NCBI GenBank assembly: GCA_021829145.1
Contig: JAJZOE010000060.1
Span: forward strand, 1-42,545
Reading direction: 5' to 3'
Source of the DNA: a bacterium
Lineage (GTDB): Bacteria > Patescibacteriota > Saccharimonadia > Saccharimonadales > UBA4665
DNA length: 42,545 bases
Positions 1 through 42,545 of the stretch are shown here, in pieces. Within the stretch, counting starts at the first letter, position 1. The number at the start of each line of letters is the position of its first letter. A program made the position numbers and the translations under genes. The notes under the pieces are model-generated. The model was not told the DNA's origin and did not search any database. It saw only the letters and a list, made by a program, of their open reading frames with translations.

Positions 1-12
1 TCACCTCCACCA
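1..12 (+). tRNA. 3' end of a tRNA cut by the window edge
   Basis: The first bases read as an acceptor 3' strand CACCTCC (2-8), discriminator A (9) and an encoded CCA (10-12). All five complete tRNAs in this window also have an encoded CCA. A GGAGGTG acceptor would fit a tRNA-Ser, but the body of the gene lies outside the window, so identity is not determined and chance resemblance is possible. Confidence 0.45.
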
Positions 13-65
13 AATAAGCACTTAAATAATTTATTATATAATTAGTAACTGCGTTTTTGGCTAAA

Positions 66-1295
66 TTAGAATATGCTTTCTGGGTGTGTTAAGCGCCACA
101 GCCATGTTGGTTTAGAGGTTGATTCAACGGTAATAACAGATACGGTTTGCGGAGCATTAAACTTATTGGAGTCTGAGGTAATTGCCCCTATAACAGAATG
201 GATTGCTGTCGGTATTTTTAATGAAGCAAGGTTTAAGGTTGCTTTAGCTGTTTGACCTTGCAATACATATACTACCAAGTTATTATTTGCGACAACCTGA
301 ACTATACCGCCCCAAGGCTCTTTGAATTCACCAAGTACCTCACCCTTATTGACCAGAATAGTCTGGGCAAAATCGTTTTCCGTAGCTATGACTAAAGGAC
401 CGGTATCAATAAGTACTTGATTTAAGTCTGGTGCGCCCATTAATGCGGTAATAATTGTGACCTGCTTGCCGTTAACGGTAGTGTCGGCGGCACCTAAAAA
501 TACTCCACCGGCTTGGTTTGAGTTACCGGTTTTAATTCCCACTAGGCCATTTTGGCCTAGTATATTGTCGTAATTGTTCATGACTCCAACATTTGGAACG
601 GTAACAGATTTCATGCCCACAATTTGTGCCAGTACCGGGTTAGACATTACCCGGCTACCCAAAAGTATCAGGTCTTTGGCCGTAGAAGTAGTGTCAGGCG
701 AGAAACCGCTGGCATCGCTACCAATATGAGTGCTTTCCATACCAAGTTGTTTTACGTAATTGTTTGCATAAGTCTCATAAGCGGAAAGAGAGCCAAACGC
801 CCATCGGGCAAGTGCATCGGCAATATTATTACCGGAGGGAACTAACATTGCTTCAAGCATCTGGTACTCAGATAAAGCCTCGCCGGTATAGACGGGAACG
901 ACTGAGCCCTGTTCGGCAATATATTTCGTATAAATACTATAATCTTCGGCATCAATGGTAATCATCGGTCCTTGTTGGTTCAGTTTAAGCGGATACTTTT
1001 GAAGCACGGCTATGGCGGTTATTAGCTTGGCGACGCTGGCGATAGGCCGAGGTGTTAGAGCCCCATGAGTCTGAATAACTGAACCGTTAGATAATCCAAT
1101 TGCCCCTTCTCCATAATGAGGCCAAGGCAAGTTACTTGATGGTGTGGTTATGTCGAGCGTTGAGTTTGTCTGATATGGCGATAATGCTTTTATAGGAAGC
1201 GACAGATCGGTAGCCACATAAAGGCCGATTAATACAATTAAGACAGCCATCGAAATAACATGGCGCTTAGTATGTTTGCGCTTGTAGCGGTTCAT
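66..1295 (-). CDS. dacA: D-alanyl-D-alanine carboxypeptidase (penicillin-binding protein, S11 family)
   Basis: Serine-type D,D-carboxypeptidase expected to remove the terminal D-Ala of peptidoglycan pentapeptides outside the membrane. All three active-site motifs of the penicillin-binding fold are visible in order: SxxK as SVAK (residues 87-90), SGN (154-156) and KTG (255-257). A basic N-terminus (MNRYKRKHTKR) followed by a hydrophobic stretch at about 13-28 is an uncleaved signal anchor or signal peptide. The 409-residue length is normal for the family, with a beta-rich tail after the catalytic domain. The gene is divergent from lemA across 78 bases. It ends close to the tRNA remnant at the window edge and is transcribed toward it. 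Family assignment is firm; the exact paralogue name is a convention. Confidence 0.9.
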   Translation of the reverse strand: MNRYKRKHTKRHVISMAVLIVLIGLYVATDLSLPIKALSPYQTNSTLDITTPSSNLPWPHYGEGAIGLSNGSVIQTHGALTPRPIASVAKLITAIAVLQKYPLKLNQQGPMITIDAEDYSIYTKYIAEQGSVVPVYTGEALSEYQMLEAMLVPSGNNIADALARWAFGSLSAYETYANNYVKQLGMESTHIGSDASGFSPDTTSTAKDLILLGSRVMSNPVLAQIVGMKSVTVPNVGVMNNYDNILGQNGLVGIKTGNSNQAGGVFLGAADTTVNGKQVTIITALMGAPDLNQVLIDTGPLVIATENDFAQTILVNKGEVLGEFKEPWGGIVQVVANNNLVVYVLQGQTAKATLNLASLKIPTAIHSVIGAITSDSNKFNAPQTVSVITVESTSKPTWLWRLTHPESIF

Positions 1296-1332
1296 TACTT
1301 TTATGATACACGAACCAAGCTTAGCTTTTGAT

Positions 1333-1338
1333 GTATAA
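1333..1338 (+). promoter_or_regulatory. -10 box of the lemA-htpX-ligA operon promoter
   Basis: A perfect TATAAT lies 36 bases before the lemA start. No good -35 box is seen at the usual spacing, though a TG directly precedes it. A GGAG element at about 1354-1357 is the only Shine-Dalgarno-like sequence, and it sits rather far (about 16 bases) from the ATG. Confidence 0.45.
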
Positions 1339-1373
1339 TTAAACTTAAGTAATAGGAGTAATCACAAAAACTT

Positions 1374-1943
1374 ATGGTCTTTGCAATAGTGGCCATTGTA
1401 ATAATCATACTGCTAGCTTTAGCTTTTGTATTTTCTTCATATAATGGCTTAGTTCGTTTAAATCAACAGGCTGACGAGGCGTGGAGTGATATCACGGTCC
1501 AGTTAAAAAGAAGATATGATCTTATACCTAATCTTGTTAGTTCGGTTAAAGGCTATGCGGCTCACGAAAAACAGGTGTTTGAAGATGTTACTTTAGCCAG
1601 AGCTAAGGCGTTAGGCGCAAATGGGCCGGCGCAAACCGCTCAGGCAGAGAACCAGTTCCAGTCAACCCTCAAGAGCCTGTTTGCAGTGGCAGAAAATTAC
1701 CCAGATCTAAAGGCTTCGCAGAATTTTCAGGAGTTACAAGCAGAACTGGTAGATACCGAAGATAAGATTCAAGCTTCGAGGCGTTTTTATAACGGTATCG
1801 TTCGGGAATTTAATACTAAGAGACAAACTTTTCCGACCCGTATTTTTGCAAATAAACTTGGTTATAAGAATAATAAAGAATACTTTGAATTAGACGAAGC
1901 TCAAACTGCAGAAGTTGAGCAGCCGGTAAACGTCCAGTTTTAG
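1374..1943 (+). CDS. lemA: LemA family protein
   Basis: LemA-family membrane protein of 189 residues: one N-terminal transmembrane helix (about 3-22) followed by a long helical domain outside the cytoplasmic face. The family hallmark is clear at about residues 48-70 (YDLIPNLV followed by a KGYAAHE segment), as is the later NFQELQ element. The biochemical role of LemA proteins is unknown; in many bacteria the gene is adjacent to htpX, as here, which suggests a shared envelope stress role. It is the first gene of a tight operon, with htpX starting 13 bases after its stop. No alternative upstream start exists because an in-frame TAA lies just before the ATG. Confidence 0.93.
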   Translation: MVFAIVAIVIIILLALAFVFSSYNGLVRLNQQADEAWSDITVQLKRRYDLIPNLVSSVKGYAAHEKQVFEDVTLARAKALGANGPAQTAQAENQFQSTLKSLFAVAENYPDLKASQNFQELQAELVDTEDKIQASRRFYNGIVREFNTKRQTFPTRIFANKLGYKNNKEYFELDEAQTAEVEQPVNVQF

Positions 1944-1956
1944 TTGAGGCTGGGTC

Positions 1957-2832
1957 ATGTATTCCGATATAGCAAAGAATAAGCGCAAGTCGATCCTGGT
2001 GATGTCATTGTTTGTGCTGATACTTGTTGGTTTGGCTGACATATTTGATTTGGCTTATGCGGGAGGTAGCCCGGCAGTCTTAATAGGTGTGGGCGTAGGA
2101 GCAATTATATATTCATTGATTGGTTACTTCATGGGTATGAAGATGAGCCTGGCGGTTAATATGGCCAGGGAAATTAAGAAAAAAGACAATCCCAGACTGT
2201 GGCGCATTATAGAGAATTTAAGTATTGCTGACGGACTGCCAATGCCTAGGGTGTATATAATGGATGATCCGGCCCCAAATGCTTTTGCAACCGGCAGAGA
2301 CCCCAATCACAGTGCTGTCTGCACAACCTCAGGGTTGCTGGATATTATGGACGATAATGAACTTACCGGTGTATTTGCCCATGAACTCGGTCATATTAAG
2401 AACTACGACAGCCGGGTAAGTATGATTGCCTTTGCCTTAACTGCCGCAATATCGCTACTTGCAGATATTCTCTTAAATATGAGTTTCTTTGGCGATAGAG
2501 AAGAGGATAACCAGATGGCCCTTTACCTTGGTATTGTAGCAGCAATCTTAGCCCCTATGGTTGCATTTTTAATACAAATGGCCGTATCTAGGCAGCGCGA
2601 ATATTTAGCAGATGCTACTGGGGCATTAACTACTCGATATCCCGAAGGTCTGGCTTCGGCGCTTAGGAAGATAGCAAATACTGGCAGTGCTCTTAAACAC
2701 CAGAACACTGCTACTGCTCACTTCTTTTTTGCTAATCCTTTACGAGTTCACAGTATAACAAACTTATTTTCAACTCATCCTCCGATCGAGGAAAGAATAA
2801 AGCGTCTGGAGACTATGGAGACACATGCCTAA
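1957..2832 (+). CDS. htpX: HtpX-type membrane zinc metalloprotease (M48)
   Basis: Membrane-embedded zinc endopeptidase that in other bacteria degrades misfolded membrane proteins. The HEXXH zinc site is HELGH at residues 142-146, and the third ligand is Glu215 in the EYLADA motif; both are intact. Two transmembrane segments precede the catalytic domain (about 13-33 and 40-62) and two more lie between the motifs (about 154-175 and 187-209). The 291-residue length is typical. A GAGG sequence 8 bases before the ATG supports the start. It follows lemA directly and overlaps the next gene by 8 bases, so translational coupling is likely. Confidence 0.95.
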   Translation: MYSDIAKNKRKSILVMSLFVLILVGLADIFDLAYAGGSPAVLIGVGVGAIIYSLIGYFMGMKMSLAVNMAREIKKKDNPRLWRIIENLSIADGLPMPRVYIMDDPAPNAFATGRDPNHSAVCTTSGLLDIMDDNELTGVFAHELGHIKNYDSRVSMIAFALTAAISLLADILLNMSFFGDREEDNQMALYLGIVAAILAPMVAFLIQMAVSRQREYLADATGALTTRYPEGLASALRKIANTGSALKHQNTATAHFFFANPLRVHSITNLFSTHPPIEERIKRLETMETHA

Positions 2833-3787
2833 GGTAAAAGTTAAGCCAGACAAAAAGAATCAGTCGGGCAAAACTAATATAAGTTCGAATATCGTAAATG
2901 CCCGGCCGTTAGACATCAATAAAAAACCAAAGAAGCATAAGTTGGCTAATGTCTGGAGCTTGAGTGCAAGTAGTTTACGTTTGTTATGGCGCCAACGTCT
3001 GCTCTTTATAGGCATAGTCCTAATCTTCGGTGTAATTAATTTTGCTATTGCTAATGGTTTCAGCGCCGGAGCTAATTTAGCTAATACTAAAAATCAGTTT
3101 ACGAGCTTTTTTCATGGTCAATTCAAACAGATAGAGGGTGGGCTGACGGTATTTACTTTAATGCTGACTAATGCCGGAAGCTCAAATACAAACGGTGGTC
3201 TGGCCTACGGCATTATATTAACAATAATGGTCAGCCTGTCTTTAATATGGGCGATCAGGAATACCTCCAACAATACTAAAGTCAGGATAAGGGATGCCTA
3301 TTACCGAAGCATGTACCCGATCGTTCCTTTTATTTTGGTATTACTGGTGATTGTGTTGGAGATGATACCGCTGATTATCGGTACCTCTCTCTACGTAACG
3401 GCCGCCTACAATAATATTGCCGTTAATGGATTTGAACAATTAATTTTCGGTGTTCTGGCACTGGCTTTAACGGCTTTAAGCCTTTATTGGCTAAGCAGCT
3501 CGATTTTCGCTTTATACATAGTTACATTACCGGATATGACACCGATGAAAGCGCTAAGCTCTGCGAAAAAATTGGTGAAAAAAAGACGATTACAGGTAAT
3601 ATTGAGGGTCCTATATCTGCCTCTGGCACTGTTGATTCTGTCTGCTGTGGTCATGCTGCCAACTATTCTATTTGTCTCAGTGATTTCTCAGTGGGTCTTT
3701 ATGTTACTGACATTAGTTTTTATCGCCTTATTTCACAGCTACTTTTACAATCTCTACAGGGAGTTGTTAGATAATGAACAAAGCTAA
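2825..3787 (+). CDS. Multi-pass membrane protein of unknown function
   Basis: A 320-residue protein with a lysine-rich cytoplasmic N-terminus (about 1-45) and roughly six hydrophobic segments (about 57-80, 127-145, 165-190, 205-232, 258-282, 285-305). A KKLVKKRR patch precedes the last pair. I do not recognise a catalytic motif; the arrangement resembles uncharacterised membrane proteins with a glycerophosphodiesterase-type membrane domain, but that is a weak likeness. It overlaps htpX by 8 bases and ligA by 14 bases, so it belongs to the operon and probably to envelope maintenance. It is the least understood member of that operon. Confidence 0.75.
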   Translation: MPKVKVKPDKKNQSGKTNISSNIVNARPLDINKKPKKHKLANVWSLSASSLRLLWRQRLLFIGIVLIFGVINFAIANGFSAGANLANTKNQFTSFFHGQFKQIEGGLTVFTLMLTNAGSSNTNGGLAYGIILTIMVSLSLIWAIRNTSNNTKVRIRDAYYRSMYPIVPFILVLLVIVLEMIPLIIGTSLYVTAAYNNIAVNGFEQLIFGVLALALTALSLYWLSSSIFALYIVTLPDMTPMKALSSAKKLVKKRRLQVILRVLYLPLALLILSAVVMLPTILFVSVISQWVFMLLTLVFIALFHSYFYNLYRELLDNEQS

Positions 3788-5789
3788 CGCCAAAGACAGG
3801 ATTAAAAAATTAAAAGATCTCATTAATGACTACCGTTATCACTACCATGTTCTGAATGAGTCAATAATGAGCGAGGAGGCGGCCGACAGCCTAAAGCATG
3901 AACTTTCGCAGCTGGAGTCTGATTATCCTGAATTTATTACACCAGATAGCCCGACGCAAAGGGTGGCCGGGGCTGTCTTGCCTGGGTTTACGGCTATTGA
4001 ACATAGTCGGCGGATGCTAAGTCTTAATGATGTCTTCACTATAGAAGAAATGCGAGCATGGGAAAATCGGATCCGTAAGCTAGAGCCCGGTTCAAGTCTG
4101 GAGTTCTTTACTGACATAAAGATGGACGGGTTGGCGTGCGCCCTAGTCTATGAAGATGGAATTCTGCGGCGAGGAGTAACTAGAGGTGACGGATTTGTCG
4201 GTGAAGACGTTACGGCTAATATACGAACGATGGAATCGATACCACTGTCACTGCGAAATGTCATGAAGTATTCGATGTTTTTAAGTGGTTATACGGAAGT
4301 ACGTGGCGAAATAGTTATGTATAAAAAAGACTTTGCCCGTTTAAATGAAGAGCGGGGTAGAGCAGGATTGCCCCTTTTTGCTAATCCTCGTAATACGGCT
4401 GCCGGTACTATAAGGCAACTCGATCCTAGCTTAGTGGCAAACAGACCTCTACATTTCCGAGCTTACGACCTACTCAGACAGGATATAAGCGAAGTTCCTA
4501 CTTATGAGTATGCTTATAAAGCCTTATCTGCTCTAGGTTTTTCGACTAATTTCATGGCTACAGTGTTTAAAGGCATAGTCGAAGTAATGGGCTTTGCCAA
4601 TGAGTGGGAAGAGAAGCGGCAAACACTTGAATTTAATACTGATGGACTAGTAGTAAAGGTAAATGACAGACTGCTTTATGAAAGGCTCGGTGTTGCCGGC
4701 AAAGCTCCAAGAGGTGCAGTGGCATACAAATATGCTGCCGAACAGGCAACAACTAAAGTTAAAGATATCTTTATATCCATCGGTAGAACCGGTACTGCCA
4801 CTCCTGTTGCCGTACTGGATCCGGTACTAATAGCCGGCAGTACGGTCCAGATGGCTACTTTGCACAATGAAAGCGAAGTTAAAAAGAAAGACATAAGGAT
4901 CGGAGACAGTGTAATAGTCCATAAGGCGGGAGATATTATTCCCGAGGTTGTAGAACCTCTAACTAAACTGAGGACCGGTAAAGAAAAAGTATTTCGGATG
5001 CCTAAAAACTGTCCGGAATGTGGGACGGTATTGATTAAACAGAAAAAGGCAGACGTAGCTTGGCGTTGTCCTAACACTGCTTGTCCATCCAGAGCCTGGA
5101 AACTGATAGAACACTTTGCCTCCAAAGAAGCCCTGGACATAGACGGATTAGGTGAGAAGAACGTCATCGCTTTACTTGACGCAGGACTAATTACCGACGC
5201 AGCAGATATATACAAGTTAACACCCGAGCAGCTTCTAGGGCTGGAAAGATTTGCAGAAATATCCGCTAATAAATTGGTTAATTCTATACAGGCAAAAAAA
5301 AGCCCATCGCTGGCAAGATTTCTCTACGGATTGGGGATCAGGCATATAGGAGTTCAGACAGCGATTGATCTTGCCAGTCATTTTAGAACTATAGAAGCCA
5401 TCTCCACAGCCAATATTGATCAACTGGCTTCAATTGATGGTATAGGGGAAATAGTTGCCGAAGCGGTCGTTGAATACTTTGCTGAAACCAGGCATCAGAA
5501 ATTATTGCAAAAGTTTAAAGACTTGGGTGTATGGCCTAAAAAAGTTAGGCATACAGGTGGTAAATTCAAGAGAATGAATTTTGTCCTAACTGGTACTTTA
5601 TCTACTATGTCCAGGGAAGAAGCTGCTGAAAAGATCCGGACTAGAGGCGGTACTTTTCAATCCAGTGTAGGCAGAGATACGTCTTATTTGGTTGTTGGTG
5701 ACAATCCTGGTGGCAGTAAGATAGCTAAAGCCTCGAAACTTAATACCCCCATAATAGAAGAAGATGAATTTTTAGCCATGCTTGACTAG
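3774..5789 (+). CDS. ligA: NAD-dependent DNA ligase
   Basis: Seals nicks in duplex DNA during replication and repair using NAD+. The order is complete for LigA: an N-terminal Ia domain; the adenylation domain with the active lysine in KMDG (Lys116); the OB fold; a four-cysteine zinc finger (Cys413, 416, 432, 437); helix-hairpin-helix repeats (about 445-585); and a C-terminal BRCT domain (about 592-671). The 671-residue length is standard. The start overlaps the upstream gene by 14 bases. Being the last gene of a membrane-protease operon is unusual for ligA, but such packing is common in very compact genomes. Confidence 0.97.
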   Translation: MNKANAKDRIKKLKDLINDYRYHYHVLNESIMSEEAADSLKHELSQLESDYPEFITPDSPTQRVAGAVLPGFTAIEHSRRMLSLNDVFTIEEMRAWENRIRKLEPGSSLEFFTDIKMDGLACALVYEDGILRRGVTRGDGFVGEDVTANIRTMESIPLSLRNVMKYSMFLSGYTEVRGEIVMYKKDFARLNEERGRAGLPLFANPRNTAAGTIRQLDPSLVANRPLHFRAYDLLRQDISEVPTYEYAYKALSALGFSTNFMATVFKGIVEVMGFANEWEEKRQTLEFNTDGLVVKVNDRLLYERLGVAGKAPRGAVAYKYAAEQATTKVKDIFISIGRTGTATPVAVLDPVLIAGSTVQMATLHNESEVKKKDIRIGDSVIVHKAGDIIPEVVEPLTKLRTGKEKVFRMPKNCPECGTVLIKQKKADVAWRCPNTACPSRAWKLIEHFASKEALDIDGLGEKNVIALLDAGLITDAADIYKLTPEQLLGLERFAEISANKLVNSIQAKKSPSLARFLYGLGIRHIGVQTAIDLASHFRTIEAISTANIDQLASIDGIGEIVAEAVVEYFAETRHQKLLQKFKDLGVWPKKVRHTGGKFKRMNFVLTGTLSTMSREEAAEKIRTRGGTFQSSVGRDTSYLVVGDNPGGSKIAKASKLNTPIIEEDEFLAMLD

Positions 5790-5813
5790 TTAAGCAGAAC
5801 CGTTATGCTAATA

Positions 5814-5909
5814 AAGGAAGGTTAAGCGTGCGCAATGGCTCTTGGCGAATTACTAAAACAAAAACTAGTCAAACAAAAAGGGCCTAGGGTGGGCGCGCAC
5901 GCTATCCTT
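5814..5909 (+). ncRNA. Candidate structured RNA or leader after ligA
   Basis: An 8-bp GC-rich perfect stem, GCGTGCGC (5826-5833) with GCGCACGC (5895-5902), is flanked outside by AAGG/CCTT pairing and inside by GGCTC (5837-5841) with GGGCC (5880-5884, one G-U pair). The loop is A-rich. A strong terminator follows immediately (5914-5934). This layout fits a small non-coding RNA or an attenuator. Two overlapping tiny frames also occupy it: a GTG frame at 5828-5887 preceded by AAGGAAGG at good spacing (19 codons), and an ATG frame at 5835-5951 (38 codons). I cannot match it to a known RNA family. Confidence 0.4.
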
Positions 5910-5913
5910 AGTT

Positions 5914-5940
5914 ACCGGCAACAGCCGGTTTTTTCTTTAT
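5914..5940 (+). terminator. Rho-independent terminator
   Basis: Stem ACCGGC (5914-5919), loop AACA, stem GCCGGT (5924-5929), then a T-rich tail (TTTTTTCTTTA). It would end transcription of the ligA operon or of the candidate small RNA just before tRNA-Ala. Confidence 0.85.
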
Positions 5941-5943
5941 TTA

Positions 5944-5971
5944 TTGAATAACAAGATAGAGCTGGTATTAT
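5944..5971 (+). promoter_or_regulatory. Promoter of tRNA-Ala
   Basis: TTGAAT (5944-5949), a 16-base spacer, then TATTAT (5966-5971). The tRNA begins 17 bases after the -10 box. The -35 box starts right after the terminator tail. Confidence 0.5.
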
Positions 5972-5987
5972 TAGTGAAGTTTATTTA

Positions 5988-6064
5988 GGGGCATTAGCTC
6001 AGTTGGTTAGAGCGTCTGGCTGGCAGTCAGAAGGCCATCGGTTCGAATCCGATATGCTCCACCA
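5988..6064 (+). tRNA. tRNA-Ala (GGC)
   Basis: Complete cloverleaf: acceptor GGGGCAT/ATGCTCC, D-arm GCTC/GAGC with the normal GG in the loop, anticodon stem TCTGG/TCAGA with loop CTGGCAG (anticodon GGC), T-arm ATCGG-TTCGAAT-CCGAT, discriminator A and encoded CCA. Confidence 0.97.
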
Positions 6065-6075
6065 AAACTACAGTT

Positions 6076-6130
6076 AAGCAGCATAAGGGATAATACTAAG
6101 AATCTTATAAGCTTGCTTTCTATGCTGCTT
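6076..6130. repeat. 10-bp inverted repeat at the end of the 558-residue gene
   Basis: AAGCAGCATA (6076-6085) and TATGCTGCTT (6121-6130) are perfect complements 35 bases apart. The right arm lies within the last codons of the minus-strand gene. A bidirectional terminator between tRNA-Ala and that convergent gene is possible, but no clear T tract follows. Confidence 0.4.
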
Positions 6131-7796
6131 CGGCAAGCGATATCTTATTAGCGTAAAACAATACCAATTTTCCCAATATAACTTCTATTTGCCTGCTCAT
6201 ACCAACCAAATTATTAGTTAAGCTATATAGGCCGTTTTTTACTTCTCGGGTGCCATTATGTTCGAGATCAATTATCTGTTCAGTTTGTTGAAGTCTGGCG
6301 CTAAATTGTGAATCCATGAGTTGGCTTAAAAAGCCTCTAACTTCGTCTTCGCTAGGTTGTACATCAATAGCAGTGAAAAGTTCCCGGCATAAAAGCTCTA
6401 ACTTTTCTTCGACTAAGGGTAGCTTTTCTTCTTCAACCGAATTAATAAGACTAATAGTATCTACTATCTCAGAAATAATTGGGATAATTTCCTGTGCCAT
6501 TACTGATTCTATCTCCTGAAGTTTTATGGAAACATCACGGCTAAAATTGATAGTATAAACAGGAGTATCGTCTAATGGATTTATCGCATCTTCAGTTTTT
6601 AGTTGAGGGGCACTTTCTTCTGCAGAAGCGATAAATGCAAGCGAGTCGACAAATTTATCATATAGGTATGCTTGCTCCAAGACTATTTGCGGTGTCACGC
6701 TATGATCAACCAACCTAGTAAGTTGGACTTCATCAATCTCATCTTTTTCGAAGTTATCAGTATCAAATACTTTATTTTCTATGAATGTTGATTTTGGCTC
6801 AGCTATCAGGTCGGGCTCAGCTATCAGGTCGGTCGCAAAGTTTTCATGACTGATATGGATTTCCGTTACATCGGCGATAATCTGTCTTTCCATTGTAATT
6901 TGTTCGTAACCTTGCTCTGTTGTCAGCGAACTGCGTTTCTCTACTAGTAACGGCACTTGAATTTTCGTTTCGACGATTGGCACTAGTGGTGTGTTTTTAT
7001 TGGCAACTATTATTTGATTAGCTTGAACTATCTCTGTTTGTCTTTTAGCTTCTACAACTATCCCTGGTTGTCTTTTAGTCTCTACTTTTGGTGTTTGAAC
7101 TATTGTCGGCCCTGAAGTGATTATGTCCTTAACCAAGACATCATCATCTTTTCTGTCTATTGTTTGGTCTATATCTAACATATCTTGACCGCGCAGATCA
7201 TGCCTTAGCATATGTACGAATGGAATATCTAGGTCTGTCTTTCCTTGGCTTATTCTATTAGCTGAAAATGTTGTATTACGCTGAAGCGGTACTCTGAACG
7301 TGGACTCAGTTTTTTTATCGGAAATATTACTTAAGACATTTTCGAACCAAGGCTTTTCTATTTTTCTTTCGCCCGGCTGAGCCTCGTTATTGGTAATCCT
7401 TGCCTTGGCTGCTTCTTCCCGTATACGGCCTTTTTCCGCCATACGAGCCATTGCTTCTACCTTTTTCAAACCATTTTCCTGAAGAGCAATTTTTCCAAAA
7501 AACGGACATTTCTTAACTAGCTCATTGAGTGATCTGGCTTCAACCACAGTTCCATCCTGCAAGGTATGGGTAAACCTGGCTTTTTCCGTAATAGTATCTG
7601 TAGATTGTTCTTGTTGCCCATCTGGATCATGCCCTAAATTAGCCTCATTGCCAGATACCTCCTGCTCACTATAATAGTTACTAGGTATTTTAAGAGCTGA
7701 ACTACTTAACGCTACAGATAATGCATTATGATCTTCAGTAGCTTGGGCATCCAGTTGCTCCTGGGCTAATATGCTTGTCGATTCAAACTCCGACAT
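6120..7796 (-). CDS. Large acidic hypothetical protein, no membrane segment
   Basis: A 558-residue protein without signal peptide or transmembrane helix, so probably cytoplasmic. I do not recognise the family. It is rich in Glu, Ile, Val and Thr. A conserved-looking N-terminal block at about 75-130 (an RSLNELVKKCPFF motif, then charged helices) precedes a repetitive middle region and a helical C-terminal region (about 430-555) that could form a coiled coil. The middle contains an exact tandem DLIAEP duplication and an imperfect VEAKRQ/VETKRQ repeat. It lies 21 bases downstream of the 84-residue gene on the same strand, so the two form an operon. The start ATG is followed by an acidic N-terminus (MSEFES). 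Function unknown. Confidence 0.75.
   Translation of the reverse strand: MSEFESTSILAQEQLDAQATEDHNALSVALSSSALKIPSNYYSEQEVSGNEANLGHDPDGQQEQSTDTITEKARFTHTLQDGTVVEARSLNELVKKCPFFGKIALQENGLKKVEAMARMAEKGRIREEAAKARITNNEAQPGERKIEKPWFENVLSNISDKKTESTFRVPLQRNTTFSANRISQGKTDLDIPFVHMLRHDLRGQDMLDIDQTIDRKDDDVLVKDIITSGPTIVQTPKVETKRQPGIVVEAKRQTEIVQANQIIVANKNTPLVPIVETKIQVPLLVEKRSSLTTEQGYEQITMERQIIADVTEIHISHENFATDLIAEPDLIAEPKSTFIENKVFDTDNFEKDEIDEVQLTRLVDHSVTPQIVLEQAYLYDKFVDSLAFIASAEESAPQLKTEDAINPLDDTPVYTINFSRDVSIKLQEIESVMAQEIIPIISEIVDTISLINSVEEEKLPLVEEKLELLCRELFTAIDVQPSEDEVRGFLSQLMDSQFSARLQQTEQIIDLEHNGTREVKNGLYSLTNNLVGMSRQIEVILGKLVLFYANKISLAEAA
6796..6831. repeat. Exact 18-bp tandem duplication inside a gene
   Basis: Two identical 18-base units, 6796-6813 and 6814-6831, encode the doubled DLIAEP peptide of the minus-strand 558-residue protein. 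It is an in-frame recent duplication. Confidence 0.95.
7026..7085. repeat. Imperfect 30-bp tandem repeat inside a gene
   Basis: Two near-identical 30-base units encode VEAKRQTEIV and VETKRQPGIV in the minus-strand 558-residue protein. Together with the 18-bp duplication it marks this middle region as repeat-prone and probably flexible. Confidence 0.75.
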
Positions 7797-7817
7797 TTCT
7801 TACCCGTAACTTTATTA

Positions 7818-8072
7818 CTAAGAAGTTTCGCGAGTTTTATCTAAAATATGGCCTGCTAGCGCTTCCAGAAAAAGTTGCCTATCCGGGTCATCAGGATCGC
7901 CGTTTACAAGCTCTATTAAAGCAGCTCTAGATTCATCTGTTGGGCACATCTGAAGAGCATCACCGTAAGTAAACGTTTTTCCGGCTACTTCTATTAGAGT
8001 CTTATCCGCTATACTGAATAAGTCAAACACTTCTTCTCTTCTTTCTGGTTGCTGGTGTAGACTTTCACTCAT
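7818..8072 (-). CDS. Small acidic hypothetical protein
   Basis: An 84-residue soluble protein with no signal or membrane segment. It contains a central block (TLIEVAGKTFTYGDAL), a single cysteine (CPTDES) and an acidic DPDDPDRQ stretch before a C-terminal helix. I do not recognise it. It is the first gene of a two-gene unit with the 558-residue protein 21 bases downstream, so the two probably act together or share regulation. The divergent gene at 8185 lies across about 110 AT-rich bases that must contain both promoters. Confidence 0.7.
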   Translation of the reverse strand: MSESLHQQPERREEVFDLFSIADKTLIEVAGKTFTYGDALQMCPTDESRAALIELVNGDPDDPDRQLFLEALAGHILDKTRETS

Positions 8073-8184
8073 TACATTAGCAGTATCTCAAATTAGTCAG
8101 TTAATGTACATATTATTTGACATGGAACACTTCTAACCATAAGCTATATATTATAGAATGTTACATATTAAGAAAGGTAACTTA

Positions 8185-8811
8185 ATGAATAAACAAAAAG
8201 GTAAGATCGGAATTGTGAGTACAGTGCTTGCACTAATCGTGCTTAGCAGCTCAACTGTTTTTGCGCTGCCGACGCAAACAGGTAGGCCGGCACAAGATAA
8301 CTTAACAAAGGGTGTTGCAGCCAGTTCTAATTCGACATTAGCAACAACTGGACAAAATAATGCGCAGCAGCATATTGCAGCAGCAAAACTTAAGATGTGT
8401 CAAAAACGTCAAGTTGCTATCAATAACATCATGAGCCGAATAGATACGAGGGCCCATAATCAGATAACGTTATTTTCCACTATAGCTACAAGGGTTGAAA
8501 ACTTTTATACTAAAAAGAGTAAAACCGTCAGTAATTATAGTCAATTAGTTAGAGACATAGCTGCCGCTAAGTTACAAGCCGAAACCGACTTAAGTACGAT
8601 GAAGGCCAATGCAATATTTAATTGTAATGCGATTAACCCAAAGGGAATGATCAGCTCGTTTAAGGGATATTTAAAACAGGAGATAAGCGACCTACAGAAT
8701 TTCCGTACATCTGTTAAGAACTTAATAGTAGCTGTTGCGTCAGCTAATGGCGTAACTTTATCGAATTCCACATCGCATCAAGCCAGCAGCACAACAGGAG
8801 GTAAGCAATGA
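8185..8811 (+). CDS. Secreted protein of unknown function
   Basis: A 208-residue protein with a clear signal peptide: basic MNKQKGK, a hydrophobic core (IVSTVLALIVLSSSTVF) and a likely cleavage after ALP or nearby. The mature part is a Thr/Ser/Asn-rich linker and then a helical region (about 75-185) with two cysteines that could form a disulphide. The start at 8185 is preferred over the upstream in-frame ATG at 8158, because AAGAAAGG lies 8-15 bases before it and the signal peptide then starts correctly. Its stop overlaps the start of the prepilin-like gene (ATGA), so the two are translationally coupled. Confidence 0.75.
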   Translation: MNKQKGKIGIVSTVLALIVLSSSTVFALPTQTGRPAQDNLTKGVAASSNSTLATTGQNNAQQHIAAAKLKMCQKRQVAINNIMSRIDTRAHNQITLFSTIATRVENFYTKKSKTVSNYSQLVRDIAAAKLQAETDLSTMKANAIFNCNAINPKGMISSFKGYLKQEISDLQNFRTSVKNLIVAVASANGVTLSNSTSHQASSTTGGKQ

Positions 8812-9107
8812 AAAGGTTAACCGAATCAGGATTTTCAATAGCTGAAATTATTCTAGGTGTAGTTATACTGGCAGCAATAATTTTTGTCGGGATAAACGTA
8901 GCTAAAAGCCAAAGTGGGAATAATACAGGTAGCACCGCTACAACAAGTGTAACGGCGCCACAGTCTAATTCAGTGGCCACACCTGCCGCGCCTCAGATTA
9001 ATAATGCCTCTGATCTAAATAGCGCTTTGCAGGCATTAAATAACACTAGTATTTCTGCTAGTAGTTCAGACAGTAGTCAATTAAGCGCTGAAGCATCGGC
9101 ATTCTAA
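8808..9107 (+). CDS. Type IV prepilin-like protein
   Basis: A 99-residue protein with a short basic leader (MKRLTESG) followed by FSIAEIILGVVILAAIIFVG. This matches the class III prepilin signature: Gly at -1, Phe at +1 and Glu at +5 (G8, F9, E13), then a hydrophobic helix of about 20 residues. A prepilin peptidase would cut after the Gly. The remainder is a low-complexity Ser/Thr/Ala/Asn tail with no cysteines and no globular pilin head, so it may be a minor pilin or a pseudopilin. It overlaps the secreted-protein gene by 4 bases. No assembly ATPase or peptidase gene is seen nearby. Confidence 0.7.
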   Translation: MKRLTESGFSIAEIILGVVILAAIIFVGINVAKSQSGNNTGSTATTSVTAPQSNSVATPAAPQINNASDLNSALQALNNTSISASSSDSSQLSAEASAF

Positions 9108-9154
9108 AACAATAATCTGTTGTACAAGTGCTAAAATAAGGACTTATCAATAAG

Positions 9155-9173
9155 CTTAGCATTATGAGCTAAG
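9155..9173 (+). terminator. Weak hairpin after the prepilin-like gene
   Basis: CTTAGC (9155-9160) pairs with GCTAAG (9168-9173) across a 7-base loop. There is no T tract, so termination is only a possibility. Confidence 0.3.
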
Positions 9174-9203
9174 AAGTTGATATTATATACTTATTTGGTT
9201 ATT

Positions 9204-9279
9204 GGCGCTTTAGCTCAGTTGGTAGAGCAGAGGCCTGAAGAGCCTTGTGTCCCCAGTTCGAGTCTGGGAGGCGCCACCA
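9204..9279 (+). tRNA. tRNA-Phe (GAA)
   Basis: Acceptor GGCGCTT/AGGCGCC, D-arm GCTC/GAGC, anticodon stem GAGGC/GCCTT with loop CTGAAGA (anticodon GAA), T-arm CCCAG-TTCGAGT-CTGGG, discriminator A and encoded CCA. Its last base is only 2 bases from the stop codon of the convergent GH16 gene. Confidence 0.97.
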
Positions 9280-9281
9280 AA

Positions 9282-10463
9282 TTATTGCCATACCCTAACA
9301 TAATCTACCTTCATGGTAGACGGTACCGAAATCGGCCCGCCATTACTATTGTCCACGGCCAAATTTAGAACAAGAAACTGCGGAACGCTGGTTATGCCAG
9401 AATTAATTTGGCCGACTTCTGTTCCGTCATAATAGTAGGTTACTGACCCAGGCTGCCAATTGGCACCGTATGTATGCCATCCAGTATAATTGCTACTAAC
9501 ACAACCACCAGGGGCTCCGCTCGGGCTATGGAAATGGAAGCATGCCTGTCCTCCTAGACCTTCAACGACATCCAACTCCCCATCGGTGGGCCAATTTAAT
9601 CCCTGTCCGTCACTCCACCAGGCTGGCCAATTATATATGGTTCCGCTGCTATTGCCGGGAAGATAAATACTTGCTTGTATGAATCCATAAGTAAAGTCGA
9701 ATTTATTGTAACTATTGATCATTCCTGATGCATAAGGCCTTGCTGTGCCACCACAACTCTCCTGTTTCGCTACAACACTAAGATTTAAGTATCCCCCGCT
9801 AACACTTACCTGAGAAGGGTCATAACATTCTAACTCTTCAGAATTAACAGGCGGCGTAATTCCAGCGGCCAGCCAACCTGTACTCCATTTCGTGGTATCC
9901 AGAGATGATCCCGAGAACTCGTCATCAAATTTAAGTGTCCAATTTCCGCTAACTCCGTCGGGCATAGTAGAACTTGGTGGAGAACTTCCTGATCCACCAG
10001 TGTTTGTAGAGCCACTCGATCCACTGGTATCCCCAGCGACGCTGCTATTGCTATTTGTTTGACTTGTAGTGCTGGAGTTAGAAAGATTGCTGCTTGTCTT
10101 TGGCGCAGGAGCGGAGGATGTTGTTGATAGTGAATTATTCTGAGATGGGGCAATAGTAGGGCCGCTAGTTTTTGTAGTTAGATTGCTTTTATTATTGGAG
10201 ACTACCGGATTATTATTTTTTAGTTTAGGGATTTGCTTGTTTGTACTATTTAATCTTGTCGATGAGCCTGTTGCTAAGTAATGATATAGAGCAAGTCCGC
10301 TGCCACTAAGAATTATTAATAGAGCTGCAATAATTAATGGCGGCATAACTTTAAACGGTAGTTTATGTAAAGCATCTAAGACAGTAGGCGCTTGCATATG
10401 ACTGACGACAATTTGTGTTTCGTCAGGAACTATATCTCTAATAGGTTTTTGTTCTGCTAGCAT
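9282..10463 (-). CDS. Membrane-anchored GH16 beta-glucanase-like hydrolase
   Basis: Predicted endo-acting hydrolase of beta-1,3 or beta-1,3-1,4 glucans or related polysaccharides, facing outward. The GH16 active-site motif ExDxxE is intact as E296-L-D298-V-V-E301, inside a concanavalin-like domain (about 172-393) that ends in the typical KVDYVRVW strand. The N-terminal 40 residues are cytoplasmic, a transmembrane helix follows (about 41-62), and a Ser/Thr/Asn-rich linker (about 66-170) carries the enzyme away from the membrane. Four cysteines in the catalytic domain may form disulphides. The exact substrate cannot be decided from sequence. Its 3' end abuts tRNA-Phe, so its transcript could run antisense into the tRNA. 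Confidence 0.9.
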   Translation of the reverse strand: MLAEQKPIRDIVPDETQIVVSHMQAPTVLDALHKLPFKVMPPLIIAALLIILSGSGLALYHYLATGSSTRLNSTNKQIPKLKNNNPVVSNNKSNLTTKTSGPTIAPSQNNSLSTTSSAPAPKTSSNLSNSSTTSQTNSNSSVAGDTSGSSGSTNTGGSGSSPPSSTMPDGVSGNWTLKFDDEFSGSSLDTTKWSTGWLAAGITPPVNSEELECYDPSQVSVSGGYLNLSVVAKQESCGGTARPYASGMINSYNKFDFTYGFIQASIYLPGNSSGTIYNWPAWWSDGQGLNWPTDGELDVVEGLGGQACFHFHSPSGAPGGCVSSNYTGWHTYGANWQPGSVTYYYDGTEVGQINSGITSVPQFLVLNLAVDNSNGGPISVPSTMKVDYVRVWQ

Positions 10464-10518
10464 TTATTTTCTAGATAACCATGTCTATTGTATATCTTTA
10501 TAGTTATGTTTAACTAGT

Positions 10519-10546
10519 TTGACTAGAGACTATGTTTTGTTAGAAT
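10519..10546 (+). promoter_or_regulatory. Promoter of tRNA-Gly
   Basis: TTGACT (10519-10524), a 16-base spacer, TAGAAT (10541-10546), then 10 bases to the tRNA 5' end. It is one of the best -35/-10 matches in the window. Confidence 0.7.
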
Positions 10547-10556
10547 AGTCGATAAT

Positions 10557-10633
10557 GCGGGTGTAGCTCAGCTGTTTAGAGCGCGTCCTTGCCAAGGACG
10601 AGGCCATGGGTTAGAATCCCATTACCCGCACCA
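10557..10633 (+). tRNA. tRNA-Gly (GCC) with altered elbow pair
   Basis: Acceptor GCGGGTG/TACCCGC, D-arm GCTC/GAGC, anticodon stem CGTCC/GGACG with loop TTGCCAA (anticodon GCC), T-stem ATGGG/CCCAT, discriminator A and encoded CCA. All stems pair. Two normally invariant bases differ: the D-loop AGCTGTTTA has T at position 19 instead of G, and the T-loop TTAGAAT has A at 56 instead of C. The two changes together would keep a Watson-Crick 19-56 pair as U-A. Confidence 0.93.
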
Positions 10634-10725
10634 CGATAAAAGTTGTTAGTCAAGACCTGCTTTTATAATTCATTGCCTACTCAATGGGAAATATTCCTAT
10701 AGTTATCCGATGACATTATAGAAAA

Positions 10726-10754
10726 TTGTGCGAAATTATTGACAGATATATAAT
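10726..10754 (+). promoter_or_regulatory. Promoter upstream of the 374-residue gene
   Basis: TTGTGC (10726-10731), 17 bases, then a perfect TATAAT (10749-10754), 35 bases before the ATG at 10790. A perfect TTGACA (10739-10744) also lies here and could serve a second start with a poor -10 (TAATGT at 10762). No Shine-Dalgarno site is visible before the ATG. Confidence 0.5.
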
Positions 10755-10789
10755 CAGCTACTAATGTTTGTGTTGGTAATCGCATTTAT

Positions 10790-11914
10790 ATGGCAGCTAT
10801 TCATACCGAGATACTTACTCATTCAACGGCAGAGTATTTGGCGAAAGAACATGACTTTTTAGCGCCAAATCTGGTTTTCTACATTCAAAAAGCCATAGAT
10901 TACCATGCAGGAAATGACACTGAGGGCTTCGTTACTCCATTACAGGCCGATGACGTAGCAGTTCATGCCGCAATGATTGTTGACGATGAGGTATCGGTAT
11001 TGCATGTGCACCCTGAATTCGCGCCTGCTTATCAAAGGGCGGATGAGGGTCAGATAAAGTCCGCTAGAGGCAGACGTAATCTTGATTACTTCCTGCACAA
11101 CGGACTAACGTATATATTCGACGAAAGTAAATTATCAGAATCAGATCAGCTATTAACTCCTGGTATGCCGATATCCCAGAGCCTCATGCGGTCTAAGATA
11201 GTTAACGTTAACGGCTTTGATGCTCGGATTAACTACATGTATCATGACGCGTTGGATCATCTCTGGTTCTTTGATTATGCAAGAAGGATTGGCCTAGCAT
11301 ATAAGTATTCAGATTTCTTTAACGCCACCGGCTATCCATTTGACGGTTTTCTGCTTAGCCGCCAAGCGGAACTTATTAGTGGTGTTGGATTTAGTGCCCG
11401 GCAATTTCTTGCAAACCCCGAGTACTATTCAACGATGGCGCTAGGCAAAGACACCATCACCGATCACATGTCCACCGCTGCCTATGACGAGAGAGTTGCA
11501 GAGGCTATTCAAAAGGTTGAACAAGATCCAAGGCTCGCCGTGTGGGCTGGTTTTGTGATTAAAGGGTCTACTGCTAATATTCTTAGCCAACGAAGGCGGT
11601 ACGGTGCAATCAAAGAGCTGGTCGTTGGGGATATTGGGCTGGCACAAACCGGCAAGATTATGTCATTACTCGACCCACGTTACTTGGCATTTATGATTGA
11701 TGCGCTAGATGCCTTCACTGCGAATAAAGCCGAGTATGCGGCCGTTCAACACGAGGTTAATCTAAAAATCGAGCTTGCACTACAGCGTTATATTCAGCGT
11801 CGGCAGAATCTTGGTAGCATTGTGCTGGGAGAAGATGCTGATCTTTCGGATATACCCTCAGAAATTGCCGATCGGCTCCGTAACGATGTGGGCTTGTCGA
11901 CTAACTACTACTAG
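10790..11914 (+). CDS. Unknown soluble protein of the sulfotransferase block
   Basis: A 374-residue protein without signal peptide or membrane helix. I do not recognise the family. Possible metal or acid-base residues include an HVHPE element (about 72-76), HDALDH (about 152-157) next to an aromatic run (LWFFDY), and HM near the middle. The C-terminal third is helical with an arginine-rich YIQRRQ stretch. It faces the sulfotransferase gene and overlaps its end by 14 bases. With the neighbours it could be an enzyme of the same pathway or an unrelated cargo gene. Codons look ordinary for the window and the frame is long and clean, so it is a real gene of unknown role. Confidence 0.7.
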   Translation: MAAIHTEILTHSTAEYLAKEHDFLAPNLVFYIQKAIDYHAGNDTEGFVTPLQADDVAVHAAMIVDDEVSVLHVHPEFAPAYQRADEGQIKSARGRRNLDYFLHNGLTYIFDESKLSESDQLLTPGMPISQSLMRSKIVNVNGFDARINYMYHDALDHLWFFDYARRIGLAYKYSDFFNATGYPFDGFLLSRQAELISGVGFSARQFLANPEYYSTMALGKDTITDHMSTAAYDERVAEAIQKVEQDPRLAVWAGFVIKGSTANILSQRRRYGAIKELVVGDIGLAQTGKIMSLLDPRYLAFMIDALDAFTANKAEYAAVQHEVNLKIELALQRYIQRRQNLGSIVLGEDADLSDIPSEIADRLRNDVGLSTNYY

Positions 11915-12698
11915 GAATGTACGCCGTCAGCTCAAGAATCGCCTTACTGGCAGCGGTACATGCTGATACCCTGTGGTCTATGAATTGGATGTCTCCGTCG
12001 CTCAAATACTCCTGATAACCACCAACTTCTCCGCGCCTAACCCTCAGCGCTTCTGGGTCAAGTCGGTCGTAATCATGCCCCGCGATACCATGCGCCATCT
12101 CAACTCGACGCATACGTTCAAAGGATGACGCCAAAACTACTGAGCTAATACGAGACGTGTCGACATTAATGCCAAGTACGTCAAGTACGTGCCCAAACTT
12201 CTCCTCGGTCTTGTCACGCATCGTCTCGTAAGACACGACTTGCTCGGTATTAAGGTGCGGCGACCAACTATCCAAATGCTCACAAAATGCATTTATGCCC
12301 AAGCCCAGGTTCGTTATGAATTCAGAGACACTTCCATTAAAGGTAGCTCGTTGGTGTTTATGATGTAACCAGTGCGAAACCATTACATCTCTGGGGTCTC
12401 TGGTTAAAAAAATCAGTCGGCTATCATCGAAGCGAGGCTCGTGACTAGCGTGACTCATGATAATTTTAGGCATGACGCGAGAGAAAGTAAAAGTTTGCTG
12501 GCCTGGTATTAACTCATTGGAATCATTTGGCACGACGCTGTAGATATTTGCGAGGGTGATATCCACATCGATGCCATAAACACCAGTAAGGTAGTTTGCA
12601 ATCATATAGCGCAGCCATGTCCTACCTGTTTTAGGGTAGCCACACACAAAGCGATCCCGCTCCTGACCTACGTTTACTGTGACAGGGGCGGTTGCCAC
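11901..12698 (-). CDS. PAPS-dependent sulfotransferase
   Basis: Transfers a sulfuryl group from 3'-phosphoadenylyl sulfate (PAPS) to a hydroxyl or amine. The 5'-phosphosulfate loop is YPKTGRTWLR (residues 21-30). A candidate catalytic histidine is His83 in MSHASH. The 3'-phosphate site is R100-DPRDVMVS108, and the C-terminal cofactor loop is RRGEVGG (221-227). Together these give the complete cytosolic-type sulfotransferase signature in 265 residues. It starts with GTG at 12698, which shares one base with the stop of the glycosyltransferase, so it is the last gene of a kinase-glycosyltransferase-sulfotransferase operon. The acceptor is probably the product of those genes. No PAPS-synthesis gene is in the window. 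Confidence 0.88.
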   Translation of the reverse strand: MATAPVTVNVGQERDRFVCGYPKTGRTWLRYMIANYLTGVYGIDVDITLANIYSVVPNDSNELIPGQQTFTFSRVMPKIIMSHASHEPRFDDSRLIFLTRDPRDVMVSHWLHHKHQRATFNGSVSEFITNLGLGINAFCEHLDSWSPHLNTEQVVSYETMRDKTEEKFGHVLDVLGINVDTSRISSVVLASSFERMRRVEMAHGIAGHDYDRLDPEALRVRRGEVGGYQEYLSDGDIQFIDHRVSACTAASKAILELTAYIPSSS

Positions 12699-13951
12699 TA
12701 TTTTGACCCTTTTAATGTATCATATGTATTCAAGAAGGGTGCAATGCACACGGGCCAATCATAATTCGCTGCGGTATATCGCCGTGCTTCGATAGCGCAC
12801 TTATCATCTACTGTTGACTTGCCAACTCTTTGGATAATCATTGGGTACTGTTCAATATCATTCTCAACAAATAAATGTTGGATAATGTTTGGGTCAAGCC
12901 CCTCAACGGCAATACTGGTTGCAATAACAGGTATGCCAGAAGCGAGATAGTCCAACACCTTCAGACGGGTGCCCGACCCTTCGAGCAGTGGAGCTAAGGC
13001 AATATCATAATCCAGCAGCTCCCCGCTCAAGTCGTCTACACCTCCTCTGAAAAGTATCCTGTCAGATGAGTACTTCTCAATAACCCCTGGAGGTGTAATG
13101 CCTATAACCGTCAATGTGTAACTGTCGTCAAGATTTGGCAGTATATGCTCGGCCATCACCCTGAGCGCATTCTCGTTTGGCTGATAGTACATGTGACCGA
13201 GAAACAAGAGCTTACTGCCAGTGCCCCTAAGCTGGAATTCAAAGTCATTAACGAAGATACCGCCACGGTATACCGCACTCCGTGCCGGGTCTGAGCCTTG
13301 TTCCAGGGCTAGTCCCATATCAACATCTGAACGGCACAGGACATAGTCGGCAAGTCTGAATGCAACTCTCTCAAACTCCAGAGCACGAGCTATATCTGGT
13401 TGTGGTGCACCGAGGCGTTCAAGTAAAACATGGTTAATATTCTGAACCTCAAGAATAAGTTTAACTCCCATATTTTTAAGACGTGGCCCAATATTCACGA
13501 GTAGCTCGGTGTCATAAAACTGAGCCATCTCCATGTTCGACTTGACGACTACACTTGTTAGCATGTCTGTTGGCTCGTAGAAGTCTTTGGGTGTCATGAA
13601 CACGCTACCAAACTTCTTATCGTAGTATTCTGTAAAATCATCCCAGCCTCGATAACAGTTAATAAGGATTGGATTTACGCTGCCGGATTCACCAAGTGCC
13701 CGCATAAGATTAGTTAATGTGTAGCAGGCACCGTTTCTGATTGGGTATATCGGCCCGTCAAAGAAGAAACCAACGTTAGTTTTGTCTTCCGATTTTAGTA
13801 AGGCCAGAGATTCTTGTGATATGGAATTGCTATAGGCTGCCACACTTAAACACTCCCCTGGGCTAATTGCGTTCATGAAGGTTGGTTCTGGAAATCCTTT
13901 TTTAACAATCTCAGTCAAATACTGGAACATGTGGTCTTGTTCTGGCTTCAT
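12698..13951 (-). CDS. GT4-like glycosyltransferase
   Basis: A 417-residue glycosyltransferase of the GT-B fold. The C-terminal nucleotide-sugar domain is recognisable: KLLFLGHM (about 242) with YYQPNENA, then the GT4 donor-site block PLLEGSGTRLKVLDYLASG (about 325-343), ending in PVIAT and a Glu-Gly-Leu turn. The N-terminal domain is the acceptor half and is divergent. It has no membrane segment, so it acts at the cytoplasmic side. Its start overlaps the kinase stop as ATGA and its stop overlaps the sulfotransferase start by one base, showing strict coupling. Donor and acceptor are not evident. Confidence 0.82.
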   Translation of the reverse strand: MKPEQDHMFQYLTEIVKKGFPEPTFMNAISPGECLSVAAYSNSISQESLALLKSEDKTNVGFFFDGPIYPIRNGACYTLTNLMRALGESGSVNPILINCYRGWDDFTEYYDKKFGSVFMTPKDFYEPTDMLTSVVVKSNMEMAQFYDTELLVNIGPRLKNMGVKLILEVQNINHVLLERLGAPQPDIARALEFERVAFRLADYVLCRSDVDMGLALEQGSDPARSAVYRGGIFVNDFEFQLRGTGSKLLFLGHMYYQPNENALRVMAEHILPNLDDSYTLTVIGITPPGVIEKYSSDRILFRGGVDDLSGELLDYDIALAPLLEGSGTRLKVLDYLASGIPVIATSIAVEGLDPNIIQHLFVENDIEQYPMIIQRVGKSTVDDKCAIEARRYTAANYDWPVCIAPFLNTYDTLKGSK

Positions 13952-14865
13952 GGAGCTACCTCATTAAAGCGATAGTGCGTTGCTAGACGTCTAACAATAT
14001 CAGCGTTCAGAGGCAGGTGCACAAGAGTCCTGTCATTGATTGCGTAGCCAACATAGTGAATTCCGTCTTCAGAATGACCCACATAAAATGTCTCGCCATC
14101 ATGCAGTACACCTGTATCTGGCATAGGGATTAAATTGAACCTTCTTATAAGGGGTACTGGCTTATCCACTTCTGGTACTTGCTCGTAATGCTCTGCGGGA
14201 CGTGAGGGGTTAGTTATAACTTGGTCAGCAAGTGCGGAATGTTCATTGCGATAGTGTTGCCATACCGGTTCATCCTTCGTTAGATAGCGCCCTACAATAT
14301 CATCAAGGTCGGTCCTTCGGTAATGTACAAAGGTTCTGACTATCTTACGTGTTATCCTGTCGTGCAGAGGTGTAGTTACAAGAATTCTGTAATCGGCAGT
14401 GTCGCGCAACTCGTCTCCAAACGCGTGTCCGCCCTCCAGAATTATGTAACGTCCAGGTATAAACTCTTCGCAACCAACTCGGTCTTTAGTGGTCTGGTCA
14501 AAAATTGGTACTTCTACCGGTTCGTTTTTCCTGAGTGCGCCTAGATGTTTTGTTAACAAATCTAGCTCCCACACCCTCGGGCTAATGCCTCCGATGTAAG
14601 GACGGTTCGGGTCTGGTGGCGTGTCATCAAAGTGAACTGTCATCTTACCCAGGCCAGCTATTAGATAAGAATCTATGGACAGGACTCTAGCGTCGGGTAG
14701 TCTTTCTGCTAAATAACTGGATAGGGTAGTCTTACCTGCCGCGGATACGCCGCCTACGTGAATTAGCTGCGGCATGTCTGCCGAACCGGCTTCCGTTTTA
14801 TCAAGTATGTCCGTGAGATTGATATAAGGATATGTGGTGTGGATTGGGATGTGTTGCTCGGCCAT
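13948..14865 (-). CDS. P-loop kinase of the uridine kinase / phosphoribulokinase type
   Basis: Probable ATP-dependent small-molecule kinase, 305 residues. The Walker A loop is GVSAAGKTT (39-47). Further family marks are an acidic SIDSY turn (about 63-67), the PRVWELDLLTKHL block (about 96-108) and PIFDQTTKDR (120-129), which corresponds to the YDFxxxxR element of uridine kinases. A C-terminal extension (about 215-305) is not part of the standard fold and looks like a separate small domain. It is the first gene of the three-gene operon and is divergent from the second P-loop gene across 68 bases. The substrate might be a nucleoside, a sugar or an amino-alcohol; the sequence does not tell. Confidence 0.72.
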   Translation of the reverse strand: MAEQHIPIHTTYPYINLTDILDKTEAGSADMPQLIHVGGVSAAGKTTLSSYLAERLPDARVLSIDSYLIAGLGKMTVHFDDTPPDPNRPYIGGISPRVWELDLLTKHLGALRKNEPVEVPIFDQTTKDRVGCEEFIPGRYIILEGGHAFGDELRDTADYRILVTTPLHDRITRKIVRTFVHYRRTDLDDIVGRYLTKDEPVWQHYRNEHSALADQVITNPSRPAEHYEQVPEVDKPVPLIRRFNLIPMPDTGVLHDGETFYVGHSEDGIHYVGYAINDRTLVHLPLNADIVRRLATHYRFNEVAP

Positions 14866-14933
14866 ATTATAGATGAATAGTTAATGCGTAGCATTTATGA
14901 TACTATCCTTATTACAACAAGATAATTGTATTT

Positions 14934-15608
14934 ATGCAAATCCATAGCCTAGAAGGCCATAGCTTTAGCGGCAAAACTACCATGGCTGGTGCCTTAGTGA
15001 AAGATCCGTCGGTAGAACTGATAAGTGGTTATACTCTCTATTCTCGAAAGTTAGGTGTGACGCCTCCGCTAGGACTACCTCACAGCCTCGAAGAAGCAAG
15101 GCGTTGCTTTGACTATTTCCTTGGACTTGAATACCACAGGTCACAAGATTCCGTAAAGGCTGCCACCCTGGGACGTAAGGTATTGCAGGACAAGTCAGTT
15201 ATCTCACTATATGCATACCAGCGCGCACGGTACGTCTATGATTCTCAGCCCACTGAGGTCACTGTTCCTGATTATGCGTTAGAACGTGTTCACGAAGCAA
15301 TAAGAAGGGGTAATGTAATTCTGCCTAGTACAATTGGCGTTATGGCATGTGCAACCAAGCAGGTATACGACGCCCGGAAAGACAGGCGGGGTCCAGTTAA
15401 ACAAAATGCCGTTTTTAACGATTGGCGGTTTTCGCAGCTGCTTACCGACGTTACTCTTGAGTCGGCCCTTTTGTTTGTGGGTGATGACAACCGGATTATG
15501 AAGTATGAGTCAACCGACGAAACATCAAATTTTGCCGAGATTTATGGTGACTTGACAGGGCGGATAGGAATCGCGTCACACTACGACAGTAATATTGACC
15601 GTATCTGA
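14934..15608 (+). CDS. P-loop nucleotide kinase-like protein
   Basis: A 224-residue protein with Walker A GHSFSGKTT (8-16) right at its N-terminus and a layout resembling thymidylate or deoxynucleoside kinases, with conserved-looking RARYVYD (about 98-104) and a lid-like arginine cluster near 150-155 (ARKDRRG). The family is not certain; it could also be an adenylylsulfate-kinase-like enzyme, which would be striking next to a PAPS-dependent sulfotransferase, but no diagnostic motif confirms that. It is divergent from the kinase operon, sharing its upstream region, and its end overlaps the convergent HAD gene by 28 bases. Confidence 0.6.
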   Translation: MQIHSLEGHSFSGKTTMAGALVKDPSVELISGYTLYSRKLGVTPPLGLPHSLEEARRCFDYFLGLEYHRSQDSVKAATLGRKVLQDKSVISLYAYQRARYVYDSQPTEVTVPDYALERVHEAIRRGNVILPSTIGVMACATKQVYDARKDRRGPVKQNAVFNDWRFSQLLTDVTLESALLFVGDDNRIMKYESTDETSNFAEIYGDLTGRIGIASHYDSNIDRI

Positions 15609-16186
15609 TTCGCAGAGCTCAGACTATCGTTGGTATCAAACAAATGGGTTTGCCACCTCTTTTCGGCGGCGACCGGCATATTTTTGTCGGTATCGTCAAT
15701 CAGAAATAGAGCAGCGCCCTCATCGGCCAGCCTTGATTCCAACAGGGCATAGAAAGCGGGGTCGGGCTTGCGCAGACCTTCTTTTGACGAGTCGACAATG
15801 TGCGTGAATAGGTCAATTTCTTTGGGTAGTAGTTTCTTATCTGTCTCGTCTTCCAGTCCAAGCCAAGAGTTCGTAAAAATAGCCAATTTATAACCGGCAG
15901 CGTGGAGTTCGGATGCTAGCTTTAAAGAATCTTGTATCCAGAAGTCCGTGCTACGCCAACTGCGGATGGCTTCAAGCGGGTCGTATGACTTGCCTAAATC
16001 GGTCAGAATCTGCTTCCAGCCGTCCTCTGGGCTCATAAGTCCAATGTTCATTTTTGGGGCATATGAAAACATGGTCTCAAGTAGTAGACTGTGTTCTACA
16101 CCGAGCTTCTTTGCAAGAGCGGCTGAGCTGCGCTCCCAGTCAAGTAATACGCCTCCTACATCAAATACAATCCATTGCGGTTTCAT
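15581..16186 (-). CDS. HAD-superfamily phosphatase-like hydrolase
   Basis: A 201-residue HAD hydrolase. Motif I is FDVGGVLLDW with nucleophile Asp9; the usual second Asp is Gly, as in YihX-type members. Motif II is TNS (105-107), motif III is Lys140 in a RKPDP element, and motif IV is IDD (163-165). A helical cap lies between motifs I and II. Such enzymes hydrolyse phosphate esters of sugars or nucleotides. It ends inside the convergent P-loop gene (28-base overlap) and closes the accessory block, so it may dephosphorylate an intermediate of that pathway, but it could be a general housekeeping phosphatase. Confidence 0.83.
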   Translation of the reverse strand: MKPQWIVFDVGGVLLDWERSSAALAKKLGVEHSLLLETMFSYAPKMNIGLMSPEDGWKQILTDLGKSYDPLEAIRSWRSTDFWIQDSLKLASELHAAGYKLAIFTNSWLGLEDETDKKLLPKEIDLFTHIVDSSKEGLRKPDPAFYALLESRLADEGAALFLIDDTDKNMPVAAEKRWQTHLFDTNDSLSSANQIRSILLS

Positions 16187-16797
16187 GGGAGCAATAATAC
16201 AGGAAGCGGGTATGTCGCGCTAGGCGTGTGCAAGTCTCGGTCCTTACTTAAGATACTCCTAGAAGACATAAAGTACTGGGACAAAATACCGGTAAAGTAA
16301 TTTTTGAACGCGAGGGCAATGAAGCAATTTATCATGACCTACTAAAAGATATTTATATTCCAGGCAATCCAGCTAAACTACTTGGGAGAAGCAAAATATG
16401 TGGGTCAATTCACTTACTCGTAACGGCATAAAACTTGCCCGAAAAATTCTCCCCTAGTATAACCTAGCTATCTCTATATCTCGAGAAAAACCGATAATAC
16501 TGTTATGACATTCCATTCTAAATACGACCGATAGGGGGCACCACATGTACAGATGCAGAGGCCAAAGGTAGACTTCTTATATTTTAATTTGCAATTACCT
16601 CTTAATAATCTTTAAAGTCTAGTTACTATTATTGATGTAAAACTACTGTATTTCCAAGAACCGTAGGCCCTCTATATTGTCTAAATCTATCCCATATTTT
16701 TTAAAAATTTTTGTACTATTCCTGCCTTGTTGTATTTTAAGATAACATATAGTTAAATAATTAGCATAAGCTTTGTGAGAGCAAGTGAAACCAAAAG
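16187..16797. other. 610-base gap with possible gene remnants
   Basis: No convincing complete gene is present. One open stretch without a start, 16252-16431 on the plus strand, encodes a protein-like sequence containing VIFERE and IPGNPAKLLG; the latter resembles the C-terminus of hexapeptide acetyltransferases, but the match is short. A minus-strand frame at 16643-16831 (62 codons) ends in a helical, charged sequence and overlaps the start of the LamG gene; it could be another remnant or chance. The rest is AT-rich. Confidence 0.4.
16252..16431 (+). pseudogene. Possible decayed coding fragment
   Basis: A stop-to-stop open stretch of about 60 codons with natural-looking composition but no usable start codon. 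The tail KDIYIPGNPAKLLGR recalls the closing motif of left-handed beta-helix acyl/acetyltransferases. It lies just outside the sulfotransferase block. Low confidence, because the similarity is short and no second motif is visible. Confidence 0.22.
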
Positions 16798-19704
16798 ATG
16801 AATAAAAGGTGTAATAATTTAGGCTATTCAAAAAGGACCGTGAGTATTGTTACCGTACTGTTGCTACTGGCTAGTGCAATCTATTTACCATGGCTTACGG
16901 CAACGGTATATGCTGTTCCGCTAGGCAGCTTGGCGGGATATTGGAAGCTGGACGAAACGACGGCCGGATCGACCGCAATCGACTCGTCAGGTAATGGCAA
17001 TAACCTTACGCCGAGCGGTAACCCTCAGCCTTCTACAAACGTGCCGCCCAATATTAGCTTTCCAGACAGTAGAAGCCTTGCGTTCAACGGATCTAATACT
17101 TTAGACGAAGCAAACCCTATAGGCGTTAATTATGGCAGCTCTCCTCGCACTATATCAGCTTGGATTTATCCTACCGCAGCGCCGACTTCCGGGTCGGCCG
17201 TCCCTGCGGCTTACGGCCAATGCGCCTACAACAATGTAAGCACGAACACTGGCATGGAGTTTGGTTTCTTTCTTGATTCTTCTATGGACTTGCATTTTTG
17301 GGGATGCGGCAGCAACTACGACTTTGACACTGGCCATATTGTTCCCCTCAACCAATGGTCTAACGTTACGGTTACATATGACGGAACAACAGTTAATGTA
17401 TATCTAAACAGTATAGATGTAGGCGCACAGCCCAGGACATTAGTAAATCAGGGAAGCTCAACGCCACAAATGGAAATCGGCAGCGCCAGTCTGATGGACG
17501 GCAATACCGACAATTTTACCGGCAACGTTGATGATGTAAGGGTTTATACCAGGGCTCTTTCATCTAGTGAGGTTTCTGAACTATATAACACCGGCAACAC
17601 CAGCGCTACCTGGACGGGATCAAGCTCTAACCTGTGGAACAGTTCAGCTAACTGGGATATTAATGCTATACCTGATCCATTTACGGATATCACTATAGAT
17701 AACGGCAGCTACCAGCCGCAGCTTCCTACATCAGTAGGAGTAGCAAAATTAACGATCAACTCCGGAGCATCACTTAACCTTGAAGGCTATAACTTAACCA
17801 TGAACGATCAAGGAAGTTTCACTAACTACGGAACGCTGATACTACAAGGCGGAGAAACAATAACTGGAGTTGCAAATGATACATCAAACGGTGTCATAGA
17901 ATACGACGGCAGTGGCACATACTCGTCTCTCAGTATGGGTAGTGTATACAATAATCTTTTGTTTGATGGAACTGGATCTTGGTCGCTAAATAGTGATGCG
18001 AATATTTCTAAAAATCTAACCATAACAAACGGTACATTATCGGCAGGTACGTACAATTTAACAGTTGGCGGTAACTGGACTAATAACGCTACATTTAACT
18101 CGGGCAACGGAACGGTCAGTTTATCTGGTGCTGGCCAAACCATATCTGGCTCAACTACTTTTTATAATTTATCTAAATTAGTTTCTAGCGCCGACACCTT
18201 AACGTTTGCTGCCGGCAGCACCCAAACTATTACAAATGATCTTTCCTTAAGAGGATCACCCGGCAACTTGCTGTCGCTAAGAAGCTCTATTGGTGGCACG
18301 CAGTGGAATATAGACCCTCAATCCGGCATAAACCTAAGCTACTTGGATGTTAAGGATTCTAATAATTCGGGTAGTACTTTGCTTAATCCGAGCAATAGTA
18401 CTGATAGCGGCAACAACTACAATTGGTTCGCGCCGTATAAGCCAACGTCATTAGGACCTGCCTCCAATGTAAATGACGGCTTCATAGCCACTTCAACGCC
18501 ATCACTAACGTTTAGCTTGAGTAACTCAGATAGTAGCAGCAGTGTAGGCTATCAAATCGAGGTAGCAGACAACAGTAGTTTTACCAATCCCACGGTAGAC
18601 TACGAGTCAACCCAAGGGCCACAGGGTAGCTATAGTTTTACTGTTGGTCAGTTAGCTGGTTCTGGCACCTATATCAGCGGCAATAGCGGCCAAACCCTAC
18701 CTGATGGCAAATATTATTGGCGGGTTCAGACAATTGATCCGCTAGGCAACATGTCGGGTTATGTTAGTGCAAATTCCGGCAATACAGCTTTTAGTGTTGA
18801 TACTACCGCCCCAACAGTACCGGGGGTACCATCAACTATCTCTCCGACAAACTCTACTAGTCCTACATGGTCTTGGACTGCATCTACCGACACCGGTAGT
18901 GGTCTGTCTAACACGCCCTACACAATCGAATGGTCCCAAAGCTCCAATTTTTCTAGTGGAGTTTCATCTACTACCAGTCAAAGTAATTCTATAGTTCTTC
19001 CAGTAAGTCTCACGCCTGGAATCTGGTATGTTAGAGTCAAAGCCACAGACGCCGTAGGCAACGTTTCGGCATATTCTTCTAGCGGATCGGTGACGATTAA
19101 AGCGTCATCTCAAGCATCTCCTACTACACAAGCTAAAGATCAAGATGGTGATTATGATAATGACATCCGGTCAACAAGCTCTAATTCTTCCACGGCGGCC
19201 AAAAAAGACAATACAAATACAACCTCAAGTTCTACTAATCAAAACACCACTAGTATTAAGTCAAGCCAATCTATATTGCTAAATACCTATAATCAATACA
19301 CCAATGGTTCGGGCAAACAGTTGAATCTTAACGCTAATCAAGTAGTATACTTCAAGGTTGACACTACGACGCATAGCATAACCGTTAATAAAGTCGGCGG
19401 AGACTATGTTACATTAACTCTTCGCTCAACACCAAGGACCGTCACTATCCAAACCGGTGACACCGACGAATACGACGTAAACGGTGACGGCAAGCCAGAC
19501 ATTAAAATTACACTCCTAGGTACGCGCAATGGGATAGCATTGCTTTCGTTCGCACAAGTAAAGAGTCCTAGCGTAAAGATTAACCTATCAAGCTCCGCTC
19601 AAACTTCCTATAGCTATGCATGGATAATAATACTGCTAATCGGCATAGTTATTGGTATGTGGGTTATGTGGCGAAGGCATCGCAAACAAAACATTCAAAA
19701 CTAG
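16798..19704 (+). CDS. Large LamG-domain surface protein with C-terminal anchor
   Basis: A 968-residue exported protein, likely a glycan-binding surface adhesin. It has a signal peptide (about 12-40, ending near VYAVPLG). A LamG/concanavalin-like domain (about 42-265) runs from AGYWKLDE to the typical VDDVRVYTRALSSSEV close. Next comes a repeat-rich beta region (about 270-530) opening with WTGSSSNLWNSSANW. Two fibronectin- or Ig-like modules follow (about 550-665 and 675-765), then a Ser/Thr-rich linker with Asp-rich calcium-type turns (DQDGDYDND; DVNGDGKPD). A transmembrane helix (about 938-957) and a basic tail WRRHRK complete the cell-anchor pattern. It is followed by 443 non-coding bases and the DUF2142 gene on the same strand. 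No catalytic motif is visible. Confidence 0.82.
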   Translation: MNKRCNNLGYSKRTVSIVTVLLLLASAIYLPWLTATVYAVPLGSLAGYWKLDETTAGSTAIDSSGNGNNLTPSGNPQPSTNVPPNISFPDSRSLAFNGSNTLDEANPIGVNYGSSPRTISAWIYPTAAPTSGSAVPAAYGQCAYNNVSTNTGMEFGFFLDSSMDLHFWGCGSNYDFDTGHIVPLNQWSNVTVTYDGTTVNVYLNSIDVGAQPRTLVNQGSSTPQMEIGSASLMDGNTDNFTGNVDDVRVYTRALSSSEVSELYNTGNTSATWTGSSSNLWNSSANWDINAIPDPFTDITIDNGSYQPQLPTSVGVAKLTINSGASLNLEGYNLTMNDQGSFTNYGTLILQGGETITGVANDTSNGVIEYDGSGTYSSLSMGSVYNNLLFDGTGSWSLNSDANISKNLTITNGTLSAGTYNLTVGGNWTNNATFNSGNGTVSLSGAGQTISGSTTFYNLSKLVSSADTLTFAAGSTQTITNDLSLRGSPGNLLSLRSSIGGTQWNIDPQSGINLSYLDVKDSNNSGSTLLNPSNSTDSGNNYNWFAPYKPTSLGPASNVNDGFIATSTPSLTFSLSNSDSSSSVGYQIEVADNSSFTNPTVDYESTQGPQGSYSFTVGQLAGSGTYISGNSGQTLPDGKYYWRVQTIDPLGNMSGYVSANSGNTAFSVDTTAPTVPGVPSTISPTNSTSPTWSWTASTDTGSGLSNTPYTIEWSQSSNFSSGVSSTTSQSNSIVLPVSLTPGIWYVRVKATDAVGNVSAYSSSGSVTIKASSQASPTTQAKDQDGDYDNDIRSTSSNSSTAAKKDNTNTTSSSTNQNTTSIKSSQSILLNTYNQYTNGSGKQLNLNANQVVYFKVDTTTHSITVNKVGGDYVTLTLRSTPRTVTIQTGDTDEYDVNGDGKPDIKITLLGTRNGIALLSFAQVKSPSVKINLSSSAQTSYSYAWIIILLIGIVIGMWVMWRRHRKQNIQN

Positions 19705-19884
19705 TTTACCTAAATAACACCAGTATCAAATAACATGGTCAGTGTATAGTTTATCTATCATTCCCACTAAGACTATTATGAATACTTGGCAGCATTAAAA
19801 CCGATATTTAGCTTCTTATAATACGGCTCTTTATTTTATTACCTTAACTATATTTAGGCTCTAAGTGCCAACCATATACCAATA

Positions 19885-19968
19885 ATGTCTTGGATTGTTT
19901 TTATTGCTTTGTCGGTAATCGGTGTTTTAGTTGGTAGTTTTTTTAACAAGTGCGATATAAGAATTTAA
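19885..19968 (+). pseudogene. Short hydrophobic frame resembling a prepilin-peptidase N-terminus
   Basis: The 27-residue frame starts MSWIVFIALSVIGVLVGSFFN and continues KCDIRI. The pattern G-S-F-x-N-x-C-x-x-R resembles the first helix of prepilin peptidases (GSFLNVCIYR type). It stops right after that motif, so it would be a fragment at best. There is no Shine-Dalgarno site. It may equally be chance or a small membrane peptide. Confidence 0.2.
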
Positions 19969-20045
19969 CTCCAATCCCCTAAGTCGCTAGCTTTATTCAT
20001 GCTAACTTGCTTATTGATTAATGAGTCTCTCTTTTATAAGTTCTA

Positions 20046-20126
20046 GCAAGACTGATTGTCTCTTGATATTCTGAGGACTATTATTAAGATAAGTATAGTT
20101 AAAACTATAGTCTTGCAAAATAGTCC
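20046..20126 (+). promoter_or_regulatory. Interleaved inverted repeats upstream of the DUF2142 gene
   Basis: Three perfect pairings exist. GCAAGACT (20046-20053) pairs with AGTCTTGC (20109-20116). GGACTATT (20075-20082) pairs with AATAGTCC (20119-20126). TATAGTT (20094-20100) pairs with AACTATA (20103-20109). The first two cross each other, so the RNA could form a pseudoknot or switch between two folds. The element ends 21 bases before the ATG at 20148. It may be a regulatory leader, an operator or a small RNA. Confidence 0.45.
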
Positions 20127-20147
20127 TATGCTACTAATATCGACTAC

Positions 20148-21572
20148 ATGAAAGAAGCCATATTTAAGCCAAAGCAATCTATGGGTTTACTGGTAAAAAG
20201 GCCAGAACTTCTGTTTGTTATCCTCAGTTTAGTATTCGGCCTGTTATTTATATTTAGACTAGCACCGCTTAGTGGTACCGATGAATTTACTCATTTTCCT
20301 AGGTTATATCAGATAAGTGAAGGAACTTTTTGGGAACAGCATCTGCCTGGAAACCAATTTGGTGGTCAGCTACCGGTAAATGTAAATAATATGATTAACG
20401 ACTATCGAAATTTATCCCGTTTTCCGACAGGAAACAGCTACTTGCAGGGAAGAGCACAGCTCAACGCCAAATATTCAAGCATTAGTAACCCAGGAGCAAG
20501 AAGGGTAACCGCATACTTCACTTCTACACTTATATACCCTCCCTGGGCCTATTTTCCTTCGCTGATCGGTCTGATGATAGCTAAAGGGTTAGGTTTATCA
20601 CTTATCTGGTATGTGTATCTGTCAAGGATAGCCAATCTCGTTGTTTGGATGTTACTATGCTATTTTGCGATCAAGCTTATTCCTTCTGGTAAATGGTTCT
20701 TATTGGTATTGGCATTGACCCCAACTGCAATAACCCAAGGAGCAACGATTGGAGGCGATGGTCTACTCATGGGGTTGTCATGGCTACTTATAGCATCGGT
20801 GCTAATGTTCTGCGCTAATAAGAAAATCGTTAATCTTTGGTGGATGCTTGGAATTTTGTTCGTTGCTGCTTATACGGCACTTATAAAAGACGGGTATTTC
20901 CTGCTTGGACTTACGCCACTAGTTATTCCTCTGACGAGGTTCAAGACCAAGACTATAGGAGCTCTATTTAAAGGAGTTAATGCGGCCGCTGTCCTTGTTA
21001 TTGCTTTTCTATTCACGCTTAGGACCGTCCATGCTGTACATGGTGTAGTATTGACCCCAACGGTCGGAATGAATCTTAATAGCACCGAGCAAATCAGCTA
21101 CATGACTCACCATCTATTTCCCTATGCCTGGCATATAGTGGAGGAGCCATTCACGAAAGTTTTTGACACCACATATCTTGGTTTAGTCGGAATAATAACT
21201 AATCGATTGATTTATCTTTCTATTCTAGTCATTGGCTTGATTTACCTTTGTCTTTTTTATGCCTATGCCAAAACTCAACCCATTAGAGCCATAAGTATAA
21301 AACTTAAATCTTCAAAATGGCTTGTTGCTATCTTTATATTAATCTTTTATCTTTCTTATCTACTGCTGGCATCGGCTTTTTATATTGGGAATACATCGGT
21401 AGGCTCAACGTTTGTAAATGGCTTTTATGGCAGGTATTTTTTGCCAATCCTACCTTTGCTACTTGTCTTGCCTCTTTCTATAAGGCGCAAGAAACAAGAC
21501 GAAAGCCATCTGCCAATAACGGCGATAGGATCACTAGTTGGCTTAGTGGCGATGGTACTAAGTCTTCAATAG
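20148..21572 (+). CDS. DUF2142-type polytopic membrane protein
   Basis: A 474-residue membrane protein with about ten hydrophobic segments. It matches the DUF2142 pattern: an N-terminal helix followed by an acidic extracellular loop (TDEFTHFPRLYQISEG, about 44-59), a TPTAITQGATIGGDGL block (about 191-206) and a GRYFLP segment before the last helices (about 428-440). The family resembles GT-C glycosyltransferases and is common in polysaccharide and cell-wall loci; its chemistry is not established. It lies between the LamG protein and the GH59 enzyme on the same strand, 40 bases before the latter's earliest possible start, so it probably belongs to the same surface-glycan module. Confidence 0.78.
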   Translation: MKEAIFKPKQSMGLLVKRPELLFVILSLVFGLLFIFRLAPLSGTDEFTHFPRLYQISEGTFWEQHLPGNQFGGQLPVNVNNMINDYRNLSRFPTGNSYLQGRAQLNAKYSSISNPGARRVTAYFTSTLIYPPWAYFPSLIGLMIAKGLGLSLIWYVYLSRIANLVVWMLLCYFAIKLIPSGKWFLLVLALTPTAITQGATIGGDGLLMGLSWLLIASVLMFCANKKIVNLWWMLGILFVAAYTALIKDGYFLLGLTPLVIPLTRFKTKTIGALFKGVNAAAVLVIAFLFTLRTVHAVHGVVLTPTVGMNLNSTEQISYMTHHLFPYAWHIVEEPFTKVFDTTYLGLVGIITNRLIYLSILVIGLIYLCLFYAYAKTQPIRAISIKLKSSKWLVAIFILIFYLSYLLLASAFYIGNTSVGSTFVNGFYGRYFLPILPLLLVLPLSIRRKKQDESHLPITAIGSLVGLVAMVLSLQ

Positions 21573-21669
21573 CCTGGCTACATATAATTAGACTATAATT
21601 TATGGTTAACTATTGGTGATTAAAGCTATCAAATATAAATATGTGATTAAATATAAAACTTACTTGACG

Positions 21670-23745
21670 ATGCGATTGGCTAAATGTTTAGCATTTATAA
21701 AGTCAGCAAGCTGGCATACCAAGTTATCTATTAGCTTAGTTATCGTTATTTTTGCTTTATTTGTTTCATTTGTTTTAGGGGATGTCTCACAGGCTACCAA
21801 TATAAGTTTAAACGGCAATAATCCCGGTATGTTATTCCAGGGAGTAGGCGCAATTTCCGGCGGTAGTGGGGCTTCCAGGTTATTAATCGACTATCCCAAA
21901 CCTGAAAGAAATCAAATTTTAGACTATTTATTTAAACCTGACTATGGGGCTGATTTACAATTACTTAAGATCGAAATTGGTGGCGACAGCGGAACTACTG
22001 ACGGGGCGGAACCATCCATTGAGCATAATCAAGGACAAATCAATTGTAGTTCGGGGTATGAATGGTGGATTGCCAAACAAGCAGTAAATCGTAATCCGGC
22101 TATTAAGCTTTATGGGCTACAATGGTCGGCACCTGGGTGGGTGGGGAACGGTCAAAATACTATTTGGACCAAAAAGGATGTCAATTACGTTATCGATTGG
22201 ATGAATTGTGCCAGGTCACATGGACTTAATATTAGCTATATCGGAGGCTGGGACGAGGAAGGTTATAATGCCAATTGGTACGAATTACTAAGGAGTGCTT
22301 TAAACAATAATGGCTATGCTAATACAGAAATTGTTGCTTCTGATGACGTATCGACCCCATGGGGTGTAGCCGATGCATTATTAAGAAATCCTAAATTTAA
22401 AAAAGCAGTATCTGTTATAGGAGTCCATGATACATGCCCTGCTAACCCCACCACAGGGTACAGCTGCTATTCGTACCCAACAGCTACCAGGCTTAATCTA
22501 CCCTTATGGGAAAGTGAGCTTGGAGGCATGTCAGCTAATTATGGAGCGGCTGCAATGGCCCGATCTGTTATTAATGGTTATAACCAAGCAAAAATTACTG
22601 GTTATCTTGAGTGGCCATTAATCGATGCAATATCTCCAGGCCTTCCTTTCGAAAAGAGGGGCCTTATCACCGCGGATCAGCCATGGTCCGGGTACTATAA
22701 AGTCAATTTAATGACCTGGGCTATTGCCCAGACTGCTCAGTTTACTGCTCCGGGATGGAGCTATATTAATGTGGCTAACAATAAAATAGGTAATAGCGGA
22801 GCCTATACTGCATATGAATCGCCAAGCCATAAGTCGTGGACACTAGTAGTCGAGAATACCGGAGCCTACAACGGCCAGAACGTAAGCAAACAAACCATTC
22901 ATGTTAAGCTAGCTAATCTACCGGACAGCGTTATACGTGTTTGGGAAACTAACCTATGGGTTCATAACCCCAACCAGTGGTTTAATCGTATGAGTGACAT
23001 CCATCCCCTAAACGGTAAATTCAGCTATACCATAAAGCCGGGTATGGAAGTTAGCTTTACTAATACCAACGGCCAGTCTAAAGGGATGACTTCACCGCCC
23101 AGCGCCCATCCCTTATCGTTACCATATTCAAATTCCTTATCACTTAATGACGGAAGTGACGAGCCTTCGTTATTGACACCTCAAGATGGTTCATTTGAGC
23201 TTATGCCTTGCTTGGGGGATGTAATGGGATTATGCACGCAGCAGATGACCTCTCAGATTCCAGTTCATTGGAATAATACCAATGGCAAAAACAGCTACCC
23301 GTTTGCGGTTATAGGCGATAACTGGACTAATTATCAGGTAAGTGTCAATATCTTGTTCCAGCATACTAACAGCTCTGGAGGCGTTATCGGACGCTTTAGC
23401 AAACGCGCAGGAGACATAGGTAACTTTGATGGCTACATGTTACAGCTTAGCGAAAATGGTGTTTGGCAAATCCTTAAGAATAAAAATTCCAACCTTCCTG
23501 TTAAGCCAATAGTTCTCGCTTCTGGTTCTCTAGGAGAAATGGGTATAGATCGATGGCACGCAGTGACATTGACTATGAAGGGTAGTCAATTAACGGCGCT
23601 GATTGATGGAAAAGTAGTAAGTTCCACTTCTGATACTTCATATTCATCAGGACCAGCTGGAATAGTAGCCGATGCTTTTAGTAGTATCTGGTCAAACAAT
23701 CAATATCGAGATTTTAAGGTTATGCCCATGAGCTCTGGACCATAA
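21670..23745 (+). CDS. GH59 galactocerebrosidase-like glycoside hydrolase
   Basis: A near full-length GH59 (galactosylceramidase) homologue of 691 residues. The N-terminal signal anchor (about 15-40) is followed by the GH59 opening GVGAISGG, the LFKPDYGADLQLLKIEIGG block, and the acid/base Glu196 in the WDEEGYNAN motif (WNERSYN in the human enzyme). The nucleophile is Glu283 in the LWESELGG block. The C-terminal part keeps the GALC beta-sandwich and lectin-like domain (IGDNWTNY, GGVIGRF). GH59 enzymes release galactose from beta-galactosides such as galactolipids; the bacterial substrate may be different. ATG at 21670 is chosen over upstream TTG/GTG starts because the signal anchor then sits at the N-terminus. 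Assignment from recalled human sequence; not run. Confidence 0.88.
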   Translation: MRLAKCLAFIKSASWHTKLSISLVIVIFALFVSFVLGDVSQATNISLNGNNPGMLFQGVGAISGGSGASRLLIDYPKPERNQILDYLFKPDYGADLQLLKIEIGGDSGTTDGAEPSIEHNQGQINCSSGYEWWIAKQAVNRNPAIKLYGLQWSAPGWVGNGQNTIWTKKDVNYVIDWMNCARSHGLNISYIGGWDEEGYNANWYELLRSALNNNGYANTEIVASDDVSTPWGVADALLRNPKFKKAVSVIGVHDTCPANPTTGYSCYSYPTATRLNLPLWESELGGMSANYGAAAMARSVINGYNQAKITGYLEWPLIDAISPGLPFEKRGLITADQPWSGYYKVNLMTWAIAQTAQFTAPGWSYINVANNKIGNSGAYTAYESPSHKSWTLVVENTGAYNGQNVSKQTIHVKLANLPDSVIRVWETNLWVHNPNQWFNRMSDIHPLNGKFSYTIKPGMEVSFTNTNGQSKGMTSPPSAHPLSLPYSNSLSLNDGSDEPSLLTPQDGSFELMPCLGDVMGLCTQQMTSQIPVHWNNTNGKNSYPFAVIGDNWTNYQVSVNILFQHTNSSGGVIGRFSKRAGDIGNFDGYMLQLSENGVWQILKNKNSNLPVKPIVLASGSLGEMGIDRWHAVTLTMKGSQLTALIDGKVVSSTSDTSYSSGPAGIVADAFSSIWSNNQYRDFKVMPMSSGP

Positions 23746-23848
23746 GGTTAATAAGCTTATGCTTAGTGATATGCATCATCGAAAACCAAACGGTTAGAGT
23801 ATTTAAGGCCTTCACCCAAAAATTTCAGGCCGTATCAGCTAGCTAAGT

Positions 23849-24313
23849 TTAACGATTAAGCAGTCGTTTTCTTGTTTCATAGCCAATTATTGCCAGTGCG
23901 TAAAAAATGATGTCTGCGCTGAACTTACCAACCAAGAATCCGATCGGATATGGATGTATATAATGCGGTGCGCTATACATAGCAAATGGGCGGATTAGAA
24001 AATTATCTAGAAGTTCAGCCGGCATAAATTCGATCAAAAGATTTGTACTGGCTGCACTAATTGCTAATGAAGTACGTTTTATCAAAGAATGACTGACATA
24101 TTTCTTGCTGTTGTATATTAATTCAACGACTACAAAATAGCTGTAGAATCCTAATCCTTCTCCGATCCATCCGGACGCAGTAGCTGTGATATATGAATGC
24201 GTATGAGCGAATGCAATCCAGGCGCCAATTAGAGCTGTAGACGTGCCTAAAATTTCGGCCGGAATATATCGTTTTAGCCACTCTTTTCTTTTATTTTTTG
24301 GCTGCTGATTCAT
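23849..24313 (-). CDS. Small polytopic membrane protein
   Basis: A 154-residue protein with a charged N-terminus (MNQQPKNKRKEWLKR) and about four hydrophobic segments (about 20-38, 47-66, 80-98, 122-145). No catalytic motif is recognised. It sits convergent to the GH59 gene and downstream of the HNH-like gene on the same strand, with 59 bases between them, so co-transcription is possible. Function unknown. Confidence 0.65.
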   Translation of the reverse strand: MNQQPKNKRKEWLKRYIPAEILGTSTALIGAWIAFAHTHSYITATASGWIGEGLGFYSYFVVVELIYNSKKYVSHSLIKRTSLAISAASTNLLIEFMPAELLDNFLIRPFAMYSAPHYIHPYPIGFLVGKFSADIIFYALAIIGYETRKRLLNR

Positions 24314-24372
24314 TTACTGAGTATATAGCTAAAAAGTCTAGTGCTAAACTTATGTTTGATTTTGCTGCCTGC

Positions 24373-25182
24373 TTAGGTTACTTCTATAGCTGATCTAACT
24401 ATGTCTTCTAGCGGATCATAGTAAGCCACAAACTGGTCTTTAACAAAGAACTCGGTGATTACCTTGCCTAAGTTTTTCTTGTTTCTGGAGACTAATTTTT
24501 CATGCTGAGCTTCTTTATATACAGGCATAAGCTCTGCAACCGAGGCGTCGATGGCGCATGTAAGCAGATATCTGCCTGCCGCTATTCTCTGATATCTATT
24601 CGTAGGTTTTAAAAACTTATTAACAATTTTCTTAATTTCACGCTCCGATAAAAGCGGAGCAACAGCGTTATTAATGGTATATTCAGCCAAAAATTGACCA
24701 ATTCTGTTTCTAGGACCTCTTTTATGCTTGTTGTATCCCTCATAGAAGATATTTTGAGCGATAAAATCGTGCTGTCTATCAGTAAGTTCGACTATCTCGT
24801 ACTCTCCGGGTTTATACAAATTGATTGCCTGGCGAGGAACTACTCCAGCACATGCCAAGACTACGCTAGTAAACTTATCTTTAGTTGTTTGCGGCAGGGG
24901 TGGCCCAGCGAAAGTATCGTGGTAACGATTGTGTAGCCATACTGGCATATGCTGTCCACGAGAAAACCTGACAGCTAATCCCTCTAATAGTCTGTCGTCG
25001 TCCGACTTAAATCTATTTCCAGTTAAAGGATCGTAGCCTAGTTCCGGACTTTTTTGAGGATGAAAGTTATGATGATAATTCCCTCCAATAAAATTAAAAT
25101 CCGTGCTATTCATTAGCACGGGTAGGGGCAGTAGCTTAGTTAATTCCATGTCTACTGGAGTAAGCTGTAAATATCTATTCAT
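24373..25182 (-). CDS. HNH-nuclease-like protein (tentative)
   Basis: A 269-residue soluble protein. The N-terminal half contains an NYHHNFHP motif (about 35-42) and, after a spacer, WLHNRYHDTFAGPPLP (about 82-97). This order resembles a family of HNH-type proteins from small-genome and actinobacterial lineages, where an H-H and an HxxxH element bracket a betabetaalpha-metal-like fold. The C-terminal half is helical and charged. Nuclease activity is inference only. It lies upstream of the small membrane protein gene and is divergent from the HAD gene at 25307. Confidence 0.5.
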   Translation of the reverse strand: MNRYLQLTPVDMELTKLLPLPVLMNSTDFNFIGGNYHHNFHPQKSPELGYDPLTGNRFKSDDDRLLEGLAVRFSRGQHMPVWLHNRYHDTFAGPPLPQTTKDKFTSVVLACAGVVPRQAINLYKPGEYEIVELTDRQHDFIAQNIFYEGYNKHKRGPRNRIGQFLAEYTINNAVAPLLSEREIKKIVNKFLKPTNRYQRIAAGRYLLTCAIDASVAELMPVYKEAQHEKLVSRNKKNLGKVITEFFVKDQFVAYYDPLEDIVRSAIEVT

Positions 25183-25306
25183 AGCCTTGCCATCGACTTT
25201 TTATTTTTCACCTCTCTAGCTTATTTTAAAAGGCATATGCTTTTATTTCAATAGGTGTTTTAATTAATCTAGATAGTAGAACAAATTCAGGCATAATTTA
25301 GGAAAT

Positions 25307-25897
25307 ATGGCAGATCAAGCTATTAAGATAAAAGCAATAATATTTGATTGCTTCGGTGTTCTAATAACCGATCCGCTTGATATAATTCTAGCTGAGCTTG
25401 AGCTAAGCGACTACGAAAAAGAGGGTATTATGAGGTTGGTTGCCGTAGCTAATAGAGGGAAAATACCCTCAGTCATTTACAGAAAGGCTTTGGCTAACAA
25501 ACTTGGCATAAGCTTCGATGAGTATATTAATAAAATTAAGGCAAGCGAAATTAAAAATGGTGAGTTGCTTACCTATATTTCCGATATAAAAAAAAGGTAT
25601 AAAGTCGGTATGTTAAGCAATGTAAGTAGCAAGGAAAGTTTAGTCAGTCGTTTTACTAAAGCGGAACTATCTAATAATTTTGATGTTGTCATTGCTTCAG
25701 GAGATATCGGCTACGCCAAGCCTCAGGCTCAGGCTTATGAGATTGCAGCTTCTGAACTGGGCGTTCTTTTAAATGAGTGTGTTATGATCGACGATCGATA
25801 TGATTACTGTCAGGGTGCATTGGGTGTAGGTATGCATGCTATCCAGTTCCAGACCTTTAATCAAATGAAAGCTGAATTACAGACGTTAATTAGTTAG
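25307..25897 (+). CDS. HAD-superfamily phosphatase-like hydrolase
   Basis: A 196-residue HAD hydrolase. Motif I is IIFDCFGVL with nucleophile Asp14, motif II is the LSNVSS stretch, motif III is the lysine in YAKPQ, and motif IV is IDDR. The usual second Asp of motif I is Phe, as in other FDCFGVL-type members. The substrate is unknown. Its last bases overlap the end of the convergent TrmB-like gene by 4. It is unrelated in position to the HAD gene at 15581-16186, and their sequences differ clearly. Confidence 0.85.
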   Translation: MADQAIKIKAIIFDCFGVLITDPLDIILAELELSDYEKEGIMRLVAVANRGKIPSVIYRKALANKLGISFDEYINKIKASEIKNGELLTYISDIKKRYKVGMLSNVSSKESLVSRFTKAELSNNFDVVIASGDIGYAKPQAQAYEIAASELGVLLNECVMIDDRYDYCQGALGVGMHAIQFQTFNQMKAELQTLIS

Positions 25898-26679
25898 TCT
25901 GTCATTTTATTTTTTTGATGATCCGGCATTTCTTTTAGGATTTTATCCAAGAAGTCAAAGATCTGCTTAAATGCCATAGCTACGACGTTATCTGTAATTA
26001 GTATAGCATGGGGTTCGCTGGCATAGAGTACTATTAAAAGCGACGAATCGGTTACACTCCATTCGACGGGTGCATTGTAATACATAGGATTTATCCATGT
26101 TATGTCTAAGTTGCTCCTTTTATGAGATTCCCAATTTACCGGACTGTCCTGGGTATTTAAGATACCTTTTCTTTTTTGACCATTTTGGACCGGCATAGTC
26201 CGGATTTCATGCATTACACCAAACGTCATCTTAGGTACGTCTGCTCTTGTATGAATAAAGAATATGTCTTCACCTAGTTTTATTTGGGCTCTGTAGGCAT
26301 CTGCTACCTCATTTTTTCCGGTAAAGGTTTGAACCGACGGCTGGTCAAAGTGCTTATGATACTTTGTTAGTAATTCCTGGATGACCTTACTAACCGCCTC
26401 TTCTCTTACGACAGCCTCAGCCCGGTACGCAGCAGTAAGATTGGCCAATGCTATTGGGTTAGCTGCTTTATAGGTTACCTTATTATTGATATCTTCCTTT
26501 ACAGCTAATTCCATTTCAGATAATTTATCTAACAGCTTATAGGCGTTGGTGCGACTAATGTTTAATCTAGTCGCAGCTTGCGGCGGCTTTATTTCTCCTA
26601 ATTCAATTAACAGAGCATAAGCTTCGGCTTGTAGCTGACTTAAGCCAATTGTGGTTAATGATTGTATATCCATAATCAT
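25894..26679 (-). CDS. TrmB-family transcriptional regulator
   Basis: A 261-residue regulator. The N-terminal winged helix-turn-helix (about 5-65) reads LSQLQAEAYALLIELGEIKPPQAATRLNISRTNAYKLL in pieces: the helix pair with NISRTNAYKLLDKL matches the TrmB/IclR-type recognition helix. The C-terminal domain (about 95-255) is the effector part and lacks clear sugar-binding motifs. It is divergent from the cysteine-containing gene at 26820 with 140 bases between, so it probably controls that gene or itself. The alternative start two codons in (MDIQSL) is equally likely. Confidence 0.78.
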   Translation of the reverse strand: MIMDIQSLTTIGLSQLQAEAYALLIELGEIKPPQAATRLNISRTNAYKLLDKLSEMELAVKEDINNKVTYKAANPIALANLTAAYRAEAVVREEAVSKVIQELLTKYHKHFDQPSVQTFTGKNEVADAYRAQIKLGEDIFFIHTRADVPKMTFGVMHEIRTMPVQNGQKRKGILNTQDSPVNWESHKRSNLDITWINPMYYNAPVEWSVTDSSLLIVLYASEPHAILITDNVVAMAFKQIFDFLDKILKEMPDHQKNKMTD

Positions 26680-26819
26680 AGGATAGCAGAAATAAATTAT
26701 AACGTGAAGACAAGAATCACAAAAATACTAGCGACAGATACATAATTATTTAAAGTAGTGAAAATAGGTTGTCACTAATACAAGCATATAATAGTATACA
26801 AAATACAAGTGGAGCATAT

Positions 26820-27362
26820 ATGACTAGTATCAATGGAGCAGTTAATAATCCGGAAATATACGGACAGAGAGGAATTATGGCTTCTTTCTATCCGTATGCC
26901 GATGGGTTTACGGTTGGGAATAACTCTCTTGCCTATATAACAAGAATGCGTAAGCCAGTTCAACTGGGAGATGTGCCAAGCAACGAACTACTCGTCGGTG
27001 ATATATTACGGAGAACGTGTAAGTTAGGCGGTAATGCTTGTGCTGGTGCGGGTTGTCAGGCTCCGGAGGACTATAACAACACAGACCGGTTATGCTCTGA
27101 TCTTAATTTAAAAGACGTTATAGAGAGAATTGGCATTGATAGTGCTGATCTTCTTATGGTGGGAGTTACGGCCGATAAGGTAGGTTTTTATGACCAAATC
27201 TCTGAAGATGGTATCGCCGTATTAACTAATTCAGTCGGAATAAGAGAGCTGCCAGGATATAACGCCTTCTTTGCCAAAGCTGCAGAAGGAGCTGTACTTG
27301 GGGCTAGGCTTGCGGATTGTGGCTTTGCCTCGATCGAATTTAAAGACGAGCCCTATTGTTAA
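26820..27362 (+). CDS. Cysteine-containing hypothetical protein
   Basis: A 180-residue protein of unknown family. A GGAG at 26810-26813 lies 6 bases before the ATG at 26820, so this start is preferred over an upstream in-frame TTG at 26769. Cysteines cluster as CKLGGNACAGAGC and a later C, plus ADCGF and a C-terminal YC. A metal or disulphide site is possible. The order ADC-GFASIEF weakly recalls YfiH/laccase-type proteins, but the rest does not match. No signal or membrane segment is seen. It is divergent from the TrmB-like regulator. Confidence 0.6.
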   Translation: MTSINGAVNNPEIYGQRGIMASFYPYADGFTVGNNSLAYITRMRKPVQLGDVPSNELLVGDILRRTCKLGGNACAGAGCQAPEDYNNTDRLCSDLNLKDVIERIGIDSADLLMVGVTADKVGFYDQISEDGIAVLTNSVGIRELPGYNAFFAKAAEGAVLGARLADCGFASIEFKDEPYC

Positions 27363-27387
27363 AGCCGAAATAAACGATTTCGAGGGC
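27363..27387 (+). terminator. Hairpin after the cysteine-containing gene
   Basis: CGAAAT (27366-27371), loop AAACG... and ATTTCG (27377-27382) form a 6-bp stem, extendable with AGC/GCT across a bulge. The downstream tail is only partly T-rich, so it is a weak terminator candidate. Confidence 0.35.
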
Positions 27388-27464
27388 TAACTGTTGGTTT
27401 AATATTTCTACAGGGCAATGTAAGTTGGGATTTGACTTAACTTTAGATAACCGGTTTTTCTCAT

Positions 27465-29185
27465 TTATAATCCTAATCCACGACTATTTTTATTGGTCGG
27501 ATGTATTATTACCGGTGTATAGGTAACAGAACTCTGGTTAATATGGTGAGCTACACGTCTTCTTAGTATAACCCTAGTCCAATATGTAAAAATAGCTGCT
27601 CCTGCTAGTAGTATAGAAACTCCGATCACATATTTAACATTATTGGCGCTGGTTAATTTACCCCAAAAAGACTTATGATCAACTGTTATTATTTGGCTCT
27701 TTGTAGTAGTATGTCCTCCACTGTTGATCGTTTGGGTTATGACATATTTGCCATCGGGTAACTTATTGGTATTGACCGGACCTCTCGAGGACTTTCCGTT
27801 GACTGAATAAGTAACTGTATTAGTAGGTGAGGTGGTTGGATTTGGTGGGTTTTGCACACTTGAAGAACCGGTTGTACTAGAAGGAGAAGAAGTAGGCGAT
27901 GGAGTAGGTGATCCGCCACTTAGTGGTGGGTTTGTAGGAGGGGGGCTTGAGCCTGAACCAGAGCCGCTAGTTGTTTGTGGTGCCGAATAGGCCAGATCTT
28001 TTAATGCAGTATATGCGGGCAATAGTGTATAAGTCAGACTATTAACGTCATATGTATTGCCGTCAATAATGCAGTAATAGTTTTGGGTACTACTGCCACT
28101 ATCAGTGCAATCAGCTTCATACCAATAAAGCCTGGCTACATTAGGCAATGTGGCAGCATCATTAACGATTCTGTTAGATACGTTGCTTGTAATGAAGGCG
28201 ATATTCCTCCTCCGGCGGTATAAGTATTGTAGCCAGTTTCAGTAATCCACACTGGCTTATTTCCATCACCGTACTGTTGCATAATTGGGTATATGTTATT
28301 TTTCCAAGTCGCGGCTAGTGTACCGGGGTCGATGATATTTCTACTTGCAGCTGTTCCATTATAGGCGCACCAATTATCACTAGGTGGATCACAGTAGTAA
28401 TGTTGGGAAAGAACATCGAAATAATTCTTAGCTCCTTGCTGGTACATAGTTTTTAAGAATATCTGGTTATTTCCGTCTGTACCAGATAAAGATCCGCCTA
28501 ATATGGTAACTGATGGATCAATTGATTTAGCGGTGGTATAAGCGCTTTTTAGTAATGTCGTATAGTCTATCGCATTGTCTATATCATAGTTTGGATAAGT
28601 TGTTTCGGTATATTGCCAGGACCAACCGCCGACTGGCTCGTTCCATATTTCATACTCATTAACTTTTCCTGCCCAACGCTTCATCATATAGGACAAAAAA
28701 TTATCGTAATCTGAGACACCGTTATATGGAGTACAGTTAGTTTTAGTGGGATCACAAGAAGAACCGATTATCGTTCTTAGGGGTGGCTCGGTGCTAGGGG
28801 ATGGATCGCCACTGGGAGCTCCAGTAACCCATGTTGGCGCCGATGTAATGATCGCTAGTGGATCCATACCATTGGCGTCTAGCTCGTTTACTGCATTATC
28901 TAATCGTGATAAATAGGTCTGGCTATATGAGCCTTGGGTAGGTTCAATAAAATACCATGGAACATCGAACCTGACAGATTTTACCCCAGCAGCCTTAAAT
29001 AGGCTTATCTCTTGATCCTGGACGGTAGAATTAATCCATATTGGATGCCAGTTAAGGCCGTAAAAATTTGCCGATACTGAAGCTGACACTCTGGGAGTTA
29101 CTTGTAAATGATCAATCGGAAGTATATATGTGCCAATAAAGACGCACATTAATACCGGCTTTCTGTTCGTACCAGGTTTGATCAA
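27465..29185 (-). pseudogene. Frameshifted, IS-truncated clan-A glycoside hydrolase (GH39/GH5-like)
   Basis: Two frames together encode one protein. The upstream frame (28136-29185) carries the catalytic domain with acid/base Glu183 in EIWNEP and nucleophile Glu316 in WITETGY, both intact. The downstream frame (27465-28148) carries the last strand (RLYWYEAD), a Ser/Pro/Thr-rich linker, a stalk domain, a transmembrane helix (about 169-188 of that frame) and a basic tail. They join only by a -1 shift (one missing base) near 28160-28175, where no slippery heptamer is seen. The first 25 residues of the upstream frame overlap the transposase 3' end, so the original N-terminus has probably been replaced. 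Likely a broken, once membrane-anchored polysaccharide hydrolase. Confidence 0.75.
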
Positions 29186-30085
29186 TTCGTTGACGTATCT
29201 TCTCTAGCTTTAGGAATGCCACCATACAGCTATAGACATGGATCTTTTTAGCATGAGCCCACTGAGCGGAGCAGTCACCAACACCAGTTGTTTGCTTGAT
29301 CCTATAGTGAAAGGTCTCAATCGGCCAACGCTGCTGCCATTGGTTTAAGAGCGCCTCATAATCAGTCAGGGTGAGATCACTACTCGCCAGGTACCTCGTG
29401 TCCCCATTATTGAGGACTAGTCGAGATACCATCACTTCTCCGTAGCCTTTGAACCAGACGTGCTTGACGGTTCCATCGTCAAGATCCAGGTCGCTCACAA
29501 CTACAAACTTATGGGGATATAGTGAAATTAACTGGTTACATTTCAGGCCAGTGACCCAGTGCCAGCCTTTCTTACGGATAGCCTTCAGGTTGTCCAGGCT
29601 GCCATACCAACTGTCGAAGAGTACGTAATGGGGAGTAAAGCCTAGTTTCTGGGCCTTATCCAACATCTCCTAAAATGGTTATTCTTACCCTTGCCATCAT
29701 GGTCTGTAGTGTACAGTCGGAAGTCAATCGGTACGTACTCAGTACTATCCGTCCAGAGCAGATTCACAATGCCGATACCGTTAATCTCTCTATGCTCTAG
29801 ACCCGAGTACTGATGCCGAGCCAGGTCAATATTTCGAATAAAGGGTTTAGACACGATCGTGTCATCGAGCACAAGGTAACGAGTCTCTGTTTTTACCAAT
29901 GGCTTGGCAAACTGCCAGAGATCCTGTGGCTGAAAGTCAGCTTTCATAAACCAGCGGGTCACAGCGTCGTGACTCATCTGACCACTTGGTTCTACTCGGG
30001 ATAACTCTAGCCCAGATTATCTATTCTGTTTAGCAATGAGGAAATCTCGATAGAGATTAAGATTACAATTTTGTTTTTGAGCCAT
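29112..30085 (-). pseudogene. DDE transposase, inactivated by a stop and a frameshift
   Basis: Reconstructed from the ATG at 30085 (MAQKQNCNLNLYRD...). An in-frame TAA interrupts it after 22 codons (at about 30017-30019). The frame then continues through a transposase N-terminal domain, with a first catalytic Asp in LDDTIVSK. A one-base deletion near 29660 shifts it into the frame encoding FDSWYGS (second Asp) and PIETFHYRIKQTTGVG (catalytic Glu). The DDE triad, the YR-type spacing and a C-terminal helix point to the IS4/IS701 group. Two independent lesions mean it cannot make full-length transposase without suppression. Confidence 0.82.
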
Positions 30086-30107
30086 ATCTATTCCTTTCGG
30101 AATAGAT
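30086..30107 (-). promoter_or_regulatory. Hairpin that covers the transposase ribosome-binding site
   Basis: ATCTATTCC (30086-30094) and GGAATAGAT (30099-30107) form a perfect 9-bp stem with a 4-base loop. On the transposase strand the AAGGAA Shine-Dalgarno sequence lies in the loop and 3' arm, and the ATG begins immediately after. Such a fold would block translation from read-through transcripts, a known way in which insertion sequences limit transposase. Confidence 0.65.
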
Positions 30108-30242
30108 TGTGTTCCTAAACGGCGCACTAACTCAAGTCAAACGCGTAATACCTGATATAAGCATTCCCTTAAGTTTTAATATTAAAATAAGCACCTATTA
30201 AAACAGTTTTATAAATTATAATTAGGCTAAAAGGAGGATAAG

Positions 30243-31214
30243 TTGGCAGCTATTTATTGGTTTTGTTCAGACGAGCAGTATCAGCCTGAAGAGATTGTGG
30301 AACATGCCATAGCAGCGGAAAAGGCTGGCTTTGATGGCATCATGATTTCGGAGCATTTTCATCCATGGGTAGCAGATAAAAGTGCTTCCGGATTTGCTTT
30401 TACCACCCTAGGCGCTATTGCTGCTAAAACTAAAAAAATAAATCTGATGACAGCGGTCACTACACCGCTTTTCAGGTTTCATCCGGCTATTATTGCCCAA
30501 GCGGCAGCCACTGTCGACCGATTAAGTGGCGGTCGTTTTGAACTCGGCATAGGTACTGGTGAAAATATAAACGAAGGTCCACTTGGATTTCGTTTGCCAC
30601 CATATAAAGAGAGGCAAGAAAGAATTGCTGAGGCTTACCAGATTATTAGCCGTTTAATAGCTGGAGAAAAGTTAGACTTTGCTGGTAAGTACTACCAGAC
30701 TAAAGCTGCAAAATTATATAGCCCTCCTGTTCACAAAGTACCTATTATTCTTGCGGCCGGCGGACCACAGACTGCAGCAACAGTTATGCAGGGATACGAT
30801 GGTGTAATGGTTAGCGCTAAGAATATTACCGAATCCTGGGAAAATGTTATAAAACCAGCCAAAGAAGCCAAACAGGATATTAGTGTCGTAGCTGTCCGTT
30901 GGTCGTTATATGCCGCTACAGAGGAAGAGGCTTGGCAAGCAATACAGTCACAAAGAGGTTTACGAGCTCCAAGTCGAGGCGAGGCTATTGATCCGGAAGT
31001 ATTGCAAGCTGAAGTAGACGCTATGCCTCACAGTGAGACATTGGCAAGATACGAATTAGTAGCTAATAACGAAGACTACTTTAACACCTATGCACCGTTA
31101 ATAGGTCAACTGAAAGCTAGTGTGGTTGGTATTCAGACTGCCTCAGTCGATCCATTTGCAACAATTAAAATGCTTGGCCAGGAAGTTCTGCCAAGACTAA
31201 GAAAGCTAAATTAA
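30243..31214 (+). CDS. F420-dependent LLM-class oxidoreductase (G6PDH-like family)
   Basis: A 323-residue TIM-barrel flavin/F420 oxidoreductase of the luciferase-like superfamily. It carries the marks of the F420-dependent glucose-6-phosphate dehydrogenase type: SEHFHPW (about 36-42), FHPAIIAQAAATVDRLSGGRF (about 80-100) with GIGTGENINE (about 103-112), and a YSPP then AAGGPQ block (about 160-180). It would transfer hydride between cofactor F420 and an unknown substrate. It starts with TTG at 30243, behind an almost ideal AAAGGAGG at 4-6 bases, one of the strongest ribosome sites in the window. The second LLM gene begins 11 bases after its stop, also with a strong AAAGGAGG. Confidence 0.85.
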   Translation: MAAIYWFCSDEQYQPEEIVEHAIAAEKAGFDGIMISEHFHPWVADKSASGFAFTTLGAIAAKTKKINLMTAVTTPLFRFHPAIIAQAAATVDRLSGGRFELGIGTGENINEGPLGFRLPPYKERQERIAEAYQIISRLIAGEKLDFAGKYYQTKAAKLYSPPVHKVPIILAAGGPQTAATVMQGYDGVMVSAKNITESWENVIKPAKEAKQDISVVAVRWSLYAATEEEAWQAIQSQRGLRAPSRGEAIDPEVLQAEVDAMPHSETLARYELVANNEDYFNTYAPLIGQLKASVVGIQTASVDPFATIKMLGQEVLPRLRKLN

Positions 31215-31225
31215 AGGAGGGAAGA

Positions 31226-32104
31226 ATGAAAGTAGGATTGCAAATTAACCGGTTTGATTATCCTGGCGGAGATCCTAGAATAGGTGAAAATATTAGAGTA
31301 ATTGCAAAAGCCAGTGAAGACGTAGGGTTTGATAGCTTGTGGGTAATGGACCATTTTTTTCAAATAGGACATATTGGTCCATATACAGATCCTATGCTGG
31401 AGGCCTATACGACGCTTGGGTTTCTAGCGGGAATAACATCTAAGGTTCAACTTGGCACTATGGTTACTGGGGTCATCTACCGAGAACCGGCTGTTTTAAT
31501 AAAAGCAGTTACTAGCCTAGATGTTGTTTCCGGGGGACGGGCCTATTTTGGAATTGGTGCTGGTTGGAATGATCAGGAAGCTAAAGCCTTAGGCTTAACG
31601 GACCCACTTAATGCTAGGAGGTTTACTAGGCTAGAAGACACTCTCAAATTAGCATTACAGATGTGGGAAGGTAATAGTAAACCATTTAAGGGTGAGATAT
31701 ATAATCTACCGGAACCATATATGAATCCACAGTCAGTTTCCCGACCACATCCACCTATTCTTATTGGCGGCGGAGGTGAAGAGAAAACCTTACGTTTTGT
31801 AGCTCAATATGGCGATGCCTGCAATTTGTTCGCCAGTGATCTAGCACAACTTAAGCACAAGCTTGAAGTTCTAAAAAAACATTGCCAAGAAATAGGCAGA
31901 AACTATGACGAAATTGAGAAGACTTCACTGGCTGGAGTTCAGTTAACTGAGGCTGCTAATAATATTGCTGATCAAAAGAAACGGGTGGAAGAGCTTAAAA
32001 GCTTGGGTATAGACCACATAATATACGCAGTCAGTAACGATGCCGAACGTGCTTCTTACGAAATGTTTGCTGAATGCATTGATTACATTCACGACTTGAA
32101 TTAA
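31226..32104 (+). CDS. F420-dependent LLM-class oxidoreductase
   Basis: A 292-residue member of a different LLM subgroup. Motifs: GFDSLWVMDHFFQI (about 33-46), LGTMVTGVIYREPAVLIKAVTSLDVVSGGRA (about 72-103) and FGIGAGWNDQEAKALGL (about 105-121), and PPILIGGGGE near 175-184. This pattern is typical of F420-dependent oxidoreductases rather than true luciferases. A strong AAAGGAGGG lies just before the ATG. It is co-transcribed with the gene 11 bases upstream and shares only weak identity with it, so the pair is not a recent tandem duplication. Substrate unknown; no F420-synthesis gene is in the window. Confidence 0.86.
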   Translation: MKVGLQINRFDYPGGDPRIGENIRVIAKASEDVGFDSLWVMDHFFQIGHIGPYTDPMLEAYTTLGFLAGITSKVQLGTMVTGVIYREPAVLIKAVTSLDVVSGGRAYFGIGAGWNDQEAKALGLTDPLNARRFTRLEDTLKLALQMWEGNSKPFKGEIYNLPEPYMNPQSVSRPHPPILIGGGGEEKTLRFVAQYGDACNLFASDLAQLKHKLEVLKKHCQEIGRNYDEIEKTSLAGVQLTEAANNIADQKKRVEELKSLGIDHIIYAVSNDAERASYEMFAECIDYIHDLN

Positions 32105-32128
32105 GACTGGCTTAAAATAGAAGCTAAC

Positions 32129-32464
32129 ATGGCTACAAATAAGCGACTCCAAGCTGAACAGTCAGCTAGTCTATACCTCCAAATGCGTGGCTATGATATT
32201 AATGAGCTGAATTATAAAAGGTCAAAGTACACTATTGATATCGTTGCCAAAAAAAACAGCGAAATATACTTTGTCGCAGTGATCTTATTGGGTCAAAGTA
32301 ACCAGACATATGAATTAATGACGCCGAGCCAAATTGCTAGCATAAGGTTAGCAGCAGCCAGTTGGATTGAGGAGAGTGAATGGTTAGGCAACATTCACTA
32401 TTCAATTATAGAAGTGGACAGTGATAGTAATGCCGTAATGACATTTATTGAGGACCTCTTATAA
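32129..32464 (+). CDS. YraN-like (UPF0102) protein lacking the nuclease residues
   Basis: A 111-residue protein with the layout of YraN/UPF0102 restriction-endonuclease-fold proteins: AEQSASLYLQMRGYDI (about 9-24), then NYKRSKYTIDIVA (28-40), then IYFVAV (46-51). In active-looking members the middle reads GEIDLIA and the last strand FVEVK. Here the Glu is Thr35 and the final Glu and Lys are Ala50 and Ile52; only Asp37 remains. So the fold is probably kept but catalysis lost. It starts 24 bases after the LLM gene. Confidence 0.6.
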   Translation: MATNKRLQAEQSASLYLQMRGYDINELNYKRSKYTIDIVAKKNSEIYFVAVILLGQSNQTYELMTPSQIASIRLAAASWIEESEWLGNIHYSIIEVDSDSNAVMTFIEDLL

Positions 32465-32528
32465 GCTAAACAAATATATACCACTTAATGATTTGCAATG
32501 GAATTAATAACTTGCGATTATCTTTTTA

Positions 32529-32849
32529 ATGAGTGAAGTACTGAACAGCTGGGATGTCGTAATAGCCGTACCTTTCCCTTGTGGTGTTAGCATTCATCCG
32601 CGCACATATGATAAGGTTGATACGGAAATCGGTAGGATATGTATTATCGATACTAAATACGAGGGTATTCGTATCGGCACTGACGCTCACGGCGATAATT
32701 TTAAGGAAGCAACAGATGATGCACTTAAAACCGCTAATCGTTTGTTGTCTATACTAAAAATAACTAAACCGACCGACGTTTATATAGGCCTATTTGATAG
32801 GGATAATCCAGATCATTACAAAGCCAGGTTTTACCTCTTGCCTGACTAA
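32529..32849 (+). CDS. Small hypothetical protein
   Basis: A 106-residue soluble protein. It has no recognised motif; features are a PFPCGVSIHPRTYDK stretch near 16-30, a GIRIGTDAHGDNFKEA turn near 46-61 and a C-terminal KARFYLLPD. Single cysteine (Cys18). It follows the YraN-like gene by 64 bases and precedes the YdjM-like gene by 65 bases. Function unknown. Confidence 0.55.
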   Translation: MSEVLNSWDVVIAVPFPCGVSIHPRTYDKVDTEIGRICIIDTKYEGIRIGTDAHGDNFKEATDDALKTANRLLSILKITKPTDVYIGLFDRDNPDHYKARFYLLPD

Positions 32850-32914
32850 TATTATCCATAATGCTAATGATATAATTCATAAATGAAAACAAGTGCGATC
32901 GTTCTATATATACT

Positions 32915-33490
32915 ATGACCGGGCGGACACATGACCTAGCAGCAATAACAGTCCTTGGCGCGGTAGTCTTACTGGAACCACTTCGAACCGTAACCCTAGC
33001 TACGGCTTTAGTTGCTGTCCTAGCTAATCAGATTGGCGGTATTTTGCCGGATATTGATCAACCTACTGCACCGCTATGGAAAAACCTGCCGGAAGGCAAG
33101 TTTCTGGGAAAAATAGTAGATAAATCCATTGGCGGACATCGGTTTTTAACGCATTCGATTTTAGGGGTTGTTATTTTTGGTGCTTTAGCATGGATGTTGT
33201 TGAAATTTATCCATCCGATAATGGGTCATGTTAATATTGGGCTAGTATGGTGGTCTTTCCTGATAGGAGTTCTCAGTCACCTAGTTCTCGATAGTTTTAC
33301 TAAAGAAGGTGTACCGTGGTTGCTACCCTATGGTCGTAAATTTGGTTTTCCGGGCAAATCATGGCGACTTACAACCGGCAAGTCGCTTGAGACTTTTGTT
33401 GTTTTCCCATTGATTCTTATTTTCGATATTTGGTTTTGTGTCAGTCACTACAATGAACTATTAATATTAATTCACCAACATCTAGTATAA
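32915..33490 (+). CDS. YdjM/DUF457-type membrane protein (predicted metal-dependent hydrolase)
   Basis: A 191-residue membrane protein with about four hydrophobic segments. The YdjM/DUF457 pattern is visible: MTGRTHDLAA at the start, GGILPDIDQPTAPL (about 42-55), GGHRFLTHSILG (about 73-84) and SHLVLDSFTKEGVPWLLPYGRK (about 121-142). Conserved His/Asp pairs suggest a metal site, but the activity is not established. In some bacteria a homologue is LexA-controlled; nothing shows that here. Confidence 0.8.
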   Translation: MTGRTHDLAAITVLGAVVLLEPLRTVTLATALVAVLANQIGGILPDIDQPTAPLWKNLPEGKFLGKIVDKSIGGHRFLTHSILGVVIFGALAWMLLKFIHPIMGHVNIGLVWWSFLIGVLSHLVLDSFTKEGVPWLLPYGRKFGFPGKSWRLTTGKSLETFVVFPLILIFDIWFCVSHYNELLILIHQHLV

Positions 33491-33630
33491 GAATAGATAA
33501 TATTAATACTTCACCATTTTGTATGAATCTAAGACAAAAAAATAACAGAAGAGATAGGAAATTATCTACTCATTCAAAGTAGCGATGATTACTTGCATAT
33601 TATTCGGCTAGTACTATCCTAAAGCTTACT

Positions 33631-35154
33631 ATGGATAGGGATGGAGTATATAAACCAGATCGAACTATTAGGGATGTCTATGAGTCAGGTACTTATCAGC
33701 ATAATTTTGCTGAAATGGGCTTATCTCCATATGCCAGGATCGGGTCACTCGCAGGTAATATGCCCGAGCGTCATCACAAATGGCTTAAGCCGCAAATAAA
33801 TCAGCACTCTTTTACTTTTGTCGGACCTTTAGTGGGCCCTACTCTCAGCCCCTCCGATAGGCAGGTATATAATATGTTGCTTCGGTTTAAGTCTTTAAGT
33901 GAAGTACCGCTAATAGTTATAGCGTCCATTAGCTTAGTTTCAAGAATTGCTCGATCATCGTATGGTCCCGCTCAGGGAAGACGCAGGCTTGTATTAGGTA
34001 CAGAACTGGCTATTGCTTATAAGGATCGTGTTACAGAAAAAGTATTACCGGTCCTTCTAATGATTGTTGCTGTTTTATTAGTTATCTATGCCTACATAAT
34101 TACGCCGATGCAGATAAAACAACCAACTGGCAATAGAACTAACGGGACTTCACTTACCAATACCTATAATGGCCAAGTTGTCTATAATGCCATGTTCCCC
34201 TTAATACCTGAGCATGCGGCCAAATCTTCAGTTAATATGGCAGACGAGAAAGCAGTTACGGCAGTTAAGCCCAATATCATAAGTATTATAAAAAATACAG
34301 CTATTACGCCGAATCCAGGCCAGGCTTCTAGTACAATTAAACAGACTTTACAGAATATAACCAGCCCAAGCTTTATTGCTAATAATATAGTTTCAACCAG
34401 CCAAACTGCTAATGCTACTGTTTCTAACGTAGTAGGATCTATAGCTACTACTGCAAATATACCTAGCAATACATTATCTACAATCAAACCGTCTCCCGGT
34501 TATTCATCTAACTTAGTTACGACACAAAACAAAGTCACAATATCTGTAACGCTACCCATCTCGTCGGCTCCTAGTACAAAAGCTTCTATAGTTAAGCCTA
34601 TCCTAAAACCAGTCATGTCAGTGACTCAAACTACAATTTCTGTAGCTGGTAATATTGTTCATCAGGCTGCATCAACTCTAGCAGCAGCTGCTAAACTAGA
34701 TGGATCGTTATTAAATAAAGTAGTGGATACTGCCGGGACGCTATCGACCGGTTCATCTTCACTAACCGTTCCTGGAAGCCAGCTTATCACCTCGCCAGCC
34801 TCGACTAGCATCCAATCAGTTACTTCTAAAGCTTCAGCGGTATTACCGCCTAATTCGCTGGTATCAAACATAAAACCCATTGCACCCGTATCGGTAATGC
34901 CTACTTCATCAGGCAGCAATAGCATAAACACAAATCCTGACCTAACGAAATCTGCTGCATCAATCCAGACGTCACAAACGTCAGTTTCTAGCTTGCCAAA
35001 GCCGACTGCCGATCCATTAACAGCCAGGCAATCCGTAAGTTGTAATCCAAGTGCTTCATTGCCAACTCCACTTAAGCCTGTAATTGCCCCAAATAATGGC
35101 ATAATCCCGACAGTTACCTCAGACACAGAGACTTCTGGATCACTGTTACCATAA
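33631..35154 (+). CDS. Membrane-anchored Ser/Thr-rich protein of unknown function
   Basis: A 507-residue protein. The N-terminal 135 residues are cytoplasmic and soluble-looking (with a RHHKW stretch and a basic GRRR run at 116-119). A transmembrane helix follows (about 138-157). The remaining 350 residues are outside and almost wholly low-complexity Ser, Thr, Asn, Val, Ile and Pro, with only one cysteine and no recognisable domain. The extended tail may be a glycosylated or fibrous surface stalk. Not a known family. It stands alone on the plus strand before the GGDEF gene. Confidence 0.7.
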   Translation: MDRDGVYKPDRTIRDVYESGTYQHNFAEMGLSPYARIGSLAGNMPERHHKWLKPQINQHSFTFVGPLVGPTLSPSDRQVYNMLLRFKSLSEVPLIVIASISLVSRIARSSYGPAQGRRRLVLGTELAIAYKDRVTEKVLPVLLMIVAVLLVIYAYIITPMQIKQPTGNRTNGTSLTNTYNGQVVYNAMFPLIPEHAAKSSVNMADEKAVTAVKPNIISIIKNTAITPNPGQASSTIKQTLQNITSPSFIANNIVSTSQTANATVSNVVGSIATTANIPSNTLSTIKPSPGYSSNLVTTQNKVTISVTLPISSAPSTKASIVKPILKPVMSVTQTTISVAGNIVHQAASTLAAAAKLDGSLLNKVVDTAGTLSTGSSSLTVPGSQLITSPASTSIQSVTSKASAVLPPNSLVSNIKPIAPVSVMPTSSGSNSINTNPDLTKSAASIQTSQTSVSSLPKPTADPLTARQSVSCNPSASLPTPLKPVIAPNNGIIPTVTSDTETSGSLLP

Positions 35155-35256
35155 GAAGACTAGAAGCTGACAGGCTAGGACACTTCTCTTAAGTGCTTTA
35201 TCTAAAAGTACGAAGTATAGACAAAAAAGTTTTAACATGCCATAATATATAACTCT

Positions 35257-35958
35257 ATGCAAGAGAGACGTGAATTAGCTAGTTTTGGTTTGGTTGACGA
35301 GCTTGAAAGAGTCAATGGCATTACGAGTCTAGACTTTCTACGAGCGCCGATAAGCTCTGATCTAATTGAGAAAATGGCCCAAACGGCAATCGAATTAGCG
35401 CATGAAGAAGGCACATCGTTATCTGCTCTCTATATCGATCTTGATAATCTTAAAGAAGTCAATGAAGAGGCTGGCCATATTGCAGGAAATAACCTTTTGC
35501 GTGTTGTTGACAATGTATTGAGGAGTAGTATTATCCGCAGCGATACTGATTTGGTTATCAGTGAAATTGACAGTGAACGGGTTGGTGGTGATGAATGGAT
35601 TGTCTTAAGTCCTGTCGATGAATCGGGAGCACAAATTATTAAAGATCGGCTTGTTACTAAGGTAGAAGAGGGCATTAGTCTAATCGACGACATAACCATA
35701 AAGAGATGTTCCCCCGGAGTTTCAATCGGGCATGCTACCATCTTACCAGGGGATGATGTTTCTGGCAGAGAGCTACTTGACCTAGCAGATAAAGACCTTC
35801 AGCGCGTTAAAAGAAGTAAGGACCCGCAACTGAGCTGGTCAAAAACCGTAGCAGCCGATATAGCAGAATTTTTGTTAGTCAGAATTGCTGAATTAACACC
35901 TAGCCAATTTGTTAAATATACCCGCAGTAAACGGCTCAGACAAACACAACACCCATAA
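35257..35958 (+). CDS. GGDEF-domain protein (possible diguanylate cyclase)
   Basis: A 233-residue soluble protein whose main part (about 45-195) is a GGDEF domain. The metal site DLDNLKEVNE (61-70) keeps Asp61 and Asp63. The signature is RVGGDEW (108-114), so the last residue of GGDEF is Trp rather than Phe/Phe-like, which occurs in active members too. There is no sensor domain or membrane helix; the N-terminal 45 residues are a short helical lead-in. If active it would make cyclic di-GMP from two GTP; with the short form it may instead bind nucleotide as an effector. No PilZ or EAL gene is nearby. Confidence 0.82.
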   Translation: MQERRELASFGLVDELERVNGITSLDFLRAPISSDLIEKMAQTAIELAHEEGTSLSALYIDLDNLKEVNEEAGHIAGNNLLRVVDNVLRSSIIRSDTDLVISEIDSERVGGDEWIVLSPVDESGAQIIKDRLVTKVEEGISLIDDITIKRCSPGVSIGHATILPGDDVSGRELLDLADKDLQRVKRSKDPQLSWSKTVAADIAEFLLVRIAELTPSQFVKYTRSKRLRQTQHP

Positions 35959-36050
35959 CCCTACATAACAATACTACTGGGAAGTGCAAATGAAGGGCAG
36001 TTAAAGATTTTTCATAGAAACTCTAAGCTTCTTTTTTTAATATTATTAGT

Positions 36051-36932
36051 ATGCCTTTCTACAAAAAGAAGCCTTTTTTAGTAATTTGCATCACACTCCT
36101 GGTAGTTATCTCGGCTATAGCTTTAATAGTTACTACCAGCTTTCATGACGTAGCTATCCATTTGTTGTCTGCTGATGCAATTTGGGTATTGTTAATTGTC
36201 GCTGCCCAGTCTTTTGCCTACTGGGCGTATGTTATTCCCTATAAGATGGTATTTAAAATGAGTTTTAAAGAGGCAAAACTACATGCCTTCGAAGGCTTTC
36301 AGCCATTAAAAGCTGGTAGTGGCTTTGTTTATGATATGGGTCTACATAAACCGTTAGGTGCTCAGGCGAGAGTCTATTATCTGGGTATATGGGAGTATGC
36401 AGCGCTAGCGCCGGCAGTTCTAATTGCCGCTATCTATGCCTATATTAACAGTTCAGTACCGGTACCTTTATCTTTACCATGGATAATCGGTGTGCCTGTT
36501 GGCGCTGCTTTGTTTGTAATCGGCGTATCAAATCGCACACGTATAGCTAAATTTCCCAGAGCACACAAACTTCTGGACTTTATGATGGGTATGTTGAAGG
36601 ACCAGGACTGGCAGCAGATGGTGTTGCTCATTATTGGTATGGCTGGGTATTGGACGGGGGAAATATTTGCCTTGTGGGCTTCTTTGCAGTTGTTCGATAT
36701 TAAATTAAGCTGGGTTGCCCTACTTATTGCCTATGCTACCGGCTATTCGCTTTCACGACGTAGTTTGCCACTGGGCGGAGCAGGCATCGTTTTAGTGTCG
36801 CTGTCATTTTCGCTCCATTGGGTTGGGGCAGCCATGTCGGTTGCTTTATTAGCGGCACTGGCTTATCAAGTATCTAACCTAGTAACTCCCTTTATTTATC
36901 ACCGAGCATCTACTACTTTTACAAACTCTTAG
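36051..36932 (+). CDS. LPG-synthase-TM/UPF0104-like membrane protein
   Basis: A 293-residue polytopic protein with about seven hydrophobic segments. The C-terminal block SRRSLPLGGAGIVLVSLSFSLHWVGAAM (in pieces, about 235-262) corresponds to the P-x-G-G-x-G motif of the lysylphosphatidylglycerol-synthase transmembrane family (UPF0104). Such domains flip or transfer lipid substrates. There is no aminoacyl-transfer domain. Its end overlaps the convergent permease gene by 14 bases. Confidence 0.65.
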   Translation: MPFYKKKPFLVICITLLVVISAIALIVTTSFHDVAIHLLSADAIWVLLIVAAQSFAYWAYVIPYKMVFKMSFKEAKLHAFEGFQPLKAGSGFVYDMGLHKPLGAQARVYYLGIWEYAALAPAVLIAAIYAYINSSVPVPLSLPWIIGVPVGAALFVIGVSNRTRIAKFPRAHKLLDFMMGMLKDQDWQQMVLLIIGMAGYWTGEIFALWASLQLFDIKLSWVALLIAYATGYSLSRRSLPLGGAGIVLVSLSFSLHWVGAAMSVALLAALAYQVSNLVTPFIYHRASTTFTNS

Positions 36933-37845
36933 TTGAGTTTAGTTTTCTAAACTCTTCTTTTGTGCCTAATATCAAAGTTGTCATTCCGACGATTATTACA
37001 CTTAGGATAACAAGCATAAAGGGTAATCCGATACTGTCTAGGTTGTGTACTTTAATCCCGGTTGAAAAATTAATGCCGGCAACGTTGGGTAGTAGTTCAC
37101 TAATTATGCCGCCGATGATAAAGGCTACGCCGCCCCAAGTAAGAGTATTTCCTGCTGTCTTTAGTGCCACGCGCCTAACGGCATCCTCTTTTAGACCGCG
37201 CCTAATTGCTATATAGCCAAACAGTCCACCGGCTATCATCTGCATAAGCATGGTACCAATACCAAAGACCGCTCCTGGTACCCAGGCAAATGCTGCTGAA
37301 TGAGTTCCGGGTGCTAGAACCGTATAAAGAATCAGGGCAAAGGCTCCGAAGCCCCATCCGGCAACAAAGCCATGAACTGCTGGCATCCATGGCTTAGGAT
37401 CATTAAGCCAGCTGTCAGTGAGATTGTCTTTTTCATGGTGTTTCTTTAAAAACGGTAAGTCAAAATGAAGTATGGTTCCTCTTTTAACGATAAAAAGTCC
37501 GGCAATAGCCATCAGTAGACCGACAACTATGTAAATGATGTTATTTAACGAAGCAAAAGTATATACTCGGGACAATCCTAGGTAAGCAAGCTCGCTGGCT
37601 ATAGCTCTCTGAATAGTAAAAGCTAATGAAAAAATAAGCCCGGACTTTATGCCTTTTTTGGTTGAGTAGCTACCTATAGCGTAACTAAAAGTTATTGGCC
37701 AGGTATGCTCATCTGGGGTTATACCATGCACCATACCCAGTAATAGAGAAGTAACCAAAATTGCTACCCATCCGGCTAGATGAGTAGGATTCCATAAATT
37801 CAGTGCAACAATCTGTGTCAGCAAAACATATATATCTTCTCTCAC
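36919..37845 (-). CDS. Metal permease-like membrane protein (NicO/UreH type)
   Basis: A 308-residue membrane protein with about seven hydrophobic segments and a histidine-containing cytoplasmic loop (FLKKHHEKDN, about 132-141). The second helix holds GMVHGITPDEHTW with His40, Asp45, Glu46 and His47, a layout that recalls the HX4DH site of nickel/cobalt permeases and UreH-type proteins. It is divergent from a Fur-family gene, with a palindromic site between them, which fits control by metal. The metal and direction (uptake or export) are not shown by sequence. Confidence 0.6.
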   Translation of the reverse strand: MREDIYVLLTQIVALNLWNPTHLAGWVAILVTSLLLGMVHGITPDEHTWPITFSYAIGSYSTKKGIKSGLIFSLAFTIQRAIASELAYLGLSRVYTFASLNNIIYIVVGLLMAIAGLFIVKRGTILHFDLPFLKKHHEKDNLTDSWLNDPKPWMPAVHGFVAGWGFGAFALILYTVLAPGTHSAAFAWVPGAVFGIGTMLMQMIAGGLFGYIAIRRGLKEDAVRRVALKTAGNTLTWGGVAFIIGGIISELLPNVAGINFSTGIKVHNLDSIGLPFMLVILSVIIVGMTTLILGTKEEFRKLNSTKSL

Positions 37846-37856
37846 TGAGAATATTT

Positions 37857-37873
37857 TTGCAAATAAGTTGCAA
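37857..37873. promoter_or_regulatory. Candidate Fur-family operator between divergent genes
   Basis: TTGCAA (37857-37862), ATAAG, TTGCAA (37868-37873): an inverted repeat in the 47-base gap between the permease gene (starts at 37845, minus strand) and the Fur-family gene (starts at 37893, plus strand). Fur-family repressors bind AT-rich palindromes in such places. Both genes could be controlled together. Confidence 0.5.
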
Positions 37874-37892
37874 TTTATGATATTTTTGAACC

Positions 37893-38327
37893 ATGTCAGC
37901 CTATGAAGACCTGAACCACGCTTTAAAGCAACGCGGCTATAGTATCACCCGGTCACGAGAGATTGTGTTTAATACTCTAAGTGGTAGTACCCCATTAACT
38001 ACTGCCGATTTAATAAAAAGGATAAACAAAAGAATTGACCGGGTAAGTGTATATAGGACAATAAAACTGTTTGAGGAATTAGGCATAATCCAGCGTCTTA
38101 ACTTTGGATTTAAATATAAGTTAGAGCTTAGTGACAGGTTTGCCGAACATCATCATCATTTAACTTGTATCGGCTGTAACCGGATTACAGATATTAATAA
38201 AAAAGAGCTGGAAGCTTTTATTAATTCAATAGCATCAGATAAAGAGTTCTTACCCTCTGCACACCAGATAGAGATACAGGGTTATTGTAAAAAATGCAGA
38301 GAAACGGAGAAACAGTTAAATAACTAA
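37893..38327 (+). CDS. Fur-family metal-responsive repressor
   Basis: A 144-residue regulator. The N-terminal winged helix has SITRSREIVFNTL and the recognition helix RVSVYRTIKLFEELGII (about 50-66). Metal-binding residues: HHHH (86-89), C92-x2-C95 and C132-x2-C135, a zinc site as in Fur/Zur/PerR proteins. It senses iron, zinc, manganese or peroxide; the sequence does not settle which. Divergent from a permease with a shared palindrome, so autoregulation and permease control are likely. Confidence 0.9.
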   Translation: MSAYEDLNHALKQRGYSITRSREIVFNTLSGSTPLTTADLIKRINKRIDRVSVYRTIKLFEELGIIQRLNFGFKYKLELSDRFAEHHHHLTCIGCNRITDINKKELEAFINSIASDKEFLPSAHQIEIQGYCKKCRETEKQLNN

Positions 38328-38388
38328 CGGATCAAATTGCTACTGTTGGATACAATTTTACTCGAGTGAAATGGGGCAATTCTAATTG

Positions 38389-39558
38389 ATGGATATGAAA
38401 AATTTGTCTGTTGGGGACGTGGAAGAGCTATTAACTGATGAGACAAGAGCACCGGCAGTCACTATATATTTACCGACTCACCTGGACGCATCCCCGCCTA
38501 ATCAGAGTGAGGATGAGATAAGAGCGAAGAATCTGCTAAATAAAGCAGTCAGTATTATGGATACCAGAGACGACAGCCGTAATTATAAAAAGGAATTTAC
38601 CGAAAGTTTTGAGCCTTTGCTAGCCAGTCCTAATAAATTTGAACATCAGACTGCAGGTTTACTGGTATGTTCTAGGCCAGGAAGATTTGCAATATATCAT
38701 TTGCCACTAGACTCGGAAGAGTATGTAGCTGTTTCCGATCAGTATCATCTAGCTCCTGTTTTTGGCATTATTAATGATCTCAGAGAATATTACATCCTTA
38801 TATTAGCTCAGCAGTACCCAATACTTTATCAAGGTGACTTTTATGGAGTCTATAAGTCTGATATAAAACTCCCGTCATCATTGAAGGTTGCGCTTAATAT
38901 CGACGAAACGGGAAAAGAAAACGAGCAGCAACGTTCAGCTTATGGTGGAGTTAGGGGTACGTATGGGTTTAATGGCCGTGGGGGAGATAAAAATCCAGCA
39001 GAGAATGAACGAATGCGTTTCTGGCGAATGATTGACCAGGCTTTAATGAAACACGGCGATCGTAAAAGACCGTTAATTATAGCCGGCATCGCTAGTGAAA
39101 TCAGTGAATACTTAGCCCATTCACACTATCCACAAATTCTTAAACACCATATTGAGGGTAACTTTAGTGGCTCAAACCCTATTGATCTGTATCGGCTGGC
39201 GATGAATGTCATCCGTCATGAACTTCTTAATCCTTATCATGATAGGGTGATTGAAGAGTATAAGGGCCTAAATGGTCAGGCTCCGCATTTAACAGCCGAT
39301 AATTTCGCTGCTATTGCCGACGCAGCTGAAAAAGGAAGAGTAGATAAATTATTAGTTTCTTCGATTCGCTATACGGCAGATACAGTAAGAGACAATTATA
39401 AGCCGGTTCCAGTGATCACTTTTCCTCCAGTAGAGTCGTCGCAAGCAGTAAATGATATAGCCCGAATAGTGTGGAATTGCGGTGGAAGTATTATAAATAT
39501 CGAATCTTCCCATATGCCGAAAAAAGGCGCTCTGATGGTTGCTACAATGCGGTATTAA
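38389..39558 (+). CDS. baeRF-like protein (bacterial archaeo-eukaryotic release factor family)
   Basis: A 389-residue soluble protein with the layout of the uncharacterised baeRF families: VTIYLPTH near the N-terminus (about 24-31), EIRAKNLL (about 43-50), QTAGLLVCSRPGRFAIYHLP (about 85-104), a central RNA-binding/release-factor-like domain, and a closing ssHMPKKGALMVATMRY. They are proposed to act on ribosomes or peptidyl-tRNA; evidence is indirect. Start ATG 38389 is chosen over TTG 38386. A GGGG 12 bases before is the only ribosome-site candidate. Its end overlaps the convergent gene by 4 bases. Confidence 0.7.
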   Translation: MDMKNLSVGDVEELLTDETRAPAVTIYLPTHLDASPPNQSEDEIRAKNLLNKAVSIMDTRDDSRNYKKEFTESFEPLLASPNKFEHQTAGLLVCSRPGRFAIYHLPLDSEEYVAVSDQYHLAPVFGIINDLREYYILILAQQYPILYQGDFYGVYKSDIKLPSSLKVALNIDETGKENEQQRSAYGGVRGTYGFNGRGGDKNPAENERMRFWRMIDQALMKHGDRKRPLIIAGIASEISEYLAHSHYPQILKHHIEGNFSGSNPIDLYRLAMNVIRHELLNPYHDRVIEEYKGLNGQAPHLTADNFAAIADAAEKGRVDKLLVSSIRYTADTVRDNYKPVPVITFPPVESSQAVNDIARIVWNCGGSIINIESSHMPKKGALMVATMRY

Positions 39559-40088
39559 CAGCCATTGTACAGTAGGGCTATTGGGTTAATCGAAAAATGC
39601 CAGCCGTAGTAAAGCGAAGAAACCTGGTAAGCATTTGCTTCCAGGGGGCCAGTTATGTAGACACTTGAATCGGCATTAGCAGCGTTTCCATCAATACAGA
39701 TAGCTGCTTCAACTTGTGCTAGGGTCGGCGAATACCCGAGCTTCATAACCTTGGGTTCTAAAGCTGCCATTGCTTGCCAGTCTAAAATATTAAGATCACC
39801 ATTGCTACAGGTTACTGGCGAGGGGTCGCCGTTACTATTATAGCTAAGTTGCTGGGAACATTCTGCTGTCTTAGATGGTACAGTTGCTGGTTTAAGAGTT
39901 GCGTAAGGGCTTATAGGCTGAGGTTGAAGTGTTGCCTTGGTCTGCTGTGAGGATTGGGTGCTGTTAACTGCCTTGGTATTAACACTAGTAAATACATAAT
40001 AACCAATAGCTACCACTAACAAGAAAGTCGCAGACGCAATGATGAGTGGAGTTAGGGCTGCTCCAGACTGGGTAGTCAACTTTTTCAT
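39555..40088 (-). CDS. Exported hypothetical protein
   Basis: A 177-residue protein starting at MKKLTTQSG (ATG 40088; a further in-frame ATG lies 30 bases upstream but would place 10 extra residues before the leader). The hydrophobic helix at about 11-33 (ALTPLIIASATFLLVVAIGYYVF) is a signal anchor. The outside part has a Thr/Gln/Pro linker and a cysteine-containing domain (4 Cys), ending in NGC. No family is recognised. Although the N-terminus looks pilin-like, it lacks the Glu at +5. Confidence 0.65.
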   Translation of the reverse strand: MKKLTTQSGAALTPLIIASATFLLVVAIGYYVFTSVNTKAVNSTQSSQQTKATLQPQPISPYATLKPATVPSKTAECSQQLSYNSNGDPSPVTCSNGDLNILDWQAMAALEPKVMKLGYSPTLAQVEAAICIDGNAANADSSVYITGPLEANAYQVSSLYYGWHFSINPIALLYNGC

Positions 40089-40154
40089 CAACAATATTTT
40101 AGCATGCAGATAGATCACTAACTGTTTATGCTAATGCTACAATAGTATAAAAAT

Positions 40155-40928
40155 ATGCTACTGGTTGCCATTATTATTTCATTTTTGGCTATAGGGGCTG
40201 GCTTGACCTGGTTTCTTTTGGTTAAAGATCAGGGTAAAAAGGAACCAGTCACTGCCTTATGGATTGTTGCCGGATTAGGACTGATTGGAGTAGTGGCCGC
40301 CGTCTTTCTTGAGCACTACCTAATACCAGCAAAGTACTTGTCGTTGGTGGCAGGTTCTCCATTGCCGGATGTCTTTCTGGCAACTTTGGGGGTGGGGGCG
40401 ATTGAAGAATGTTGCAAGTTCTTGCCATCCGCCTTTTTTCTTTATAAACGTAAGTTCTTCCGGGATCATGTCGATGGCGTAATATTTTTTGCTATTGCTG
40501 GATTAGCTTTTGGTATTCCGGAGAATATTCTTTACACTGCACAGTTTGGAGCTAAAACAGGTCTGGTAAGAATATTTATGGATCCAATATTTCACGCCAC
40601 AACTACGGCTATGGTCGGCTACTTTTTGGGTAAATCTAAAGTCGATGGGAAGCCCCTCTACAAATCGGGGTTAGCTCTATTGGCGGCTATAATGCTTCAC
40701 GCCATGTACGATTTTGGTCTGTTTTCACGCAATATCTTTTTAGTGATGATATCGGTGATAATTACCGGAGTGTTGGCTGCTAGCCTATTTTTATTTTTCA
40801 TGCGCGCCAAAGAACTTGACCGCCAAGAAGGTCTAGTGGCTATTGGCCACAATAACTTCTGTCGGCACTGTGGCCAGGCTAACCCTAATCATAATCTTTT
40901 TTGCACCCGATGCGGAGCTCATGCTTAA
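40155..40928 (+). CDS. prsW: PrsW-family intramembrane protease with C-terminal zinc ribbon
   Basis: A 257-residue membrane protein with about eight hydrophobic segments. PrsW motifs: E84-E85-x2-K88 (EECCK), Glu123 in FGIPEN, His147 in FHAT and His182 in LHAMYD. The family cleaves membrane substrates such as anti-sigma factors in other bacteria. Unusually, the C-terminus carries a zinc ribbon, C236-x2-C239 and C250-x2-C253. It is 23 bases upstream of another zinc-ribbon membrane gene, so the two likely work together. Confidence 0.85.
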   Translation: MLLVAIIISFLAIGAGLTWFLLVKDQGKKEPVTALWIVAGLGLIGVVAAVFLEHYLIPAKYLSLVAGSPLPDVFLATLGVGAIEECCKFLPSAFFLYKRKFFRDHVDGVIFFAIAGLAFGIPENILYTAQFGAKTGLVRIFMDPIFHATTTAMVGYFLGKSKVDGKPLYKSGLALLAAIMLHAMYDFGLFSRNIFLVMISVIITGVLAASLFLFFMRAKELDRQEGLVAIGHNNFCRHCGQANPNHNLFCTRCGAHA

Positions 40929-40951
40929 ATGGGCATTAAAGGAAAATATAA

Positions 40952-41782
40952 ATGAACACATGTCCGAATTGTGGGTTATTAATAGAGCCGGGAGCTTATT
41001 TTTGCGGCAATTGTGGCCAGCGACTTAACGTTGAAATTATAACAGCCAATAATTCGATACCCCCCTACGCGGTAGAAGCGATTGATCCGGCCGCTAAAAG
41101 GGGGGAAGTTCAGGCAACGATAGGACTATTATTGGGTGTTATAGCCATTACCAGTTCTATTTTTATTCCCCTGGTAGCCTTAGTTCTTGGTGTCGCAGGC
41201 TTAGTCCTGAGCACTATATCCAGGTCAAAATATAGGCATACGCTAAGTATTATGGCAATAGTTATTTCAGCCGTGGGCCTTCTGTCGGGAGTCGGTATCT
41301 GGGGGTATGCTGCATCTAAGAGTGTTCCGCTTAAGTTGGCACAAGGTAATGCCGATCCGACTAAAAATCTGGTAGCTATTAATACGCCCTGCTACGAGGT
41401 AAGCATTGACAGTGGTCTAAATAATTACCGACCCACTAACTGTAATTTTGATGCAGCATCAACTGCCGAAGAATTTAGTGTCAATGCCGTAGCCAATCCC
41501 AATATTACGGCTACCGATTTAGGAAGGGTAGCACAAACCATATTCAAGAATGCCATCGCAAAGTCCGGCGGAACATACCTTTATGGTTTTAGTGGGACGT
41601 TCGCTAAAAGTCCGGCCTACATAGTTTATGCCAGTAATGCTTCGCAGCAGACTGAAAGTATATTTGCTATGGTTGTACATAGTTCATCAGTGGTAGATAA
41701 TGTATACATTGTGGGCAGGGCTATTAGAACTACCTATAAGCCATCATTTGGCGCCTTGGAAAGTAGCTGGCAATGGAAATAA
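40952..41782 (+). CDS. Zinc-ribbon membrane protein, DUF4190-like
   Basis: A 276-residue protein with an N-terminal zinc ribbon (C4, C7, C18, C21) and two transmembrane helices (about 53-83 and 94-117) of the DUF4190 type (GLLLGVIAITSSIFIPLVAL). The remaining 150 residues face outside, with two cysteines that may pair. The zinc ribbon matches that at the end of the PrsW-like gene in style. Follows it by 23 bases and precedes a small gene with a 10-base overlap, forming an operon. Function unknown. Confidence 0.75.
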   Translation: MNTCPNCGLLIEPGAYFCGNCGQRLNVEIITANNSIPPYAVEAIDPAAKRGEVQATIGLLLGVIAITSSIFIPLVALVLGVAGLVLSTISRSKYRHTLSIMAIVISAVGLLSGVGIWGYAASKSVPLKLAQGNADPTKNLVAINTPCYEVSIDSGLNNYRPTNCNFDAASTAEEFSVNAVANPNITATDLGRVAQTIFKNAIAKSGGTYLYGFSGTFAKSPAYIVYASNASQQTESIFAMVVHSSSVVDNVYIVGRAIRTTYKPSFGALESSWQWK

Positions 41783-42093
41783 AAAATTTTAGATTAGCCT
41801 TAGTACCTATAGCTATATCCATGGTAGGCATTCTAATGTTAGCCATATCCGTATTTACTACTAAACAATCGGGTACTAACCTCGTACTATTAAGTCAGTT
41901 ATTAGTTAAGCCCAACCTATCCCTCAGCTCATCTGGAAGGACTCTTGTTTCCAGCCTTAAAGTAAATAGCGGTAATAATAAAGGTAATATATCTATTTCT
42001 CAGATTGTCAGCAATAGTATTTCTAACCAGTTGATGCTTGACCAAATCAGGTCATCGGCTATAAACTACCAGCCATCAAGTCACAAAAGGTAG
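41773..42093 (+). CDS. Small membrane-anchored hypothetical protein
   Basis: A 106-residue protein. One N-terminal hydrophobic helix (about 8-29), followed by a Ser/Asn/Leu-rich outside part with no cysteine. It overlaps the zinc-ribbon gene by 10 bases and is the last member of the PrsW-like operon. No recognised family. Confidence 0.6.
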   Translation: MEIKNFRLALVPIAISMVGILMLAISVFTTKQSGTNLVLLSQLLVKPNLSLSSSGRTLVSSLKVNSGNNKGNISISQIVSNSISNQLMLDQIRSSAINYQPSSHKR

Positions 42094-42158
42094 TTTGTCG
42101 CCTACTGCCTGGAATAAATAAGTCTTATTAGGATATACTTGGATAGTTCTTTTCATCT

Positions 42159-42232
42159 GGCGTCGTGGCGGAGTGGTTACGCAGAGGTCTGCAAAACCTT
42201 TTACACCGGTTCAATTCCGGTCGGCGCCTCCA
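42159..42232 (+). tRNA. tRNA-Cys (GCA)
   Basis: Acceptor GGCGTCG/CGGCGCC, short D-arm GCG/CGC, anticodon stem GAGGT/ACCTT (with one mismatch) and loop CTGCAAA (anticodon GCA), T-arm ACCGG-TTCAATT-CCGGT, the tRNA-Cys-typical discriminator T, and an encoded CCA. Confidence 0.95.
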
Positions 42233-42240
42233 AACAAAAT

Positions 42241-42327
42241 GCGCGGGTGGTGGAATTGGTATACACAAGAGACTTAAAATCTCTCGCCTACCAAGGCTTG
42301 CGGGTTCGAGTCCCGCCTCGCGCACCA
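42241..42327 (+). tRNA. tRNA-Leu (TAA)
   Basis: Acceptor GCGCGGG/CTCGCGC, anticodon stem AGAGA/TCTCT with loop CTTAAAA (anticodon TAA), a long class-II variable arm (CGCCTACCAAGGCTTG), T-arm GCGGG-TTCGAGT-CCCGC, discriminator A and encoded CCA. It follows tRNA-Cys by 8 bases and is probably co-transcribed with it. Confidence 0.97.
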
Positions 42328-42476
42328 CTATATTAAGCTTGATAAGGGCTGCATGATTAAATATACTCATTTAATTAATTTAAAATAAAGCCCAAAATAA
42401 GGTCAGAATAGCTATTAGGAATAACCCTCTTATCATTTTTTGCTTTTAGCGTAGGTTAAGACATTTGCTAATGAGT

Positions 42477-42545
42477 TTACTTAAACCAGAACGCCAACCC
42501 AATAAGAATTATGATAAGTAGCAACACGACGCCAGATGAAAAGAA
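42477..42545 (-). CDS. C-terminus of a gene cut by the window edge
   Basis: Reading on the minus strand from the right edge, the frame gives FFSSGVVLLLIIILIG and then LAFWFK before a TAA (42477-42479). A hydrophobic helix with a basic end suggests a membrane protein tail, but only 22 residues are visible, and the first seven codons coincide with the inverted repeat shared with the tRNA-Cys region. The real gene is mostly outside the window. Confidence 0.45.
   Translation of the reverse strand, partial: FFSSGVVLLLIIILIGLAFWFK

Follow-up and report, generated by a model that had tools for sequence, protein, structure and literature searches.

Gene organisation of the block

A block of six genes located just behind a tRNA-Gly gene in a Saccharimonadales genome raises the questions of whether these genes form one biosynthetic system and how a PAPS-type sulfotransferase fits into a bacterium of the candidate phyla radiation (CPR). 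The window analysed here is a whole contig, C67 (42,545 nucleotides), of a 924-kb Saccharimonadales MAG, which comprises 75 contigs and is 73% complete. The relatives of this genome place it in the Saccharimonadales, in agreement with the CPR type that the initial annotation, made from the window alone, had considered.

All six ORFs are intact (Table 1), with the same boundaries as in the initial annotation, and, being spread over both strands, they fall into no fewer than four transcription units. On the minus strand, the genes for the kinase, the glycosyltransferase and the sulfotransferase overlap tightly as a three-gene operon, in the arrangement described before, and this can be read directly in the sequence: the stop codon of the kinase gene and the start codon of the glycosyltransferase gene share the bases ATGA, and in the string TAGTG the glycosyltransferase stop codon and the GTG start of the sulfotransferase gene have one base in common. 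The 374-aa ORF starts 156 bases past the end of tRNA-Gly(GCC) and is convergent with the sulfotransferase ORF, with an overlap of 14 bases; the 224-aa and 201-aa ORFs are likewise convergent and overlap by 28 bases. Glycan-active genes are plentiful in the window, including GH16, GH59, GH5 and a gene for a LamG protein.

Table 1. Features of the six-gene block and the adjacent tRNA gene in contig C67.
Feature	Position	Strand	Basis and remarks
tRNA-Gly(GCC)	10557..10633	+	ARAGORN; landmark of the variable region; Ala-Phe-Gly tRNA order behind ligA in four same-genus genomes
374-aa protein, N-terminally shortened, helical HDxxDH family	10790..11914	+	No Pfam, NCBIfam or PHROG match; relatives at 19–28% identity
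PAPS-type sulfotransferase, 265 aa, GTG start	11901..12698	-	PF00685, 1.4e-18; PDB relatives TEG12 and human SULTs
GT4/GT-B type glycosyltransferase, 417 aa	12698..13951	-	PF13692, 7.3e-14; C-terminal half like TIGR03087 (1e-19, below cut-off)
Uridine kinase/phosphoribulokinase-fold kinase, 305 aa	13948..14865	-	PF00485, 3.5e-11; C-terminal residues ~220–305 unmatched
224-aa orphan protein with P-loop (GHSFSGKTT)	14934..15608	+	No Pfam match; weak phrog_761 match
HAD-type phosphatase, 201 aa	15581..16186	-	PF00702, 4.8e-8; TIGR02247, 1.8e-17, below cut-off

A variable region behind tRNA-Gly

The gene order ligA, tRNA-Ala, tRNA-Phe, tRNA-Gly is kept in genomes of the same genus, while the content past tRNA-Gly varies. 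The distance from tRNA-Gly to the tRNA-Cys of a tRNA-Cys/tRNA-Leu pair is 31.5 kb in the window, about 32.5 kb in genome G617 and about 9.9 kb in genome G092, so that both the size and the content of the region bounded by tRNA-Gly differ among relatives. Its distal half in the window (24.4–41.8 kb) is largely common to G617, and the GH59 gene is common to G112. The genes of the block were absent from the examined parts of the region in G112, G621, G092 and G617.

Genes for tRNAs can be integration hotspots for serine or tyrosine integrases. The window resembles such hotspots in having a variable region directly behind tRNA-Gly, and in G112 a gene for a large serine integrase (phrog_95, 4.7e-64; Pfam Resolvase and Recombinase domains) ends inside this tRNA gene, which bears out the suggestion that tRNA-Gly marks an integration side. 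The window copy differs from known hotspots in having neither an integrase next to tRNA-Gly nor an att repeat; a search of the window for a second copy of the tRNA-Gly 3' end found none, as had been stated before. Positions 16187–16797 were considered as a remnant integrase gene, and no long open frame was found in any of the six frames. Since no copy of the tRNA end recurs in the window, integration at tRNA-Gly is the presumed route by which the block entered.

The composition of the block is distinct from that of its surroundings. Compared within this one contig, the six block genes have a GC content of 0.45–0.48 versus 0.39–0.45 in 20 other window genes (Mann–Whitney P 0.0003), and codon adaptation indices of 0.66–0.71 versus 0.71–0.79 (Mann–Whitney P 0.0004).

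The sulfotransferase and the supply of PAPS

The sulfotransferase matched PF00685 (Sulfotransfer_1) over residues 14–242 with 67.6 bits, above the cut-off of 22, and retains YPKTGRTW, LTRDPRDVMVSH, the histidine of MSH, and RRGEVGG. The motifs for the 5' phosphosulfate and 3' phosphate of the cofactor, YPKTGRTW and RDPRDVMVSH, align with SYPKAGNTW and RNPRDMLLSS of TEG12, and both are also aligned with the human SULTs among its PDB relatives; the enzyme is thus a PAPS-type sulfotransferase with intact cofactor motifs, as proposed. None of the 148 other genomes sampled from the order has a match to it. Its best plasmid relatives are rhizobial (about 37% identical along 91% of its length), and closer relatives may exist in other phyla. 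Scans of IMG/VR for a viral origin, carried out with the sulfotransferase and the family of the 374-aa protein, revealed no relative, and phage records contained no relative of the sulfotransferase.

The initial annotation regarded a sulfotransferase as unexpected in a CPR genome, which proved too strong: Sulfotransfer_1 is encoded in 15 of 380 Patescibacteria genomes, the present one included, and is therefore uncommon but precedented. APS-kinase matches scoring 68 bits or more were detected in 7 of the 14 other Sulfotransfer_1 genomes and in 0 of 20 genomes without the domain (Fisher P 0.0006), the latter all belonging to the window's order, so that the contrast is unmatched by lineage. In genome G450 the sulfotransferase gene adjoins a CysD-like gene and a gene for a CysN–APS-kinase fusion, and in G054, from the same order as the window, a surface-glycan cluster carries within 7 kb the genes for a bifunctional ATP sulfurylase–APS kinase, an inositol-monophosphatase-family (CysQ-like) protein and Sulfotransfer_1. 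The neighbours of the further patescibacterial sulfotransferases that were inspected are glycosyltransferases and sugar-nucleotide enzymes. Because other Patescibacteria carry Sulfotransfer_1, APS kinases and surface-glycan contexts, the sulfotransferase is uncommon rather than anomalous in a CPR genome. In the literature searched, no paper pairs sulfotransferases with the candidate phyla radiation; judged by their titles, papers mentioning both a sulfotransferase and Saccharibacteria look incidental.

Within the 73%-complete assembly, neither ATP sulfurylase nor a credible APS kinase was found, in line with the earlier remark that no PAPS synthesis is visible. Two Pfam matches to APS kinase, of 34 and 24 bits, resemble generic P-loop proteins on reading of the ORFs.

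The glycosyltransferase, the kinase and the remaining proteins

The glycosyltransferase contains a nucleotide-sugar binding domain, matching PF13692 (Glyco_trans_1_4) with 52.7 bits against a cut-off of 27, while it missed the equivalog cut-off of the XrtA/PEP-CTERM glycosyltransferase TIGR03087 (71 versus 316.65 bits). The kinase likewise fell short of the uridine kinase equivalogs of NCBIfam (70.6 bits versus a cut-off of 180, and 60.6 versus 220.3 for udk). With scores so far below the cut-offs, neither uridine kinase nor TIGR03087 can be used as an annotation. In the rest of the order sample (148 genomes), both proteins are matched only distantly and over part of their length.

The kinase shares its P-loop core, residues 28–218, with the uridine kinase/phosphoribulokinase family, including CYTH–kinase fusions such as the plant TTM1, and only this segment aligns with the Thermus uridine kinase (7.6e-13). 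The CYTH–kinase fusions of the order (L020 and L021) are relatives at 26–28% identity; unlike them, the window kinase has no CYTH domain, and its C-terminal 85 residues or so (about 220–305) had no match among the loci examined. Where the Thermus enzyme has the nucleoside-side segment YDFRAHTR, the window kinase has FDQTTKDR, so that HTR is not kept, and therefore, judging from what is known of the family, the substrate of the kinase is likely to differ from that of uridine kinase.

The 224-aa protein has neither a Pfam nor a plasmid match, and its similarity to the thymidylate kinase phrog_761 is weak (E 0.088). Among plasmids, the glycosyltransferase has its best matches in haloarchaea and Bacteroidales, the kinase in Firmicutes and others, and the HAD protein in actinobacteria.

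Co-occurrence of the block genes in other genomes

The proposal that five or six of these genes act as one system was not supported, since the full set occurs together in no relative examined and the best plasmid matches come from unrelated lineages. Neither the order-level searches, made with the sulfotransferase, the glycosyltransferase, the kinase and the 374-aa protein, nor tblastn of the block proteins against the examined neighbourhoods found a place with at least three block genes together. At most two weakly related block genes were found together elsewhere. In G317, which belongs to another patescibacterial family, a related glycosyltransferase gene (29% identity across 93 aa) is followed after 25 bases by two sulfotransferase genes, all of them on one strand, and in G109, a member of the window's family, genes for a PRK-type kinase and a HAD-NUDIX protein are separated by about 1.2 kb, with a SIS-domain gene next to them. 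The sulfotransferase-like and kinase proteins of G054 were also considered as homologues of those in the block, and BLASTP showed no homology. In a candidate glycosyltransferase–sulfotransferase fusion in G408 (L110:11302-14436), Pfam recognised a glycosyltransferase domain twice, while no sulfotransferase domain reached the threshold.

The outcome that was named beforehand as speaking against a real system, namely genes that are not neighbours in any relative and have best matches in unrelated lineages, was largely found for the set of six. It was not found for the operon, because the overlaps speak for joint translation and the glycosyltransferase–sulfotransferase pair is recurrent. Altogether, a single six-gene pathway is not supported.

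A helical HDxxDH family and its cassette

The 374-aa protein, which is the most novel part of the block, represents in shortened form a helical family that has not been described before. No plasmid match was found for it. Six other Saccharimonadales genomes, of 393, encode relatives, as does one genome of the Dependentiae, while in a phylum-wide sample of 380 genomes the family was found in none other than the window's own. An alignment seven sequences deep contains 25 invariant columns, including the HDxxDH motif (H152, D153, D156 and H157) as well as R191, E194, R204, R269 and K275; the window protein is without about 95 N-terminal residues of its family. The AlphaFold models are mostly helical, with a pLDDT of 68 for the window protein and a mean pLDDT of 75 for a full-length relative, and a Foldseek search with these two models revealed nothing below E 0.1 in the PDB or among viral models. 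From its motif, the family may have a metal site carried by a single helix.

The HDxxDH protein occupies the third place in a cassette of four other genomes, which represent three families; it follows a GreA-C-like protein and an AAA_17 P-loop kinase and precedes a CYTH protein. Each member is homologous across the four loci, the GreA-C match being under the Pfam cut-off. The Dependentiae copy has retained a CYTH-related neighbour. In G054 and G065, the neighbours of the family are TauD-like oxygenase, DUF4202/HD, nucleotidyltransferase-like, P-loop kinase and Sulfotransfer_5-like proteins. In the literature searched, no paper pairs the CYTH domain with Saccharibacteria. One could tentatively propose, as a possibility well short of a probable one, that this is a new helical, probably metal-binding family with a fold unseen in the PDB, which acts with the Saccharimonadales cassette (an adenylate/dephospho-CoA-kinase-like P-loop protein, a GreA-C-like protein and a CYTH/triphosphate tunnel protein) on a phosphorylated nucleotide or polyphosphate metabolite, and that the window copy has left the cassette and travels with an operon for sugar and sulfate transfer.

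Possible role of the block

The higher GC content and atypical codons of the block, the lack of its genes in the examined parts of the corresponding region of relatives, and the integrase at the same tRNA in one of them point to acquired cargo in a hotspot. We therefore favour, with confidence somewhat better than even, the explanation that the block was acquired by one Saccharimonadales genome as a small cargo and sits at the end of a variable region nearest to tRNA-Gly, and that the trio is an operon for sugar and sulfate transfer. The kinase would phosphorylate a small precursor, either a sugar or nucleoside-like. The GT-B enzyme would move a sugar onto an acceptor that is secreted or at the cell surface, and sulfate from PAPS would be added to the product by the sulfotransferase. 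PAPS could come from a host cell or be provided by genes missing from the incomplete assembly. The other three genes, for the 374-aa protein, the 224-aa P-loop protein and the phosphatase, share the cargo without being proven partners.

The location of rhizobial relatives of the sulfotransferase (e.g., Sinorhizobium medicae WQO69361.1) in an exopolysaccharide cluster, beside genes of glycosyltransferase family 4, argues for this proposal. Unlike the rhizobial clusters, the three-gene operon lacks genes for polysaccharide export, sugar nucleotides and PAPS, and neither a flippase nor a polymerase nor a sugar-nucleotide pathway adjoins the trio. The patescibacterial surface-glycan clusters G054:C12 (L118, same order) and G317:C42 (L104) resemble the block in combining Sulfotransfer_1 with glycosyltransferases in a reduced genome, and in L104 the glycosyltransferase gene directly precedes the sulfotransferase gene, as it does here. 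L118 carries a bifunctional ATP sulfurylase–APS kinase, whereas the block lacks one and has a kinase instead.

A narrower form of this explanation is that the trio decorates the bacterium's own envelope as strain-variable surface chemistry, for example against phages or for attachment to host cells. The glycosyltransferase and sulfotransferase genes are strain-specific and hotspot-borne, their relatives occur in surface-glycan contexts, and the window is rich in glycan-active genes, but PADLOC, also used to consider the block as an anti-phage defence system, gave only insignificant matches for its proteins; we regard this version as possible, though doubtful. That these are passenger genes, with a sulfotransferase lacking a PAPS supply and kept by chance after a recent acquisition, would agree with the lack of ATP sulfurylase and of a convincing APS kinase in the 73%-complete genome and with the loss of about 95 family residues from the 374-aa protein. 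Nevertheless, all six ORFs are intact, their starts and stops overlap and the catalytic motifs are conserved; we consider this reading rather unlikely.

Least probable, in our opinion, is one biosynthetic system of six genes for a phosphorylated, glycosylated and sulfated small molecule. The six genes are tightly packed, with overlapping ORFs and a common composition. A loosely similar mix is present in two sister genera, represented by G054 and G065, where the gene of the 374-aa family lies less than 5 kb from those of a P-loop kinase and a Sulfotransfer_5-like protein, and relatives of the kinase and the HAD protein are close together in G109. However, the G054 kinase and sulfotransferase-like protein have no detectable homology to those of the block, the order searches and the neighbourhoods examined revealed at most two of the six genes at any one locus, and the use of both strands, with at least four transcription units, also speaks against a single system.

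As an unexpected lead, the HDxxDH family with its cassette promises more new biochemistry than the trio itself. The acquired cargo with its trio for sugar and sulfate transfer would mean that even very small Saccharimonadales acquire such genes at a tRNA hotspot, and some of their relatives have PAPS synthase–sulfotransferase clusters; therefore, sulfated surface glycans in these bacteria become a testable idea.

Conservation of the HDxxDH cassette

A cassette encoding a GreA-C-like protein, an AAA_17 kinase, an HDxxDH protein (the family of the window's 374-residue protein) and a CYTH protein is conserved in four Saccharimonadales genomes from three families. An HDxxDH and a CYTH-related protein are retained in one Dependentiae genome (L024:9707-11737). 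At L020:6276-7487 and L021:1232-2410, a weakly matched N-terminal CYTH-like domain is fused to a uridine-kinase-like domain, the opposite order to that in plant TTM1, a known CYTH-kinase fusion.

Sulfotransferase clusters and variable-region cargo

What appears to be a set of PAPS and sulfation genes lies in a Saccharimonadales surface-glycan cluster (L118:3475-10360, G054:C12), which encodes a bifunctional ATP sulfurylase-APS kinase, a phosphatase resembling CysQ and a Sulfotransfer_1 protein. Two tandem Sulfotransfer_1 genes follow a glycosyltransferase on the same strand in a genome from a distant family of patescibacteria (L104:5433-8342, G317:C42).

Two adjacent luciferase-like monooxygenases (window 30243-32104) are kept as a pair in the same-genus genome G617 (64-74% identity). 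In G112, also of this genus, a large serine integrase gene ends within tRNA-Gly (L055:2987-4483), and the same variable region, behind this tRNA, carries a GH59 copy 62% identical to that of the window. Genes for GH16, LamG-type and GH5 proteins are found within the variable region or next to it, which suggests glycan-active cargo.

Coordinates of glycan-active genes and cassettes (L, fetched neighbourhoods)
Feature	Location	Remark
GH59 galactocerebrosidase-like protein with its lectin domain	window 21613-23745	Pfam 3e-102
GH16 protein	window 9282-10463	in or beside variable region
LamG-type protein	window 16798-19704	in or beside variable region
GH5 protein	window 28136-29185	in or beside variable region
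GreA-C-like/AAA_17 kinase/HDxxDH/CYTH cassette	L018:6013-9255	
Same cassette	L019:5197-8173	
Same cassette	L028:8265-11469	
Same cassette	L038:1866-5068
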